Positions 1 through 64,000 of a stretch of 64,000 nucleotides of DNA are shown here, piece after piece. This DNA is from Ruminococcus sp. HUN007 (GTDB taxonomy: Bacteria > Bacillota > Clostridia > Oscillospirales > Ruminococcaceae), in assembly GCF_000712055.1 (NCBI RefSeq), contig NZ_JOOA01000002.1, positions 2,170,001-2,234,000 on the forward strand. Direction: 5' to 3'. Each line of letters begins with the position of its first letter. The first letter of the stretch is position 1. The position numbers and the translations under genes are program-made. The notes below the pieces were generated by a model. The model was not told the origin of the DNA. It was given only the letters and a program-made list of their open reading frames with translations, and made no database searches.

Positions 1-1
1 T

Positions 2-637
2 AATAAGAAAACCGGCGACAGGATCTCTTTAACAGATACCCTTCAGTTTACAAATCTTAATGAACTTAGCATACTTGATGATTGTCCTGCTGAACTGATA
101 GAGTTCTTTGATCCGTCAGTTGAATATCTGAAAATAAAGAAAGAAGGAAAATCTTCAGATATAAGACTCAAATTTAAAAATGAAGAAGAGATTATTATGA
201 CAAAACCTCTGGAACTTAACCGTTATCTTTCATCAGGTACAATAAAGGGAATCAACATTTATATTTATGCTATGAGATCTTTCAGAACAGGTGGTTATGT
301 AATAGTTGATGAACTTGAAAATCATTTTAATCATGAGATCATTTCGACGCTTATAGGTTTTTACAGGGATAATAAAATAAATCCGAAAGGAGCAGTGCTG
401 ATATTTTCAACTCATTATGCAGAACTGCTTGATGAATTTGATAGAAATGATAATATCTATATCGTTAGAAATACAGATGGTATTAATTCGAAAAATCTCT
501 CTTATATTCTTGACAGAAATGATCTGAAAAAGAGCGAAGTATATCAGAGTGATTATCTTGAAGGAACATCGCCGAAATATGAATCATATATGAAACTAAA
601 GAAAAGACTTATACGTTCTCAGAAGGAGGATGAATAG
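2..637 (+). CDS. AAA family ATPase, C-terminal part (5' end outside window)
   Basis: The frame is open from base 2, so this is the 3' end of a gene that begins before the window. The visible 211 residues contain a Walker B-like segment (VIVDELENHFNHE) followed about 35 residues later by an STHYAELLD switch motif. This arrangement is typical of ABC-type AAA ATPases of the OLD/RloA/AbiEii-associated kind. The stop codon overlaps the GTG start of the next gene by one base, so the two are translationally coupled. Such ATPases usually act with a nuclease partner in phage exclusion; that role is an inference. The Walker A motif lies outside the window. Confidence 0.75.
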   Translation, partial: NKKTGDRISLTDTLQFTNLNELSILDDCPAELIEFFDPSVEYLKIKKEGKSSDIRLKFKNEEEIIMTKPLELNRYLSSGTIKGINIYIYAMRSFRTGGYVIVDELENHFNHEIISTLIGFYRDNKINPKGAVLIFSTHYAELLDEFDRNDNIYIVRNTDGINSKNLSYILDRNDLKKSEVYQSDYLEGTSPKYESYMKLKKRLIRSQKEDE

Positions 638-1149
638 TGTCTTATATAGCATGTATTTGTGAAGGAGCAGCTGAACAGGCTGTAATTGAGATTCTTCTTG
701 ATAATGATTTGCTGATATTTACGAGAGATGATATGCTCGAAGGTGAGCCTTTACGTTGTCGAAATGCAGCAAAGTTTGAAGAGAAATATTTAAGAAAAGG
801 TTTTTCAGAGAAAATAACAGTTTACAGGATTCTCGATTCCCGAAGAGAAAAATTCTCGCTTGGAAAAGCGTATGCAAAGAAAGTAGACGTAATTAACGTT
901 ATTACTGCACCGGAGATAGAAATGCTTGTAATATTCAATGAGAATAAATATAAAGATTACAAGAAATCCGGAAAAAAGCCGAGCGATTACTGCAAAATAA
1001 ATCTGAAATATCCGGATGTAAAAAATAAAGTGTTTATCCGGAATTATTTTGCCGATGTTTCTTTACTTGTATCAGCGATAATTGAGTATAAGCGAGTTTC
1101 AAATGTACAGCCGGATGAAATTACACTTGCTGATCTGTTAAAAAAATAA
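637..1149 (+). CDS. TOPRIM/RloB-like partner of the ATPase
   Basis: A 170-residue protein starting at GTG 637, which overlaps the ATPase stop. An AGAAGGAGG ribosome-binding site lies just upstream. The N-terminus has a CEGAAEQAVIEILL segment like the first acidic motif of TOPRIM folds. A later TAPEIEMLVIFNE segment resembles the 'NPxFE' motif of RloB and DUF4276-like proteins. With the upstream ATPase it forms the usual ATPase plus small nuclease-like gene pair of defence loci. I see no signal peptide or membrane segment. Catalytic activity is inferred only from the acidic motifs. Confidence 0.5.
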   Translation: MSYIACICEGAAEQAVIEILLDNDLLIFTRDDMLEGEPLRCRNAAKFEEKYLRKGFSEKITVYRILDSRREKFSLGKAYAKKVDVINVITAPEIEMLVIFNENKYKDYKKSGKKPSDYCKINLKYPDVKNKVFIRNYFADVSLLVSAIIEYKRVSNVQPDEITLADLLKK

Positions 1150-1184
1150 TAACATTAAAGAGTTCTTGTTAAAGAATCGATTCC

Positions 1185-1230
1185 AACGGCCGCCGAACGG
1201 TGGCCGTTTTCAAAAGCACGCCGCAGGCGT
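1185..1230 (-). repeat. Family A palindromic repeat, inverted copy
   Basis: On the minus strand this reads like the other family A units: an ACGCC-loop-GGCGT hairpin, a short A-rich link and a GGCC/GGCC hairpin. It is the only copy I found in this orientation. It ends 4 bp from a parS site. Confidence 0.55.
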
Positions 1231-1234
1231 ACCA

Positions 1235-1250
1235 TGTTCCACGTGGAACA
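1235..1250. promoter_or_regulatory. parS centromere site
   Basis: A perfect 16-bp palindrome TGTTCCACGTGGAACA. It matches the ParB/Spo0J binding consensus (TGTTnCACGTGnAACA), with C/G at the variable positions. It lies about 100 bp upstream of parA. Three more identical copies occur in the window. Confidence 0.9.
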
Positions 1251-1253
1251 TTT

Positions 1254-1288
1254 AAAAATCCTCTGTGAAATTTCACAGAGGATTTTTT
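1254..1288. terminator. Bidirectional intrinsic terminator
   Basis: A near-perfect palindrome centred at about 1270, with A-run and T-run on either side (ATCCTCTGTGAAA and its complement, then TTTTTT). It separates the ATPase pair from parA. Confidence 0.8.
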
Positions 1289-1289
1289 C

Positions 1290-1318
1290 TTTACACTACT
1301 AATAATATATGCTATAAT
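1290..1318 (+). promoter_or_regulatory. parA promoter
   Basis: TTTACA (1290-1295), a 17-bp spacer and TATAAT (1313-1318), about 40 bp before the parA start. A sigma-A-type promoter. Confidence 0.75.
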
Positions 1319-1356
1319 AATAGGTAGACTATTATTCGGAACAGGAGGAATATGAA

Positions 1357-2190
1357 GTGGGTAAGGTGATCGCTGTAGCCAATCAGAAGGGCGGTGTGGG
1401 CAAGTCCACTACTGTAATTAACCTTGCGGCTTTTATCGGAAGCAGGGGCAGGAAAGTGCTTTGTATCGACCTTGATGCTCAGGGAAATGTTACGAGCGGA
1501 TATGGTATCAGAAAGAAAACGGTACAATATTCATCCTACGATCTGCTCATTGGAAGAGCGGGTATCGGTGAAGCTGTAATTGCTACAGAGTTCGAAAATG
1601 TATCCATTGTTCCTTCAACTTCGGCCCTTGCGGGTGCCGAGATCGAGATCGCAGACCTTGATGACCGTCTGAAGCGTCTCAAGATGCAGATACTCATGTG
1701 CCGTGACAGCTACGACTATATTTTCATCGACTGTCCTCCTTCGCTCAGTCTTGTCACACTCAACGGACTTGTTGCGGCAGACAGCCTTATAATCCCTCTT
1801 CAGTGCGAATTTTTCTCCCTCGAAGGACTTTCTCAGCTTGACCAGATAATCAGGCATGTTCGTTCAAATGAAAATCCTTCACTCACTATAGAGGGAATTT
1901 TATTCACTATGTTCGACCCGCGTCTGAACGTTACGAACCAGGTGGTAAATGAAGTGAAAAAGGTATTTCCGGATCAGGTGTTCGAAACGACGATACCGCG
2001 TAATGTTCGCCTTTCGGAAGCACCGAGCTACGGAATGCCGGTAATGTACTACGACAAAAGTTCGAAGGGAACCGAGGCATATGCGCGCCTCGGATGCGAA
2101 CTTCTCGGTGAGAAATACACTGAGAAGCCGAAGAAGAAACTCACGGACATTCTGAAATCAAAGAAGAAAAACAAATCTGAAAGGAAGTGA
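1357..2190 (+). CDS. parA: Chromosome partitioning ATPase ParA/Soj
   Basis: A 277-residue deviant Walker ATPase that binds DNA non-specifically and works with ParB at parS in origin segregation. The N-terminus has the deviant P-loop KGGVGKST (residues 11-18), then DLDAQGN, and FIDCPPS as Walker B. The start is GTG 1357 with an AGGAGG site 8 bp upstream; the ATG at 1352 is in another frame and stops at once. It overlaps parB. The lysine-rich C-terminal tail (KKKLTDILKSKKKNK) is longer than in B. subtilis Soj. Confidence 0.95.
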   Translation: MGKVIAVANQKGGVGKSTTVINLAAFIGSRGRKVLCIDLDAQGNVTSGYGIRKKTVQYSSYDLLIGRAGIGEAVIATEFENVSIVPSTSALAGAEIEIADLDDRLKRLKMQILMCRDSYDYIFIDCPPSLSLVTLNGLVAADSLIIPLQCEFFSLEGLSQLDQIIRHVRSNENPSLTIEGILFTMFDPRLNVTNQVVNEVKKVFPDQVFETTIPRNVRLSEAPSYGMPVMYYDKSSKGTEAYARLGCELLGEKYTEKPKKKLTDILKSKKKNKSERK

Positions 2191-3059
2191 TGCGCTTGGC
2201 ACCAAAGAAAGGCGGACTCGGCATGGGTCTCGGAGCGCTGTTAAATGACAATGCTTCAGAGGTACAGGGAAAGAGTACACTGAGAATATCCGAGATCGAA
2301 CCGAACAGACTTCAGCCAAGAAAAGACTTCGATGAGGAAGCCATCGCTTCGCTTGCAGATTCGATAAAGGATCACGGTCTGCTTCAGCCGATCGTTGTAC
2401 GGCCTTACGGAAGGGCATACCAGATAGTGGCCGGTGAAAGACGATGGAGAGCGGCAAGAGTCGCAGGTCTCGGGGAAGTTCCGGTGGTTATAAAGGAATT
2501 TTCCGATTCAGAGGCAATGCAGATAGCACTCATTGAAAACCTCCAGCGTGAAAACCTGAATCCGGTCGAAGAAGCACTGGGATACAGGGAGCTTTCCGAA
2601 AAGTATGACATGACTCAGGAGAGCATAGCCGAAATGACAGGACGATCCCGTTCGGCAGTTACCAATGCGATACGCATACTCGGCCTTCCTGATGAAGTTC
2701 TTGAAATGATCAGAAACGGTCAGGTATCTACCGGTCATGCAAAAGTTCTTCTCGCACTCGATGATGAGAAAACAATAAAGGAACTCGCTTCACAGGTCGC
2801 TGACGGTGTTCTTACGGTAAGAGCACTTGAAAATGCGGTAAAGTCCCTTAAGTCAGAAAAGAAGGGAAAGACTACTCCTAAAAAAACGGACACCTATTTC
2901 CGCGAGATGGAACTGAGCCTTAAGGAACGTCTAGGCAGAAAAGTTCTTATAAAAAACAAAAGCAATGACAAGGGCACGCTTGTTCTTGAATTCTACAACA
3001 AGGATGATCTGCGCGAGATTGCAGACAGACTTGCTGACACTATAAATACCAATAAATGA
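2187..3059 (+). CDS. parB: Chromosome partitioning protein ParB/Spo0J
   Basis: A 290-residue ParB: N-terminal GLGMGLGALL motif, the CTPase/sulfiredoxin-like fold with GERRWRAA (box II), and a helix-turn-helix (TQESIAEMTGRSRSAVTNAIRIL) that reads parS. The longest frame starts at GTG 2187, but the AAGGAAG site at 2181-2187 is better spaced for ATG 2190 or TTG 2196. TTG 2196 would give the usual ParB N-terminus (M-APKKGGLG). The gene overlaps parA, so the pair is one operon. Four perfect parS sites in the window are its likely targets. Confidence 0.95.
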   Translation: MMRLAPKKGGLGMGLGALLNDNASEVQGKSTLRISEIEPNRLQPRKDFDEEAIASLADSIKDHGLLQPIVVRPYGRAYQIVAGERRWRAARVAGLGEVPVVIKEFSDSEAMQIALIENLQRENLNPVEEALGYRELSEKYDMTQESIAEMTGRSRSAVTNAIRILGLPDEVLEMIRNGQVSTGHAKVLLALDDEKTIKELASQVADGVLTVRALENAVKSLKSEKKGKTTPKKTDTYFREMELSLKERLGRKVLIKNKSNDKGTLVLEFYNKDDLREIADRLADTINTNK

Positions 3060-3075
3060 AAGAGAGTAATATATC

Positions 3076-4362
3076 ATGTTAGACATTAAATTTGTCAGAG
3101 AAAACCCTGACATCGTAAAGCAGAACATTAAAAACAAGTTCCAGGATGAAAAGCTTCCTCTTGTTGATGAAGTAATCGCACTCGACAAGAAGAACCGCGA
3201 CATCAAGCAGGAAGTTGAAGCACTCCGTGCTAACAGAAACAAGCTTTCAAAGCAGATCGGCGGTCTCATGGCTCAGGGCAAAAAGGATGAAGCCGAAGAA
3301 GTAAAGGCTCAGGTAAATGCTCAGGCTGCAAGACTTGAAGAACTCAACGCTGAAGAGAGAACAGTTGAGGAAGAACTCCGCACAAAGATGATGACTATTC
3401 CGAACATCATCGATCCTTCAGTTCCGATAGGCAAGGACGACTCAGAAAACGTTGAAGTTGAAAAGTTTGGTGAACCTGCCGTTCCTGACTTCGAAGTTCC
3501 TTACCACGTTGATATTATGGAGAAGCTCAAGGGTATCGATATCGACAGCTCAAGAAGAACAAGCGGTAATGGTTTCTACTATCTCTGCGGTGACGTTGCT
3601 CAGCTCCAGTCATGTATCCTTTCATATGCAAGAGACTTCATGATCGACAAAGGATTTACTTACTACATTCCTCCGTTCATGATCAGAAGCTCAGTAGTTA
3701 CAGGTGTTATGAGCTTTGACGACATGGCTGACATGATGTACAAGATAGAAGGCGAAGATCTTTACCTTATCGGTACTTCAGAACACTCAATGATCGGTAA
3801 GTTCATTGATACTATAGTACCTGAAAGTGATCTTCCTCAGACACTTACAAGCTATTCACCATGTTTCCGTAAGGAAGTTGGTTCAAAGGGTATCGAGGAA
3901 CGCGGTGTTTACCGTATACACCAGTTTGAAAAGCAGGAAATGGTTGTAGTCTGCAAGCCTGAAGAATCAATGGAATGGTTCCGCAAGCTCTACAGTTACA
4001 CAGTTGAATTCTTCCGCACACTTGATATTCCTGTTCGTACGCTCGAATGCTGTTCAGGCGACCTCGCTGATCTTAAGGTTAAGTCAATCGACGTTGAAGC
4101 ATGGTCACCAAGACAGAAGAAGTACTTCGAAGTAGGAAGCTGCTCAAATCTCGGCGATGCACAGGCAAGAAGACTCAGCATCAGAGTTAAGGATGAGAAC
4201 GGAAACAAGTATTTCCCTCATACTCTCAACAACACAGTTGTTGCTCCTCCGAGAATGCTCATCGCATTCCTTGAAAACAACCTCAATGCAGACGGTTCAG
4301 TAAATATCCCTAAGGCTCTTGTTCCTTACATGAGAAAAGAAAAACTTTTACCTAAAGTTTAA
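3076..4362 (+). CDS. serS: Seryl-tRNA synthetase
   Basis: 428 residues, the normal bacterial length. The N-terminal antiparallel coiled-coil arm covers about residues 25-105. The class II catalytic core has motif 2 (FRKEVGSKG) and motif 3 (NTVVAPPRMLIAFLEN), and GSCSNLGDAQARR is the serine-binding region. It charges tRNA-Ser in the cytoplasm. It starts 16 bp after parB with a GAAAGAGAG site and probably shares the par transcript. No T-box leader is visible. Confidence 0.97.
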   Translation: MLDIKFVRENPDIVKQNIKNKFQDEKLPLVDEVIALDKKNRDIKQEVEALRANRNKLSKQIGGLMAQGKKDEAEEVKAQVNAQAARLEELNAEERTVEEELRTKMMTIPNIIDPSVPIGKDDSENVEVEKFGEPAVPDFEVPYHVDIMEKLKGIDIDSSRRTSGNGFYYLCGDVAQLQSCILSYARDFMIDKGFTYYIPPFMIRSSVVTGVMSFDDMADMMYKIEGEDLYLIGTSEHSMIGKFIDTIVPESDLPQTLTSYSPCFRKEVGSKGIEERGVYRIHQFEKQEMVVVCKPEESMEWFRKLYSYTVEFFRTLDIPVRTLECCSGDLADLKVKSIDVEAWSPRQKKYFEVGSCSNLGDAQARRLSIRVKDENGNKYFPHTLNNTVVAPPRMLIAFLENNLNADGSVNIPKALVPYMRKEKLLPKV

Positions 4363-4370
4363 GAAAGCGC

Positions 4371-4460
4371 TGATTTATTCATAAATCAGAGGGGGACACG
4401 GGGCGAAGCCCCGAAGTCGCCTAAAACAGGCAATCCGGCTTCGCAGGATTGCCGACTTAA
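4371..4460. repeat. Family C palindromic repeat
   Basis: A CTGATTTATTCATAAATCAG hairpin, then GGGGCGAAGCCCC, then GGCAATCC...GGATTGCC. It lies just downstream of serS. Other members of this family lie at 29080, 33780, 37140 and 61652. Confidence 0.7.
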
Positions 4461-4555
4461 ATGAAATTTACAGCCTGTACACATTCAGGGAAAAATACGG
4501 ACGTGTACAGGTAAAATCACATAAGAACGGGGTTACTTCCGGGGATATTTTTTAC

Positions 4556-4584
4556 TTGACAAAAGTCGCAAAATAGAGTATTCT
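4556..4584 (+). promoter_or_regulatory. guaB promoter
   Basis: TTGACA (4556-4561), a 17-bp spacer and TATTCT (4579-4584), followed by a short leader and the AAGGGAGAG ribosome-binding site. Confidence 0.75.
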
Positions 4585-4589
4585 AATAG

Positions 4590-6098
<1,509 letters not shown>

Positions 6099-6125
6099 TG
6101 ATCGTGCAGAAACTATAACAACAAT

Positions 6126-6161
6126 ATCTCCGAAGATCACAATGGTTTTCGGAGATTTTTG
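6126..6161 (+). terminator. guaB terminator
   Basis: An ATCTCCGAA/TTCGGAGAT stem with a 13-base loop followed by a T-run. Confidence 0.85.
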
Positions 6162-6266
6162 ATTTACAGTCTGATAAGCATTATTTAATGAAATCTTTAT
6201 TTCCTGAAAAGTGTAATTTTAAATTCCGGATGTTGTCTGTATAAGTAGAGGAAAACAGCGTTACCA

Positions 6267-6896
6267 GTGTGGTCAGCGTCTCATCTGTACAGACTTAAAA
6301 CCAGAGAATCAGAGGTGATCACCATTACTGATAACGAAACTATAATCTCAATGTTCAATAAGCGTGATGAACGGGTGCTTGAACAGATATCCGAAAATTA
6401 CGGATACACCTGCCGCAGGGTAGCAGGGAGTATCCTTGAAAATGAAGAAGAAGCCAAGGAATGTTTTAACGATGCGCTGTTATCGGTATGGAACTCGATA
6501 CCTCCGGCACAGCCAGACAATTTCTACGGGTATCTTCTGAAAACGGTACGAAATATTTCACTGAATATCCTGAAGGGAAAGAAGAGATTAAAACGCGGTG
6601 AGGGAAAGAACGGACTTGTTCTTGATGAAATTGCGGAATTTCTTCCTTCAGGTGAAAACATTGAGGCGCAGCTCGAAACAAAAGAAAGGGAAAATGAGAT
6701 AAAGGAAGCACTGACTGCCTTTCTGAGAAAACAGAAGCAGGATCACCGTGACATTTTCATACTCCGTTACTGGCGTTTTTCCACAACGGCAGAAATAGCT
6801 GAGGAATTCGGTATTACCGAAAATCATGTAAATGTCATACTGTCGCGGTTACGTAAAAAGCTTGGCGATTTTCTTGAAAAGGAGGGATTGATGTGA
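6267..6896 (+). CDS. ECF-type RNA polymerase sigma factor
   Basis: A sigma-70 region 2 / region 4 protein. Region 2 spans about residues 30-100 and has the KECFNDALLSVWNSIPPA segment. Region 4 includes the helix-turn-helix TTAEIAEEFGITENHVNVILSRL. The 209-residue frame opens at 6267, but the first residues look non-coding. An AGAGGTGAT site at 6311-6319 suggests initiation at ATT 6324, or at GTG 6315, giving about 190 residues. It overlaps the next gene by 4 bp (GTGA), the usual arrangement for a sigma factor and its membrane regulator. It is related to the sigma factor at 20798. Confidence 0.85.
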   Translation: MWSASHLYRLKTRESEVITITDNETIISMFNKRDERVLEQISENYGYTCRRVAGSILENEEEAKECFNDALLSVWNSIPPAQPDNFYGYLLKTVRNISLNILKGKKRLKRGEGKNGLVLDEIAEFLPSGENIEAQLETKERENEIKEALTAFLRKQKQDHRDIFILRYWRFSTTAEIAEEFGITENHVNVILSRLRKKLGDFLEKEGLM

Positions 6897-7921
6897 CACC
6901 ATTAAAGTTTACTGAACTGATGAATGAACTGCCGGATGATATGATAGAAGCGGCAAACCGTCCTCATCAGAAGAAACAAAAACGTATTATATATATAATA
7001 CCGGCAGCTGCCGCCTGTTTCTCCCTGGTAGTTGCATTATCCTTTTTCCTGAAAGGAAAACAGATGACCAGTGATCCGGACTTTACAGTATCTGTAGATC
7101 CTGAAATATCGGCCGTGACCATGACGGAAACTGTTCCGTATACGGAAATACAACAGGAGGATGTGCCGGTAACTGAAGCACCGGTAAGCGGAGATGCTCT
7201 GATTATTTCAGATCAGGTAACAGATACAGCAACAGGCGCGCAGATTGAAGCAGGTACCGAAGAAAGAAAACCTGATAAAGTAACGGAAAAAAGTGCTGAA
7301 AACAGAAAAGATGATAAGGAACATACTGCCGCAAAAACAGAAAGCGTCAGAGAAACTGCCGCAGAACGGACGGAAAGAGTGACAGAAAATTACGGTGACA
7401 GGCCCGTTCCGCTGAAACCGGGAAATTCTCCGCATACAGAAGGATCTGATAACAGTAATGTAACGGAGGCTCCCGTGACCGCGCCGGATACGGCTGACGA
7501 ACCGTCACCTGTAATGGCAAACCAGAATACAAAACCGGCAGACCAGAATACACAACCTGCGGTGAACGTGCCTGGCTATGAGCCAGAACCTGCCGCACCC
7601 CAGGAAACAGAACCGGCTCCCGGAGCAGCATGTCAGCCTGCATGTCCTCCGGATGCACAGTCTGATCCGCCCGGTGCCGCAGATCCGAATCTTCCGGATT
7701 ACTCGCCGACCGTACAGGCTGATAATGAGAAAAAGCCCGGTGACGTAAATCTGGACGGTAAAGTCGATAAATCCGATCTGACAAAACTCTCGGAATATCT
7801 TTCTGATAAAAGAAATCCTGAAGGACAGGCGTTCCGTAATGCAGACATTAACGCTGACGGGAATGTCGATCTGACAGACCTTTCACTGTTAAGAAAACTC
7901 ATTTCCGAAAATGAGACGTAA
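6893..7921 (+). CDS. Membrane protein with C-terminal dockerin, putative anti-sigma factor
   Basis: 342 residues. A short cytoplasmic N-terminus (about 30 residues) precedes one transmembrane helix (YIIPAAAACFSLVVALSFFL, about residues 33-52). A long Thr/Pro/Glu-rich extracellular linker follows, ending in a type I dockerin with two calcium-binding repeats (DVNLDGKVDKSDL and DINADGNVDLTDL, about residues 280-342). Overlap with the ECF gene and the topology point to an RsgI-like anti-sigma role. The dockerin could couple the sensor to a cellulosome scaffoldin or cell-surface cohesin. No canonical RsgI N-terminal motif was identified. Confidence 0.75.
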   Translation: MTPLKFTELMNELPDDMIEAANRPHQKKQKRIIYIIPAAAACFSLVVALSFFLKGKQMTSDPDFTVSVDPEISAVTMTETVPYTEIQQEDVPVTEAPVSGDALIISDQVTDTATGAQIEAGTEERKPDKVTEKSAENRKDDKEHTAAKTESVRETAAERTERVTENYGDRPVPLKPGNSPHTEGSDNSNVTEAPVTAPDTADEPSPVMANQNTKPADQNTQPAVNVPGYEPEPAAPQETEPAPGAACQPACPPDAQSDPPGAADPNLPDYSPTVQADNEKKPGDVNLDGKVDKSDLTKLSEYLSDKRNPEGQAFRNADINADGNVDLTDLSLLRKLISENET

Positions 7922-7948
7922 TGCTCTTTAATAAAGGAACTATGAATT

Positions 7949-9313
7949 ATGAAAAAAATTAGAATTTCGCCGGTGCATTTTATTCCGCTCAGCTTTGTGG
8001 CAGCGATAGTGCTCGGTACACTGCTGCTCATGATACCGGCAGCGACCGCACCCGGAAACAGTACTGATCTGCTTACGGCTTTGTTTACAGCGACAACGTC
8101 AGTATGTGTTACCGGTCTTGTGGTTGTTGACACATATGCGCACTGGAGCCTTCTCGGGCAGATCATCATGCTTCTGCTCGTTCAGATAGGCGGACTTGGT
8201 GTAGTAGCTGTTGCATCAATGATAATGATTCTGGGAAAGAGAAAGTTTTCACTGGGAGATCGTATTCTTCTTGAAAATTCCCTGAATGTCGAGAAAAATA
8301 CCGGACTGCTTGCATTCCTTAAGCGCGTTTTCAAAAGCGTCTTTATTACGGAAGGTATCGGTGCGGTACTGTATGCAGTAAAATTTGTGCCTCTTCTCGG
8401 TCCGGCAAAGGGAATATGGGCTTCGGTTTTTCAGTCTGTATCAGCATTCTGCAATGCCGGTATGGACGTGATCGGGCCTGACAGTATGATAATATTCAAC
8501 GATTCTCCGTATCTTATGATCCTCACTATGATCCTGATCACACTCGGAGGACTTGGATTCGTAGTCTGGTTTGATGTGGCTGAAGTGATCAGAAATTCGA
8601 TCCGTCACAGATTCAGTCCGCGTGTCATGATCTCGAGACTTTCCGAACACAGCAAGCTGGTACTTGTGGTATCTGCAGTTCTTGTTGTTTCAGGAGCTGC
8701 TGTTGTATTCTTTGCGGAATACAGCAATCCGGATACGATGGGAAGTATGACGCTGCCGGACAAGATAATGAACAGCTTTTTTCAGTCAGTCACATTCAGA
8801 ACAGCAGGTTTCGCTTCTGTTCCGCAGGACGGACTTACGGAGGAAACCTGCTTTACCGGTTTTGTTCTGATGTTTATCGGCGGATCTCCTGTAGGTACTG
8901 CCGGCGGTGTAAAAACGGTAACTGCTGTGCTGTTTCTGTTCAATGCCCTTTCGTACATGCAGGGAAAAGACGAAACAACCGTTTTCCGACGCAGGGTCAC
9001 AGAAGAAATGATGAGAAAGGCTTCAGCAATAGTGTTTGTCAGTATGTCTGCCGTATTTATTATGATTTCGCTTCTTATGGCAGGAGGCGGTATTGCTCTT
9101 ACTGATGCAGCGTATGAAATAGTAAGTGCTCTCAGCACGGTAGGCCTTTCAAGAAATCTGACCTCACATCTGGATACTTACGGGAGGATCATTGTGATAG
9201 TTTCGATGTATCTCGGAAGAATAGGTCCGATTTCCATGGCGGTCTTCTTCTCAAGTGACAGGAGGACCAATAATATGATCAGACATTCTGAAGGTGAATT
9301 TTACGTAGGATAA
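7949..9313 (+). CDS. ktrB: Potassium uptake channel subunit KtrB/TrkH family
   Basis: 454 residues with four membrane-pore-membrane repeats. The four selectivity-filter loops are visible: TSVCVTGL, SAFCNAGM, VTFRTAGF and SALSTVGLS, each with the key glycine. The length and absence of extra N-terminal helices fit KtrB rather than E. coli TrkH. It imports K+ (often Na+-linked) under the control of KtrA, encoded 18 bp downstream. The ribosome-binding site is AAAGGAAC. Confidence 0.92.
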   Translation: MKKIRISPVHFIPLSFVAAIVLGTLLLMIPAATAPGNSTDLLTALFTATTSVCVTGLVVVDTYAHWSLLGQIIMLLLVQIGGLGVVAVASMIMILGKRKFSLGDRILLENSLNVEKNTGLLAFLKRVFKSVFITEGIGAVLYAVKFVPLLGPAKGIWASVFQSVSAFCNAGMDVIGPDSMIIFNDSPYLMILTMILITLGGLGFVVWFDVAEVIRNSIRHRFSPRVMISRLSEHSKLVLVVSAVLVVSGAAVVFFAEYSNPDTMGSMTLPDKIMNSFFQSVTFRTAGFASVPQDGLTEETCFTGFVLMFIGGSPVGTAGGVKTVTAVLFLFNALSYMQGKDETTVFRRRVTEEMMRKASAIVFVSMSAVFIMISLLMAGGGIALTDAAYEIVSALSTVGLSRNLTSHLDTYGRIIVIVSMYLGRIGPISMAVFFSSDRRTNNMIRHSEGEFYVG

Positions 9314-9331
9314 ATATCAGGAGGAAAAACA

Positions 9332-9976
9332 ATGAAATCTGTAGCTGTTCTGGGACTGGGAAAATACGGAAGAAGCCTTGCGAAGAATCTGTACAGCATG
9401 GGGGCTGATGTTCTTGCAGTTGACAAGGACGAAGTTATTATTGAAGAAATATCACACCAGTGTACATCTGCGATATGTGCGAATCTGGAGAACGAAGATG
9501 AAGTAACTGCACTTGGACTTAAGAATATGGATATAGTTGTAACGGCGATGGGAACAAGTATGGGTGCGAGTATAATGGCTGTATCAGTGGCTAAGGAACA
9601 GGGAGTTCCTTTCGTTGTATCAAAGGCTGCATCGGAACGTATGTCATCCATTCTGAAAAAAGTCGGCGCCGACAAGATAATCAATCCGGAGGGTGAAGGC
9701 GGACTTCGTTCGGCAAGTATACTTATATCCTCTTCATTTACGGACTTTTTTGAGATTGACTCAAATATGTATATGATCGAGATGAAACCGAGAAAGGAAT
9801 GGATCGGTAAAAATCTGATGGAGCTGGAACTGCGCAGGAAAATGAATCTGAATGTCGTTGCAATCAGGGAAAGCGGAAAACTTTGGACTCATGCCAATCC
9901 GAAATTCAGTCTTACGGAAAACTGTGTTCTGCTGATTGTCGTTGAAAAGAAGGATATGAAAAACGTTCAGGACTGA
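9332..9976 (+). CDS. ktrA: Potassium channel regulatory subunit KtrA (RCK/TrkA)
   Basis: 214 residues. The N-terminal Rossmann RCK domain has GLGKYGRSLA at residues 7-16 and an acidic residue ending strand 2 (VDKDE). The C-terminal RCK_C/TrkA-C domain covers about residues 140-210. It forms the cytosolic nucleotide-gated ring under KtrB; RCK_C domains in Firmicutes often bind c-di-AMP. The start is ATG 9332 with a CAGGAGG site. It sits in an operon with ktrB. Confidence 0.93.
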   Translation: MKSVAVLGLGKYGRSLAKNLYSMGADVLAVDKDEVIIEEISHQCTSAICANLENEDEVTALGLKNMDIVVTAMGTSMGASIMAVSVAKEQGVPFVVSKAASERMSSILKKVGADKIINPEGEGGLRSASILISSSFTDFFEIDSNMYMIEMKPRKEWIGKNLMELELRRKMNLNVVAIRESGKLWTHANPKFSLTENCVLLIVVEKKDMKNVQD

Positions 9977-10024
9977 GTTAAGAATAACAATTGAAAATAT
10001 GAGGTTTATAAAGGGGAAAAATTC

Positions 10025-10834
10025 ATGTTTTACAGATTTATTATTCTTGCGTTCATATTTTCATCAGGATGCATTTCCGGATGGATACTTGAACTTTTTT
10101 ACCGTCGTTTCAAAATAACGAACAAGGAGCATATATGGGTCAATCCGGGATTTCTGACCGGACCGTATCTTCCGCTTTACGGATTCGGCCTGACGCTGCT
10201 TTATCTGCTTGCCGGACTCGAAGACTACATTCCCGTGCAGGAAACATACATGAGGCGGGGAGTGCTGTTCCTCGTAATGTCAGTCGCGATGACACTTATT
10301 GAACTGATTGCCGGTGAGATATTTATTGTGCGGATGAACCTCAAACTCTGGGATTATTCGCAGATGAAGTTTAACTACAAGGGAATCATCTGTCTGCGTT
10401 TTTCATTTTTCTGGACTCTGCTCGGCGCAGTCTACTACTTCCTGATCCATCCGCATATACTGAATGCTCTCGAATGGTTTGCACACAATCTGCTGTTCTC
10501 GTTCTTTATAGGTATATTTTACGGAGTATTTTTCATCGACCTTGCAGAAACCTTCCAGATGGTCGGACGTATAAAGAAGTTTGCAAAGGAAAACGAGATG
10601 ATCATCCGCTACGAGGAACTGAAGAATCAGATAAAGCTCTATGCGATGGAGAAGAGCGAAAATTATCGTTTCCTTCATGCGCTGTATACAGAGGAGACTT
10701 CTCTTCCGGAACATCTGAAACGATATTTTGAGATACAGGCCGCTTTCCTTGAAGATGATCTGAAGAATGACTTTATTGATGATAAGATCGATAAGGTGAA
10801 AGAGAAGATAGAACGAATAAAAGAGAAGATATGA
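10025..10834 (+). CDS. Putative ABC-transporter type IV membrane protein (CmpB-like)
   Basis: 269 residues. The first 180 are hydrophobic, with about five membrane segments and the GWILELFYRRF and NPGFLTGPYLPLYGFG motifs of the PF06541 family. A cytoplasmic helical tail of about 80 charged residues follows. The molecular role of this family is not established. The ribosome-binding site AAAGGGGA precedes ATG 10025. It could be co-transcribed with ktrAB (48 bp gap). Transcription probably ends at the family A hairpin 20 bp downstream. Confidence 0.75.
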   Translation: MFYRFIILAFIFSSGCISGWILELFYRRFKITNKEHIWVNPGFLTGPYLPLYGFGLTLLYLLAGLEDYIPVQETYMRRGVLFLVMSVAMTLIELIAGEIFIVRMNLKLWDYSQMKFNYKGIICLRFSFFWTLLGAVYYFLIHPHILNALEWFAHNLLFSFFIGIFYGVFFIDLAETFQMVGRIKKFAKENEMIIRYEELKNQIKLYAMEKSENYRFLHALYTEETSLPEHLKRYFEIQAAFLEDDLKNDFIDDKIDKVKEKIERIKEKI

Positions 10835-10850
10835 TATGACATGACATGAC

Positions 10851-10952
10851 AGAACACCCTTATCCGTGGATGATGCGGATAAGGGTGTCCTTTATGAAAA
10901 TGTACGCCTTCGGCGTGCTATAGAAAACGGCCGCCCTGGCGGACGACCGTTA
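10851..10952. repeat. Family A palindromic repeat (with terminator hairpin)
   Basis: Three hairpins: ACACCCTTATCCG/CGGATAAGGGTGT, then ACGCCTTCGGCGT, then GGCCGCCCTGGCGGACGACC. The first could end transcription of the 10025 gene. It is the left border of the first Rpn unit. Confidence 0.75.
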
Positions 10953-10994
10953 AAATAAATCTGGTTTGAACAGCTGAATTTAATAATGAAGTTT

Positions 10995-11861
10995 TTAACT
11001 TCCCTGCATTTCAGCAATCTGAGCTTTGAGGCGAGATATTTCAGCAGCCTGAGCGAAATTGATATCCTTTTCCCTTTCAAGTGCTTTGTCCTTTATTTCA
11101 AGTTCTTTGGCATATTTAATACGTAATTCTTCATTTGATTCATCAATAAGTCTCTGAACTTTTTCACACATAGAAACTCCACCTTTCTCATTGTTTTTAT
11201 AAAACCGTACTTTATCAGACAGCGGACCGAAATCATCACGGGATGCATCGCTGTTTTTGAAATACTGAAGAAGTTTTGTGATGTTGCGGTCGGTCGTTAT
11301 TTTTGTATTCAGATAGATCTCATGTACTCCGTTCGGAACGGTGTTGTCACGACCTTTTAGTTTTCGTTCGACTTCGTAATAGTTGTCACCAAGATCAAAC
11401 GGATCAAAAGCCGATATGAAGATGAAATACGCTTCCGGAAGTGAGTCATAATCACATCCTTTTCCGAGCAGGACAGAATCAAGATTAGCCTGATAGGATC
11501 TGATACGTTTAGGATGATTGCCTTCGTTTGATTTCTGAACTTCGATATTGTATACCCGCCCTGAATCATCTTCAGCAAGGATATCAAGTATTACTGAATG
11601 AGATATAAGGTTGCGGATATGGTACTGAACTTTGCACGCTTTAACGGTAAGTGTATCAATGCCGGTTATTTCTCTGAGAACATAAGTGCACACTTCCGTA
11701 TCTTCCATGACGGCAGCGAAGAATGTGTCGTCCATTAGATTCAAACTCTTTACAAGTGCTTTTCTGGCTTCGATGGAACTGATGAACTCCCTGTAGCCGA
11801 TGCGCCGCCTGTATCTTTTGTTTTTACTTGCTTTTCTGTTTATACCTTTGATTTTTTTCAT
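10995..11861 (-). CDS. Rpn-family PD-(D/E)XK nuclease/putative transposase, copy 1
   Basis: 288 residues from ATG 11861, which has AAAGGAGAT upstream; an in-frame ATG 42 bases further upstream lacks a site. The N-terminus is basic (KKIKGINRKASKNKRYRRR). The central domain shows the nuclease-like D-ILAEDDSGRVYNIEVQKS (acidic residue, then E-x-Q-K) of PDDEXK_2 Rpn proteins. The C-terminus is a coiled coil with a short heptad tract (IKDKALEREKD). It is almost identical to the copy at 24936 and to the deleted copy at 17577. It is bracketed by family A repeats, with an IS66 element inserted just upstream. Confidence 0.85.
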   Translation of the reverse strand: MKKIKGINRKASKNKRYRRRIGYREFISSIEARKALVKSLNLMDDTFFAAVMEDTEVCTYVLREITGIDTLTVKACKVQYHIRNLISHSVILDILAEDDSGRVYNIEVQKSNEGNHPKRIRSYQANLDSVLLGKGCDYDSLPEAYFIFISAFDPFDLGDNYYEVERKLKGRDNTVPNGVHEIYLNTKITTDRNITKLLQYFKNSDASRDDFGPLSDKVRFYKNNEKGGVSMCEKVQRLIDESNEELRIKYAKELEIKDKALEREKDINFAQAAEISRLKAQIAEMQGS

Positions 11862-12004
11862 GGTATCTCCTTTAATTATACCATGACCCGGGTCGATGGG
11901 CAATAAAAAAATTGTTACTATTCACGACCTAATTTTCCCAGTACAAAAGAAAACAACACCACTGGACCGGTTTTATTACCGGCCTGGTGGTGCTGTATTT
12001 TTTA

Positions 12005-13762
12005 TTATTCACATTCAGCAAATATTTCTTCGACAGTATATGGGTTACCATCACATAATCTTGTTAATGCATCATATTCGTTGATTCCATTTCTTCGGCA
12101 TGTTTCAATGTATGTACGAATCATTGCATAGTTATTTGCTGTTTTTGAAGATGCGAACTGACCTGACACCTTCATTTTTGTTTTCGTCCCACGTAGTGCT
12201 CGTTCTGAGAGATTATTTGTTGTAGGCAGACTGAAATCATATACCCAGGCGAAGTAATTGCTGCGATATTTTATGATTCTGCGTATCAGAGCGCGTTCCG
12301 GACCGCCTGAATATTTTGATGTATTCGCTTCTGCCAGCGTTTCTGCTCTTTGCAGAAGTTCTGTAAGCTTGCTTTCAAAATTTTCAAGATATCCATCATC
12401 AAATCGTGTTGTTCCTGCTTGTATCAGATTCTTTCGGTCTTTTATCGTTGCTGATATCAATGCTTTTATTTCAAGCAGTACTTCATGATTGGTTTCATCT
12501 GCAAGTTTCTGAAGATCGCGCTGCAAATGTGCATTACACTCAATATTTATGAACACAAAACGTTCATTGTAATTGATGCTGTTATGATCATGCATAACAG
12601 ATGTTTCAGCAGAAAGATTTTCAAGTATTCCATCCAGAAGAATTCCGTTCATATCTTTGTTTTCATGGGCTGCAAAGAACGCGATTCTTTCGTCTCCGTA
12701 AAATCTCAGGCAGATTCTTTTGGTATCGGCGTAAACCACGGTATCATCCCAGTAAATGAGCAGTCTTTTAAGTAACTCCCTTCGCAAATCATTATGAAAA
12801 ACTGCCAGTGCTTTGGCGGCTCTGGCCTGTACTTTAGCTACATACCCTTCACTCGGACTGATCTCTCCGTTTGTTATGCCCTGAAAGAATACAGGAACCT
12901 TATTTATTGACGAATTCATAATATTCAGCAAAACAAGTATCATTGCCTGTACGTTTGCTCCATATCTTACTTTCGTTCTTTTTTCAGGTGCCGTTCTGCT
13001 GATCACCAGGGTCCCGCAATTCTTACATTTGTAGACGTAATACTTATGCTTCACCCTCTTTACTTTAACTTCTACTTCTATTTCATAGCGATTTTCTGTT
13101 TTTCCGGTATATTCAAACTCATCTTTTTTGCATTTCGGACAACAGTCATCTTCAGTTAAACAATGTTCCGTTATATCAGTTATTGCTTCTTCTGCAGGTG
13201 GTTCAAGCTCTGATCTTTTATGCCCTGTTTGGCCTCCTTTGGAATTATCGGTTTCTTCTCTGCTGTTTGGTCTTGCTTTTGATTTCCCGATTGGTGTCTG
13301 CGATGTAGGCAGAGATGTATTGGTTCCATCTCTGTCCTGTACCGCTTTCATATGCCGGATCTCGGCTTTAAGTGTTTCTATTATGGTGTCTTTCTCGTCA
13401 AGTGCTTTTTGATATTCTTCGTCCTTCTTAGCAAGCTTTTTTTGATACTCACAGAACAAATCATAGTTTTCCTGTCTTAATTTACAGATTGTATCTATCT
13501 TTTCATCAAGCTCTTTGGTGTGATTTTCGCATTCAATTACAAGCTGTTCATACCAGATATCGCGTACTTTCTTCACTGCATTTTTTGATGACCGAACTTG
13601 TCTGCAAAGCTGTTTTATCCGCCTCTGATATCCAAGATATATGAGATGATGATTATGCTGCAGTTTTTTATATCTCTCACCATTTTCAAATTCTTTTACC
13701 AGACGTTTAAGTCTTTTATTTTCATATTGTAATGATGTATTGATAAAAAACTGCCTGTTCAT
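12005..13762 (-). CDS. IS66-family transposase (TnpC-like), copy 1
   Basis: 585 residues. A long N-terminal coiled coil (about residues 10-135) is followed by a zinc-finger segment (CCPKCKKDEF and YKCKNCGTL, about residues 205-255). The DDE catalytic region follows (IYWDDTVVYADTKRICL, ECNAHLQRDL, NNLSERALRGTKTKMKVSG). The N-terminal coiled coil is unusually long for TnpC. AGGAAGC precedes ATG 13762. The gene lies 20 bp downstream of the accessory gene. Confidence 0.92.
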   Translation of the reverse strand: MNRQFFINTSLQYENKRLKRLVKEFENGERYKKLQHNHHLIYLGYQRRIKQLCRQVRSSKNAVKKVRDIWYEQLVIECENHTKELDEKIDTICKLRQENYDLFCEYQKKLAKKDEEYQKALDEKDTIIETLKAEIRHMKAVQDRDGTNTSLPTSQTPIGKSKARPNSREETDNSKGGQTGHKRSELEPPAEEAITDITEHCLTEDDCCPKCKKDEFEYTGKTENRYEIEVEVKVKRVKHKYYVYKCKNCGTLVISRTAPEKRTKVRYGANVQAMILVLLNIMNSSINKVPVFFQGITNGEISPSEGYVAKVQARAAKALAVFHNDLRRELLKRLLIYWDDTVVYADTKRICLRFYGDERIAFFAAHENKDMNGILLDGILENLSAETSVMHDHNSINYNERFVFINIECNAHLQRDLQKLADETNHEVLLEIKALISATIKDRKNLIQAGTTRFDDGYLENFESKLTELLQRAETLAEANTSKYSGGPERALIRRIIKYRSNYFAWVYDFSLPTTNNLSERALRGTKTKMKVSGQFASSKTANNYAMIRTYIETCRRNGINEYDALTRLCDGNPYTVEEIFAECE

Positions 13763-13782
13763 AGCTTGCTTCCTGTTCTGTT

Positions 13783-14154
13783 TTATTTCTGTTCCAGCGC
13801 TCTTTCTGCTGATTCCTTTATGTTCAGTAAGTGATTTTTAAGAATAGCATTTTGTTTTTCAAGTTCGCTGATTCTTTTATCTTTCTGTATACTTTCTTCT
13901 TTTAGTTTTTTTATGATTTCCTTGTAATCCGGTTCTGCTGTTACCTTCGTTTCAACAGTATTGCTATTTGATTCTGATTTAGCCTTTCGTCCCGGCTTTC
14001 CTGTAGACGGTATCAGTTCTCCCGTTACCGGATCTTCCACTCCAAGATACTTGCGTATTGGTCTTGATTGTTTGGTTACAGGGTCGTAGTGTGATGTTGA
14101 TTCATAAAGAACCACTCTTCCGGTTTTCTTATCTGTGTAGCGTACAATCGACAT
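13783..14154 (-). CDS. IS66 accessory protein of unknown type, copy 1
   Basis: 123 residues from ATG 14154 (GAAAGGAAGC site); a longer frame to 14217 lacks a site. The N-terminus (VRYTDKKTGRVVLYESTSHYDPVTK) looks like the N-terminal arm of IS1634-type transposases. The C-terminus is a coiled coil. It sits where canonical IS66 elements have tnpA/tnpB but resembles neither in my reading. It is probably a DNA-binding or regulatory helper. Confidence 0.7.
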   Translation of the reverse strand: MSIVRYTDKKTGRVVLYESTSHYDPVTKQSRPIRKYLGVEDPVTGELIPSTGKPGRKAKSESNSNTVETKVTAEPDYKEIIKKLKEESIQKDKRISELEKQNAILKNHLLNIKESAERALEQK

Positions 14155-14490
14155 GATTTCAGCTTCCTTTCTACACTTGGTACTTATTATTATATCACAT
14201 ACCAACGAAAATGTCAATAGTTTTATTGGTATCTATTTAAACAAATACCACTATGCTTTTTTGTACTTTTTTTACGTAAAAAAACAGTGCTGAAAACATC
14301 GCATTTTCAATGTTTTCAGCACCATTATCATTTTTCTATTTTACATTATTTGGCCGTGAATAGTAACAAAAAATTATAGTCTAATTGGATAAATTTATCT
14401 GCAATTCAATAATACCATAAACAGGATTACTTGTCAACCATTTTTGAGGAAGAAAATAAAATAATTAGCATTTTACCATCTGGAGATATA

Positions 14491-14591
14491 AACCTTTATC
14501 TGTGGATGATGCGGATAAGGGTGTTCTGCCTGAAAATGAACGCCTTCGGCGTGCTATAGAAAACGGTCTCCCTGATATCAGGACGACCGTT
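14491..14591. repeat. Family A palindromic repeat, right border of Rpn unit 1
   Basis: It has the CCTTTATCTG/CGGATAAGG hairpin, ACGCCTTCGGCGT and the GGTC...GACGACC segment. Direct orientation relative to the copy at 10851. Confidence 0.7.
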
Positions 14592-14709
14592 GAATTTGTT
14601 TTTGCTATACTTAAGGTTAATTACAATTGTTTTAGCTTAATCTTGATAAAGAATTTACTAAAAGCAATAAATGATATTTGTGATTGCAAACAAAAAAGTA
14701 TCATCTTTA

Positions 14710-14738
14710 TTGACGAGTAATGCTTTTTGCGTTATAAT
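14710..14738 (+). promoter_or_regulatory. Consensus promoter for a small RNA
   Basis: TTGACG (14710-14715), a 17-bp spacer and TATAAT (14733-14738). No coding frame follows; a strong terminator lies about 40 bp beyond the expected start site. Confidence 0.75.
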
Positions 14739-14744
14739 ATACAT

Positions 14745-14817
14745 GCTTGTTTGAAGGATACTTGTATCCTTTGAATCACGTCCACATGATGTTGGTAGCA
14801 TCATGTGGATTTTTTTT
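14745..14817 (+). ncRNA. Putative small RNA of about 73 nt
   Basis: It is bounded by the promoter at 14710-14738 and a terminator hairpin (TCCACATGATG/CATCATGTGGA, 14781-14809, then a T-run to 14817). It contains a hairpin with AAGGAT...ATCCTT arms at 14754-14771. A related AAGGACACTTGTATCCT block occurs at about 16284 in the intergenic region of the convergent operon. No open frame is present. The RNA ends 10 bp from the 3' end of the convergent 14827 gene. Its function is unknown. Confidence 0.55.
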
Positions 14818-14826
14818 GCTATGACA

Positions 14827-15171
14827 TCAGTCTTTACCTAAAATCTCAGTTGCATCATCCATGATGATATCTTTGAATTTGCGGTTACCAATAACCGAAC
14901 TTTCCAACAAATCATTCATATCTGCGTACTCGCCAAGCAAAATATACGCATTGGCATTGCTGTTATCTGTAGCCTGATATAGACCATATATCGCTGTTCT
15001 GCCATCTATAAGAATAGTATTTGTAGCGTTATACATAGAACCAGTATGCAAGCGATATACTGTATCGTTATACTTGAAATCAAGCCCGTACCAATGACCT
15101 TCTGATGGATTCCATATGCCTATGTATTCGTTGGTGAACTCGTCCAGTGTATTATATTCATTAACTCTCAT
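14827..15171 (-). CDS. Hypothetical protein, third gene of the DUF4417 operon
   Basis: 114 residues, not recognised. It is soluble, with no signal or membrane segment, and rich in aromatic and Asn residues (GIWNPSEGHWYGLDFKY). The ATG at 15171 overlaps the stop of the upstream gene by 4 bp, so the two are coupled. An AAAGGAG site lies upstream. Its position at the end of an XRE/ImmA-linked operon suggests phage or mobile-element cargo. Confidence 0.6.
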   Translation of the reverse strand: MRVNEYNTLDEFTNEYIGIWNPSEGHWYGLDFKYNDTVYRLHTGSMYNATNTILIDGRTAIYGLYQATDNSNANAYILLGEYADMNDLLESSVIGNRKFKDIIMDDATEILGKD

Positions 15172-15557
15172 AACAGATGAAACTCCTTTTTGATTTTCTT
15201 TATAAGTTCTTTCTGCTCAGTTGTCGGTGAAACACCAGGTGAATTTGGATCATGATTAAGATAAACATGAATATGTGGTTGTACGCCTTTATGAGGATGA
15301 AGAAGGTCAATACTTATATGCTGTTTGTGTTCCTGATCATAATAGGAAAGGTGTTTCAGCTTTCCGTCTTGAACAATTGCATACACTCTTCCTTCTGTGT
15401 GAGAAAACTCAGGCGCTTTAACAGATCCCTTATTTTGAATAAGAACCTTAACATTAGGGTCACTTGATAGTGTTCCAAGTGAATAATAATTCTGACCACC
15501 ATCTTTAAATGTGAAATCACCCATATTTACATCTACAAATGCACCTCTTGAACCCAT
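15168..15557 (-). CDS. Hypothetical mobile-element protein (MGSRGAF type)
   Basis: 129 residues beginning MGSRGAFVDVN, a start I associate with small phage/ICE hypothetical proteins. The C-terminal half has a histidine-rich stretch (HKQHISIDLLHPHKGVQPHIHVYLNHD) that could bind metal or form a nuclease or toxin active site. GGAGG lies 9 bp before ATG 15557, which directly follows the upstream stop. No precise function is assigned. Confidence 0.55.
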   Translation of the reverse strand: MGSRGAFVDVNMGDFTFKDGGQNYYSLGTLSSDPNVKVLIQNKGSVKAPEFSHTEGRVYAIVQDGKLKHLSYYDQEHKQHISIDLLHPHKGVQPHIHVYLNHDPNSPGVSPTTEQKELIKKIKKEFHLL

Positions 15558-16247
15558 TTAAATCGCCTCCTTGATTTCAAAAACAGCGGAAATGCCATCA
15601 AGTTTCATTTGAACAAAATCCGCAGCGAAACTATCTGTGTATCTGAAATTGATAAATCGACCTGTCATTCCTTGTATCATGTCACCTACGACTATAATAA
15701 TAGGAGGATTTAGTCTTTTCTTCATTTCATTGAAGCCTAATAAAAACTCTTCCTGCCGATTCTGACAGCCGATAGTTGAAATAATAACAGGTGTTTCTTC
15801 TTCTACTGCGCAGAAACTAATATCAAATGTTTCTTCTCCCGCCCAGCCCAGTGTTGGCAACACAATGTTTCCGTAATTCTGCCATGTACAGCCGAGCCAA
15901 CGGCTTTTGTATACATTGTGACGTATATCGTTGTAATTCATAGACGGATAGATGCTGAAATCAGGTGTAGCTATTGCTGCGCAAGTACGGAAAAGAGCAA
16001 TCTTTTTCAATGGATTATTCCAAAGAGCCAACAGTTTATAATCATCTATAAACATATGTACTAAGGAATTATGATTGTCACGTTTCTTTGAAAGATTCTG
16101 TATGCCCTGTATGTTCAGGTTTTCCCAATCAATGCGACTAACATCTGTTTTTCTTATAATCGGTATATGATAGGTATCGAAACTGCAGCCGCCAATTATT
16201 GGCCTTATTACTTTATACTTTTCATATTCGGATATACCTTTGATCAT
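15558..16247 (-). CDS. DUF4417 family protein
   Basis: 229 residues. The motifs SRWLGCTWQNYG, LPTLGWAGEETFDISF and STIGCQNRQEEFLLGFNEM match my memory of DUF4417, a family found in phages and mobile elements with no established function. It is the first gene of a three-gene operon. ATG 16247 has a GTGAGG site. The 133-bp gap to the ImmA gene contains an AGGACACTTGTATCCT dyad similar to one inside the small RNA at 14745. Confidence 0.7.
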   Translation of the reverse strand: MIKGISEYEKYKVIRPIIGGCSFDTYHIPIIRKTDVSRIDWENLNIQGIQNLSKKRDNHNSLVHMFIDDYKLLALWNNPLKKIALFRTCAAIATPDFSIYPSMNYNDIRHNVYKSRWLGCTWQNYGNIVLPTLGWAGEETFDISFCAVEEETPVIISTIGCQNRQEEFLLGFNEMKKRLNPPIIIVVGDMIQGMTGRFINFRYTDSFAADFVQMKLDGISAVFEIKEAI

Positions 16248-16380
16248 TTAATCCTCACTTTCCGAGGATACAAAGCGTTATGCTTGCTTGAAGGACACTT
16301 GTATCCTCTAAATTATTATGTTTTATATCAATTAAAAGATAACCCTGCATTGGTAGTACAGACCTATCTTTATAATGCAA

Positions 16381-16950
16381 TCATAAGCATTCCTCCTTAG
16401 AAGTGTCAGGAAACAATAAATCAATGAGTGGTTGTTCGTAATCAAATATCTTATCGCCGTACGTTGCTCTGCGGTTACGTACATTTTTGATTGCATTTTC
16501 AGCAGCATCACCGCTAGCACCGTGATCAGTTATCAAGGTCAGCTCGTCATTGATATTGGCTTTAATGAGATATGGAATAGGACACATGATATATCTTGAG
16601 AAATAATTAGCCATATCATCGTTGAATTCGCTTTCTTCAGTATCATTATTCACATAATGCTTGATCTCATGAAATATGGAATACCGCTGCCTTCCGTAAG
16701 ATTCAACTTTGTCATTATAGAATATAGTAGGGGGTGTATCATGTGTCGCCGGAGAATAAAAAGCATCGGGAGACCTTTTTCTGAGTAATTCCTGAGTTTC
16801 TTCAGGATACGCAGAATATGGTACTAACTTTAAACCGAGTTTTTTGCATAGCTCTTTCTCATCAACGGGAAATGATGTGATATTGTAATCAATATAAATA
16901 TCAATTACCAATCGAGCCATTCTCTCATAATCGTTGCCGTTTCGATACAT
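16381..16950 (-). CDS. ImmA/IrrE family metallopeptidase
   Basis: 189 residues with the zinc-protease motif HEIKH (residues 94-98) in the FHEIKHYVN context. Members cleave cognate XRE repressors to induce mobile elements or stress genes. The start directly follows the stop of the XRE gene, so the pair is one operon. The downstream genes are probably the controlled cargo. Confidence 0.88.
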   Translation of the reverse strand: MYRNGNDYERMARLVIDIYIDYNITSFPVDEKELCKKLGLKLVPYSAYPEETQELLRKRSPDAFYSPATHDTPPTIFYNDKVESYGRQRYSIFHEIKHYVNNDTEESEFNDDMANYFSRYIMCPIPYLIKANINDELTLITDHGASGDAAENAIKNVRNRRATYGDKIFDYEQPLIDLLFPDTSKEECL

Positions 16951-17265
16951 TTAGTCTCCGTTTCCGAGAATTAACTCAATCAGCTTATACTTTTCTTCTG
17001 CTGTCAAAGAGTTTCCGTTTCTTGCAATCGCCGTTGCTATCTCTGTATAAGGTTTTATATATGTTTGATCATCATCATTCAGCAAATACGCTGTTGTTAC
17101 ATCAAGAGCTTTTGCAAAATTTATGATAATATCCAAGCGAGCTGTCCTGTCACCCTTTAGATAGCGAGAGACCGATGCTTCTGTTATTCCGCTGAGCTGT
17201 GATAACTTCTTCTGTGTTATTCCTTTTGCGTCCATAAGCTGTTTAACTTTCTCTTGCCATGTCAT
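16951..17265 (-). CDS. XRE-family repressor
   Basis: 104 residues. The N-terminal helix-turn-helix includes ITQKKLSQLSGITEASVSRYLKGDR (about residues 15-40). The short C-terminal region is a likely dimerisation and ImmA target segment. It is divergent from nothing, sits at the head of the island, and is preceded by a consensus promoter that carries an ACCGTT/AACGGT dyad. Confidence 0.9.
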   Translation of the reverse strand: MTWQEKVKQLMDAKGITQKKLSQLSGITEASVSRYLKGDRTARLDIIINFAKALDVTTAYLLNDDDQTYIKPYTEIATAIARNGNSLTAEEKYKLIELILGNGD

Positions 17266-17288
17266 AAGATCAACTCCTTTCTTTTATC

Positions 17289-17317
17289 ATTATAAATTAC
17301 CGTTTTGCAATTGTCAA
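17289..17317 (-). promoter_or_regulatory. XRE/ImmA operon promoter
   Basis: On the minus strand: TTGACA (17312-17317), a 17-bp spacer and TATAAT (17289-17294). ACCGTT (17299-17304) lies in the spacer and its inverted partner AACGGT (17333-17338) upstream. These form a plausible autoregulatory operator. Confidence 0.8.
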
Positions 17318-17358
17318 TAGCCAATTTGAAATAACGGTGAATTAGAGTTGGATAATGT

Positions 17359-17410
17359 GCACCGGCGGTGCACTATCAACAGCATCGGCACGTCTTTGAC
17401 GTGCCGATAC
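17359..17410. repeat. Pair of short hairpins upstream of the parS/family A block
   Basis: GTGCACCGGCGGTGCAC and ATCGGCACG-TCTTTGA-CGTGCCGAT are adjacent inverted repeats. No T-run follows, so a terminator is unlikely. Confidence 0.5.
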
Positions 17411-17438
17411 CTTTTCTATGGAAAGAGATTGCAATTGA

Positions 17439-17454
17439 TGTTCCACGTGGAACA
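17439..17454. promoter_or_regulatory. parS site
   Basis: A perfect TGTTCCACGTGGAACA, identical to the site upstream of parA. It lies about 25 bp from a family A repeat. Confidence 0.88.
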
Positions 17455-17477
17455 TTAATTGATGTGTTCCTGCAAAA

Positions 17478-17532
17478 AAAATGTACGCCTTCGGCGTGCT
17501 ATGGAAAAACGGCCGCCCTGGCGGACGACCGT
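17478..17532. repeat. Family A palindromic repeat (partial), left border of Rpn remnant
   Basis: The ACGCCTTCGGCGT and GGCCGCCCTGGCGGACGACC hairpins are present; the first GGATAAGG hairpin is missing. The sequence after it matches the start of the other Rpn units. Confidence 0.65.
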
Positions 17533-17576
17533 TAAAATAAATCTGGTTTGAACAGCTGAATTTAATAATGAAGTTT

Positions 17577-17954
17577 TTAACTTCCCTGCATTGCAGCAAT
17601 CTGAGCTTTGAGGCGAGATATTTCAGCAGCCTGAGCGAAATTGAGATCTTTTTCCCTTTCGAGTGCCTTGTCTTTTATTTCAAGAGCCTTGTCTTTCACT
17701 TCAAGAGCTCTGTCTCTTTTTTCAAGTTCTTTAGTATATTTAATACGTAACTCTTCATTTGATTCATCAATAAGTCTCTGAACTTTCTCACACATAGAAA
17801 CTCCACCTTTCTCATTGTTTTTATAAAACCGTACTTTATCAGACAGCGGACCGAAATCTTCACTGGATGCATCACTGTTTTTGAAATACTGAAGAAGCTT
17901 TGTGATGTCGCGGTCGGTCGTTATAATTATACCATGACCCAGGTTTATAGGCAA
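17577..17954 (-). pseudogene. Rpn-family transposase, internally deleted copy
   Basis: The C-terminal 110 residues match the Rpn proteins at 10995 and 24936. The N-terminal and catalytic part is gone: the sequence jumps from CGGTCGGTCGTTAT straight to the intergenic TAATTATACCATGACCC block upstream of the start. The remaining frame begins in former non-coding sequence and lacks the catalytic IEVQKS. It carries three heptads (KRDRALE, VKDKALE, IKDKALE) against one and four in the other copies. Confidence 0.85.
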
Positions 17955-17984
17955 TATGAATTTTAAGATAAAATGGATTATATG

Positions 17985-18060
17985 CCGGTAAAGGTGTTCT
18001 GCCTGAAAATGAACGCCTTCGGCGTGCTATAGAAAAACGGCCGTCCTGTCGGACGACCGT
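17985..18060. repeat. Family A palindromic repeat, right border of Rpn remnant
   Basis: It has the ACGCCTTCGGCGT hairpin and a GGCCGTCCTGTCGGACGACC hairpin, in direct orientation relative to the copy at 17478. Confidence 0.65.
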
Positions 18061-18097
18061 ATTTTTCTAAAAGTTGATCATCATTAATTATCGTATT

Positions 18098-19426
18098 TTA
18101 GGTTTCTTCCACGTATTCTTTGATCCGCCACAACAAATATAAAGGCAGGCTATAGACCATTGTATCATTAACCTGATTATCGCCTATATTTTTCATTGAA
18201 ACTTTGAATCCATATTGCGGTTTATACTTCGATATAAAGTTACTGAAACTTTTTGCATGTGTATTTTCAGCTGATTTAACTTCAACAGGAATCATATAGC
18301 CTTTATATTCAGTCAGAAAATCGACCTCAGCCTGATTTCCCGATCTCCAGTAATAATACGGAAGATCGTTTTTTATTAGTTCTGTCAGCACATAGTTTTC
18401 GGCTATAGCCCATTTAAATCTTACATATCTGTCGTCGCCATCCAGAATGGTTCTGTAATACACGTTTGCCTTGAACCTAAGCAATCCCACGTCAGACATA
18501 AAGATTTTGAATGATGTATCATCCGACATATATGAGAGAGGTAATTCAGGCTTTTCAATCAGTTTTTGTTTATATACTAAGCCGGCATCAATCAGCCATT
18601 CAAGGGCATCTTCAAGTTCTCTTGCTCTGCCGCCTTCTTTAACATGTGAAAAAACAAACTTGTTATTTTCACGTGCTAACTGTTCCGGAATCGAGTGCCA
18701 TATCTGCCTGATTTTCGCGACTTCGTTTATTGGTGCATATTTTGCAAAATCATTTTCGTAATCCTCTATGAGCTCTGCCTGAACAGCTTCGACCTCTTCG
18801 TAGCTGTGCGAATTGATCCACGTCTCTACTACAGCCGGCATTCCGCCTATGATGTAATAATTAAGCAGGTGTTTACGAAGTGATTCCGTATAAAGTGTCG
18901 GTAACTCATGAAGCTTATCTCTTAATTCAATTCCTTCAAAAAGTTTTTCGTCCCCATTGGCTGCAACAAACTCTCTGAAACTCAGAGGATACATTGTTAT
19001 TCTTTCGACTTTGCCGACAGGGAAAGACAACCCGCCTCTTTTAAGTGACACTCCCAGAAGAGATCCGGCAGCTATAACATGCAGCTTCTGCATATTTTCA
19101 CAAAAATATTTTAAGGATGTGATCGCCTTGGGCGATGCCTGAATTTCGTCTAATATCAGAAGTGTTTTTCCCGGAACTATTTTGCAGCTGGAAATCACCG
19201 TACTTAATTCATGGACGATTCTTTTAACATCCATGTCGTATTCAAAAACAGAATTTAAAGCTTCATTTCCTTCAAAATTAAAGTATGCAACATTATCAAA
19301 CTGTTCTTCACCGAATTTTTTTGCTATATATGTTTTTCCGCATTGTCTGACACCGAGAATCATCAGCGGTTTACGATTTTTCTTGTTCTTCCATTTGATT
19401 AAATCGTTCATTACTGATCTTTCCAT
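18098..19426 (-). CDS. ATP-binding protein, AAA_14/DUF4143
   Basis: 442 residues. The Walker A motif is GVRQCGKT (residues 25-32), and Walker B is LLILDEIQ with AGSLLGV as sensor. The C-terminal DUF4143 half contains AIAENYVLTELIKN and YYWRSGNQAEVDFLTEYKG...PVEVKS, a PD-(D/E)XK-like core. The family is common in gut Firmicutes and its function is unproven. AAAGGAG precedes ATG 19426. It is monocistronic and surrounded by mobile sequence. Confidence 0.85.
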   Translation of the reverse strand: MERSVMNDLIKWKNKKNRKPLMILGVRQCGKTYIAKKFGEEQFDNVAYFNFEGNEALNSVFEYDMDVKRIVHELSTVISSCKIVPGKTLLILDEIQASPKAITSLKYFCENMQKLHVIAAGSLLGVSLKRGGLSFPVGKVERITMYPLSFREFVAANGDEKLFEGIELRDKLHELPTLYTESLRKHLLNYYIIGGMPAVVETWINSHSYEEVEAVQAELIEDYENDFAKYAPINEVAKIRQIWHSIPEQLARENNKFVFSHVKEGGRARELEDALEWLIDAGLVYKQKLIEKPELPLSYMSDDTSFKIFMSDVGLLRFKANVYYRTILDGDDRYVRFKWAIAENYVLTELIKNDLPYYYWRSGNQAEVDFLTEYKGYMIPVEVKSAENTHAKSFSNFISKYKPQYGFKVSMKNIGDNQVNDTMVYSLPLYLLWRIKEYVEET

Positions 19427-19853
19427 ATGAAACTCCTTTTCTTAAGCCTGGTCAGCAATATTGTCAAGATTATTATATCATTATTACGATGCTTTTTCAA
19501 GGAAAAATCACATTATTCATATGAAAAAGTGGCACGCTCGCCAGTTATTCATATGAATTTCTGGCATGATCGCGTATTTGCGTGGTGTGGAAATATTTAG
19601 AGTGGCACTGTGGTGAGAGTATTTCACTGTAAAATGAACGCCTTCGGCGTGCTATGGAAAACGGCCGCCCTAGACTGACCGTTGAAATGGAATCTATTAT
19701 CTCACGTGTTTTGACATGAGTTGATATGTTGATTTTATTATATTCCAATTACAGCCTTTGTTATAAACCTGAATTAAGGAAAATCTTTTGGAATGCTTAT
19801 TTCTAAAGTCGTATATGCTGAAACGGAAAGTTTGTTTTATAATTAGCGTTCAA
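19427..19853. other. Intergenic stretch, no gene seen
   Basis: It contains two TTATTCATATGAA blocks about 37 bp apart (19513-19555) and a family A repeat. Otherwise it is AT-rich with no supported coding frame. Confidence 0.5.
19626..19683. repeat. Family A palindromic repeat, partial
   Basis: The ACGCCTTCGGCGT hairpin is intact. The GGCCGCCC...GACC part is shortened. Confidence 0.6.
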
Positions 19854-20294
19854 TCAACCAAAGTACTCTTCAAAATGTAACTGACTAATCATACATCCAT
19901 TGTTTCGTAAAGGAATAATAACATTTTGAAAATACCAGGAGAAATCTGTTGTTTTGTTTGATAATTCTTTTCTATATAGATTCAGCCCAAGAGTTATTTC
20001 TTGTGTTGATGATGCTAAAACAGATAATCCGGCTTTAATATTACCTTTAAAAAATAAATTAATGCCTATTATTTCGTTATTTTTCTGCTTGTGGTTGATA
20101 ATATTTATAAGTGTATCTTTAGATAATTGTTCGGTTTTCCAGTTGAATTCATCTTTATCTTCAACAGGAAGATATTCGGTAAAACCATTGTAGTTATATG
20201 ATTCCCAATTTAGCTTACTAAGCAATAAAATAAAATCGGAGATTTTGTTTGAAAAATCTTCACAATTTAGTGTTATAGATGCTTCATAGCTCAT
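19854..20294 (-). CDS. Putative immunity protein
   Basis: 146 residues, unrecognised, soluble and acidic (MSYEASITLNCEDFSNKISDF start). Its ATG overlaps by 11 bp the end of a truncated frame that resembles the C-terminus of a polymorphic toxin. The position is that of an orphan immunity gene. Base composition is AT-rich. The immunity role is inferred from context only. Confidence 0.5.
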   Translation of the reverse strand: MSYEASITLNCEDFSNKISDFILLLSKLNWESYNYNGFTEYLPVEDKDEFNWKTEQLSKDTLINIINHKQKNNEIIGINLFFKGNIKAGLSVLASSTQEITLGLNLYRKELSNKTTDFSWYFQNVIIPLRNNGCMISQLHFEEYFG

Positions 20295-20478
20295 ATGTTA
20301 CACCTCGCTTGTAGAATAGAATTTCAGTGAATGGAATGCCTTTTTTAGTAAGCCATTGTTTAATTTTATCTGGTATAGGCGAATTAGAAAAAAGTTCGTA
20401 TGAAGCTCCATTTTCTTTTGCTATTCGCAATCTATCTCCCATATCGGATTGAAATTTAGTATATTTTAACTTTTGATT
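20284..20478 (-). pseudogene. C-terminal remnant of a polymorphic toxin
   Basis: About 64 codons open on the minus strand with no start. It reads KFQSDMGDRLRIAKENGA...SPIPDKIKQWLTKKGIPFTE, resembling the end of Rhs/contact-dependent toxin nuclease domains as I remember them. A stop precedes it at 20479-20481. It ends inside the start of the 20294 immunity-like gene, as toxin-immunity pairs usually do. Confidence 0.5.
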
Positions 20479-20797
20479 TTATTTTGTTGTTGCGCTTTGG
20501 TTTCATAAAAAAGTTGCCTTTCTGATAAAAAATAACTTTAAACATGATTGGAGTGGTTTAACAAGTCTGCTGTAACACTCTACAATTTAATATAACATAA
20601 ATGCTACTATATAATCAAGACATATTGAAATTAGAATGTGATGGATTTTGTGTCTGAAATATATAGTATAAACCACGTGGAACATTTTTATAGAGCTGGT
20701 TTGAAGTGTTTTTTTATAAAAATATGAGTTATAATAAGAATTGACCGTAAGATTTAAGACGAAATCCCGTCAGTATAAGTGAAGGGAGGAAAAATTA
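20479..20797. other. AT-rich intergenic region with a degenerate parS-like site
   Basis: No gene is seen. At 20669-20684, TAAACCACGTGGAACA matches parS at 13 of 16 positions, with one half intact. The preceding TGGATTTTGTGTCTGAAATAT resembles the promoter block of the DUF4869 cassettes at 27213 and 32606. Confidence 0.45.
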
Positions 20798-21355
20798 TTG
20801 GATGATAAAACGATAATCAGACATTACTGGGACAGAAACGAGATCGCTCTTAAGGAAACGGATGAAAAATACGGACCGTTCTGTACTTCCATTGCAATGA
20901 ATATTCTGAATGACAGGGAAGACTCAAAGGAATGTGTGAACGATACATATCTGAAAACATGGAATGCAATACCTCCGGCACGCCCTGCGGTTTTTCCGGC
21001 GTTTATCGGAAGGATAACGAGAAATCTTGCTTTTGACAGATATAACATGCGGAAAACGGCTAAACGAGGCGGCGGAGAGATGAACGTAGTTCTTGAGGAA
21101 ATGGAGGAACTTCTGCCGGACAGAACAGCAGATCCGGAAAGTGATGAGAAAGAACTGGCGGAAGCCCTGAACGAATTTCTGGCCTCGCTGCCGGATAAAA
21201 ACAGGAATATTTTTGTGCTGAGATACTGGCATGCGGAGAGTGTCACAAATATTGCAAAGATCTTTGATATGACGGAAAACAGCGTTTCAGCACTTCTGAG
21301 CCGCCTGCGTCATAAACTTCATAAATATCTGACGGAAAGGGGATTCGAGCCATGA
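20798..21355 (+). CDS. ECF-type RNA polymerase sigma factor
   Basis: 185 residues from TTG 20798 with an AAGGGAGG site. Region 2 holds KECVNDTYLKTWNAIPPARP. Region 4 holds the helix-turn-helix VTNIAKIFDMTENSVSALLSRLRHKL. It is close in sequence to the sigma factor at 6267, so they are paralogues of one subfamily. The last 4 bp overlap the start of the next gene (ATGA), marking it as partner of the membrane protein that follows. Confidence 0.9.
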   Translation: MDDKTIIRHYWDRNEIALKETDEKYGPFCTSIAMNILNDREDSKECVNDTYLKTWNAIPPARPAVFPAFIGRITRNLAFDRYNMRKTAKRGGGEMNVVLEEMEELLPDRTADPESDEKELAEALNEFLASLPDKNRNIFVLRYWHAESVTNIAKIFDMTENSVSALLSRLRHKLHKYLTERGFEP

Positions 21356-22458
21356 CCAGAGAAGATATGTTCAGAGTATTCGGAAATATCGATGACAGTT
21401 TAATTGTTTCTGCTGAGATAAAAAGAAGCGGAAAAGCGTTCGGATTATCTGAAACGGATAAAGGTACGGCAGAATCAAATCTGTCAGCTATAATACCACC
21501 GCAGAGTTCAGCAATGGAGAGCACTTCTGATAAAAAAGATCCAGTCGTTTCAGGTTCCGGAACAGAAAGGACGATAGTTATGGATGTTGTCAGAAAGAAA
21601 AGCAGGAAAATAAAGATCGTAGTCGTTGCTGCCCTGATCGCTGTTACGGCTGCTGCAGCGGCGGTATATCTCGGAACAAAGAAAGATAAGAATGAGAATA
21701 AAGAGAAGATAATAACCAATTATTTTAAGGAAGATGATAATTTTAAGTTATCTCTGAAAAATGCTTATCCGGAAACCTTTACAGTAAATGAAAACGGTTT
21801 TTATTTCGGCGGATATATGATGTTCGACGGTGAAGTGAATTATTTCTTAAAATTATACGACGCTTCGGAAAATAAGAAATATGAAGCAGATCTTTCCGGA
21901 TATGACGGAGAATATTTTACTCCTCTTGGTGTTACAGATGACGACATATGGGTGTATGGAACAGACAGTTCCGGGGAACATGATCTTCTGAGAATAAGCC
22001 GTGATGAAATGAAAATATCCGGCAGAATCCATTTTTCTGAAAAAGAATGGATCTATCAGATAGGTGAAGATGATGAGGGAAACTTTATTGCAGAAAAATA
22101 TATACTCGAAGGGACAGAAATTACTGACTGGACTGTAAGAAAGTATAATAATGAACTTCAGTCTGTATCGGAAAAATCAGTTGTTGATAAAGAAATACTT
22201 AGTGAAGAAAACACTCTTTTCAGAGGATATACGAGCTGTGATGACGGAAGGTATTTCACTGTCTACAGTAACGGATCAGATGAGTACACTTTGTATGCAT
22301 ATTCTCCGGACGGAGAACTTCTGTATTCAAAAGAAAATATTGAATCTGATATGGAAGGAAACTTCAGCGGAATAATGACTGACAGAAACGGAGAACCAGT
22401 AATATATTCTGATCCGAAGTCTTCTAAAGTTCAGTTTGAAAAAAACACAGTCCGGTAG
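21352..22458 (+). CDS. Membrane anti-sigma-like sensor, N-terminal part (frameshifted gene)
   Basis: 368 residues. A cytoplasmic N-terminus (about 80 residues) precedes one transmembrane helix (IKIVVVAALIAVTAAAAAVYLG, about residues 84-105). An extracellular beta-propeller-like region follows with repeated Asp/Gly/Tyr strands. The frame stops at 22456 just after an A7 run (22439-22445). The next frame continues the same protein: removing one A joins VQFEK to TQSGSLYLF. So this is one gene of about 1,140 residues broken by a 1-bp insertion, or a phase-variable or mis-assembled homopolymer. Confidence 0.8.
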   Translation: MTREDMFRVFGNIDDSLIVSAEIKRSGKAFGLSETDKGTAESNLSAIIPPQSSAMESTSDKKDPVVSGSGTERTIVMDVVRKKSRKIKIVVVAALIAVTAAAAAVYLGTKKDKNENKEKIITNYFKEDDNFKLSLKNAYPETFTVNENGFYFGGYMMFDGEVNYFLKLYDASENKKYEADLSGYDGEYFTPLGVTDDDIWVYGTDSSGEHDLLRISRDEMKISGRIHFSEKEWIYQIGEDDEGNFIAEKYILEGTEITDWTVRKYNNELQSVSEKSVVDKEILSEENTLFRGYTSCDDGRYFTVYSNGSDEYTLYAYSPDGELLYSKENIESDMEGNFSGIMTDRNGEPVIYSDPKSSKVQFEKNTVR

Positions 22459-24781
22459 TTTATATCTGTTTGATAAACTTGATCCGGATACAGGTAATGT
22501 TACCGGAAGATACGAAACAGCTATCAACAATTATATGCTGTCGGGATGGGCGAATATTTCAAGAGGTAAGGCGCCTGATGGTTTTGATTTTACATATTTT
22601 GATCAGAATTGTTTGTACGGTTGCAGTATCGAGGATGAAAAAACGAAACTGATAGTTGATTTTACCAAAATCGAAAAGGAGGGAAACGTTCCTTCTTCTG
22701 TTGCAATATCAGGTGATCTGATATTGTATTCCGGACAGAATACAAATGAAATCGAAGCAGGAATGTACATTTGCAGAACTGATCTTTCCGGAAATATTAC
22801 TGCAAAGAAAAAAACAGATGATTTCGGATGCGGACCAGATGCTACTATAAGAAAAATAAGAAGTCTTGATAACGGTGATCTATGGATACTATGCAGTCTT
22901 TATGATGAAGACAGTAATGGTGAAACTTTTTTCATGGTAAACACCGATCCGGAATTTAATGTTAAGGCGACTGTGAATATTGAGAAGAAGAATGATCATT
23001 GTTACTATCAGGATTTTATTGCAGATAGTACCGGCAGAATTGCAATAATGGATAACGGGAATAATGAACTGCTATTCTGTAATAGTGACGGAACAACAAG
23101 AAAATCCGGTATTACGGCATCATCATTGTTTTTCTTTACGAGTGGTGATACATGCTGTTTCTGTGAAGGCATCAATAAAAAATCGGGGACTGAGATCAGC
23201 AGTATCGACTTCGATTCGGACAGTATTACAGTAATCGGAAATGTTGATTATAATATATCAGATATAGTTGAGTCTGACGGAAAATATGATGTATGCTTTG
23301 TAGTCAGTGATGGTATTTACGGATATAACTTAAAAGATAACAAAAGCGAAGAACTGATTAATTGGCTTGATTCGGATTTTGACTATGTACCGTATGAAAA
23401 TGCAGTTCTGGATGAAAATACTATAATAGTCGGATCACATGATTTTGGTGATAACAGCAATTACAGTTATGGTATGGGGGTCAGACTCCTCAGAAGAGTT
23501 GATGAGGAAACTCTGAAAAAAATACAGGAACGACGGGTTATCAGTATAGCAGTTAGTTCATTAAGTTTTGGAATTAAAGAACTGGTAACGGAATTCAATA
23601 AAAACAATGAAGAATATCGGATCCATTTGGACGATTACGGTAAGTATATTCAGTATGATTCGTATTTTTCTGAATCAGGTATTTCAGCACTTGAACATGA
23701 GGTGATCATAGGAAACGTTCCTGATATGGTTTATTTCAATGCTGATTTTGATTACACGAGATATGTCGGATTTGATGCGTTTACAGATATTAACACGTTG
23801 CTTTCCGAAGCGGATCTTAACAGAGATGATTATTTTGAAAATGTACTTGATTCTATGAAGGTAAATGGCAGACAGTATGCTTTGCCGCTTACGTTCGCTC
23901 TTAATGGACTTGCCGGTAACAAAGAAATAATCGGTGATATCGGTGACATAAAACTCAGTGAACTTGCAGAATTACAGAGTGAAAGACCGTTGTTTTACGG
24001 TGAACCGTACAGACGGATTATTGATTCACTCATTTGTAAAAATATTTTTGAATTTGTTGATACAGAAAACTATTCTTGTGATTTCGACAATCAGAATTTT
24101 AAAAATGTACTCGAAATAATAAAAGAGTGCGGAGTTACTGAGGAAGAATATTTTAATATGGACCATGAACCACAGGAAGACGGCAGACGTTCAGATTATG
24201 AAACGAGAATAAATAAAGGAAAATGTATGTTTGAACCATTTGATTTAGCCTCGTTCAGTTCCTATGCGTCTGAAAGACAACGATATGCTCTGAAAGAAAT
24301 GACATTTACCGGACTTCCTTCAGGAAGAAAAAGCGGACCTGTTATTCAACCCGTGTGTTCTCTGGCTGTATTTGACACTTCTGATAAAAAAGACGGAGTG
24401 GCTGATTTTCTGAAATTTATGCTGTCAGATGATGCGCAGATCAAAATGAACAGTTCTGATGATCTGATGTTCTTTATGTATTCACTTCCGATAAAGAGAT
24501 CAGTCTACGAGCAACTCTGGGAACGTGATGTCAGAGATAAAAACACCACTTCAACTGACTGCTACGGAAAAAATTATAAAGTTAAAAGTCCTGATATCCA
24601 TGTCCGTGAACTTTTTGATGATATGATCGCATCAGCCACAGTAACTTCACTTTCAGACAGCAATATAAGAAAGATCATTTATGAACAGGTGGAACTTTAT
24701 CTTGAAGGAGGTCAGACGACCGAAGAAACGGCAGCAAATATTCAGAAGAAAGTAACAATGTATTTAAAAGAAATAAAGTGA
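22436..24781 (+). CDS. Sensor protein, C-terminal part with solute-binding domain (frameshifted gene)
   Basis: 781 codons open from a TTG, but more likely the continuation of the 21352 gene in the +1 frame. The first half continues the propeller-like extracellular region. From about residue 350 it becomes an ABC-type extracellular solute-binding domain (RRVISIAVSS..., IIGNVPDMVYFNADFDYTRYV, LPLTFALNGLAGNKE, SGPVIQPVCSLAVFDTS). The whole would be an ECF-linked membrane receptor that senses a sugar or peptide. No signal peptide or ribosome-binding site supports separate translation. Confidence 0.8.
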   Translation: MKKTQSGSLYLFDKLDPDTGNVTGRYETAINNYMLSGWANISRGKAPDGFDFTYFDQNCLYGCSIEDEKTKLIVDFTKIEKEGNVPSSVAISGDLILYSGQNTNEIEAGMYICRTDLSGNITAKKKTDDFGCGPDATIRKIRSLDNGDLWILCSLYDEDSNGETFFMVNTDPEFNVKATVNIEKKNDHCYYQDFIADSTGRIAIMDNGNNELLFCNSDGTTRKSGITASSLFFFTSGDTCCFCEGINKKSGTEISSIDFDSDSITVIGNVDYNISDIVESDGKYDVCFVVSDGIYGYNLKDNKSEELINWLDSDFDYVPYENAVLDENTIIVGSHDFGDNSNYSYGMGVRLLRRVDEETLKKIQERRVISIAVSSLSFGIKELVTEFNKNNEEYRIHLDDYGKYIQYDSYFSESGISALEHEVIIGNVPDMVYFNADFDYTRYVGFDAFTDINTLLSEADLNRDDYFENVLDSMKVNGRQYALPLTFALNGLAGNKEIIGDIGDIKLSELAELQSERPLFYGEPYRRIIDSLICKNIFEFVDTENYSCDFDNQNFKNVLEIIKECGVTEEEYFNMDHEPQEDGRRSDYETRINKGKCMFEPFDLASFSSYASERQRYALKEMTFTGLPSGRKSGPVIQPVCSLAVFDTSDKKDGVADFLKFMLSDDAQIKMNSSDDLMFFMYSLPIKRSVYEQLWERDVRDKNTTSTDCYGKNYKVKSPDIHVRELFDDMIASATVTSLSDSNIRKIIYEQVELYLEGGQTTEETAANIQKKVTMYLKEIK

Positions 24782-24790
24782 TATGAATAA

Positions 24791-24893
24791 GAGAACACCC
24801 TTACCCGTGCAGATGCGGATAAGGGTGTTCTTTTTGAAAATGTACGCCTTCGGCGTGCTATGGAAAACGGCCGCCCTGGCGGGACGGCCGTTA
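24791..24893. repeat. Family A palindromic repeat, left border of Rpn unit 2
   Basis: It has the ACACCCTTACCCG...CGGATAAGGGTGT hairpin (a likely terminator for the sensor operon), ACGCCTTCGGCGT, and GGCCGCCCTGGCGGGACGGCC. Confidence 0.75.
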
Positions 24894-24935
24894 AAATAAA
24901 TCTGGTTTGAACAGCTGAATTTAATAATGAAGTTT

Positions 24936-25865
24936 TTAACTTCCCTGCATTGCAGCAATCTGAGCTTTGAGGCGAGATATTTCAGCAGCCTGAGCGAAAT
25001 TGAGATCTTTTTCCCTTTCGAGTGCCTTGTCTTTTATTTCAAGAGCCTTGTCTTTCACTTCAAGAGCCCTGTCTTTCACTTCAAGAGCTCTGTCTCTTTT
25101 TTCAAGTTCTTTAGTATATTTAATACGTAACTCTTCATTTGATTCATCAATAAGTCTCTGAACTTTTTCACACATAGAAACTCCACCTTTCTCATTGCTT
25201 TTATAAAACCGTACTTTATCAGACAGCGGACCGAAATCATCGCGGGATGCATCACTGTTTTTGAAATACTGAAGAAGCTTTGTGATGTCGCGGTCGGTCG
25301 TTATTTTTGTATTCAGATAGATCTCATGTACTCCGTTCGGAACGGTGTTGTCACGACCTTTTAGTTTTCGTTCGACTTCGTAATAATTGTCACCAAGATC
25401 AAACGGATCAAAAGCCGATATGAAGATGAAATACGCTTCCGGAAGTGAGTCATAATCACATCCTTTTCCGAGCAGGACAGAATCAAGATTAGCTTGATAG
25501 GATCTGATACGTTTAGGATGATTGCCTTCGTTTGATTTCTGAACTTCGATATTGTATACCCGCCCTGAATCATCTTCAGCAAGGATATCAAGTATTACTG
25601 AATGAGATATAAGGTTGCGGATATGGTACTGAACTTTGCACGCCTTAACGGTAAGTGTATCAATGCCGGTTATTTCTCTGAGAACATAAGTGCACACTTC
25701 CGTATCTTCCATGACGGCAGCGAAGAATGTGTCGTCCATTAGATTCAAACTCTTTACAAGTGCTTTTCTGGCTTCGATGGAACTGATGAACTCCCTGTAG
25801 CCGATGCGCCGCCTGTATCTTTTGTTTTTACTTGCTTTTCTGTTTATACCTTTGATTTTTTTCAT
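24936..25865 (-). CDS. Rpn-family PD-(D/E)XK nuclease/putative transposase, copy 2
   Basis: 309 residues from ATG 25865 (AAAGGAGAT site). It is nearly identical to the copy at 10995, with the same catalytic-like NIEVQKS region. It differs mainly in the C-terminal coiled coil, which has four heptads (KRDRALE, VKDRALE, VKDKALE, IKDKALE) instead of one. This copy is uninterrupted. It is bracketed by family A repeats at 24791 and 26034, defining a unit of about 1.3 kb. Confidence 0.87.
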   Translation of the reverse strand: MKKIKGINRKASKNKRYRRRIGYREFISSIEARKALVKSLNLMDDTFFAAVMEDTEVCTYVLREITGIDTLTVKACKVQYHIRNLISHSVILDILAEDDSGRVYNIEVQKSNEGNHPKRIRSYQANLDSVLLGKGCDYDSLPEAYFIFISAFDPFDLGDNYYEVERKLKGRDNTVPNGVHEIYLNTKITTDRDITKLLQYFKNSDASRDDFGPLSDKVRFYKSNEKGGVSMCEKVQRLIDESNEELRIKYTKELEKRDRALEVKDRALEVKDKALEIKDKALEREKDLNFAQAAEISRLKAQIAAMQGS

Positions 25866-26033
25866 GGTATCTCCTTTAATTATACCATGACCCGGGTCGA
25901 TGGGCAATATTATTTTTTAGATATAATGGATAAATTTATCATCGCTATTATAATACCATAAACAGGATTACTTGTCAACCATTTTTGAGGGATAAAATAA
26001 AATAATTAGCATTTTACCATTTCGAGATATAAA

Positions 26034-26124
26034 CCTTTATCTGTGAATGATGCGGATAAGGGTGTTCTGTTTGAAAATGAACGCCTTCGGCGTGCTATAG
26101 AAAACGGCCACCCTGGTGACCCGT
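26034..26124. repeat. Family A palindromic repeat, right border of Rpn unit 2
   Basis: The GGATAAGGGTGTTC arm, ACGCCTTCGGCGT and a GGCCACCCTGGTGACC hairpin are visible, in direct orientation. The 170 bp before it match the region upstream of the interrupted Rpn unit 1. Confidence 0.7.
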
Positions 26125-26137
26125 TCGAATCGAATTT

Positions 26138-26413
26138 TTATCTTTGAAATAAAAACACTGCCAGAATGCCGAGAAGCAGCAGGGCAGCGGAGAGTATTAT
26201 GATCAGTGTCCTGTTGTCGGAACTGCTCCGGGGATCATTTCTGTCTGCTCCGACAATTTTGTTGTATGCTTCGTCACGGTCGCTTTCGGATTTAAGTGGT
26301 TTTTTCTCATCGTTATGAGCGTTTGATTCTTCTTCGCCCAGCATGTGTCCGCATCGTTCACAGAAGAAGAAATCGTTATATGGTGCGCCGCATTTTTCAC
26401 AGTGTATGATCAT
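26138..26413 (-). CDS. Zinc-ribbon membrane protein
   Basis: 91 residues. The N-terminal zinc ribbon CEKCGAPYNDFFFCERCG has four cysteines. A polar linker and a C-terminal transmembrane helix (LIIILSAALLLLGILAVFLF) leave almost nothing outside. Its role is unknown. It lies downstream of the yaiI-type gene on the same strand (28 bp gap). Confidence 0.75.
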   Translation of the reverse strand: MIIHCEKCGAPYNDFFFCERCGHMLGEEESNAHNDEKKPLKSESDRDEAYNKIVGADRNDPRSSSDNRTLIIILSAALLLLGILAVFLFQR

Positions 26414-26441
26414 AGCTATACATCTCCTTTGTAAGAGTGTT

Positions 26442-26885
26442 TTACTGATAAGGCTGTTCCAGCATTTTTCTTAATTCGGTCTCAAAGATCCTGTTCTGAT
26501 CAGGATCACGTTTCGGTATGTGCGGGATACGATGGCGCGTCATGCGGCTTTTTTTATTTACCGCACGTATTTCGAGAAGTCCGCCGATGTTTTCTTCAGT
26601 GTAAAGCCTGCCGTCCTGGTTTATGACGAAAGCCCCTTTTGCAAGGCACATGGCAGCAAGGCCGTAGTCCTGGGTAATTACTATATCGCCCTTCTTAAGA
26701 AGATTTACAATTCTGAAGTCGGCACTGTCCGCACCTTTTTCCACGGTTATCACCTTTGCTTCCGGAATATCGAAAACATGTGAAGTATCGCAGACTATTG
26801 TGCACGGAATGTTTTTCTCTTTCGCTATGCTGACGGTCAGTCTGGTTACCGGACATCCGTCGGCGTCAATTACTATCTTCCTCAT
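26442..26885 (-). CDS. YaiI/YqxD family protein (DUF188)
   Basis: 147 residues with the family signatures IDADGCPVTR (residues 5-14), a GADSADF/VNLLKKGDIVITQDYGLAA core and the RHRIPHIPKRDPDQNR tail. DUF188 proteins have a PIN-like fold with conserved acidic residues, but no activity is established. It overlaps the upstream 56-residue gene by 4 bp. Confidence 0.9.
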   Translation of the reverse strand: MRKIVIDADGCPVTRLTVSIAKEKNIPCTIVCDTSHVFDIPEAKVITVEKGADSADFRIVNLLKKGDIVITQDYGLAAMCLAKGAFVINQDGRLYTEENIGGLLEIRAVNKKSRMTRHRIPHIPKRDPDQNRIFETELRKMLEQPYQ

Positions 26886-27052
26886 ATAATTGAATATTCA
26901 AGGTTTTCCCATTTGAGACGGCTGCCGGTGTCGGTCCCGAACGGAAGAAGTGCCATAGCGATGAGCATTGTGTCATCAGTCTCGATGTCCGTTCTTTTCA
27001 GTGTGGCATAGTCGCCGTCGATTTTGATCACTTCATAATAGTATGGTCCCAT
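26882..27052 (-). CDS. Small hypothetical protein (56 aa)
   Basis: ATG 27052 has a GGAGGTAAAATC site directly upstream. The protein begins MGPYYYEVIKIDGDYATLKR. A longer frame to 27283 runs through repeat and parS sequence and is not real. The stop overlaps the start of the yaiI-type gene, so the two are translated together. Soluble; function unknown. Confidence 0.7.
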   Translation of the reverse strand: MGPYYYEVIKIDGDYATLKRTDIETDDTMLIAMALLPFGTDTGSRLKWENLEYSII

Positions 27053-27120
27053 GATTTTACCTCCGTAAGTATTTCTGGCTTTTATTGTATCACAGCCACC
27101 CTGCACTGTCAATGCCGGAA

Positions 27121-27136
27121 TGTTCCACGTGGAACA
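27121..27136. promoter_or_regulatory. parS site
   Basis: A perfect TGTTCCACGTGGAACA, about 20 bp from a partial family A repeat. Confidence 0.88.
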
Positions 27137-27155
27137 ATTCAGCGGGGACACTTTG

Positions 27156-27190
27156 CAGTAAAATGAACGCCTTCGGCGTGCTATGGAAAG
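27156..27190. repeat. Family A palindromic repeat, partial
   Basis: Only the ACGCCTTCGGCGT hairpin and the GCTATGGAAA link remain. Confidence 0.55.
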
Positions 27191-27212
27191 CAAGATGAAT
27201 TGAAGACAGAAT

Positions 27213-27245
27213 GAGGTGGATTTTTTATCTGAAATATAGTATAAT
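27213..27245 (+). promoter_or_regulatory. Promoter of DUF4869 cassette 1
   Basis: TATAAT at 27240-27245 within a GAAATATAGTATAATTTATT block. The region from here to the start codon is nearly the same as upstream of the DUF4869 gene at 32676. The -35 region (TGGATT) is weak. Confidence 0.6.
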
Positions 27246-27281
27246 TTATTTGACACTAAACGAAAAACATGAGGTGATATC

Positions 27282-27731
27282 ATGCTTAAAATAATATTTG
27301 GCGATGCTCAGAATTCTGTTTACCATCCGCCGACGTATTTTGACAACACCTATGAAGATGAATGGATAACAGATCCGCTTTCTGTTGAAATGATAAAGGA
27401 TATCGATAAATCTGATGTTATCAGTCCGAGAGCTATTGACAGTCCGGTACTCGGTTCGATTTCAGTAAAGGAACTTTCCGGTGGTGTCAAAACGCTTATG
27501 CTGATGCAGTTCGATGATTCCGGAAAGATATTCAATGCTTCAGCTTGCGGAGATAACTGTGCCAAATGGATAGTTGAGATAAGCAGAAAAAAAGATCTGA
27601 CAATTAATCTTCATCACATAATGGATTTCAGTGACTGTGATGATTTCAGTGCATACATCGTCAATACAGGAAAAACTGTGAACAGTAACAAAGAATATAT
27701 TGATGAAGCTTTCAGAATAGAGGAAAGATGA
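27282..27731 (+). CDS. DUF4869 family protein, copy 1
   Basis: 149 residues. The sequence YFDNTYEDEWITDPLSVEMIKDIDKS, then SPVLGSISVKELSGGVKTLMLM and CGDNCAKWI, matches the DUF4869 family as I remember it; no function is known. It has a GAGGTGATATC site. The next gene, a P-loop ATPase, starts 4 bp after its stop, so they form an operon. It is paralogous to 32676, which has a different partner. Confidence 0.7.
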   Translation: MLKIIFGDAQNSVYHPPTYFDNTYEDEWITDPLSVEMIKDIDKSDVISPRAIDSPVLGSISVKELSGGVKTLMLMQFDDSGKIFNASACGDNCAKWIVEISRKKDLTINLHHIMDFSDCDDFSAYIVNTGKTVNSNKEYIDEAFRIEER

Positions 27732-27734
27732 CCT

Positions 27735-28700
27735 ATGAAAGGCAAGCACCATATTATCGTTCAGAACAAGCGAGTAAAATTCGAATTTGATATAAAGAGG
27801 AATATCACAATAGTACGCGGTGACAGTGGGACAGGAAAAACGACTCTGGTATCCATGGTAGATACATATGACAGACTGGGCACAGATTCAGGTATTGATA
27901 TTTCATGTGACAAAAGATGTCTTACGCTGAACAACTCGAACTGGGAAGCTGTTCTTGATGGCGTAAAGGACAGCATTATTTTCATCGATGAAGAAAACAC
28001 GATGATCAAGACTGATGCTTTTGCTAAAAAGATTCGCAGTACAGACAATTACTATGTGATCGTTACAAGAGAAAGCCTGCCGAATCTTCCGTATTCCGTA
28101 CAGGAGATCTACGGTATTCATAAATCCGGTAAGTATGCCGATATGAGGCAGACATATAATTCGTTTTACAGACTTTATACCTCTGACGATATGATAAGTG
28201 AAGAGCCTGCTGAACTTATAGTAGTGGAAGATTCAAATTCCGGTTATGAGTTTTTCAAAGCTGTAACTAATGAAAAAAGTGAGTGTATCAGTGCAGGAGG
28301 CAAAACGAATATACGACGCAGTATTACAGATAACGAGGGAAAAAATATACTTGTTATTGCTGATGGTGCAGCATTTGGATCTGAGATGAATGAGATTTTC
28401 AAGTATATTCAGAACCATCCGGAAGTAAGTCTTTATCTGCCTGAATCTTTTGAATGGCTCATTTTGAAATCCGGACTTATAGATGGAAAGAGAGTAGCTG
28501 ATATTTTACAGCATACCGAAGACTTTGCTGAGAGTTCAGAATATTTTAGCTGGGAACGTTTTTTCACAAAGCTGTTAGTTTCAGAAACAAAGGATTCGTA
28601 TCTTCAGTATACCAAATCAAAGCTGAATGAATGCTATCTGAATTCAAATGAAAAGGAAGCAATTCTTTCGGCAGCAGAGGTAATCAGAAAGTATCTGTAA
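27735..28700 (+). CDS. P-loop ATPase partner of DUF4869
   Basis: 321 residues. Walker A is RGDSGTGKTTL (about residues 29-39), and Walker B-like SIIFIDEENTMI is near residue 82. A VVEDSNSGYEFF segment starts the second half, followed by VIADGAAFG, which looks like a TOPRIM- or receiver-like fold (acidic residue after a strand). The C-terminus is helical. I recall such proteins being misnamed 'translation initiation factor 2'. No membrane segments. With DUF4869 it forms a two-gene unit of unknown, possibly defensive, role. Confidence 0.65.
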   Translation: MKGKHHIIVQNKRVKFEFDIKRNITIVRGDSGTGKTTLVSMVDTYDRLGTDSGIDISCDKRCLTLNNSNWEAVLDGVKDSIIFIDEENTMIKTDAFAKKIRSTDNYYVIVTRESLPNLPYSVQEIYGIHKSGKYADMRQTYNSFYRLYTSDDMISEEPAELIVVEDSNSGYEFFKAVTNEKSECISAGGKTNIRRSITDNEGKNILVIADGAAFGSEMNEIFKYIQNHPEVSLYLPESFEWLILKSGLIDGKRVADILQHTEDFAESSEYFSWERFFTKLLVSETKDSYLQYTKSKLNECYLNSNEKEAILSAAEVIRKYL

Positions 28701-28723
28701 TATAGATTCCGTCAGGATGAAAA

Positions 28724-28790
28724 GGATAAACCGTGCTTCAGCACGGTTTCATTAATAGCAATTCAGAATTCGGAGAATTCTGAATTACCG
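28724..28790. repeat. Family D inverted repeats, copy 1
   Basis: AAACCGTGC/GCACGGTTT hairpin (possible terminator of the DUF4869-ATPase operon), then ATTAATAGC, then AATTCAGAATTC/GAATTCTGAATT. The block is repeated at 32494-32558. Confidence 0.7.
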
Positions 28791-28962
28791 ATTTTATGAG
28801 AGCGATAGATAGCGTAATTGTGATTACATAAATCTATAAAATATTGAACGAATAATTGTAAAAAACTTATCTGAAAGTCAATCAGCATATCTTACGTATT
28901 TATTACTGATCGGAGATATGCTGATTTTATTTTGCTTTATAACAGAACATGGTTCTTCATCA

Positions 28963-29407
28963 TCAAAGTTTTATTGATTTCAGATAGACGGATAATAATT
29001 CTAGTGCCGTTTCTCTTTCATGTATTGAGCAATTTGAAAGTTGATCAAAGAGTTCGTTTTGTTTTACAGTAATATTAGGGAAACACTGATTAAATCGGAA
29101 ATCCGGCTTTACCGGATTTGCGAAGGCGGGATTTGCGGGGCTTCTCCCCGGACCCCACGCTGATTTATGAATAAATCAGCCTTTCCTTAGGTATATCTTC
29201 GGTTAAAACAGCATCTGGAGTAATTTTAAGCGCAGAACATATTTTTAAAATAGTTTCAATTCGCATATTAACGGTTCCACGTTCAATATCTGCATATGTT
29301 CTATCTGAAAGATTTGCTGCTTCAGCAACTTCACTTTGAGTTAAACCAGCTTTCTTCCTGATGTTATATAATTTGCACCCAATAGTTTTAAAATCAAAAA
29401 TAAGCAT
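28963..29407 (-). pseudogene. XRE-family regulator interrupted by a palindromic element
   Basis: ATG 29407 has an AGGAGG site. The intact N-terminal part (29165-29407, 80 codons) has the helix-turn-helix LTQSEVAEAANLSDRTYADIERG and stops inside a family C repeat. Removing the repeat (29080-29186) and one TTAGG copy joins EDIP to NITVKQNELFDQL and continues in frame to a stop at 28963-28965. This restores a 110-residue protein, a usual XRE length. The shortened protein keeps its DNA-binding domain, so it may still bind. It is divergent from the promoter at 29457. Confidence 0.85.
29080..29186. mobile_element. Family C palindromic MITE-like element with target duplication
   Basis: 107 bp with related ends (GAAACACTGATT... 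and the complement GGAAAGGCTGATTTATTC). Internal hairpins include AATCCGG...CCGGATT and GGGGCTTCTCCCC. It is flanked by direct repeats TTAGG at 29075-29079 and 29187-29191. It has no coding capacity. Its insertion broke the XRE gene. Confidence 0.8.
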
Positions 29408-29456
29408 TATTCTTCCTCCTGACAAGCATATATATGAATGATACTTCCTATTTTGC

Positions 29457-29485
29457 TTGACGAACAGGAACTATTGTGGTATAAT
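29457..29485 (+). promoter_or_regulatory. Promoter with XRE-type operator
   Basis: TTGACG (29457-29462), a 17-bp spacer and TATAAT (29480-29485). AGGAACT in the spacer and AGTTCCT about 25 bp downstream form an inverted pair around the -10. This is a plausible operator for the divergent XRE regulator. Confidence 0.75.
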
Positions 29486-29489
29486 CATA

Positions 29490-29642
29490 GGTAGAAAAGT
29501 TCCTAAATTATTCGATTATTTAGGAGAGAATTCGGTACAAAGGCACAATTTGATTGATGTAAGGGAAGATTATTGACTGTGGGGTAAGTCAATTTATAAT
29601 TTTTTGCCACAGTTATTGTATTATAAAACTGTGGTATTTTTT
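29490..29642 (+). promoter_or_regulatory. Structured leader with attenuator-like terminator
   Basis: About 150 nt from the promoter to an intrinsic terminator (CCACAGT 29607-29613 / ACTGTGG 29628-29634, then T-rich) that lies just before the ribosome-binding site of the 29660 gene. An earlier ACTGTGG (29576-29582) can pair with the same CCACAGT, so two exclusive structures are possible. Another hairpin, CCTAAAT/ATTTAGG, lies at about 29501-29524. It could be a conditional attenuator or a small RNA. Confidence 0.55.
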
Positions 29643-29659
29643 ATAAGGGGGATTAAATT

Positions 29660-31675
29660 ATGAAAAAAATAGCGGTTTTATTTTTGACATTTTTACTTTG
29701 TACTATGTGTTGCGCTTGTAATAACGATAATAGTACAAAACAATCGGAAACAAGTATAAGTGATTCTGAAAATAATGAATATGTAAACTTAACTGTTTCT
29801 AATGAGGATTGTGTAGGTAAGGATTATGAGAGAATTAAAAGTGATTTAGTGAAACTGGGGTTAAATAACATAGAGTGTATTGCTGTATCAGAATTGGATC
29901 TGATAGATAAAAATCGAGTTAATGAAGTAGAAAAGATAACACTAAACGGAATGGAATCGTTTAGTAATGGAGAGCAGGTAAAAAGAGATTCTGAGGTTAT
30001 AATATATTATTATGATTTAAAAAATATTATATATCCATATGCATCAGATGAATTTGAGCATGTGACACCAGAAGAAGTAAAAGATAAGCTTAAAGAGATT
30101 GGCTTTGAAAACATTGAAATAAAAGAAATATCTGATTTGAATCCGGATGAATTTAAAGATGAATACTATAATCAGGTTGTATTGCAGGATAATACAGTTA
30201 TAAATAAAGGTGATTCGATAAAAATAGATAGTAAAATAACGATAAACAGTCATTCTACATACTTACTTTATAATGTGAATTTTGATATTGAGTTTATTGC
30301 AAATTGGTTTTTTGACAAATATAACGTTAATGTCATAATTGATGATGAAGAATATTGTACGTTAAATCATGGACAGAATGCAAATTGGACATTAAAGTTT
30401 CAAGAAGGAAAGCATAAACTTGTATTCAAGAGTTCTTCAGATGAATCAATTAATAACACTCTTTCGATAGATGTAGATGCGGATATAGATATAGGATATA
30501 AATTGTCTTGCCATACAGATAGTATAGAATTAACTGAAAAATATTTTGATCGTAAAGAAGAATTAGAACCTAATCAGGTTAAAATAAAAAATACAAACAG
30601 TAGTTTTTATGACAAAAACTATAAAGACGTAATTGCAACTTTAAAAGATGCTGGTTTTACGAATATTAAAGAAAATCCGTTATATGATATTATATGGGGA
30701 ATAACGGCAGAAGGCAGTGTGGAAACAGTTTCTATTAATAATAAAACAGATTATAAGTATGGAGCTGTATTTGATAAGTCCAGTGAAGTTGTAGTTACGT
30801 ATCATTTAAAACAAGAAAATGATCCGAATAAAAAGCAAGATACGAGTACTTCATCAAATACTAATAATAATGATGATAATGTTATAAAAGAAACTTCTTA
30901 TGAGATGGCTAAAAGAGCGGTTATAGTAGCTATGACTAATTGTCAGGCAACAGATGTTTTTGAAAGCGATGGCTATACTTATGATGTTTCTAAATTCCAT
31001 AGTTATGACGATCTAAGTAGCTTTTATTTAGAATTAGTCAGTGAAGGTAACTGGAATACACAATCGGAAAGTTCATGGCAGGTTAAAGATATGAAATTGT
31101 GTATTTCAGGCAGTGATACTTATATTAAAGTTTCAGCTAATGTGAGCCTGAACGAAGATGTATATACTGTTGATGATGTTGATCAATTTATAGGAAATAA
31201 AAATTATATTGATTCAAATGATGATGCCAGAATTAATAAAGAACATTTTAGCGTTTCTGATAATAATCCGTTTTTAAATGTACCGCTTGAATTAATGTCA
31301 AATAATAGAGGAAAAGTTCAGGATAATAATGGTGATTCATCACCGGAAGATGACCACACAAAGTGGATAGAAAATCAGATGGATTTATGGGATGGCAGTC
31401 ATAAAGAATTAGCTAAATTGGTAAAAGAAAAACTTAGCGGAGGCAAATCATTTAGATTTGAAAAATTTGAATTCATTGATGTTGATAATGAAGAAAAAGC
31501 TGAAGTCGTAGATAATGTTTTGACCAAAGTTGATTCGGAATACAAATCAGAAATTGGAGATCTTTATGTTATTCAGAAGTTTACAGTAAAGGTTAATAAT
31601 AAGACTGTAAGTATGACAGCGTACGGATGGGTAAAGAAATCCGATAATTCAACAACCTTGCTTTTCTTAGAATAA
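29660..31675 (+). CDS. Lipoprotein with PASTA-like modules
   Basis: 671 residues. The N-terminal signal ends in a lipobox-like CCAC-NN (cysteine near residue 20). Three modules of about 70 residues, each with a 'VxxxLKxxGFxNI...' helix and a V-x-I-x-Y/H strand, lie at about 45-125, 127-200 and 305-375; they resemble PASTA-type folds. The last module is closest to the C-terminal domain of the 31746 product. The C-terminal half is acidic and unrecognised. It is markedly AT-rich compared with core genes, which suggests transfer. Confidence 0.65.
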   Translation: MKKIAVLFLTFLLCTMCCACNNDNSTKQSETSISDSENNEYVNLTVSNEDCVGKDYERIKSDLVKLGLNNIECIAVSELDLIDKNRVNEVEKITLNGMESFSNGEQVKRDSEVIIYYYDLKNIIYPYASDEFEHVTPEEVKDKLKEIGFENIEIKEISDLNPDEFKDEYYNQVVLQDNTVINKGDSIKIDSKITINSHSTYLLYNVNFDIEFIANWFFDKYNVNVIIDDEEYCTLNHGQNANWTLKFQEGKHKLVFKSSSDESINNTLSIDVDADIDIGYKLSCHTDSIELTEKYFDRKEELEPNQVKIKNTNSSFYDKNYKDVIATLKDAGFTNIKENPLYDIIWGITAEGSVETVSINNKTDYKYGAVFDKSSEVVVTYHLKQENDPNKKQDTSTSSNTNNNDDNVIKETSYEMAKRAVIVAMTNCQATDVFESDGYTYDVSKFHSYDDLSSFYLELVSEGNWNTQSESSWQVKDMKLCISGSDTYIKVSANVSLNEDVYTVDDVDQFIGNKNYIDSNDDARINKEHFSVSDNNPFLNVPLELMSNNRGKVQDNNGDSSPEDDHTKWIENQMDLWDGSHKELAKLVKEKLSGGKSFRFEKFEFIDVDNEEKAEVVDNVLTKVDSEYKSEIGDLYVIQKFTVKVNNKTVSMTAYGWVKKSDNSTTLLFLE

Positions 31676-31745
31676 GCAACTTATATTTTTAAGATTTTGA
31701 AATAGGAAGGTTCAAATTTATATGACTATAGAATGAGGGGATGAC

Positions 31746-32441
31746 ATGAGGGCGTTAATATGTGAAAAGTGTGGTGCCAACTTATCCATTAATGACGATA
31801 ATAGAGATTTTGCGTTTTGTCAGTATTGTGGTACAAAGATAATGCTTGATGATTACAGAAGTTCACATACACAAAGAATAATCGATGAAGCTAGAGTTAT
31901 TGAAGCAGTAACAGAAAGACAAATTCGATTAAGAGAGATGGAGCTTCAAGAACGAGAACAAAATCAGAGGGAACAGGTTCAGGCAGAAGAATTAAAGCGT
32001 CAAAAAAAGATCGAGAGAAAAATCAAAAATTGGAGACGTTTTAATAAAATTTTGATAATTATATGGATTATTGTTTCACTGATATTATTGATTACTGCAT
32101 TATATGTTGGTATACCGGTGATTTTGGTGGGTGGATATATTACACTTATAAGAATTCCTCACTTTATAGATAACAAAAGAATGATTATGGAGACCGGTGG
32201 TATTAGAATTCCTACTTCACTATTTCCGTGCGAAGACAGAAACTTTAATGAGGTTTTGTTAACTTTAGAAGGTTTGGGCTTCACTAATGTTAGTTGTGTA
32301 AATCTCCATGATGTAATGATTGGAATAATAAAGAGACAAGGTTCAGTAGAAAAAATTACGGTAAATGGTATAGAAGTTCAGTTCGGCGGCAGAATGTATC
32401 CGAAAAACGCAGCAATAGTAATCACATATCATGGAAGATGA
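31746..32441 (+). CDS. Zinc-ribbon membrane protein with PASTA-like module
   Basis: 231 residues: N-terminal zinc ribbon (CEKCGANL...CQYCGTK), a charged coiled coil (about residues 40-100), two membrane segments (about 103-145) and a C-terminal module (FNEVLLTLEGLGFTNVSCV...GSVEKITVNG...AIVITYH). The module matches one in the upstream lipoprotein. ATG 31746 follows GAGGGGATGAC. It is probably co-transcribed with the lipoprotein (70 bp gap); they may act together at the envelope. Confidence 0.65.
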   Translation: MRALICEKCGANLSINDDNRDFAFCQYCGTKIMLDDYRSSHTQRIIDEARVIEAVTERQIRLREMELQEREQNQREQVQAEELKRQKKIERKIKNWRRFNKILIIIWIIVSLILLITALYVGIPVILVGGYITLIRIPHFIDNKRMIMETGGIRIPTSLFPCEDRNFNEVLLTLEGLGFTNVSCVNLHDVMIGIIKRQGSVEKITVNGIEVQFGGRMYPKNAAIVITYHGR

Positions 32442-32493
32442 AATAACAAGTAATAGATTATTTAGTTGTTTTGACTTTTAAGTGTAAAAAAAT

Positions 32494-32558
32494 GATAAAC
32501 CGTGCTTTAGCGCGGTTTCATTAATAGCAATTCAGAATTCGAAGAATTCTGAATTACC
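32494..32558. repeat. Family D inverted repeats, copy 2
   Basis: AAACCGTGC/GCGCGGTTT and AATTCAGAATTC/GAATTCTGAATT, as at 28724. It lies downstream of the zinc-ribbon gene. Confidence 0.7.
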
Positions 32559-32605
32559 TTTTTTAAAGAGTGAGCCACAACGCGGTTCGCTCTTTTATTT
32601 ATCAC

Positions 32606-32638
32606 AGGGTGGATTTTGTGTTTGAAATATAGTATAAT
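32606..32638 (+). promoter_or_regulatory. Promoter of DUF4869 cassette 2
   Basis: TATAAT at 32633-32638 in the same GAAATATAGTATAATTTATT block as cassette 1. Confidence 0.6.
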
Positions 32639-32675
32639 TTATTTATTCACAAACGAAAAAACATGAGGTGATATC

Positions 32676-33125
32676 ATGCTGAAAATATATTTTGGAGAAA
32701 CGGAAGGCGAAATTTATAATCCTCGGCTGTATTTCGCAAATCAATACGAGGATGAATGGATAACTTCTGATCTTTCAAAAGAAATGATAAAGGATGTTGA
32801 CAGGTCTGAAGTCGTATCAGCTCATGTAATTGAAAGTCCTGTTCTTGGTGCTATTACTCCGCTTCACCTTTCAGATGGAGTGAAAACCCTTATTTTAATG
32901 GCTCACGATAACACTGGTTGGTTTTTCAACGCAACTGCAGGCGGTGACAACTGTGCGAAGTGGATACTTAAGATTGCGGAAGAAAAAGATCTTACCATAA
33001 CGCTTCATAATATTATGAGTTTTCAGGATCTCGATATTAAGGCTGAGATACTGAACGACGGAAGATTTGTTAATAATTATACTGAGTACCTTGATGCTGC
33101 AGTTGATTTTTTTAAATGTAAGTAA
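32676..33125 (+). CDS. DUF4869 family protein, copy 2
   Basis: 149 residues, paralogous to the 27282 product over its whole length (shared YEDEWIT, SPVLG, GGDNCAKWI). The upstream region is also duplicated, with a GAGGTGATATC ribosome-binding site. It is followed 18 bp later by a small membrane protein instead of an ATPase. Function unknown. Confidence 0.7.
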   Translation: MLKIYFGETEGEIYNPRLYFANQYEDEWITSDLSKEMIKDVDRSEVVSAHVIESPVLGAITPLHLSDGVKTLILMAHDNTGWFFNATAGGDNCAKWILKIAEEKDLTITLHNIMSFQDLDIKAEILNDGRFVNNYTEYLDAAVDFFKCK

Positions 33126-33143
33126 CGGAAGGAGAAATAAAAT

Positions 33144-33644
33144 TTGCAGGGAAATATACTGAAATCAAAGTTTACGTGGATAATAACTACTGCAGTTATT
33201 CTTGGAGTAGCCTTAATACTGCTTTTACGTTCATTTAATTCGATCAAACTGAAGACGACAGATGATGTGCGGGCGTTTCTTGTCAGTTCAGGTTATTGTG
33301 AAAGTTCGGAAGTGCAGCAGGGAAATGGTGCTGGTATGCATACACTTGCCGGATCTTCAAAAAATAATTCGAATATAGATATGATCGTATTTTATCGCTA
33401 TGATAAAGGTGAGAAATCAGCGAAAGATACTTTTGAGCTGTGTTATGATTCATTTCATGATCCGTCTATAATCACTTCGGAAAAACACGGTGCGAACTAC
33501 ACTATAAGTGAAGTTGACCGTGCGGATAAGAATTATATGCTGATAGTAAAAGCTGATAATACAATGATTTCAGTATCAGGACCGAGACAGGGTAAGGAAG
33601 ATGTTAAGAAACTTGTTTCGGAGCTTGGATATTATAAGGAGTAA
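33144..33644 (+). CDS. Small single-pass membrane protein, partner of DUF4869 copy 2
   Basis: 166 residues from TTG 33144, supported by an AAGGAGA site; no closer ATG exists in frame. One transmembrane helix (WIITTAVILGVALILLL, about residues 12-28) is followed by an extracellular domain of about 135 residues, unrecognised. It probably shares the DUF4869 transcript. The parS palindrome just after the stop may terminate transcription. Confidence 0.6.
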   Translation: MQGNILKSKFTWIITTAVILGVALILLLRSFNSIKLKTTDDVRAFLVSSGYCESSEVQQGNGAGMHTLAGSSKNNSNIDMIVFYRYDKGEKSAKDTFELCYDSFHDPSIITSEKHGANYTISEVDRADKNYMLIVKADNTMISVSGPRQGKEDVKKLVSELGYYKE

Positions 33645-33662
33645 AATAATCAAACCGAGGAA

Positions 33663-33678
33663 TGTTCCACGTGGAACA
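33663..33678. promoter_or_regulatory. parS site embedded in a terminator-like palindrome
   Basis: TGTTCCACGTGGAACA lies within a longer perfect palindrome (about 33657-33684, adding AGGAA/TTCCT on the sides) followed by TTTTTT. The same DNA could serve as ParB site and as intrinsic terminator of the upstream operon. Confidence 0.85.
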
Positions 33679-33689
33679 TTCCTTTTTTC

Positions 33690-33713
33690 ATCCTTAAGAA
33701 AAACTTAAGGATT
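33690..33713. repeat. Short inverted repeat
   Basis: ATCCTTAAG-AAAAA-CTTAAGGAT. The ATCCTTAAGGAT core recurs upstream of the family B repeats at 48788 and 59611. Confidence 0.5.
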
Positions 33714-33779
33714 ATCACCGAGGGAATTTAAGAATCGTATTTTATAATATAATCATAGAGAAAAAAGCGCGCATGAAAA

Positions 33780-33871
33780 CGCTGATTTATGAATAAATCA
33801 GCGTGGGGCACGGGGCGAAGCCCCGCAACCCCCTCACTCAGGCAATCCGGCGAAGCCGGATTGCCTGCTTA
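33780..33871. repeat. Family C palindromic repeat
   Basis: GCTGATTTATGAATAAATCAGC, GGGGCGAAGCCCC and GGCAATCCGGCGAAGCCGGATTGCC hairpins in series, between DUF4869 cassette 2 and the response regulator. Confidence 0.75.
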
Positions 33872-33923
33872 ACAAAGAACAAAGGAAAGAACAGCAAAGG
33901 GGATGAAATGATGAAAACGGAGT

Positions 33924-33952
33924 TTGAATTTATCTGGTGTTTGTGTTACAAT
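33924..33952 (+). promoter_or_regulatory. Two-component operon promoter
   Basis: TTGAAT (33924-33929), a 17-bp spacer and TACAAT (33947-33952), 48 bp before the response regulator start. Confidence 0.65.
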
Positions 33953-33999
33953 AAACTGGAAAGGTCCGAAAGATTACTGGAATAGCAAAGGAGATTTTC

Positions 34000-34725
34000 A
34001 TGGACACATTAGAAGGATCAACTATACTTGTGGTCGACGATGACCACGACATAGTAAACGCAATATCCAGATTACTGGAGATGGAAGGATTTAAGACAGT
34101 AAAGGCATATGACGGGTTTGAAGCCCTTGACTGTCTGATGCAGAACGAGATACAGCTTATACTTATAGATATAATGATGCCGAAACTTGACGGACTGTCA
34201 GCTATGATGAGGATAAGAGAAAAAAAGAACATACCTATCATAGTGCTTTCGGCAAAATCAGAAGACAGTGACAAGATACTCGGACTTTCCATGGGAGCCG
34301 ATGATTACATAACCAAACCTTACAATCCTATGGAACTTACCGCGAGAGTACGTTCAAACCTGAGAAGATACCTGATGCTCGGTTCGGCAGGAACAGCACA
34401 GACTCAGGACAGTAACGTGCTGAAAAACGGCGGACTTTCACTTGACAGAAACGCGAGACAGTTTTACGCTGACGGGGAGCCTGTAAAACTGACCGCAACG
34501 GAATACAAAATAGCTGAACTTCTGATGGAAAACGCAGGACGGGTGTTCTCAGCGGAAGAGATATATTCAAAAGTGTGGAACGAAACATCATACTCAGTCG
34601 AAAATACTGTAATGGTGCATATAAGGCATATAAGAGAAAAGATAGAAATAGATCCGGGCAACCCGAGATATCTTAAGGTGGTCTGGGGAATAGGTTATAA
34701 AATAGAAAAAATTCCTGGAGGGTAG
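34000..34725 (+). CDS. OmpR/PhoB-family response regulator
   Basis: 241 residues. The receiver domain has the acidic pocket DDD (13-15), phospho-acceptor Asp57 in LIDIMMP, Ser/Thr in VLSAKS and Lys in TKPYNP. The C-terminal winged helix (about 140-238) contains KLTATEYKIAELLM and VMVHIRHIREKI. It regulates transcription in response to the histidine kinase encoded 4 bp downstream. The pair resembles VanR-type systems in overall sequence. The ribosome-binding site is AAAGGAG. Confidence 0.93.
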   Translation: MDTLEGSTILVVDDDHDIVNAISRLLEMEGFKTVKAYDGFEALDCLMQNEIQLILIDIMMPKLDGLSAMMRIREKKNIPIIVLSAKSEDSDKILGLSMGADDYITKPYNPMELTARVRSNLRRYLMLGSAGTAQTQDSNVLKNGGLSLDRNARQFYADGEPVKLTATEYKIAELLMENAGRVFSAEEIYSKVWNETSYSVENTVMVHIRHIREKIEIDPGNPRYLKVVWGIGYKIEKIPGG

Positions 34726-34728
34726 GAA

Positions 34729-37035
34729 ATGAACTTCTTAAAAAAGAAGATAACAAGGGAAATAGCTGTCATAGCAGCGATGGTGCTGGCATTTTTGTCG
34801 GCATATAACGCAGTTGACGGGTTGTTCAACTATATGAAATATGAAGACATGAAGGAAAGCTCAGGCTACGGATACGGTGTTTCGGACCGTTATGCTGATA
34901 CGGCCGATCTTTCCGGAAAGCTGTGGCTAATACTTCATATGTATGAAGCAAATATCGACGCGAACGGAGAAATAAAGGGAAATGAATATTTTAAGTCGTC
35001 TCTGCAGTCGGAAATGTACAATGCAGGAATAGTAGACAGAAACGGTAAGCTTGTCGCACCTGAATCGGAAAATTACAGATATGTGATGAAGTCGGGCGGA
35101 AAGACTGTTGCGGCGAACGGCGGGGAAACAGCTGATGTAAACAGTAAATATATGTACGAGATGACCCTTGAACGCGACGGCGAAAACCATTCGTACAATG
35201 AATACGCCACATCGCTGATCCCGGGCCTCAGTTTTACGGACTGCCGTGGTTATACCAATACGAAGGGCATGTATTACTACTACAGCAACGGCAGGGGATA
35301 TGCAGTGTATGACTATGACACATCAGGGCTTAAGTACTACTACGATGACCTTGGTGCGAGAATCTACATAAACCGTGACGGCACTGTCCCTATACCGCAG
35401 ATGTACAATGACAGTGATTATCCGAGCTTTGATGCTGACGAACCGATCGACATGCAGAATACGGAGCTGAAAAATTCGGGTATTGCGAGTGTAAAGATCT
35501 ATCCGGTCCAGAAACTTGTGGATGAGTACGAGGAATATCTTGTTGAATCGGAAAAGTGTGAAGCGGAATGGTTCCGGAAGCTGATGACATCATTTGCAGT
35601 TCTTGCACTGTCGGGCATGCTTGGTATTTACATAATCGCATCAGGCGGATATGATGAAAAAACCGGAAAGTTCGTGATGAGAACAAGGGATACTATTTAC
35701 GGTGAGCTGTTTCTAATCACGGGATTCGTTATACCGTTCATGTTTGTGGTCATGGCACCGGGATTTGCATATGAATCTGTCAGCAGTTTTGACCATTACG
35801 GGATGAACAATATTTTAGTAAAGAGTGTTGCAAGTATCGGACTTACGGCTCTTTTTATGGTAGCAGTTGCTTCTGTTGATACGGTTGTCAACAGGTTTAA
35901 ATGCAGAAAAGTGACCGATACGTTTCTTGTGACCGGTATGATCAAAAAGATGTGGGCGAAGGCAAAGAATGTTATGGGCAGCGTCTGGATGTCAAGAAAC
36001 GAAGCTTTCACAATACGCTTTTTTATAAGAGTTGCAGAAGCAGTTGCAGCCGGTATCGTAGCAGTGGCCGCAGCTCTGCTCACGAATATTTTTCTGATAA
36101 TACCTGTGGCAGCGATCCTGATACTCATATTCTATATTTACGAGAGCATGAAGGACTTAAAGGAGCTCAATGATCTGAGCCGGCAGATAACCGGCATAAG
36201 TTCGGGTGACTACACACCGAAGATCACATCAAAAACGTCAGTCACATACGGTATGGCGACACGATTAAACTGCATTTCAGACGGTATACAGACTGCAGTC
36301 GAGGAACAGATACGTTCGGAGCGAATGAAGATAGAGCTTGTTACCAACGTTTCGCACGACCTGAAAACACCGCTGACCTCAATAATCAGCTATGTTGATC
36401 TGCTGTCAAGGGAGGAACTTCCGCCGGCTGCCATGGATTATGTTGCAGTGCTTGAGCAGAAGACGGACAGATTACGCACCATAGTTTCCGATGTGTTTGA
36501 CCTTGCCAAGGCGACAAGCAGTACAGACGTGAACATAGAACGTCTCGATGCAGTTATACTCATGAACCAGGTGCTGGCTGACATGAGCGACAAACAGGAA
36601 CGCTACGGACGCGAGATAAAGACTGAAATAAAAGCAGATTCAGCATTTATCGATGCTGAAGGAAAGAAAATGTACCGTGTGCTCCAGAACATTCTTGACA
36701 ATGCGCTGAAGTATTCCATGAACGGCACGAGAGTGTTTGCAAAGCTTGAAAAGGCAAACGGAAGTGTTAGGATCACGGTGAAAAACACTTCTTCCTACGA
36801 AATGAATTTTTCACCGGAAGAGATCACCGAACGATTCGCAAGAGGTGACAAGGCGAGAACTACTGAGGGAAGCGGCCTTGGACTTTCAATAGCCAAGAGC
36901 TTCACGGAAGCCTGCGGAGGCCGTTTTGATATAAAGATCGACGGAGATCTTTTCATCGCTGAAGTCGAATTCCCGGAGGTACAGACCGAACCGGAAGTTT
37001 CCTCAGAAAAGATCGCTGTTCCGCAGATGGTATGA
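34729..37035 (+). CDS. Sensor histidine kinase
   Basis: 768 residues, longer than usual. The N-terminal membrane helix (about 12-30) is followed by an extracellular domain of about 250 residues rich in Tyr/Asp/Asn, then about five more helices (283-470). HisKA has the H-box VSHDLKTPLTSIISY. The ATPase has the N-box QNILDNALKYS and G-box GSGLGLSIAKS. No classical HAMP is seen. The ligand is unknown. ATG 34729 follows GGAGGGTAGGAA. It forms an operon with the upstream regulator, ended by the hairpin at 37085. Confidence 0.93.
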   Translation: MNFLKKKITREIAVIAAMVLAFLSAYNAVDGLFNYMKYEDMKESSGYGYGVSDRYADTADLSGKLWLILHMYEANIDANGEIKGNEYFKSSLQSEMYNAGIVDRNGKLVAPESENYRYVMKSGGKTVAANGGETADVNSKYMYEMTLERDGENHSYNEYATSLIPGLSFTDCRGYTNTKGMYYYYSNGRGYAVYDYDTSGLKYYYDDLGARIYINRDGTVPIPQMYNDSDYPSFDADEPIDMQNTELKNSGIASVKIYPVQKLVDEYEEYLVESEKCEAEWFRKLMTSFAVLALSGMLGIYIIASGGYDEKTGKFVMRTRDTIYGELFLITGFVIPFMFVVMAPGFAYESVSSFDHYGMNNILVKSVASIGLTALFMVAVASVDTVVNRFKCRKVTDTFLVTGMIKKMWAKAKNVMGSVWMSRNEAFTIRFFIRVAEAVAAGIVAVAAALLTNIFLIIPVAAILILIFYIYESMKDLKELNDLSRQITGISSGDYTPKITSKTSVTYGMATRLNCISDGIQTAVEEQIRSERMKIELVTNVSHDLKTPLTSIISYVDLLSREELPPAAMDYVAVLEQKTDRLRTIVSDVFDLAKATSSTDVNIERLDAVILMNQVLADMSDKQERYGREIKTEIKADSAFIDAEGKKMYRVLQNILDNALKYSMNGTRVFAKLEKANGSVRITVKNTSSYEMNFSPEEITERFARGDKARTTEGSGLGLSIAKSFTEACGGRFDIKIDGDLFIAEVEFPEVQTEPEVSSEKIAVPQMV

Positions 37036-37084
37036 TATATTCAGAGAAAGTGACCTCAATTACCTCATTTAAAAACTACAGAGC

Positions 37085-37126
37085 AAAAAAATCTGTCCCG
37101 ATGGTAGTGTCGGGACAGATTTTTTT
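37085..37126 (+). terminator. Two-component operon terminator
   Basis: AATCTGTCCCG/CGGGACAGATT stem with flanking A and T runs. Confidence 0.88.
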
Positions 37127-37138
37127 GTTTATGGAAAT

Positions 37139-37225
37139 GCTGATTTGTGTATAAATCAGCGTGGGATACGGGGCGTAGCCCCGCATCCCCGCCCGTAAAT
37201 ACGGCTTCGCCGCATTTACGATCTG
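37139..37225. repeat. Family C palindromic repeat
   Basis: GCTGATTTGTGTATAAATCAGC, GGGGCGTAGCCCC and GTAAATACGGCTTCGCCGCATTTAC hairpins. Confidence 0.7.
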
Positions 37226-37430
37226 ATCAGTGGTTACAGATAAAAATCAAAACCGTCATTTTAACCGTTTGAGACTCCACATGGTTTTCAACTCTGTTGA
37301 AAACTCGGTTGAAAGTGTGGAAAAGGATGTTTGAAACTGTTTTTTGAAGTGCAGTTTTCATATAATTTTATAAGTTTTCGGTATGAAAACTATTAAAACA
37401 TCAGTTAAACAGTTAACAAACTGTTGAAAA
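37226..37430. other. AT-rich spacer with repeated GTTGAAA motifs
   Basis: No gene. GTTGAAA(A) or its complement TTTTCAAC occurs several times (about 37277-37440). The block also contains TGTGGAAAAG. No consensus DnaA box (TTATCCACA) was found, so an origin is not called. Confidence 0.4.
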
Positions 37431-38240
37431 CTATATTGAAAGTCTGAGAAGTTCAACAGCGTTTTTGTGGAAAATCAGTTCCTTTTCTTCGTCGGAAAGA
37501 GGAAGATCGTTTATCATTTTTATCTCGTTCTGCGGAGTATCCCAAGGACAGTCGCTGCCGAAAAGAATGCGGTCTGCTCCGTGCGCCTTTATTATTCTGT
37601 AAAGCTGTTCACCGGAGATTTCCTTTGCTATAACAGAAACATCGAAGTAGAGTTTTCCGGGTTTGCCCGCAAGATATTTTTCAACGTCATCCCACAGCCT
37701 CATTCCGCCGCCGTGGGCGAGGATCATTGTAAGTTCCGGAACTTTATCAAAGACTTCTGCAGCCGCTTCAGGTGTGCAGTGAGTAACATCTGGTGAAATA
37801 GGATCGTATCCTGCGTGGAAGACCACCGGAAGACCGAGCTCAGCACATTTTCTGTATATCGGGTACATGAAGTCATCGTTTACGAAAAAATCCTGATAGT
37901 CCGGGTGGAATTTGACACCGTAGAGACCGAGTGACTTTATCCTTTCAAGTTCCTCGGACCAGTCCTCCGCCATCGGATGGATGCTTCCGAAAGGACAGAA
38001 GAAGTCGTCCTTTATCTCGTGTGCCCAGTTGTTTATAATGGTCTGCTGTGTAGGTTTTGTAGCTATCGGCAGGATAACCGCCTTGTCAATGCCCTGTTCT
38101 GTAAGGACTTTTCTAAGATCTGCCACTGTTCCGTTGGTAAGCGGTTTGTAACCGCAGTCAGTGGCATTTTCAGTAAGTGCAGCTATTGCCCGTTCTGCGA
38201 TCTTGTCAGCAAATGCATGGGTGTGAAAATCTATGTACAT
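37431..38240 (-). CDS. Amidohydrolase family protein
   Basis: 269 residues from ATG 38240 (AAGGAATG site); the in-frame ATG at 38261 lacks support. The N-terminus IDFHTHAF supplies the metal-binding HxH. Internal GVKFHPDYQDFF, VVFHAGYDP and MILAHGGG give further histidines, and FGSDCPWDTP gives the C-terminal Asp. It matches the amidohydrolase_2 (decarboxylase/lactonase-like) superfamily; the substrate is unknown. It is convergent with the two-component operon. Confidence 0.87.
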   Translation of the reverse strand: MYIDFHTHAFADKIAERAIAALTENATDCGYKPLTNGTVADLRKVLTEQGIDKAVILPIATKPTQQTIINNWAHEIKDDFFCPFGSIHPMAEDWSEELERIKSLGLYGVKFHPDYQDFFVNDDFMYPIYRKCAELGLPVVFHAGYDPISPDVTHCTPEAAAEVFDKVPELTMILAHGGGMRLWDDVEKYLAGKPGKLYFDVSVIAKEISGEQLYRIIKAHGADRILFGSDCPWDTPQNEIKMINDLPLSDEEKELIFHKNAVELLRLSI

Positions 38241-38292
38241 AAAATCATTCCTTTCCAACAAATATTATATCAAAAATAAATTTAAAAATCTA

Positions 38293-38321
38293 TTGCATTT
38301 TTTTTTAACCTCTGATAGAAT
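38293..38321 (+). promoter_or_regulatory. Ferredoxin promoter
   Basis: TTGCAT (38293-38298), a 17-bp spacer and TAGAAT (38316-38321). Confidence 0.6.
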
Positions 38322-38375
38322 AATATTAGAAGAACGTCAGAGGGATGTTCTTAATTTCAATGGAGGTAACTGAAT

Positions 38376-38546
38376 ATGGCATACAAAATTTCTGACGAAT
38401 GTATTTCATGCGGCGCTTGTGAAGCAGAATGTCCTGTTTCAGCAATCACAGCTGGCGATGACAAGTACGTTATCGATGCTGACGCTTGTGTTGAATGCGG
38501 TGCTTGTGCAGGTGTCTGTCCTGTAGGCGCTCCAAACGCTGAATAA
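38376..38546 (+). CDS. 2[4Fe-4S] ferredoxin
   Basis: 56 residues. Two clostridial ferredoxin motifs are complete: CISCGACEAECP and CVECGACAGVCP, each giving the CxxCxxCxxxCP ligands of a 4Fe-4S cluster. It is a low-potential electron carrier for pyruvate:ferredoxin oxidoreductase and hydrogenases. The TGGAGG site is 8 bp before ATG 38376. It is monocistronic with its own promoter and terminator. Codons are strongly biased to common ones, consistent with high expression. Confidence 0.96.
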   Translation: MAYKISDECISCGACEAECPVSAITAGDDKYVIDADACVECGACAGVCPVGAPNAE

Positions 38547-38574
38547 TATTTAAAAGAAACATATTATTTCAAAT

Positions 38575-38618
38575 TAAAGACCGTAAGTGATGAAAATCGC
38601 AGAAGGTCTTTAATTTTT
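38575..38618 (+). terminator. Ferredoxin terminator
   Basis: AAAGACC(GTAAG)...GGTCTTT hairpin followed by AATTTTTTG. Confidence 0.7.
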
Positions 38619-38631
38619 TGCTCAAATACTA

Positions 38632-38660
38632 TTGAATACAAATCAAAAAAATGATACAAT
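38632..38660 (+). promoter_or_regulatory. Lipoprotein gene promoter
   Basis: TTGAAT (38632-38637), a 17-bp spacer and TACAAT (38655-38660). Confidence 0.65.
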
Positions 38661-38722
38661 TATAATGCACGACTGCAATGCCGGAAAAAATCGTGTACCA
38701 TATGAATTACGGAGGTAATACA

Positions 38723-39307
38723 ATGAAAAATAGATTTTCAGCTCTTCTTGCTGCAGGCATACTTGCGGTGGCTTGCTTTACGGGCTGCGGCGAAAAATCA
38801 ACTACAAGCGTTGTAAACAACGGAACACCTGCCCAGACAGAAGCTCCGCTTCCGCCGGGAAAAGAATATACTGCAAACAAGGGTGAGGATTACAGTTATG
38901 AAGACCTTGGCCTTAAGGTAAGCTTTGATGAACTTGCACTTACATCTGACGAACCTGATTCAAAGGGCAGATATTCATATGCAATGGTATTTACTGCTGT
39001 GAACAACGGTAATCAGACAGTTGACGTTCGTATGCTTGACGATTTTGAGATATCCATCGACGGCAGAAAATACGAGGATAATATATTCACTGCTGTGTCA
39101 GCGGCCAACGGTGCAAACGCATACAACGGCAATGAAAGATATGATGCGCAGCTTGAACCGGGACAGACAGTTTCAGGATTTATTCCGTTTGCAATAGATA
39201 CAAAGGACTGGAAAGAGCTCACAGTAACATATTATCCGGACCGTACAAAGACAAACGACACTATTGTATATACAGTTGACAGTTCAGAACTCGTAAACAA
39301 ATTCTGA
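38723..39307 (+). CDS. Lipoprotein, DUF4352/telomeric-repeat-like fold
   Basis: 194 residues from ATG 38723 (GGAGGTAATACA site); an in-frame ATG 45 bp upstream lacks one. The signal peptide ends at a lipobox (FTGC, cysteine near residue 22). A short Thr/Pro linker is followed by a beta-sandwich domain with the LKVSFDELALTSDE...YAMVFTAVNNGNQTVDV pattern seen in DUF4352-type lipoproteins. It is membrane-anchored outside the cell. Function unknown. Confidence 0.8.
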   Translation: MKNRFSALLAAGILAVACFTGCGEKSTTSVVNNGTPAQTEAPLPPGKEYTANKGEDYSYEDLGLKVSFDELALTSDEPDSKGRYSYAMVFTAVNNGNQTVDVRMLDDFEISIDGRKYEDNIFTAVSAANGANAYNGNERYDAQLEPGQTVSGFIPFAIDTKDWKELTVTYYPDRTKTNDTIVYTVDSSELVNKF

Positions 39308-39397
39308 TATACACGGATCAGACCGGTCACGGTCTGCATGCAGGACCCATACAGCGACGGCATATGATACGGCCATCCGACAGAAAGGAAGTTTAAA

Positions 39398-39868
39398 ATG
39401 GTAGTAATTGAAATGGAAAACGGAAAGAAAATCAAGATAGAACTTTATCCGGAGATTGCTCCGATCACAGTTGCAAACTTTGAAAAGCTTGTTAATCAGG
39501 GCTTCTACAACGGACTTATTTTCCACAGAGTAATTCCTGGTTTCATGATCCAGGGCGGCTGTCCTGAAGGTACAGGCATGGGCGGCCCGGGCTGGAACAT
39601 CAAGGGTGAGTTCTCATCCAACGGTGTAAAGAACGACCTTAAGCATACAAGAGGCGTTATTTCAATGGCAAGATCAATGAGACCTGACTCAGCCGGTTCA
39701 CAGTTCTTCATCATGCACGAAGACGCTCCTCATCTTGACGGTCAGTACGCTGCATTCGGCAAGGTAGTTGACGGTATTGAAGTGGTTGACGAGATCGCAG
39801 AAACTGAAACAGACTACGCTGACAAGCCGCTTACACCACAGGTAATGAAGTCAGTTACTATTGAGTGA
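39398..39868 (+). CDS. Cyclophilin-type peptidyl-prolyl isomerase
   Basis: 156 residues, a minimal cyclophilin. Catalytic and binding residues are visible in FHRVIPGFMIQGGCPEGTG (Arg, Phe, Gln) and SAGSQFFIMHEDAPHLDGQYAAFGKV. It accelerates proline isomerisation during folding. No signal peptide, so it is cytoplasmic. The GAAAGGAAG site is correctly spaced. Confidence 0.95.
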   Translation: MVVIEMENGKKIKIELYPEIAPITVANFEKLVNQGFYNGLIFHRVIPGFMIQGGCPEGTGMGGPGWNIKGEFSSNGVKNDLKHTRGVISMARSMRPDSAGSQFFIMHEDAPHLDGQYAAFGKVVDGIEVVDEIAETETDYADKPLTPQVMKSVTIE

Positions 39869-39937
39869 CCGGTTTTAAGCAGTTACTTTTCATAGTAAAA
39901 ATTCCGCACGGCATAAAAACGGATATACAGACTGCGG

Positions 39938-40078
39938 ATAAATTATAGTGAACGCAAAAAAGATTTTTACGTTCACTATAATTAATTTATTTATATTGCC
40001 TTGCAGATCCGCAAACTACGTTTGCTCCCTGCATATCGGCTAATAGTAAACGAAAAATGAATTTTTCGTTTACTATAA
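39938..40078. repeat. Two consecutive long hairpins
   Basis: TATAGTGAACG...CGTTCACTATA (about 39945-39982) and ATAGTAAACGAAAAA...TTTTTCGTTTACTAT (about 40030-40076). The two hairpins are themselves similar. They lie downstream of the cyclophilin gene; no coding frame is present. Confidence 0.65.
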
Positions 40079-40128
40079 AATCAGATACAGTGAAAGCCGG
40101 ACCTGCTCTGGCATTCACTTAAAACAAG

Positions 40129-40166
40129 CAAAGCCCGCCGGAGAATATCGCCCCGCCGGGCTTTGT
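40129..40166 (+). terminator. Intrinsic terminator
   Basis: AAAGCCCG...CGGGCTTT hairpin in the 388-bp gap before the transglutaminase gene. Confidence 0.65.
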
Positions 40167-40256
40167 ATCGGTATGGCTTTTCTGCCTGCCGTGTCTGCTG
40201 TAAAGCGGACGGAACCAATATGAAGAAACTACCCGAATAACAAAGAATAGAAAGCT

Positions 40257-41543
40257 ATGAAGATGAAAAAGAAAAAAAGAAGATCTCTTAAACTAAGAAA
40301 TCTGCTGATCCTTCTTGCTCCGATAGCAATAGTGGTCCTGTTTGTTTTTGCCTTCAACAAGGAGAAAGTTCACACCTATAAGGCTGTTGTTACAAAACAG
40401 GGAGACTGCTCCAATCCGGGACTGAGGACTTTTACATGTGTCAGATGCGGTTACACCTGTACGGAACCTATTGTAAAGAATCACGATTACGATGAGACTC
40501 TGGTCATACCGGCTGATGCTAAAAAGTATATTTCATGCAGATGCAGGGTGTGCGGCAGCGAAAAGACGTTAAAGAACGTAGATGAGTCTGAAGGAATGAA
40601 AAATCCGTACAGTCTTATTTCAGCCAGCATAACCGGTATAGAGGAATCATATCAGTTTACCGGCAGTGGGATCACACCGGTACCGGTAATTACAGACATT
40701 AATAAAAACAAGCTTACGGAAAATGCTGATTATACCGTTACCTATGAGCACAACACCGAGGCCGGGATCGGTACGGTGAAAATTTCGGGAATGGGTATTT
40801 ACAGAGATTCCTGCGAAGTGCAGTTCGCTATATCACAGGCACACTGGGATGAGGATGAAGGTCAGAAGTTCTATTACGAGGACGGAAAGGTGACCGGAGT
40901 CAAGGAAATCGACGGCGAGCAGTATTACTTTGACGAGGAAGGCGTAATGCAGACCGGATGGCAGCAGATAGATGACAGATACTACTGCTTTGACCGTCTG
41001 ACCGGCGTACTTGCAAAGAATACGATGGTTGACGGTATAAAAGTTGATGCTGACGGTAAGGCAGAAGAATCTGACTATAATACCTACAAGATAGAAACTA
41101 TGATGAAGGCTCATAAGATAGTTCTGGAACAGACTTCGCCGAAGGACAGCATGGAGGACAAGCGCCTTAAGCTGTTTAACTGGGAGATGAAGGAACACGG
41201 ATATCACAGATGGAGAATACTCAAGAACATCTATCAGACATCTCCGGACTGGGAGATAACCTTTGCAAACGATATTTTTGACAACGGATCAGGATGCTGC
41301 GTATCGGATTCATGCGCGACGGCATTCCTCTTCCGTGAGCTCGGATACACCGACATTTATGTATGCCATGACACATCGCACTGCTGGTTTACAGTGGGTG
41401 GAAAACTTTTCGATCCGCTGTTTGCTGAAGGAAAGTCATTCTATGACAACTACGATGCGAATTTCACGGACTACAGGGAACATCCTGTCGGAAGGCGCCG
41501 TATAGACGGTGTCAGCACAGAAGACGAAGATCAGGAGGATTGA
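40257..41543 (+). CDS. Membrane-anchored transglutaminase-like protein
   Basis: 428 residues. A basic N-terminus and one membrane helix (LLILLAPIAIVVLFVFAF, residues 16-33) come first. Two CxxC pairs (CVRCGYTC, CRCRVCG) follow, then an Ig-like region and choline-binding/glucan-binding type repeats (YYFDEEGVMQTGWQQIDDRYYCFD). The C-terminal transglutaminase core has Cys in GSGCCVSDSCATAF, His in DTSHCWFTVGG and Asp in FDPLF. It probably acts outside on cell-wall or surface proteins. It starts an operon with the MBOAT and AlgJ-like genes (4 bp to the next). Confidence 0.8.
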   Translation: MKMKKKKRRSLKLRNLLILLAPIAIVVLFVFAFNKEKVHTYKAVVTKQGDCSNPGLRTFTCVRCGYTCTEPIVKNHDYDETLVIPADAKKYISCRCRVCGSEKTLKNVDESEGMKNPYSLISASITGIEESYQFTGSGITPVPVITDINKNKLTENADYTVTYEHNTEAGIGTVKISGMGIYRDSCEVQFAISQAHWDEDEGQKFYYEDGKVTGVKEIDGEQYYFDEEGVMQTGWQQIDDRYYCFDRLTGVLAKNTMVDGIKVDADGKAEESDYNTYKIETMMKAHKIVLEQTSPKDSMEDKRLKLFNWEMKEHGYHRWRILKNIYQTSPDWEITFANDIFDNGSGCCVSDSCATAFLFRELGYTDIYVCHDTSHCWFTVGGKLFDPLFAEGKSFYDNYDANFTDYREHPVGRRRIDGVSTEDEDQED

Positions 41544-41546
41544 CGC

Positions 41547-42959
41547 ATGACATTTAGTTCACTTGCATTTTTATTTATATTTTTCCCTTTGACCTTCATT
41601 CTTTATGCACTCACAAAGAGCATTAAGGTAAGAAATATTATACTGGCTGCCGCGAGCATTGTGTTTTATGCTTTCGGTGAGCCTTCCGCAGTTGTACTGC
41701 TGCTTCTGTCAGTTGCATGCAATTACATTCTCGGAATACTTGTCACAAAAGGCGACGCAAAAACCAGAAAGATGTATGTGGTCACTGCAGCTGTTATAAA
41801 CATCGGACTGCTTATCGGTTTCAAGTATCTCGGATTTTTCGGATCAGTTATCGGCGGACTAACGAACAGCGAACTGAATGTGCCGTACATCAGGCTTCCT
41901 ATAGGCATTTCATTTTTCACGTTCCAGGGATTAAGCTATGTTATCGATGTTTACAGAAACAAAAAGCTTCTTCAGCGCAATCCTTTTTACGTGCTTCTGT
42001 ACATATCATTCTTCCCTCAGCTCATTGCGGGACCTATAGTACGCTACGAAGATATCTCATATCAGCTTCGTCACCGTGAGTTCAGTTCGGACAGAGTGAG
42101 CCGCGGTATACTCCGCTTTATTTTCGGACTCGGAAAGAAAGTACTCGTTGCCAACCAGATGGGCCTCGTTGCAGACAAGGTTTTCTCGTGCAGTACAGAC
42201 AGCCTTGGTACAGCTCCGGCATGGATCGGTGCTTTAAGCTACACACTTCAGATATTTTTTGACTTCTCCGGATACAGCGATATGGCCATCGGCCTCGGAT
42301 GCATTTTCGGATTTGACTTCAAGGAAAACTTCAACTATCCGTTTATTTCATCAAGCATCCAGGATTTCTGGAGAAGATGGCATATTTCACTTTCCACATG
42401 GTTTAAGGAATATGTTTATATCCCGCTTGGCGGAAACAGAAAGGGAAAGCTCCGCACAGACTTCAACAAGCTTTTCGTATTCTTCCTCACGGGACTCTGG
42501 CACGGCGCAAACTTCACATTTATCGTGTGGGGCCTGATACACGGTGTATGCCAGTTCCTTGAAAACCATGACATTATACCTGTAAAGAAAAAATGGTTCA
42601 AACCGTTCAGCCACATCTATGTGCTTCTGGTCACAGTAACGGCATTCGTTGTTTTCCGTGCTGATTCCATGGCCCATGCCGCAGGTGTGCTGACAGATAT
42701 GTTCAACATAAAGGCCGGCAATGCCGCTGTAAACAACGAGGTGTTTGCACTTATCTCACCTCTGTTCGTCGTATCGTTCATGTTTGCCGTACTGCTTTCA
42801 GCACCGGTATTCAGAAAGATCGAGGCGAAAATGGCGGATTCAGATTACTCTGAGGGCTGCATGATAGCGGAATATGCCTGCTCGTTACTTATCTACGTGC
42901 TCTGTATCCTTTCACTGAGCTCAGGCAGTTACAACCCGTTTATTTATTTCCGATTCTGA
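41547..42959 (+). CDS. MBOAT family O-acyltransferase (DltB/AlgI-like)
   Basis: 470 residues, polytopic. The motifs RLPIGISFFTFQGLSYVIDVYR, FPQLIAGPIVRY, SSIQDFWRRWHISLSTWFKEYVYIPLGGNRKG and the catalytic-His region LTGLWHGANFTFIVWGLIHG are all present. It transfers acyl groups across the membrane to a surface polymer, together with the AlgJ-like protein encoded 13 bp downstream. The polymer is unknown, as no polysaccharide synthase lies nearby. Confidence 0.93.
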   Translation: MTFSSLAFLFIFFPLTFILYALTKSIKVRNIILAAASIVFYAFGEPSAVVLLLLSVACNYILGILVTKGDAKTRKMYVVTAAVINIGLLIGFKYLGFFGSVIGGLTNSELNVPYIRLPIGISFFTFQGLSYVIDVYRNKKLLQRNPFYVLLYISFFPQLIAGPIVRYEDISYQLRHREFSSDRVSRGILRFIFGLGKKVLVANQMGLVADKVFSCSTDSLGTAPAWIGALSYTLQIFFDFSGYSDMAIGLGCIFGFDFKENFNYPFISSSIQDFWRRWHISLSTWFKEYVYIPLGGNRKGKLRTDFNKLFVFFLTGLWHGANFTFIVWGLIHGVCQFLENHDIIPVKKKWFKPFSHIYVLLVTVTAFVVFRADSMAHAAGVLTDMFNIKAGNAAVNNEVFALISPLFVVSFMFAVLLSAPVFRKIEAKMADSDYSEGCMIAEYACSLLIYVLCILSLSSGSYNPFIYFRF

Positions 42960-42972
42960 GAGAAGGTGTATC

Positions 42973-44976
42973 ATGAAGAAAAAATACAAAAGGATATACG
43001 TTGCGGTATTTCTTGCTATGTGTACCGTTCCGATGCTCTTCTATCCGTTCTCGAAGTCCGGAGCTGCGCTTGAAAAACGCGAGCCGGTGAAGACACCTTC
43101 ACTTACTGCAGACGGAATGGTCAACACTGATTTTTCCGAAGAATGTGAAGATTTTCTTGCAGACCGTCTTCCTTTCCGTTCGGCTGTTCTTACGGCTGCA
43201 AATGCTGTAAAGAGCGGCGTGTTCAAAAGCGATGCCGCCAATGTTATAACAGGAAGGGACGGCTGGATATTCTGTGAAGCTTCAGTGGCTGATTACATGA
43301 ACACCAATGCTCTTTCAGATGAGCGTCTGCGTTCGATAACCGTTTCGCTTTCTCTTCTCGAAGAGAATGTCACTGAAAAAGGCGGTAAGTTCCTGTTCGT
43401 TCCTATGCCGAACAAGGCATCTGTTTACAGCGAGTTTATGCCGGCAAGATACAGAAAGGCAGATACGAACAATCTTGCAAGACTGCAGAAGATGCTTTTC
43501 ACGAACAACGTCAGCTACATTGATATGCTCAGCGTTATGAGCGAGAAGAAATCATTCGGGCTTTACCATAAGCGTGACACCCACTGGAATTACTACGGTG
43601 CTCTGCTCGGATACTACGGAATAACCGATGCAATGGGCAAGAAACACAAGGTGTATGACAATACTGACTATATTCCGAAAAAGGTTTGGCGCGGTGATAT
43701 TGACAAGATGCTTTACCCGTTCATCGGAACAAGAGATTATCAGTTTGATCTGAATATAAGCTTTGAGCCGTTTGAGTTCGTTATCCCTTCGGGAGTTACG
43801 GACATAGCCTCACAGCTTGAAAATTTCATGAGCGATAAGGAGGAAAACGACAAGAGGATCGCTACAAGGAAGATATCCAGTCTTGGAAACGGAAGCCTGT
43901 ACATGGTACGTGACTCATTCGGAAGAGCTCTTCTGCCGTTCTTTATCGATAATTATGACCAGACGATGTTTGTCCGTGCCGACTATCCTGACATGTCAAA
44001 CGTCACGGAAGGTACAGATATGATCTACGAAATAGTAGAACGAAACATAAACGATCTGTTCCGCACGGCTCCGCTTATGCCGGCACCGGTAAGAACGGAT
44101 ATCGGTGAGATCGCTGAAAGCGGTGCATCGGTCGGATTCAGCTTCAGCGAGGAGTCCTACGGTACAAGGATATACGGCGAAATGAGCCGCGAAATGCTCT
44201 CGCCGGACGGCAAAGTATATGTACGGCTTTCAAATGCTGATACGTCCGTTATCTACGAAGCATTCCCGGTTTATGAGGAAAAGCTTCTGGGCGGAACGAA
44301 TAAATTCGGATTCTCGCTGATCGCTGACGCATCAGTTCTGACAGAAGGCGAGTACAGCCTTGAAGTTATTTCAGCCGGAAGATCATATACCGGTATCGCA
44401 GACAGACCGCTTTATTTCTCTGAAGCTGCTGTAAATGAGGCGAAGAGTGCAAAGACCGCTTCATCATCTGACAGCAAAACGGAGAGCGATACGGATGAAA
44501 AGGTACCGGAAGAAAATGAGAAGATCGTTTCAGAGGCAAAGTTCATCGAAGGAACGATAGCCGACAGAGCGAAGGTCATCTACAACGGAACAGAGATCAC
44601 GGTCGGTGCCAATATAAACGACCTCCTTGAAGGCTTAGGCCCGCAGGCGGCTCCGTCATCGAGTGCGGAAAGCTGTCTTACGGGAAAACCAATCCTCGAA
44701 TACTACTACGCCGGAATGACGATCCAGGCAGATGAGGACGGAACGATCGCATCCATTGAGATAAGCGAAAGCCTTTATCCGGGAACGGAAGCCGGAACCG
44801 CCGGCGGACTTCACTGCGGAAGCAGCAGGGAAGACGCATTTGCCGCCTTCGGCGAGCCTGCATCACCGGATTCCGGAAGCATCATTTATGAAGAGGATGG
44901 TGCTGAAGTCAAAGTACAGGTCATCTTTAAAGAAGATACTGTAAGTGTGATACTTATAACCGGTCCGGGGGCGTAA
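42973..44976 (+). CDS. AlgJ/AlgX-like (DHHW) acetylation protein with C-terminal extension
   Basis: 667 residues. N-terminal membrane anchor (about residues 6-25). The SGNH-like catalytic domain has GRDGWIFC, the FGLYHKRDTHWNYYGALLGYYG motif (Asp/His) and MVRDSFGRAL (Ser). It accepts acetyl groups from MBOAT and esterifies the polymer. The last 250 residues, after an Ala/Ser/Glu linker, form an added domain (VIYNGTEITVGANINDLL...LHCGSSREDAFAAFG) that I cannot assign. It ends the transglutaminase-MBOAT operon. Confidence 0.85.
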   Translation: MKKKYKRIYVAVFLAMCTVPMLFYPFSKSGAALEKREPVKTPSLTADGMVNTDFSEECEDFLADRLPFRSAVLTAANAVKSGVFKSDAANVITGRDGWIFCEASVADYMNTNALSDERLRSITVSLSLLEENVTEKGGKFLFVPMPNKASVYSEFMPARYRKADTNNLARLQKMLFTNNVSYIDMLSVMSEKKSFGLYHKRDTHWNYYGALLGYYGITDAMGKKHKVYDNTDYIPKKVWRGDIDKMLYPFIGTRDYQFDLNISFEPFEFVIPSGVTDIASQLENFMSDKEENDKRIATRKISSLGNGSLYMVRDSFGRALLPFFIDNYDQTMFVRADYPDMSNVTEGTDMIYEIVERNINDLFRTAPLMPAPVRTDIGEIAESGASVGFSFSEESYGTRIYGEMSREMLSPDGKVYVRLSNADTSVIYEAFPVYEEKLLGGTNKFGFSLIADASVLTEGEYSLEVISAGRSYTGIADRPLYFSEAAVNEAKSAKTASSSDSKTESDTDEKVPEENEKIVSEAKFIEGTIADRAKVIYNGTEITVGANINDLLEGLGPQAAPSSSAESCLTGKPILEYYYAGMTIQADEDGTIASIEISESLYPGTEAGTAGGLHCGSSREDAFAAFGEPASPDSGSIIYEEDGAEVKVQVIFKEDTVSVILITGPGA

Positions 44977-45000
44977 GAATAAATACAAAAATATTAAATC

Positions 45001-45146
45001 AGCGGGAGTACCGGTAAATCAAAATCCGGTGCTCCCGTTTGTTCTGTATAAAGGTAGTCTTCACCCCTGCGGGCCGAAGACTGCTATAGAAAAAACGAGT
45101 CCCTTCAGCTCGTTTTGTAAAATCGCGCCGAAGGCGCCACATTTTC
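45001..45146. repeat. Family B composite repeat, copy 1
   Basis: Four hairpins in series: GGGAGTACCGG...CCGGTGCTCCC, AGTCTTC...GAAGACT, CGAGTCCCTTCAGCTCG and GCGCCGAAGGCGC. The first probably terminates the upstream acetylation operon. Confidence 0.8.
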
Positions 45147-45288
45147 AAATCAGCTTATCTGTCGCGTATTTTGATTCATACTTCCGGTGCAGCTTATCTG
45201 TTTTATGGCACAAAAAAGGATTTACACATATATACTTCAACCGCATAACCATAAATGTTCTTATCTCCCATAACATTAAAATACACTA

Positions 45289-45317
45289 TTGACAAAATAA
45301 GATAATTATGATAAGAT
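45289..45317 (+). promoter_or_regulatory. Promoter of Rpn-like remnant
   Basis: TTGACA (45289-45294), a 17-bp spacer and TAAGAT (45312-45317). Confidence 0.6.
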
Positions 45318-45369
45318 ATTGGTGTTGCATTAAATGCAAAAATATTTTATAATTTAAGAGAGGACAATT

Positions 45370-45911
45370 ATGAAGAAAAACACTAACAGTAACATGCCGG
45401 AGGAGAACGGCATTTACGCAGGAACTTCAGATAGAATTATCATAACGGAAGAAATGAAAACCTGCTGAATTCATGCAGACCGCTTAAGGATTATGCGATG
45501 TTTGTGGAGCAGGTAAGAAGATACGGAGCGATATATGACGCAGATGCAGAAATTGAAAGTGAAAAACTAGCAGATGCGATAAATAATGCAATAGAATCGT
45601 TGCCGGAAGATTCAGAAATAAAAGCAATACTGGAATCCAGACGTGCGGAGGTGGTCAAGTTGTGTATCGAAGAATATACCAAAGAACATTCAGATTATGT
45701 GCGTAAAATCGAAGATGACAGGAAAAACGAAAAAATCAGTCAGCTTGAAAAAGAAAGTGAACGCAAGGACAAAATCATTGCGGAAAAGGACAAACAGTTT
45801 GAAACAGCTGTAAATGGTTTTGTCAGACTTGCTAAAGACGGAAAGTTATCAGTTCCCGAAGCTGCAAAATATGCAGGTATGAGTACTGAAGAATTTGAAA
45901 AACTGATGTAA
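45370..45911 (+). pseudogene. Rpn-like (PD-(D/E)XK) transposase remnant
   Basis: ATG 45370 (AGAGGACA site) opens a 32-codon frame (MKKNTNSNMPEENGIYAG...) that stops at 45466-45468. A frameshift joins it to the frame reading NLLNSCRPLKDYAMFVEQVRRYG and on to 45911. The second part is the usual C-terminal helical and coiled-coil half of Rpn-family proteins (KISQLEKESERKDKIIAEKDK). The nuclease core is missing. It is bracketed by family B repeats. Confidence 0.7.
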
Positions 45912-45918
45912 ACAAAAC

Positions 45919-46065
45919 AGCGGGAGTACCGGTAAATCAAAATCCGGTGCTCCCGTTTGTTCTGTATAATGGTAGTCTTCACCCCTGCGGGCCGAAGACT
46001 GCTATAGAAAAAACGAGTCCCTTCAGCTCGTTTTGTAAAATTGCGCCGAAGGCGCCACATTTTCA
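45919..46065. repeat. Family B composite repeat, copy 2
   Basis: Same four hairpins and orientation as at 45001, 7 bp after the Rpn-like remnant. Confidence 0.8.
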
Positions 46066-46204
46066 TTCGGATGGCCGATGCACAGCATAGTGCACAAAAC
46101 AGAAATGCGTCTTTTATTTATGTATACAAAGTTTCGAATCGAGTGACAGATTTTGCTCTGAAATCGTCATTACTATATAGAGGTCAATCAAAGGAGTACT
46201 CATA

Positions 46205-46642
46205 ATGATTGAATTAATAGTTCAGAGATATCGAAAAGAACTGACAAGGTATGTTCTTTTGCATATGCACCGCGGAAAAGCAGATGCAGAAGACATTGTG
46301 CAGGAGGTGTTTTTTGCCCTTTATAAAAAGCAAAATATAAGTGTTGATGAAAATATCAGAGCGTGGCTGTATGAAACAGCGCGATATAAAATAATGGAGT
46401 ATAACCGGAACAATCCTCAGTTCGATGAAGTAACTGATGAAATATCTGCACCGGATGATGGTTTTCCGGATAATATCAGCGGAAGTATTTTTGAGGGCGT
46501 TTCGGATGAAGAATATGCTCTTCTTAAAAGTTATTTTATGGGCGAAGAGAAGAATGAACTCGCAGCTCGTAATGGTATGACGGTCAACGCTTTATACTGT
46601 AAAGTTATGAGAATAAAAAAGAAAATCGAGGATCCGAGATAA
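46205..46642 (+). CDS. Small ECF-type sigma factor
   Basis: 145 residues. Region 2 contains ADAEDIVQEVFFALYKK and AWLYETARYKIMEYNR. Region 4 is short (MTVNALYCKVMRIKKKI). AAAGGAGTACTCATA precedes ATG 46205. It is followed by a 27-codon frame and a DUF4367-like membrane protein, the usual sigma/anti-sigma layout. It is not closely similar to the two other ECF factors in the window. Confidence 0.85.
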   Translation: MIELIVQRYRKELTRYVLLHMHRGKADAEDIVQEVFFALYKKQNISVDENIRAWLYETARYKIMEYNRNNPQFDEVTDEISAPDDGFPDNISGSIFEGVSDEEYALLKSYFMGEEKNELAARNGMTVNALYCKVMRIKKKIEDPR

Positions 46643-46725
46643 TGAGAAAGGATAATAATGATGATGAATATTTTAGAAGGGTGCTCTGTAAAAAAAATGG
46701 TAACTTCAAACAGCGCAGTATATAG
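46642..46725 (+). CDS. Possible 27-residue peptide between sigma and anti-sigma genes
   Basis: ATG 46642 overlaps the sigma stop by one base; the frame (MRKDNNDDEYFRRVL...) ends at 46725. It could be a coupling peptide or the decayed start of an anti-sigma gene. There is no independent support. Confidence 0.3.
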   Translation: MRKDNNDDEYFRRVLCKKNGNFKQRSI

Positions 46726-46751
46726 ATCCTGTAAGGAAGGTGGTTCTGATC

Positions 46752-47546
46752 ATGACTGACAGAGAACTTCTTATTAAAATTCTGAGTGATACAGAAACAG
46801 AAAAAAAGGCAATTGAAGGGTTGAGAGCAGAGGTAGACGCTGAACTTTCAAAGGAAAATCCTGATTATGATAAGATAGCGGATCTGACCAAACTGTTTTG
46901 TGAAGTTACAGGTGCAGAAGAATATGTGCGCAACACTTCAGATGAAAAAATACTTAAAGCCATCGCAAATCTTAAAAAGACTAAACCTAAAAGAAATATT
47001 TTCAGAAAAATCGTCACAACAGCTGCCTGTACAGCTATCTTACTGCTTTCAGCAAATGTTGTGTCTGTAAAGGCATTAAATAAAAACTTATTTGAAGTCA
47101 TTGTTAATTATACAAACCAGGGCTTTTCAGTCAGTTATAATGATGCAGTAGATGACGATGATAAATATGGAATAAAAAAAGAATGTGCTGAGCACGGCAT
47201 TTCCGCTGAAGTACCTGCGTATATTCCAGAAGGATTTGAACTTGTTAATCAAGAGTATGCTTCATTGTACTATGTAAAAAAAGTTGATTTTGTATTTCAC
47301 AATGGCGATAAGAGCCTTGCACTTGATTATATGTTGTTCAATAATAAAGAAGATTTTTCTAAAGTCGTTTATCCAAGTGATCATTATAATATCTCGGAGA
47401 TCAGTTTAAACGGTGTTACTGCAAAGGTATCTAAAGAAGACGGACAATATACTTTGGTGTACGGAAAAGGAAATTTATTAACGACTGTATATGTAGCGAA
47501 TGTACCTTACGATGAATGTGATAAAATTGTATTTTCAATGAAGTAA
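46752..47546 (+). CDS. Putative anti-sigma membrane protein with DUF4367-like domain
   Basis: 264 residues from ATG 46752 (AAGGAAGGTGG site). The N-terminal 80 residues are cytoplasmic and helical. One membrane helix (IVTTAACTAILLLSANVVSV, about 86-105) leads to an extracellular domain (VPAYIPEGFELVNQEY...) typical of DUF4367 anti-sigma-type proteins. It probably binds the sigma factor encoded upstream and senses an envelope signal. Confidence 0.75.
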   Translation: MTDRELLIKILSDTETEKKAIEGLRAEVDAELSKENPDYDKIADLTKLFCEVTGAEEYVRNTSDEKILKAIANLKKTKPKRNIFRKIVTTAACTAILLLSANVVSVKALNKNLFEVIVNYTNQGFSVSYNDAVDDDDKYGIKKECAEHGISAEVPAYIPEGFELVNQEYASLYYVKKVDFVFHNGDKSLALDYMLFNNKEDFSKVVYPSDHYNISEISLNGVTAKVSKEDGQYTLVYGKGNLLTTVYVANVPYDECDKIVFSMK

Positions 47547-47564
47547 AAGGAGCATTCCTTTTTT

Positions 47565-47988
47565 ATGAAAAAAGGGATAATTGGATTATGTATAATCTCT
47601 ATGCTGTTTAACAGCAAATGCTGTAAATTATGATAATTATTATTATGGAACGGTTTCATCAACTAATACGGAAGATTCATATACTTTTAATGTTCCGACA
47701 GCGGGACTCGATGTACGAGTATCTCTTGCTTTTCATAAGTACAACTCAATTAATAGCACTTCGCATACTCCGTCAAGTACAGTAATAGAACATGCGTTAC
47801 AGGATCTTGATTTGTGGGTAGTTGCTCCTGATAATACAGTTGTTTGGAAATCGCAGACGTGGTATAATAATGTTGAGAACATTGAGTTTACAGCAACTCA
47901 AACTGGAGATTATACAATTTATGTAAAAAAGATACCGAATAGCTATACTGGTTCAGTACAGTATGGCGTTGCATGGATGGAGGCGTAA
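47565..47988 (+). pseudogene. Secreted subtilisin-like peptidase remnant
   Basis: ATG 47565 has an AAAGGAG site and opens a signal-peptide-like frame (MKKGIIGLCIISMLFN) that stops after 22 codons. The next frame reads NAVNYDNYYYGTVSSTNTEDSYTF and continues about 120 residues to 47988. It includes LDLWVVAPDNTVVWKSQTWYNNVENIEF, like the C-terminal domain of S8 peptidases. The catalytic region is absent, so a deletion and a frameshift have left the two ends. Confidence 0.6.
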
Positions 47989-47992
47989 TAAT

Positions 47993-48772
47993 ATGAAAAA
48001 GAAAATGTTTACTTTAGGTTTGTGTTTATCAGTGTTATTTAATGCGACAGCTGCGGTTTGCTCAGCCGCACCTAATGAGGTACTGGATAAGGACGGTATT
48101 GCATATGTAATGAGCGGATTTAAAGGTTATTATCTCGAAGACGGCGTCTATTATCTTAAACAGACTACCGATGAATTAGGCAATCCGATAAAGGGAGCAG
48201 ATGAATACAGAGCTACGGTTGAAATCCCGCCGGGAGAGTATTATGCAAGCTTAAAGCTTCAGGCGCTGAGTGCAACTTATCCGGAAGGAAAGTTTGCGGT
48301 GCGTTTCAGAGCGGATGACGGATCAAAGATGCTCAGTGAACCGGAAAGCGAAGCAACGCTTAAAGAACTGGACAGATTACGTAATGCAGGCGTAGATGCA
48401 GACATAATACAGGAAACACCTGAAACGGCTTATTCGACCTATATTTTTGCGGTACTTACAGCAGATCAGATAAACAACTTTCCTGTTTCAGAAGAATTCG
48501 GCTACAGACTTGCACTTTCAGAGAAACCTGAAGGATCATATGACAGCTCAAAGTTACATGCAGAAGATGACAGTCAGAAAAAAGGGGATGTCAACGGAGA
48601 CAAAGTGATAGACGTCGGAGACCTGTCGTATCTGTCACTTTATCTTTTAGGAGACAAGCCTTTACCTGAAGAATGGTTGAAAGCTGCAGATGTTGACGGC
48701 GACGGTGATGTAACTATCGCAGACCTTGCAAGACTTCAGCAGTATCTTTCAAAGAAGATAACATCATTCTGA
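47993..48772 (+). CDS. Secreted dockerin protein
   Basis: 259 residues from ATG 47993 (GGAGG 9 bp upstream). Signal peptide about residues 1-26 (cleavage near CSAAPNE). A middle domain of about 160 residues is unrecognised. The C-terminal type I dockerin has two repeats (DVNGDKVIDVGDLSYLSLYL and DVDGDGDVTIADLARLQQYL, about residues 198-255). It is probably carried on a cellulosome or cohesin-bearing surface protein. It may share a transcript with the peptidase remnant upstream. Confidence 0.88.
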   Translation: MKKKMFTLGLCLSVLFNATAAVCSAAPNEVLDKDGIAYVMSGFKGYYLEDGVYYLKQTTDELGNPIKGADEYRATVEIPPGEYYASLKLQALSATYPEGKFAVRFRADDGSKMLSEPESEATLKELDRLRNAGVDADIIQETPETAYSTYIFAVLTADQINNFPVSEEFGYRLALSEKPEGSYDSSKLHAEDDSQKKGDVNGDKVIDVGDLSYLSLYLLGDKPLPEEWLKAADVDGDGDVTIADLARLQQYLSKKITSF

Positions 48773-48787
48773 TATTCAGCAATTTTC

Positions 48788-48966
48788 ATCCTTAAGGATT
48801 ACTCTGAATAAATAAAAACAGCGGGAGTACCGGTGAATCAAAATCCGGTGCTCCCGTTTGCTCTGTATAAATGGTGGTCTTCACCCCTTCGGGCCGAAGA
48901 CTGCTATGGAAAAACCGAGTCCCTTCAGCTCGGTTTGTAGAATTGCGCCGAAGGCGCCACATTTTC
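48788..48966. repeat. Family B composite repeat, copy 3, with ATCCTTAAGGAT lead
   Basis: The ATCCTTAAGGATTACTCTGA lead is followed by the four family B hairpins. The same lead precedes the copy at 59640. Confidence 0.8.
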
Positions 48967-49255
48967 CAGAATAACTGCCGTGGATATACTTTATCAGAAT
49001 ATCCGCGGTATTTTTTTAATTTATGCTGTTGTACAGACTGTACTGATTATTGGACTGAAAATATACGATTGCTACAAATCTGAAAAAAGAGGAGAGATAT
49101 TTAAAGGTTTCGAGTGTATAATAAATAGAAAGCATGAAAAGAAGAAATGATATGACGGAAAAAGAAGTTTCAGGTGTTACCTGTGACTTGTTTTTTACAC
49201 TGTATAGATAGAAAATCAAACATGCAACGTGCAATTTTTGCAGGGAGGAATCTTT

Positions 49256-50689
49256 ATGAAAAATGATCAGAGAATTATCGCAGCAGTTTTAAGCTTTGCA
49301 ATGTTAATTCAACCAGGCAGCATGGGTTTTGTTATGGCAGAAAATCAGGAAGGAACAGAGACAGTTTCAGAAGAGAAGGTAATGAATTCTTCAAAACTTT
49401 CTGCTGAGCTTCGTGAATTGGTGAATTCTGAAGCTGATAATATCAGAATCATTATTGAGGGAGCATCAATTGATGAGGATGAATTATCCGTTCGTATTGA
49501 GGAAAAAATCGGTGATGCTTATGAAAAAATCGAAGCAGAATATGTTCCGCCGTCACAGGAAATACTTGATGAACTGGAAGCAGCTAATGCCAGATCAGCC
49601 GAGGAATACCATGATTTACTTTTAAAGTATCACATGGATCTGACTGCAGGTTCCAGAGAGATCGAACGTAAGAAAACGCAGTTATCATCAGCAGCAAGAA
49701 GAGAAGCAATACAAGAATATTTAAATGACTGGCGTGAGGAGATATTCAAAACAGCAGGTATCGATGAAGAAACCGCAGATGTATCTGCAAGCAAGCTGAT
49801 TTCTTCGATATCATGTGTTGTAAATGCTGAACAGGTAAGAAAGTTATCTATGATCGACAGTATTCAGCAGATTTCTGTTCCGGATATGACAGCAGCACCT
49901 CGTCCTACTGTTTCACCGACTGAACCTGTAAACAAAGCAACTTCGGAGCCGATAATCTTTGATCCAAGCACACCAATGCCGACACATACCACTGCACCTG
50001 CTTCACCTCTGCCGACTAATCATAACGGAGCTGTATACGGAGATATAAACGACGATAAAGTAGTGGATATAAGTGATCTTACAATGTTGTCTCTTGTACT
50101 GATAGGTGATGTAGATTTAACAGATTATATGAAGTCAGTAGCTGATTTTGACGGTGATGGTGCAGTTGCCATCGCTGATCTCGCAAGACTCAGACAGTAT
50201 CTTTCAAAGAAGATAGATTCTCTTACTGACGATAAAAATGCTGAGAATGTGGTGCAGGAAAAGGAAGTAAAATACAGCGCAGCAATATCTGTCCGTGTAA
50301 CAGACAATAAACTCGACGAATACCCGCAGTACAGCATTATAGAAGACCGTGCCGGATTTGAAGCCCTGTACAATGAAAAACAGAGCCTTGAAATAGAGAA
50401 AACCGGTTTCTACAGCGGCGGTATTTTTCCGATATTAAACGAGAAATATACTGATGAATGGTTTGAAACACATAAACTGTATGTAGCCTATCCGGGAAAA
50501 GGCGGTCCGACAGATCACAGATATAAGGTGGAAAGTGTAACAAATAAAGCAGTAACGATCTACCGGGATCTTCTTGGAGAAAGTCAGTCCAGAACCGAAA
50601 ATAGTGCAGACTGGATCATATTTATCGAAGTTAGCAAAGATGCTGATGTAACAGATGCTACAGAGATAAAGTTCAATACAGTTTTCTAA
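49256..50689 (+). CDS. Secreted protein with internal dockerin and PrcB-like C-terminus
   Basis: 477 residues from ATG 49256 (GGGAGG site). Signal peptide about 1-30. The helical N-terminal region (about 40-210) resembles a peptidase propeptide with a charged coiled coil. A Pro/Thr linker (210-260) leads to a type I dockerin (DINDDKVVDISDLTMLSLVL and DFDGDGAVAIADLARLRQYL, about 263-325), followed by a further domain with LYVAYPGKGGPTDHRYKVESV, like PrcB-type protease-associated domains. A dockerin inside the chain is less common than a terminal one. Confidence 0.8.
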   Translation: MKNDQRIIAAVLSFAMLIQPGSMGFVMAENQEGTETVSEEKVMNSSKLSAELRELVNSEADNIRIIIEGASIDEDELSVRIEEKIGDAYEKIEAEYVPPSQEILDELEAANARSAEEYHDLLLKYHMDLTAGSREIERKKTQLSSAARREAIQEYLNDWREEIFKTAGIDEETADVSASKLISSISCVVNAEQVRKLSMIDSIQQISVPDMTAAPRPTVSPTEPVNKATSEPIIFDPSTPMPTHTTAPASPLPTNHNGAVYGDINDDKVVDISDLTMLSLVLIGDVDLTDYMKSVADFDGDGAVAIADLARLRQYLSKKIDSLTDDKNAENVVQEKEVKYSAAISVRVTDNKLDEYPQYSIIEDRAGFEALYNEKQSLEIEKTGFYSGGIFPILNEKYTDEWFETHKLYVAYPGKGGPTDHRYKVESVTNKAVTIYRDLLGESQSRTENSADWIIFIEVSKDADVTDATEIKFNTVF

Positions 50690-50729
50690 AAGATTATAAC
50701 GAAATTACCATATCAATTACTCTGAAAAG

Positions 50730-50789
50730 GTGCCGGACATTCTGCGGAATGTCCGGCATTTAATTTGTCTGCAACAGGCAGACCACAAT
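50730..50789. repeat. Family E palindromic repeat, copy 1
   Basis: TGCCGGACATTC-TGCG-GAATGTCCGGCA (also a terminator for the 49256 gene), then GTCTGCAACAGGCAGAC. It is mirrored by a similar block at 52321 on the other side of abiE. Confidence 0.7.
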
Positions 50790-50823
50790 TTATGAAAAAG
50801 AGAAGGTAACAGCGTTTAGTAAC

Positions 50824-51651
50824 TTAATTAAAAATCAGAATTTCATTTATGGTATTTACTATATCTTCGAAACTTATATTTTCGGAATATGAAAATTCTT
50901 TTCGATATTTATCCCACATAACTTTAAGTTCTCTGCTTTCTGAAATATTCAAAATGATGCCGTCGATATCTGATATCTGTTCGGTAGTTCCTCTGTGTTC
51001 TGCAGTTGCATTAAGAGCATCTCTGAAAGTTTCTTTATCATATGTTTTTGTAGTTGCCAGAATATATGCATCATAAAAATCTCTTGGTCTTGTATTGAAC
51101 ACGGATCTTCGGAGTATAGTTTCTATTTTTTCAGCCATTATTGTTTCCACGTTATATGCCCATAAACTATATGTTTCATCACCGAATATTTCACTGAAAT
51201 CATATTTTACCGCATGTGGCGTAATAACATCTCCGGTTGTAACATCAATTGACATAGGAACCAGTATGGTATCATATCTGGCGTTCAGACTGACACGGTA
51301 TCCGCCATAAATGTCATCATCACGAATAGGATTTATACTGTTTATTTCAAAAATAATTTCATCGTCAGTATTAACTGAACATATTTCAGTAAGAGCAACT
51401 CTGATCTTTTCAGGTTCAAGCGGAAGACCTTTTAATGTAGTATCAAGATCCATAGTTGCCCTGTTATCGAGTCCTACTAAAGCTGCTACCAGCATACCAC
51501 CTTTAATAACAAATTTATCTTTGTATGAGGAATTTGATAATCTGAATAACAGCTTTTCAAACATATAATTCTGAAGTATGACCTGTGCAGGGATTCTTTT
51601 TTCTTTAGCAATATTACGTATTCTGGCTTTTAAACTCATTGCCTTGTTCAT
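50824..51651 (-). CDS. abiEii: AbiEii/AbiGii-type nucleotidyltransferase toxin
   Basis: 275 residues. The nucleotidyltransferase core has FVIKGGMLVAAL, then RATMDLDTTLKGLP, giving the GG...DxD metal-binding pattern. VYNVETIMAEKIETIL-like and RPRDFYDAYIL segments follow, as in AbiEii. Such toxins add nucleotides to tRNA acceptor ends. The start overlaps the antitoxin stop by 4 bp. With the antitoxin it forms a type IV toxin-antitoxin with an abortive-infection role in known cases. Confidence 0.88.
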   Translation of the reverse strand: MNKAMSLKARIRNIAKEKRIPAQVILQNYMFEKLLFRLSNSSYKDKFVIKGGMLVAALVGLDNRATMDLDTTLKGLPLEPEKIRVALTEICSVNTDDEIIFEINSINPIRDDDIYGGYRVSLNARYDTILVPMSIDVTTGDVITPHAVKYDFSEIFGDETYSLWAYNVETIMAEKIETILRRSVFNTRPRDFYDAYILATTKTYDKETFRDALNATAEHRGTTEQISDIDGIILNISESRELKVMWDKYRKEFSYSENISFEDIVNTINEILIFN

Positions 51652-52241
51652 AAAAGTACCTCTAAATAATTATTAATAATTTTCTGTATCCGGAGTTCTT
51701 TTGCATATAAATATAATTTATTAAAATCTTTATCTTTCCTTTTAACATACATTTTCATAGCAGCGTGGAAAGTTTCTGTACCTACTTTGTTTCTGCTGCG
51801 AACTATATCACAAATGGTTCTTTCAAGGTCATAGCCGATTACCTGGTTCCCCATCGGAGTAGTGAGTTCTGTTTTCCCCATGTCAAAAAGTTCAGGTTTG
51901 ACAAAATAAATTTTACAAACATCACGTAAAGCTTGTGACGGCACTTTTCCGGAAGGATAGGTTATAGTGTGCTCAAACGGAGTGCGATCCGAAATCCCGT
52001 GGAGAAAAAGAGCTGTTTCGTGCGAGAATATAATATTTTTTGATCTCATGGAAACAGAAAGCATTTCGTCCTGTATTTCATTTGCAAGGATATACTGGCC
52101 ATGTGCTATATGTACGATTATTCCGTTTTTACAAAGATTTAAAAGCATCATTCTTGAAATTCCGCTTTCTGATGCATTATTAGTACTGATTATACCACCG
52201 TTGTTATCTGAAATCATTTTTAATTTAACTTCATTCTCCAT
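51648..52241 (-). CDS. abiEi: AbiEi-type antitoxin
   Basis: 197 residues from ATG 52241 (GAAGGAGATGATTAC); the longer frame to 52514 runs through promoter sequence. The N-terminal winged helix (about residues 10-55, ISRMMLLNLCKNGIIVHIAHGQYIL) binds DNA. The C-terminal domain has SHETALFLHGISDRTPFEHTITYP and YDLERTICDIVRSRNK, typical of AbiEi. It represses its own operon and neutralises AbiEii. A perfect inverted repeat lies over its promoter. Confidence 0.88.
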   Translation of the reverse strand: MENEVKLKMISDNNGGIISTNNASESGISRMMLLNLCKNGIIVHIAHGQYILANEIQDEMLSVSMRSKNIIFSHETALFLHGISDRTPFEHTITYPSGKVPSQALRDVCKIYFVKPELFDMGKTELTTPMGNQVIGYDLERTICDIVRSRNKVGTETFHAAMKMYVKRKDKDFNKLYLYAKELRIQKIINNYLEVLL

Positions 52242-52265
52242 GTAATCATCTCCTTCAGATACTTT

Positions 52266-52303
52266 GATATAAATATTGTATCTTATATTTATATCATTGT
52301 CAA
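52266..52303 (-). promoter_or_regulatory. abiE promoter and operator
   Basis: On the minus strand: TTGACA (52298-52303), a 17-bp spacer and TACAAT (52275-52280). A perfect inverted repeat GATATAAATAT / ATATTTATATC (52266-52276 and 52285-52295, 8-bp gap) covers the -10. This is the likely AbiEi binding site. Confidence 0.8.
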
Positions 52304-52320
52304 GATGCTGCGAAAAAAAT

Positions 52321-52377
52321 GTGCCGGTAATCCTGCGATTACCGGCATTATTTATAGTCTGCCGTAGGCAGACCACC
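52321..52377. repeat. Family E palindromic repeat, copy 2
   Basis: TGCCGGTAATC-CTGC-GATTACCGGCA then GTCTGCCGTAGGCAGAC, in the same orientation as the copy at 50730. Confidence 0.7.
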
Positions 52378-52737
52378 GATTCATTTGGACGGTTGTAATT
52401 AAAAATTATATGTAATGCTTTTGGAAAACTATTAGTTAGTGTATAATTATTGTGGGCGAAAAAACTGGAAATTTTCAAGTGAATAAAAAAAAGATGGCAA
52501 AAATAACTTGCCATCTTAGCTACAATGCTTTAATATTAAGATTGCAACAAATAAACATGAAAGTAGTGTAGCCAATATGAGTATAACATATAATATCGAA
52601 TTAAACAAGGATAAAATTGAAAATTTTCACGATATAATAACTGAAGGTTACTATTCACGACCTAATTTTCCCAGTACAAAAGAAAACAACACCACTGGAC
52701 CGGTTTTATTACCGGCCTGGTGGTGCTGTATTTTTTA

Positions 52738-54495
52738 TTATTCACATTCAGCAAATATTTCTTCGACAGTATATGGGTTACCATCACATAATCTTGTTAA
52801 TGCATCATATTCGTTGATTCCATTTCTTCGGCATGTTTCAATGTATGTACGAATCATTGCATAGTTATTTGCTGTTTTTGAAGATGCGAACTGACCTGAC
52901 ACCTTCATTTTTGTTTTCGTCCCACGTAGTGCTCGTTCTGAGAGATTATTTGTTGTAGGCAGACTGAAATCATATACCCAGGCGAAGTAATTGCTGCGAT
53001 ATTTTATGATTCTGCGTATCAGAGCGCGTTCCGGACCGCCTGAATATTTTGATGTATTCGCTTCTGCCAGCGTTTCTGCTCTTTGCAGAAGTTCTGTAAG
53101 CTTGCTTTCAAAATTTTCAAGATATCCATCATCAAATCGTGTTGTTCCTGCTTGTATCAGATTCTTTCGGTCTTTTATCGTTGCTGATATCAATGCTTTT
53201 ATTTCAAGCAGTACTTCATGATTGGTTTCATCTGCAAGTTTCTGAAGATCGCGCTGCAAATGTGCATTACACTCAATATTTATGAACACAAAACGTTCAT
53301 TGTAATTGATGCTGTTATGATCATGCATAACAGATGTTTCAGCAGAAAGATTTTCAAGTATTCCATCCAGAAGAATTCCGTTCATATCTTTGTTTTCATG
53401 GGCTGCAAAGAACGCGATTCTTTCGTCTCCGTAAAATCTCAGGCAGATTCTTTTGGTATCGGCGTAAACCACGGTATCATCCCAGTAAATGAGCAGTCTT
53501 TTAAGTAACTCCCTTCGCAAATCATTATGAAAAACTGCCAGTGCTTTGGCGGCTCTGGCCTGTACTTTAGCTACATACCCTTCACTCGGACTGATCTCTC
53601 CGTTTGTTATGCCCTGAAAGAATACAGGAACCTTATTTATTGACGAATTCATAATATTCAGCAAAACAAGTATCATTGCCTGTACGTTTGCTCCATATCT
53701 TACTTTCGTTCTTTTTTCAGGTGCCGTTCTGCTGATCACCAGGGTCCCGCAATTCTTACATTTGTAGACGTAATACTTATGCTTCACCCTCTTTACTTTA
53801 ACTTCTACTTCTATTTCATAGCGATTTTCTGTTTTTCCGGTATATTCAAACTCATCTTTTTTGCATTTCGGACAACAGTCATCTTCAGTTAAACAATGTT
53901 CCGTTATATCAGTTATTGCTTCTTCTGCAGGTGGTTCAAGCTCTGATCTTTTATGCCCTGTTTGGCCTCCTTTGGAATTATCGGTTTCTTCTCTGCTGTT
54001 TGGTCTTGCTTTTGATTTCCCGATTGGTGTCTGCGATGTAGGCAGAGATGTATTGGTTCCATCTCTGTCCTGTACCGCTTTCATATGCCGGATCTCGGCT
54101 TTAAGTGTTTCTATTATGGTGTCTTTCTCGTCAAGTGCTTTTTGATATTCTTCGTCCTTCTTAGCAAGCTTTTTTTGATACTCACAGAACAAATCATAGT
54201 TTTCCTGTCTTAATTTACAGATTGTATCTATCTTTTCATCAAGCTCTTTGGTGTGATTTTCGCATTCAATTACAAGCTGTTCATACCAGATATCGCGTAC
54301 TTTCTTCACTGCATTTTTTGATGACCGAACTTGTCTGCAAAGCTGTTTTATCCGCCTCTGATATCCAAGATATATGAGATGATGATTATGCTGCAGTTTT
54401 TTATATCTCTCACCATTTTCAAATTCTTTTACCAGACGTTTAAGTCTTTTATTTTCATATTGTAATGATGTATTGATAAAAAACTGCCTGTTCAT
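52738..54495 (-). CDS. IS66-family transposase (TnpC-like), copy 2
   Basis: 585 residues, identical in translation to the copy at 12005: coiled-coil N-terminus, CCPKCKK zinc finger and DDE core. An intact and presumably active copy. Confidence 0.92.
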   Translation of the reverse strand: MNRQFFINTSLQYENKRLKRLVKEFENGERYKKLQHNHHLIYLGYQRRIKQLCRQVRSSKNAVKKVRDIWYEQLVIECENHTKELDEKIDTICKLRQENYDLFCEYQKKLAKKDEEYQKALDEKDTIIETLKAEIRHMKAVQDRDGTNTSLPTSQTPIGKSKARPNSREETDNSKGGQTGHKRSELEPPAEEAITDITEHCLTEDDCCPKCKKDEFEYTGKTENRYEIEVEVKVKRVKHKYYVYKCKNCGTLVISRTAPEKRTKVRYGANVQAMILVLLNIMNSSINKVPVFFQGITNGEISPSEGYVAKVQARAAKALAVFHNDLRRELLKRLLIYWDDTVVYADTKRICLRFYGDERIAFFAAHENKDMNGILLDGILENLSAETSVMHDHNSINYNERFVFINIECNAHLQRDLQKLADETNHEVLLEIKALISATIKDRKNLIQAGTTRFDDGYLENFESKLTELLQRAETLAEANTSKYSGGPERALIRRIIKYRSNYFAWVYDFSLPTTNNLSERALRGTKTKMKVSGQFASSKTANNYAMIRTYIETCRRNGINEYDALTRLCDGNPYTVEEIFAECE

Positions 54496-54515
54496 AGCTT
54501 GCTTCCTGTTCTGTT

Positions 54516-54887
54516 TTATTTCTGTTCCAGCGCTCTTTCTGCTGATTCCTTTATGTTCAGTAAGTGATTTTTAAGAATAGCATTTTGTTTTTCAAGTTCG
54601 CTGATTCTTTTATCTTTCTGTATACTTTCTTCTTTTAGTTTTTTTATGATTTCCTTGTAATCCGGTTCTGCTGTTACCTTCGTTTCAACAGTATTGCTAT
54701 TTGATTCTGATTTAGCCTTTCGTCCCGGCTTTCCTGTAGACGGTATCAGTTCTCCCGTTACCGGATCTTCCACTCCAAGATACTTGCGTATTGGTCTTGA
54801 TTGTTTGGTTACAGGGTCGTAGTGTGATGTTGATTCATAAAGAACCACTCTTCCGGTTTTCTTATCTGTGTAGCGTACAATCGACAT
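54516..54887 (-). CDS. IS66 accessory protein of unknown type, copy 2
   Basis: 123 residues from ATG 54887, identical to the copy at 13783. The start is chosen for its GAAAGGAAGC site. Confidence 0.7.
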   Translation of the reverse strand: MSIVRYTDKKTGRVVLYESTSHYDPVTKQSRPIRKYLGVEDPVTGELIPSTGKPGRKAKSESNSNTVETKVTAEPDYKEIIKKLKEESIQKDKRISELEKQNAILKNHLLNIKESAERALEQK

Positions 54888-56463
54888 GATTTCAGCTTCC
54901 TTTCTACACTTGGTACTTATTATTATATCACATACCAACGAAAATGTCAATAGTTTTATTGGTATCTATTTAAACAAATACCACTATGCTTTTTTGTACT
55001 TTTTTTACGTAAAAAAACAGTGCTGAAAACATCGCATTTTCAATGTTTTCAGCACCATTATCATTTTTCTATTTTACATTATTTGGCCGTGAATAGTAAC
55101 AACTGAAGTGATTGAATCGCTCTTTAAAACAGGAATCCAAATCATTTCAGACTTACTTGAAAGACTTGATTCGTACATAAGAGAATCCATTGATACAAGC
55201 CGATACCGAAATAAAGGTAAGAGAAAAAGCTCCGTAAAAACACGTATAGGAATAGTTGAATACAGCAGAACCGTGTATAAGGATTTAAAAGCCAAAACAT
55301 ATGTTTGTCCTCTTGACGATTGCATAGAAAGTAATATGATTGGAATGATCGATGAAGATGTTGTATCACTCATAGAAGATCAGATATGTGTCATGTCATA
55401 CCGTGAAACTGCAAAATGCATAAGTAAACTGACAGGAATGAGTATGAGTCATCAGGCTGTATGGAACGTCGTACAGGAAGCAGGCAAACGACGTATTCAG
55501 AAAAATGAAGAACTTACAAAACTGAATCAGAGTGGCCAGCTTTGCGGGTCTGTGGAAACAGAAATTCTATACGAAGAAGCAGATGGTAACTGGCTCAGTC
55601 TGCAGGGAAAAGACAGAAAAACATATGGCTCATCAAAAGAAATGAAGATAATGATAGCATACGATGGTGTGGAATATACAGGACTTCCAAACAAGAAAGT
55701 TCGAAGAAAACTTGATAATAAGGTTGCCTACGCAAGTTTCGAACCTGCAGCTTCGTTCAGAAAACACAAGAATGCAGTCATTGCAAGTAAATACGATATG
55801 GACGTAGTTAACCTCAGAATGAAAAACGGAGACGGAGCACAGTGGATACAGAACGAGTCGGATTGCCGGACACTCTGTGTTCTTGATAAGTTCCACAGAA
55901 ACAAGAAAATCAAAGAATGCATTCACGATACAGACATGGTAAAAACACTTACAGATCTTGTGAATAAGGAAAAGTTCGACGATGCCATTAACTGTATTGA
56001 GGCTTACGTAAACTCGATAACTGATGAGAAAGAAACAGCAAGTGCTAAAGAACTGTACAGATATTATACAGAAAACAGAGAAGCTCTAAGCGATTACTTT
56101 AACAGAGGTGTTACTATACCGCCAACGCGTGATCCTGAACATATACATCACGCAAGACTGGGAAGTATGGAAAGCAATGTGTTCACTCTGATAGGAAACA
56201 GAATGAAAGGAAGAAGAGCCTGCTGGAGCATTGAAGGCGGAAATAATCTTGCAATCATTTTATGTGCAAGAAACACAGATACACTTGATCAAACGGATGA
56301 TTACAAAGTAACCGAACCTTTCGTAAATGAAGATATGAAATTCTCTGTATCTATGGTTCCTAAAAGCGAAGGTAAAGGATATGAATGTCCTCATAACATA
56401 AGCATACCGGCCAACCTTCAGTGGATGTCAAAGATAGCGAAGATTCCTAATATACTAAACTGA

Positions 56464-56792
56464 ATAGCCTCAGTATACCCAAGCGTTTATGCCTCGAAAG
56501 CCGCTTTACAATGAGAAGGCAATATGATAGGCTGGTCAGCCATGCAGCACAGCCTTTAGGCTCTGTCTGCTTCTGCTGCAGAAAATCATATTGCCAGAGG
56601 CTCGTTGTCAAGCGGACCGTGGAATAAATGCGTCTGTTGTGGGATTACCAATCGGATAATCGCAGGTGAAGTATACCCTGTCGCAATAAAACGGAGCGTG
56701 CTATTAACGATATATTCCAAGCAATGTAGCTAATTTGGAAATTACAGTAAAATGCCAACGAACACTTGACACATACAAACTATTACCAATCC
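56464..56792. other. 3' end region of ISLre2, no gene
   Basis: It contains a long imperfect hairpin (GGCAATATGAT 56518-56528 and ATCATATTGCC 56585-56595). The exact IS end was not determined. No coding frame is supported. Confidence 0.45.
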
Positions 56793-56821
56793 TTGACGGG
56801 TATTAAGTAATGAGGTATAAT
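56793..56821 (+). promoter_or_regulatory. MNT/HEPN operon promoter
   Basis: TTGACG (56793-56798), a 17-bp spacer and TATAAT (56816-56821), 57 bp before the start codon. Confidence 0.8.
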
Positions 56822-56877
56822 TAAGGTAATAAATACGTTCGTCTAACGTGAAATAACAGTCGAGAGGAAGTGAATTT

Positions 56878-57222
56878 ATGTGTACACAAAGCGAAGCTAT
56901 TGCTATTCTTGGTGAAGCATTTGAACGTTCGAAGGCGGTTTTTGGAAACAGTCTTGTAAATGCATATCTTTACGGATCTTTTGCGCGAGGTGATTACGAC
57001 GACGAATCAGATGTTGATATTCTGCTGACTGTTGATAAAAGTGATAGCGATATTCGTTTGTACAATAAATCACTTGCAAAGATAGACAGTGATCTTAGTC
57101 TTGATCATAATATAACAGTGACAGTAACGGTTAAGCCTGTTGAACAGTTTAATCTTTTTGCTGAGATATCACCGTTTTACAGAAACGTGATAAATGAGGG
57201 AATATGCTATGCAGGACGTTAA
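56878..57222 (+). CDS. MNT-type nucleotidyltransferase antitoxin (MntA-like)
   Basis: 114 residues. The minimal nucleotidyltransferase motif GSX10DXD is exact: Gly33-Ser34, then Asp45 and Asp47 (YGSFARGDYDDESDVDILL). In known type VII systems MntA AMPylates the HEPN toxin. GAGAGGAAG precedes ATG 56878. It overlaps the HEPN gene by 14 bp if that starts at 57209. Confidence 0.88.
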   Translation: MCTQSEAIAILGEAFERSKAVFGNSLVNAYLYGSFARGDYDDESDVDILLTVDKSDSDIRLYNKSLAKIDSDLSLDHNITVTVTVKPVEQFNLFAEISPFYRNVINEGICYAGR

Positions 57223-57592
57223 AGAAATTGTTCCGAAGCTTGAAATCGAGAAAGCTAAGAATTCACTTGAAGAAGCGAAAATACTTTTTAATTCTGAAAA
57301 GTATTATGGCGCTGCGAACCGTTCGTATTATGCAGCTTTTCATGCTATGAGTGCTTTGCTGATCAAAGATGGATACAGTATGAAAAAGCATAGCGGAGTT
57401 ATTTCAAAATTCAGAGAGGTTTATATTAAGACAGGTGTTTTTGGTACAGAAATGTCTGAAAAAATCGCAGAACTTTTTAAACTCAGGACGGAATGTGATT
57501 ATGATTCTTTTTATGTTGTTTCAAAAACAGACGTTGAAGAACAAATCGCTAATGCCGAAGGTATTATATCTGAGGTTGATAAAATTCTTTGA
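57209..57592 (+). CDS. HEPN-domain protein (HepT-like)
   Basis: 127 residues from ATG 57209 (GAGGG site); an in-frame ATG at 57194 is less well placed. All helical, with the HEPN segment YYGAANRSYYAAFHAMSALLIK and LRTECDYDSFYVV. The usual RNase motif RX4-6H is not seen; the conserved site is R-x3-DY, as in the PF05168 subgroup. Paired with the MNT gene it forms a presumed toxin-antitoxin unit. Confidence 0.82.
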   Translation: MQDVKEIVPKLEIEKAKNSLEEAKILFNSEKYYGAANRSYYAAFHAMSALLIKDGYSMKKHSGVISKFREVYIKTGVFGTEMSEKIAELFKLRTECDYDSFYVVSKTDVEEQIANAEGIISEVDKIL

Positions 57593-57603
57593 ATAATAAA
57601 ATC

Positions 57604-57749
57604 AGCGGGAGTACCGGTAATAAAAATCCGGTGCTCCCGTTTGATTCTGTATAATGGTAGTCTTCTCCCTTGCGGGCCGAAGACTGCTATGGAAAAACCG
57701 AGTCCCTTCAGCTCGTTTTGTAAAATTGCGCCGAAGGCGCCACATTTTC
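57604..57749. repeat. Family B composite repeat, copy 4
   Basis: The four hairpins are as in other copies, downstream of the HEPN gene and upstream of the ATPase/nuclease gene. Confidence 0.78.
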
Positions 57750-57877
57750 ATTCGGATGGCTGCCGGACGATGTTTTTGAGAAAAAACAATCACGTTTTTC
57801 TGTTGTCATAAAGGTAAAAATATAGTATAATTTAAAGGAAAGATTTCGAAAAAATAAAACAGAAAGGAGCTGATAAT

Positions 57878-59587
57878 ATGCCTCGAAAAATAGCGACAGG
57901 AGTACAGAGTTTCAGTAAAATCAGAGAACGCGGCAGTTTTCTGGTGGATAAAACAGAATTCATAAATGACTGGTGGAATGCAGACGATGACGTTACTTTG
58001 ATTACTCGTCCGCGCCGTTTCGGTAAAACACTGAATATGAGTATGCTCGAATGCTTCTTCAGTCCGGAATATGCAGGACGAAATGATCTTTTTGAAGGTC
58101 TGAGTGTCTGGAACGATGCAGAAATGAGAGAAATTCAGGGAAGCCAGCCTGTAATCTTTATTACTTTTGCTAAAATCAAGGGGATTACTTATGAAGATTT
58201 TCTGAGACAAATGAATACGACGATGATGTCGGTGTATTCCAGTTATGAGGATTTTGTTAGTAAAAGTGAAAAAATATCAGCCGATAAAAAAGAAATATTC
58301 CGTTTTATGTATAAGGAAATGGCTGAGACTATGCTAAAAAAGACGGAGAAAAAAGTAAATACTGATCTTCTTACACAAAGCATAGCATTCCTTTCAGAAT
58401 TGATGTCGATCCATTACGGAAAGAAAGTAATCATTCTTCTCGATGAATATGATACGCCGATGGTCGAATCCTATGTGAAAAAATACTGGGATGAAGTTGC
58501 TGCGTTTATGCGTACATTTTTCAATACTACATTCAAAAGTAATCCGTATATGTATCGCAGTGTACTTACAGGTATCACAAGAGTAAGCAAGGAGTCGTTA
58601 TTTTCTGATTTCAATAATCTTAAGATCTGCTCTTTATCGGCAAAAAAATATCAGGAGTATTTTGGCTTTACTGAAGAAGAGGTGTTTAATGCACTTGATG
58701 AATATGGATATACAGATAAGGAAAAGGTTAAATACTGGTATGACGGGTTCATCATTGGTGATCTTAAGGACGTCTATAATCCATGGTCGATAATTAATTT
58801 TCTGGATGAAGGAAAATATGCACCTTACTGGGCAAATACCAGTTCAAATTCACTTGTGAGTGATCTGCTGCGCGAAGGTGATGCGGAACTTAAGAGTGAT
58901 TTTGAGTATCTCCTTTGCGGAGGAACAGTAACAAAGCAGATAAATGAGGAACTTGTCTACAGTCAGCTTGGAAAGACCCGTGATTCAGTATGGAGTCTGC
59001 TTACAATGAGCGGATATCTTAAAATAAACAGCATAAACGGGAAAAAGTATGAGTTAGCAATTGTAAATCATGAAACGCTGGAAATGTTTGAAGACCTGAT
59101 CTCTGACTGGTTCGCTGAAGGCGACAGATACAGTAATTTTCTCAAAGCCCTTCTTCAGAATGACCTTGACTATATGAATAAATTCATGAACGACCTGACA
59201 GTATCGATGTTCAGCTCATTCGATACAGGAAAGAAGCCGTCAGAAGAAGCAGAACCGGAACGTTTTTATCATGGCTTTGTACTCGGACTTCTTGTAGACC
59301 TGCGTGACAGATATGCGGTAACATCCAACCGTGAAAGCGGATTCGGAAGATATGATGTGCTTCTTGAACCACTGGATAAGGAAAAAGATGATGCAATGAT
59401 TTTCGAATTCAAGGTGATCAATAAAAGAAAAGGCGAAAACAGTCTTGAAGATACAGTGGCGGCAGCACTGAAGCAGATAGAAGACAGAAAATACGAGCAG
59501 ATACTGCTTGATAAGGGTATTAAGAAAGAAAGGATCCGTAAGTACGGCTTTGCATTTGAAGGAAGTCGTGTGCTTATAGGGGAATGA
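57878..59587 (+). CDS. AAA-ATPase-like / PD-(D/E)XK nuclease protein
   Basis: 569 residues. The N-terminal AAA_ATPase_like domain (PF09820) has FLVDKTEFI, then TRPRRFGKTLNMSML as Walker A, and VIILLDEYDTPM as Walker B. The C-terminal nuclease (PDDEXK_9) has SGFGRYDVLLEP...DAMIFEFKV, with Asp and E-x-K in place. The family is widespread and multicopy in gut bacteria; its function is unproven. AAAGGAG precedes ATG 57878. It is bracketed by family B repeats. Confidence 0.88.
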   Translation: MPRKIATGVQSFSKIRERGSFLVDKTEFINDWWNADDDVTLITRPRRFGKTLNMSMLECFFSPEYAGRNDLFEGLSVWNDAEMREIQGSQPVIFITFAKIKGITYEDFLRQMNTTMMSVYSSYEDFVSKSEKISADKKEIFRFMYKEMAETMLKKTEKKVNTDLLTQSIAFLSELMSIHYGKKVIILLDEYDTPMVESYVKKYWDEVAAFMRTFFNTTFKSNPYMYRSVLTGITRVSKESLFSDFNNLKICSLSAKKYQEYFGFTEEEVFNALDEYGYTDKEKVKYWYDGFIIGDLKDVYNPWSIINFLDEGKYAPYWANTSSNSLVSDLLREGDAELKSDFEYLLCGGTVTKQINEELVYSQLGKTRDSVWSLLTMSGYLKINSINGKKYELAIVNHETLEMFEDLISDWFAEGDRYSNFLKALLQNDLDYMNKFMNDLTVSMFSSFDTGKKPSEEAEPERFYHGFVLGLLVDLRDRYAVTSNRESGFGRYDVLLEPLDKEKDDAMIFEFKVINKRKGENSLEDTVAAALKQIEDRKYEQILLDKGIKKERIRKYGFAFEGSRVLIGE

Positions 59588-59610
59588 AGAAACAAGTACA
59601 GTAATGTTTA

Positions 59611-59790
59611 TCCTTAAGGATTACTCTGAATAAATAAAGCAAACGGGAGTACCGGTAAATCAAAATCCGGTACTCCCGTTTGCTCTGTATAATGGTAGTC
59701 TTCACCCCCCCCGCGGGCCGAAGACTGCTATGGAAAAACCGAGTCCCTTCAGCTCGGTTTGTAGAATTGCGCCGGAGGCGCCATATTATC
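59611..59790. repeat. Family B composite repeat, copy 5, with ATCCTTAAGGAT lead
   Basis: The lead and the four hairpins are as at 48788. The second hairpin loop is a longer C-run here. Confidence 0.78.
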
Positions 59791-59845
59791 AGAAAAGGCA
59801 CCCAGCGGGTGCCTTTTGAACATATAAGTTGATATTACTCAGTTA

Positions 59846-61297
59846 TCAGTATGCCTTGCCCCAGTAAACCATGTGCTTAGCCGGCTTGCCGCAGCATACG
59901 CATACGTCGGAGATGTGTTCCTGCTTGAGCGGGATGCATCTTGAACCAACGCCTGTCTTTTCCTTTACTTCATCTTCACATGCTTCTTCTCCGCACCACA
60001 TAGCTTTAACGAAACCGTCGCCCTTTTCTTCGAGAGCCTTGATGATCTCGTCCATTGTCTTACATGCGTAAGTTCTCTTTTCGCGGTTTTCGAGAGCCTT
60101 TGCGTAGAGACCGTCATGAACTTCGGTAAGCTTCTTCTGAACTTCTTCTGCGAGATTGTCGAGGCTTACTACAGTCTTTTCACGGTTGTGACGTGTTACG
60201 AGAACGCACTGGTTGTTTTCGATGTCCTTAGGACCGATCTCAAGTCTTACCGGAACGCCCTTCATTTCGTATTCGGCAAACTTCCAGCCTGCTGAGTTGT
60301 CTGAGTCGTCGAGTTTAACTCTGATGCCTGCAGCCCTGAGTTCATCTGCGAGAGCATTTGCCTTGTCGAGAACGCCTTCCTTGTGCATTGCGATTGGGAT
60401 GATAGCGAGCTGGACAGGTGCAACTGCCGGCGGGAGAACGAGACCGTTGTCGTCACCGTGAGTCATGATGATGGCACCGATAAGACGTGTTGTAACACCC
60501 CATGATGTCTGGTGAGGATTTACCTTCTTGTTTTCCTTGTCTGTGTATTCAATGCCGAAAGCCTTGGCAAAACCGTCGCCGAAGTAGTGTGAAGTACCGG
60601 CCTGGAGTGCCTTGCCGTCGTGCATGAGCGCTTCGATAGCGTATGTTGAAACGGCACCTGCAAACTTGTCGCTTTCAGTCTTCTTACCCTGGATAACAGG
60701 CATTGCGAGATACTTTTCGCAGAATTCTGTATAAACATTGAGCATCTTTTCTGTTTCTTCGATAGCCTCTTCAGCAGTAGCGTGGATAGTGTGACCTTCC
60801 TGCCAGAGGAATTCTCTTGAACGGAGGAAAGGACGTGTTGTCTTTTCCCATCTTACAACGCTTACCCACTGGTTGTAGAGCTTAGGAAGATCGCGGTATG
60901 AGTGAACGATGTTTGCGTAGTGTTCGCAGAAGAGAGTTTCTGATGTAGGACGTACACAGAGTCTGTCCTCGAGCTTTTCGTTACCGCCCATTGTTACCCA
61001 TGCAACTTCCGGAGCGAAGCCTTCAACGTGATCCTTTTCCTTCTGGAGAAGGCTTTCCGGGATGAACATCGGCATGCAGACATTTTCGTGACCTGTAGCC
61101 TTGAACATTCCGTCGAGTATCTTCTGGATGTTTTCCCAGATAGCGTAGCCGTAAGGACGGATCACCATACATCCCTTTACGCTTGTGTATTCGATAAGTT
61201 CAGCTTTCTTTACGATGTCGGTATACCATTTTGCGAAGTCTTCATCCATTGAAGTGATGGCTTCGACCATTTTCTGATTGTTATTATTCTTTGCCAT
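59846..61297 (-). CDS. proS: Prolyl-tRNA synthetase
   Basis: 483 residues, the short archaeal/eukaryotic-type ProRS without the editing insertion. Class II motifs: [45 protein letters not shown] and [15 protein letters not shown]. The C-terminal zinc-binding domain has cysteines ([11 protein letters not shown]) and the terminal Tyr typical of this type. It charges tRNA-Pro. The upstream small membrane gene ends directly before its start. No T-box is seen. Confidence 0.96.
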
Positions 61298-61585
61298 TTA
61301 TTCGTCCTCATTTCTGGTGGTTTTATTGTGTTCCTGAACCTCAGGAAACAGAGTTTTTAATGGTTTTTCGTCGTCAGGAGCGGGTTCGAATGCACTTCGC
61401 ACCTGATAAAGTCTTTCGTCCTCACCGGGTCGTTCCTTTCTGCCGCGGTGCCGGTCGATGAAAGCAGCAAGCTTTGGTGTAAGAAGCGTCACCAGAAAGA
61501 TAAGGAAGAGTATGAGCAGCAGTTTTCCGAGAAAGACAAAGGAAACTGCAATTGAAAGTCCCTCGGTTGTTTCCAGTTCAGACAC
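61298..61585 (-). CDS. Small membrane protein (95 aa)
   Basis: Starts at GTG 61585. One membrane helix (about residues 12-37, VSFVFLGKLLLILFLIFLVTLL) and a charged cytoplasmic tail. The stop abuts the proS start, so they share a transcript. The ribosome-binding site is weak. Function unknown. Confidence 0.6.
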   Translation of the reverse strand: MSELETTEGLSIAVSFVFLGKLLLILFLIFLVTLLTPKLAAFIDRHRGRKERPGEDERLYQVRSAFEPAPDDEKPLKTLFPEVQEHNKTTRNEDE

Positions 61586-61651
61586 CTCATTTCCGGTAAA
61601 TTCTTTTTTGCATACATTATAATTATACCATAATATACGCGAAAATCAAGT

Positions 61652-61760
61652 GAAACACTGATTAAATCGGAAATCCGGCTTTGCCGGATTTCCGGAGGTG
61701 GGATTTGCGGGGCTTCGCCCCGAACCCCTACGCTGATTTATGAATAAATCAGCGTTTTCC
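61652..61760. repeat. Family C palindromic repeat
   Basis: GAAACACTGATTAAATC start, AAATCCGGC...GCCGGATTT, GGGGCTTCGCCCC and GCTGATTTATGAATAAATCAGC end. It is close to the copy inserted in the XRE gene. The flanks (CAAGT and CAAGG) agree at four of five bases, a weak target-duplication signal. Confidence 0.75.
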
Positions 61761-61782
61761 AAGGGAAAAAAGCTTAACAAGG

Positions 61783-61818
61783 TGAAAAGCCGGTACTCTT
61801 TCGAGCACCGGCTTTTCG
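61783..61818. terminator. Intrinsic terminator-like hairpin
   Basis: AAAAGCCGGTACTC-TTTC-GAGCACCGGCTTTT. Confidence 0.65.
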
Positions 61819-61819
61819 G

Positions 61820-62150
61820 GTTAGGATTGTATGTGTAAAGTTAAATGAAAATGTCATATTTAATAGAAGATTATTTTTTACTGAATCTTTGTATCTGTTT
61901 TTATCTTCTGTTATTATGATACCATAGCATATGGGTTATGTCAAATAGATAAAATGGAATATCATATATAGACAAATCAGTATAGCCGTACAGAGATACA
62001 GCAAAAGACCAGTATTTGCATGTCAGAAAAGCAATTGTGCACATGATATTTAACAAAAACTATCGCGAAATCCATAAAATCTTATATTCTTCCATAAAAA
62101 TTTGTATGTTTTTTCTGTGACATTTCAGGAAGAACTGCATTAAAAACAGC
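61820..62150. other. AT-rich intergenic region, nothing recognised
   Basis: About 330 bp without a supported gene, repeat or structured RNA. It precedes the Rrf2 promoter. Confidence 0.4.
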
Positions 62151-62152
62151 TA

Positions 62153-62181
62153 TTGAAAACATAGTAAACCTATGGTATAAT
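62153..62181 (+). promoter_or_regulatory. Rrf2 gene promoter
   Basis: TTGAAA (62153-62158), a 17-bp spacer and TATAAT (62176-62181). Confidence 0.75.
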
Positions 62182-62213
62182 AATATTATCATTTCATGAA
62201 CGGAGGAGATACT

Positions 62214-62645
62214 GTGAAGATCTCAACAAAGGGAAGATATGCGCTAAGGCTTGTAATAGATCTTGCAATGCACGCTGATGAAGGTTTCGTAACGCTGAAG
62301 GACATTGCTGCAAGACAGAATATTTCAAAGAAATATCTCGAACAGATCGTTCCGATGCTGAACAGGTCGGGGATACTTAAGACGAACAGAGGCTATCAGG
62401 GCGGCTACAAACTGGCCCGTTCTCCTGAAAGCTGCACCGTAGGTGAGATACTCATGGTCACCGAAGGAAATCTTGCTCCGGTAAGCTGTCTTGAAAATGA
62501 GATAAACGAATGTCCGAGAGCAGGCGAATGCATGACTCTTTTCATCTGGGAGGAGCTCCATAAAAGAACTACGGATTATCTCAACAGTATAACCGTTAAG
62601 GATGTTATAGACCGTGCGAACAATAACAATGACTATGTGATCTGA
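62214..62645 (+). CDS. Rrf2/IscR-family transcriptional regulator
   Basis: 143 residues from GTG 62214 (GGAGGAG 5 bp upstream); a longer in-frame start at 62196 overlaps the ribosome-binding site. Winged helix with MKISTKGRYALRLVIDLA and ISKKYLEQIVPMLNRSGILKTNRGYQGGYKLAR. Three cysteines in CLENEINECPRAGEC would bind an Fe-S cluster as in IscR. Cysteine-metabolism or Fe-S genes are not adjacent. Its own promoter and terminator make it monocistronic. Confidence 0.92.
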   Translation: MKISTKGRYALRLVIDLAMHADEGFVTLKDIAARQNISKKYLEQIVPMLNRSGILKTNRGYQGGYKLARSPESCTVGEILMVTEGNLAPVSCLENEINECPRAGECMTLFIWEELHKRTTDYLNSITVKDVIDRANNNNDYVI

Positions 62646-62665
62646 CCGCAGATTTTCTGAAAAAT

Positions 62666-62705
62666 AAAGACCGTATCGCTGTTTCAAAGGGATACGGTCT
62701 TTTTG
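62666..62705. terminator. Terminator between Rrf2 and luxS
   Basis: AAAGACCGTATC...GATACGGTCTTTTT. It can serve both convergent genes. Confidence 0.85.
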
Positions 62706-62721
62706 CATGTTATGTTATTTA

Positions 62722-63183
62722 TCAGTCTTTGTAGTTCATGTCATCTGCAGTAACGTTCTTAAGTGCTTCGTTGTATTCCGCAGCATCAGCCTTTGCAGCA
62801 TCGAGATCATGTTCGAGATAGTTACCGCATTCCGCCTTTGATGAACCAGGGATGGTTCCGGTAAAGTCTGCGATAAATACGAATGCTTTCTTTACAAGTT
62901 CAAGAACTTCTGCTCTGGATACGCTGTCTCGTACTATAAGATAGAAGCCGCTGCGGCAGCCCATAGGTCCGGCGTAGATGATCTGGTCGGAATATTCCGA
63001 GTTGCGGACATAAGTTGCAAGAAGGTGTTCTATAGTATGGAGTGACTTCGGTGAAATGAAGCTTCCTGCATTAGGCTTCTTCATTCTGAGGTCGTATGTA
63101 ACGGCATCGCCGTCTACTCTTGAAATGTAAACACCTTTTTCAAGTGTGTCATGGTTTACTGTGAAGCTCGCGATTTTTTTCAT
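62722..63183 (-). CDS. luxS: S-ribosylhomocysteine lyase LuxS
   Basis: 153 residues from ATG 63183 (AGAGGATCC site); a 173-codon frame begins inside unsupported sequence. The metal site HTIEHLLAT (HxxEH), the catalytic Cys in MGCRSGFYL and the later Cys/His metal ligand in AECGNYLEHDL are present. It cleaves S-ribosylhomocysteine to homocysteine and DPD, the AI-2 precursor, in the methyl cycle. Downstream of the phosphoesterase gene on the same strand. Confidence 0.95.
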   Translation of the reverse strand: MKKIASFTVNHDTLEKGVYISRVDGDAVTYDLRMKKPNAGSFISPKSLHTIEHLLATYVRNSEYSDQIIYAGPMGCRSGFYLIVRDSVSRAEVLELVKKAFVFIADFTGTIPGSSKAECGNYLEHDLDAAKADAAEYNEALKNVTADDMNYKD

Positions 63184-63226
63184 GTATAGGATCCTCTTTT
63201 CTGTTGTCGTCAGTGCAGTGAATTCG

Positions 63227-63949
63227 TCAGTCAAGCTCTTCACCTTCGACTATTTCGAAAGTGTTCCCCGTTATCTTTGCAATGCTGTCGAATATCATAT
63301 AGTGTTTATGCGTACACTGCATGTTGCGGTGGTAGTGCCCTGAAAACCACAGATCAAAATCAAGATTGTGATTGACTTTCTGAAAAAAGTCAGTCAGCCG
63401 GTTTGGATGATAGATATCTGTCATTTCCAGTTCCCTGAGAATAAACGTCGGAAGTGAATGTGAGATAACAATGTCAACTTTCCAGTCGTTTTTTTCAAGA
63501 TTCTCGGCCCCGAGTGTCATCTCACGAAGTGACGGCATCTCCTGAGGCCAGTATGAAATGCCGGGTATACGGAACTGCTTGTCGTGACTTTCCGCCCCGC
63601 CGAATGCAAATATTTTTTTGTCATCGATGGTGAATACGCTTCCCCTGCACAGGTGATAGATGCTGTCGGTGATCTTCTGGATCTTTCCGCCCTTCCAGTC
63701 CTCTATGCGGTACCGGCCGAGAAGTGAGTAGTTTTCGTGATTACCGTCGATCCACAGCGTGGTCCACGGCTTGCGCTCCAGCCACTTCAGCCAGTAGCGT
63801 TCAGTCCGGGATTCATCCCACAGAAATCCGAAATCACCGCAGATTATCATGTAATCCTTTCGGGTGAGCCCGGACTGTGCAGGAAACTCGTCCTTGCCGA
63901 ACTTGCGGAGATCGTATTCGCCGTGTACATCTCCGGTAATAAAAATCAT
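63227..63949 (-). CDS. Metallophosphoesterase
   Basis: 240 residues. Calcineurin-like phosphoesterase motifs: GDVHGE (residues 6-11), CGDFGFLWD, WIDGNHENY, VISHSLP and FSGHYHRN, giving the usual dinuclear metal ligands. Substrate unknown. It is followed 43 bp later by luxS on the same strand and may be co-transcribed with it. Confidence 0.9.
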   Translation of the reverse strand: MIFITGDVHGEYDLRKFGKDEFPAQSGLTRKDYMIICGDFGFLWDESRTERYWLKWLERKPWTTLWIDGNHENYSLLGRYRIEDWKGGKIQKITDSIYHLCRGSVFTIDDKKIFAFGGAESHDKQFRIPGISYWPQEMPSLREMTLGAENLEKNDWKVDIVISHSLPTFILRELEMTDIYHPNRLTDFFQKVNHNLDFDLWFSGHYHRNMQCTHKHYMIFDSIAKITGNTFEIVEGEELD

Positions 63950-64000
63950 GTTTATTAGTCCCCTCTCACTAATAATCTCTATACTAAAATTTTATCATTT

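What the first reader, a model, noticed from the sequence alone, without database searches (positions are those of the whole stretch)
28963..29407. A palindromic MITE-like element has split an XRE regulator; excision restores the frame exactly
The 107-bp family C repeat (29080-29186) is flanked by TTAGG direct repeats. Deleting it with one TTAGG joins the 80-codon helix-turn-helix frame to a downstream tail (NITVKQNELFDQLSNC...) that runs in frame to a stop at 28963, giving a 110-residue protein. This shows directly that family C is mobile and makes a 5-bp duplication. The truncated regulator is divergent from an operator-bearing promoter, so the insertion may have changed control of the lipoprotein operon.
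Basis: seen in the sequence. Interest (0 to 1): 0.75.

Follow-up and report, generated by a model that had tools for sequence, protein, structure and literature searches.

The report
Mobile mini-element split a regulator gene
In a Ruminococcus-like bacterium, probably from the gut, a 108-base non-coding jumping element of a common type recently landed in a gene-control protein and cut off its predicted pairing end; this is ordinary mobile-element biology, clearly documented here.

Summary
A 108-bp palindromic element (29079-29186) splits an XRE regulator gene after codon 73. The duplication is 4 bp (TTAG), not 5 bp: 34 of 53 own-genome copies have an exact 4-bp match, 1 of 53 a 5-bp match. Taking out the element and one TTAG gives a 110-residue frame that aligns without a gap at the junction to the intact 112-residue homologue L050. 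Of 69 usable homologue loci (L050's own record among them), 68 stop after 105-114 residues, one runs off its contig at 106, none ends near 80. The copy is identical over 108 bp to one elsewhere in the genome with another duplication, ATAA, so it moved recently. Ends and target preference (YTAR) match a 1224-bp IS5-family insertion sequence with ten full copies: an IS5-type MITE. The truncated regulator keeps its helix-turn-helix but loses a predicted two-helix C-terminal hairpin, a layout like SinR's. A divergent promoter and an operator-like repeat are conserved in 59 and 62 of 67 loci. Changed control of the lipoprotein gene is plausible but untested. Known kind; modest interest.

The parts
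29079..29186 (.). IS5-type MITE copy, 108 bp, no transposase gene, strongly palindromic
   Evidence: Ends defined on 53 own-genome copies; identical over 108 bp to the copy at G000:C2:1763459-1763566; folding z-score -4.1 and -5.5 on the two strands.
29075..29078 (.). Target duplication TTAG, left copy
29187..29190 (.). Target duplication TTAG, right copy
29165..29407 (-). Truncated XRE regulator: 73 native codons (whole helix-turn-helix) plus 7 codons read from the duplication and element, then stop
   Evidence: Pfam HTH_3 E 5.7e-14 on the frame with an upstream TTG start.
28963..29078 (-). Severed C-terminal tail of the XRE gene (residues 74-110 plus stop), no internal stop
   Evidence: the stretch is found with intact L050 as query, residues 62-110.
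29457..29485 (+). Divergent promoter TTGACG-N17-TATAAT facing the lipoprotein gene
   Evidence: same architecture within 2 mismatches in 59 of 67 loci, shuffled expectation 2.2.
29432..29451 (.). Operator-like inverted repeat nearest the XRE start, at -44 (ATAGGAA-N6-TTCATAT)
   Evidence: a repeat within 3 mismatches at -48 to -36 in 47 of 67 loci.
29487..29506 (.). Second operator-like inverted repeat, at -99 from the XRE start (TTAGGAA-N6-TACCTAT)
   Evidence: a repeat within 3 mismatches at -103 to -96 in 49 of 67 loci; any such repeat in 62 of 67, shuffled expectation 1.8.
29660..31675 (+). Divergent gene, 671-residue lipoprotein-like protein with a weak PASTA match; presumed target of the regulator
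   Evidence: lipoprotein by eye from the N-terminus; target role is inference from position.

Best explanation
A 108-bp MITE mobilised in trans by an IS5-family DDE transposase (or a close relative of it) inserted at a TTAG site in an intact 110-codon XRE gene and duplicated TTAG. The insertion is recent. The reading frame now stops seven codons past the break, so the protein keeps its helix-turn-helix but lacks the C-terminal two-helix hairpin. By analogy with SinR, that hairpin probably carries dimer or tetramer contacts, so the short protein should bind its operators weakly or without cooperativity, and the divergent lipoprotein promoter and the regulator's own promoter would be partly derepressed. 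Shown: insertion, duplication, frame, intact relatives, recent copy, matching insertion sequence, conserved promoter and operator-like repeats. Inferred: which transposase moved it, the oligomerisation role of the tail, and the change in control.
For: Insertion and frame. Intact relatives: L050 and 69 homologue loci of 105-114 residues, one of them (L136) L050's own record. 4-bp duplication. Identical 108-bp copy with another duplication (ATAA). IS with left end GGAAACGCTGATTTAATCG (the MITE has GGAAACACTGATTAAATCG) and exact YTAR duplications in 5 of 6 copies checked. IS5_4 transposase, 306.7 bits against a cut-off of 140. Ten full copies identical in protein. IS5 target motif YTAR is in print (PMC10359306, passages). 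Two-helix C-terminus. Foldseek match to SinR at E 1.2e-4. SinR dimerises mainly through its two C-terminal helices (PMC6192195, passages). Conserved promoter and operator-like repeats.
Against: The MITE family is wider than the IS: G005 and G009 carry many MITE copies but no match to this transposase at E <= 1e-20, so another, lost or unsampled transposase may have spread it. MITE and IS share only the ends. The window genome has 20 further DDE_Tnp_1 matches whose element ends I did not examine. 19 of 53 copies lack an exact 4-bp duplication. There is no expression or binding result. The SinR comparison by Foldseek has rmsd 10.2 over 102 columns, so the hairpin is placed differently, and the sequence profile matches SinR only over the HTH.
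Confidence: 0.9

Rival explanations
1. The short 80-residue XRE is the natural gene, and the downstream frame is a chance open frame or an unrelated small gene.
For: Some XRE proteins are short single-domain regulators (C.AhdI and C.BclI are among the hits).
Against: None of 69 homologues ends near residue 80. The tail is found with L050 residues 62-110 as query and aligns without a gap at the junction.
Confidence: 0.02
2. The insertion is real but neutral: the 80-residue protein still represses and the lipoprotein gene is controlled as before.
For: The DNA-binding domain is whole; promoter and operator-like repeats remain; some solved XRE regulators are little more than the DNA-binding domain.
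Against: All 69 homologues run to 105 residues or more, and the tail has near-invariant positions in an alignment of 38 of them (L86, C89, T96, A97, L101, Y104, S107), so it is under constraint in relatives.
Confidence: 0.3
3. The element is not moved by a transposase but is a REP- or ERIC-like palindrome spread by other means.
For: Strong hairpins; mostly outside genes (49 of 53 copies not flagged as lying inside an open frame).
Against: Matched terminal inverted repeats, a 4-bp YTAR-like duplication, and an IS with the same ends and target in the same genome.
Confidence: 0.04

Closest known systems
IS5-family MITEs (non-autonomous IS derivatives)
   Same: About 108 bp, terminal inverted repeats shared with an IS5-family element, 4-bp YTAR duplication, no transposase gene, many copies, mostly outside open frames.
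   Different: The interior (three hairpins, G+C-rich core) does not come from the IS found here; only the ends match.
IS5-family insertion sequence (NCBIfam NF033581, IS5_4)
   Same: Ends GGAAACRCTGA, YTAR target.
   Different: The IS is 1224 bp and codes for a transposase; ten full copies identical in protein, plus broken pieces at two places.
SinR (Bacillus), an XRE repressor of 111 residues
   Same: N-terminal HTH plus two C-terminal helices; inverted-repeat operators.
   Different: Only the HTH is similar by sequence; no SinI-like partner was looked for; this regulator gene sits beside a divergent gene.

Membership tests
IS5-type MITE | Terminal inverted repeats shared with an IS5-family element of the same genome | tested here: met
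   Left end: 17 of the first 19 bp agree with the IS; right end: 10 of the first 11 (GGAAAGGCTGA against GGAAACGCTGA).
IS5-type MITE | 4-bp YTAR target duplication | tested here: met
   34 of 53 copies exact 4-bp, 27 of 53 both exact and YTAR; IS copies 5 of 6. This copy: TTAG.
IS5-type MITE | Short, no transposase, many copies | tested here: met
   108 bp; 351 end matches with at most 1 mismatch in the genome (both ends and the IS ends counted), 0 for the reversed control pattern.
IS5-type MITE | Transposition by the IS5 transposase | not testable with these tools
   Needs a mobility assay.
SinR-like XRE repressor | XRE helix-turn-helix | tested here: met
   HTH_3 E 5.7e-14.
SinR-like XRE repressor | Two-helix C-terminal dimerisation domain (of the intact homologue) | tested here: inconclusive
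   Helices 74-88 and 91-108 predicted; dimerisation not tested; hairpin placement differs from SinR.
REP/ERIC-like repeat | No transposase-type ends and no target duplication | tested here: not met
   Both are present.

The most novel reading that the evidence does not exclude
The XRE gene belongs to a widespread regulatory module of Clostridia-type genomes: a 105-114 residue XRE protein with a divergent promoter and two operator-like repeats at near-constant positions, joined to very different divergent genes, many of them apparently lipoproteins or membrane proteins. The MITE has turned the regulator into a DNA-binding-only form that still occupies the operators without its oligomerisation part, rewiring one such module rather than simply killing it.
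Probability: 0.15. Interest if true: 0.5.

Novelty: new member of a known kind. Interest (0 to 1): 0.33.

Why it matters
It gives a clean, recent example of a MITE inactivating or altering a regulator, corrects the target duplication, names a likely helper transposase in the same genome, and points to a conserved XRE-operator module whose partner gene varies, which is directly testable.

Tried and rejected
Rejected: a 5-bp duplication; a natural 80-residue regulator; a DDE_Tnp_1_2 (PF13586) helper, no match in the window genome; an Rfam family in 28900-29700, no match at E up to 1; a relative of the repeat in the plasmid collection, no match. A scan of viral contigs for the IS transposase gave one relative, 61% identical, L216, not followed up. 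The right-half matches L082 and L083 in G008 and G010 lie near no transposase frame that I recognised in the frame lists (no family search was run on them). I tested whether the tail had decayed faster than in intact relatives; among the nearest relatives its identity is somewhat below to near the mean of other pairs with the same HTH identity (percentiles 0.07 to 0.49 for the seven nearest), so no clear decay. Hairpin covariation: 21 cells change on both sides in 9 of 23 pairs, 38 of 1281 cells are broken; with partners shifted, 3 to 9 cells change on both sides. This supports maintained hairpins but not a function, since palindromes can be corrected arm to arm. The two terminator-like sites (0.5 expected) were not pursued.

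Literature, listings seen: MITE with Ruminococcus, 1 of 1 paper; IS5 family with MITE, 6 of 6 and 12 of 31; insertion sequence with Ruminococcus albus, 12 of 12; IS5 direct repeats, 10 of 95; SinR, 4 of 4. No title or abstract start listed there describes this family. Passages only were seen of PMC10969869, PMC6192195, PMC3281130 and PMC10359306.

Limits: the 53 copies are not a random sample. Of the 40 places scored in the first search, 39 were fetched and the 40th is the window copy; the rest come from stretches chosen from a truncated list of end matches and from the window. 19 further hits were partial or at an edge and were dropped. In one search, 11 of 80 loci were left out: L201 and L205 (contig ends), L206 and L208 (tail only), L209-L215 (weak, unrelated). 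In one search three loci with under 120 bases upstream were dropped; the window is one of the 67; the shuffles keep base composition only, 20 per locus. In one search, 65 loci had enough upstream DNA and a divergent frame was found in 50. The divergent promoter and repeats of relatives are themselves inherited together with the gene, so the 67 loci are not independent.

Full report
What is there. The window lies in an unnamed 4.2-Mb genome (G000). Its congener G010 holds the closest intact XRE homologue found among 61 genomes, L050; the same sequence appears in a named record as a Ruminococcus sp. MAG (L136). At 29407-29165 on the minus strand runs an 80-codon XRE frame. A 108-bp palindromic element lies at 29079-29186, flanked by TTAG on both sides. 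The frame's last seven codons and its stop are read from the duplication and the element.

Size of the duplication. I compared 53 copies of the same genome for which both ends could be placed. 34 of 53 have exactly matching 4-bp flanks; random re-pairing gives a mean of 7.7 and a maximum of 16. Only 1 of 53 matches over 5 bp. The flanks favour YTAR: 34 of 53 on the left and 33 of 53 on the right, 27 of 53 both exact and YTAR. The net deletion, 112 bp, is the same, so the frame argument is unaffected.

Empty site and intact relatives. With the element and one TTAG taken out, the frame runs 110 codons to the stop at 28963. The homologue L050 (84% identical in the HTH part) has no element there and continues into the same tail. 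A scan of species genomes kept 80 loci. Of these 69 were usable: 68 stop at 105-114 residues and one, L158, runs off its contig at 106. One tail without an N-terminus on a contig with full flanks, L206, is the scar of a deletion of about 1.25 kb relative to L050, which removed the divergent promoter and the starts of both genes. A second tail-only hit, L208, is at a contig end.

Age. The copy is identical over all 108 bp to the copy at C2:1763459-1763566, which has another duplication (ATAA); the median identity between copies is 90.8%, and one other identical pair was seen (L022 and L036). The tail has no stop and shows no clear excess of change compared with intact pairs of the same HTH identity. 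The insertion is recent.

What moves it. A search for DDE_Tnp_1 found 30 matches in G000, ten of them copies of one 345-codon frame. These ten lie in a 1224-bp insertion sequence (ends checked in seven loci) whose ends match those of the MITE and whose flanks are exact YTAR duplications in 5 of 6 copies checked. NCBIfam calls the protein an IS5 family transposase (NF033581, 306.7 bits, cut-off 140). The ten full copies are identical in protein; two more places hold broken pieces. YTAR is the printed target motif of IS5 (PMC10359306, passages). Against a simple story, two congeners (G005, G009) have many MITE copies (320 and 227 first-look candidates, 14 scored in each and all of high score) but no such transposase at E <= 1e-20. 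The family is therefore probably older than the present IS burst, and the helper may have been a relative. The ends of the other 20 DDE_Tnp_1 matches in G000 were not examined.

What it does to the protein. A model of the intact homologue (mean pLDDT 88, pTM 0.59) has five helices at residues 6-68, a less certain linker and two helices at 74-88 and 91-108. The element cuts after residue 73, so the whole hairpin is lost and the DNA-binding part kept. Foldseek lists SinR third, after two chains of C.BclI, but with rmsd 10.2, and the sequence profile matches SinR only in the HTH. SinR dimerises mainly through its two C-terminal helices (PMC6192195, passages). The likely effect is weaker or non-cooperative binding; this is inference.

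What it controls. Upstream of the XRE start, 59 of 67 loci have a divergent TTGACA-N17-TATAAT promoter and 62 of 67 an AGGAA-N6-TTCCT type inverted repeat, against 2.2 and 1.8 in shuffled sequence. A repeat lies at -103 to -96 in 49 of 67, at -48 to -36 in 47 and at both in 42, the window among them. In the window the promoter (29457-29485) faces the 671-residue lipoprotein-like gene. In relatives the divergent genes differ widely; of 50 found, 31 have a hydrophobic N-terminal stretch and 15 a lipobox-like motif by crude patterns. A repressor that also controls itself is the natural reading. Whether lipoprotein expression changed is untested.

Verdict. A well-supported recent insertion of an IS5-type MITE into a conserved regulator: a new member of a known kind. 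Functional rewiring is possible but unproven.

Noticed in passing
L136-L207 upstream regions; window 29408-29510: XRE homologues in Clostridia-type MAGs share a divergent promoter and operator-like repeats at near-constant distance, but the divergent gene differs (lipoprotein-like, membrane and zinc-ribbon-like proteins, judged by crude patterns and by eye): perhaps a portable regulatory module.
   Followed up: partly
L206:2600-3150: Independent loss of the same kind of module in another Ruminococcus MAG: a deletion joins the remnant of the divergent gene to the XRE tail.
   Followed up: partly
29097-29121 and the same part of other copies: The first hairpin of the element shows compensatory changes among 56 distinct copies, e.g. 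G-C to T-A at one pair in five copies.
   Followed up: partly
G005, G009: Two congeneric genomes hold many copies of the MITE but no match to the IS5_4 transposase at E <= 1e-20.
   Followed up: partly
61652-61757, 37130-37235, 33777-33865, 4363-4413: Further full or partial copies of the same element in the window.
   Followed up: no
27282-27731 and 32676-33125: Two similar 149-residue proteins flank the XRE-lipoprotein region; the first is DUF4869, the second looks like a paralogue by eye.
   Followed up: no
24936-25907: PD-(D/E)XK nuclease family transposase-like protein, PDDEXK_2.
   Followed up: no
G000:C2, about 2775568-2779851: Three copies of the 1224-bp IS lie close together; two transposase genes are 1228 bp apart, as if two copies stood head to tail with about one 4-bp target between them.
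   Followed up: no
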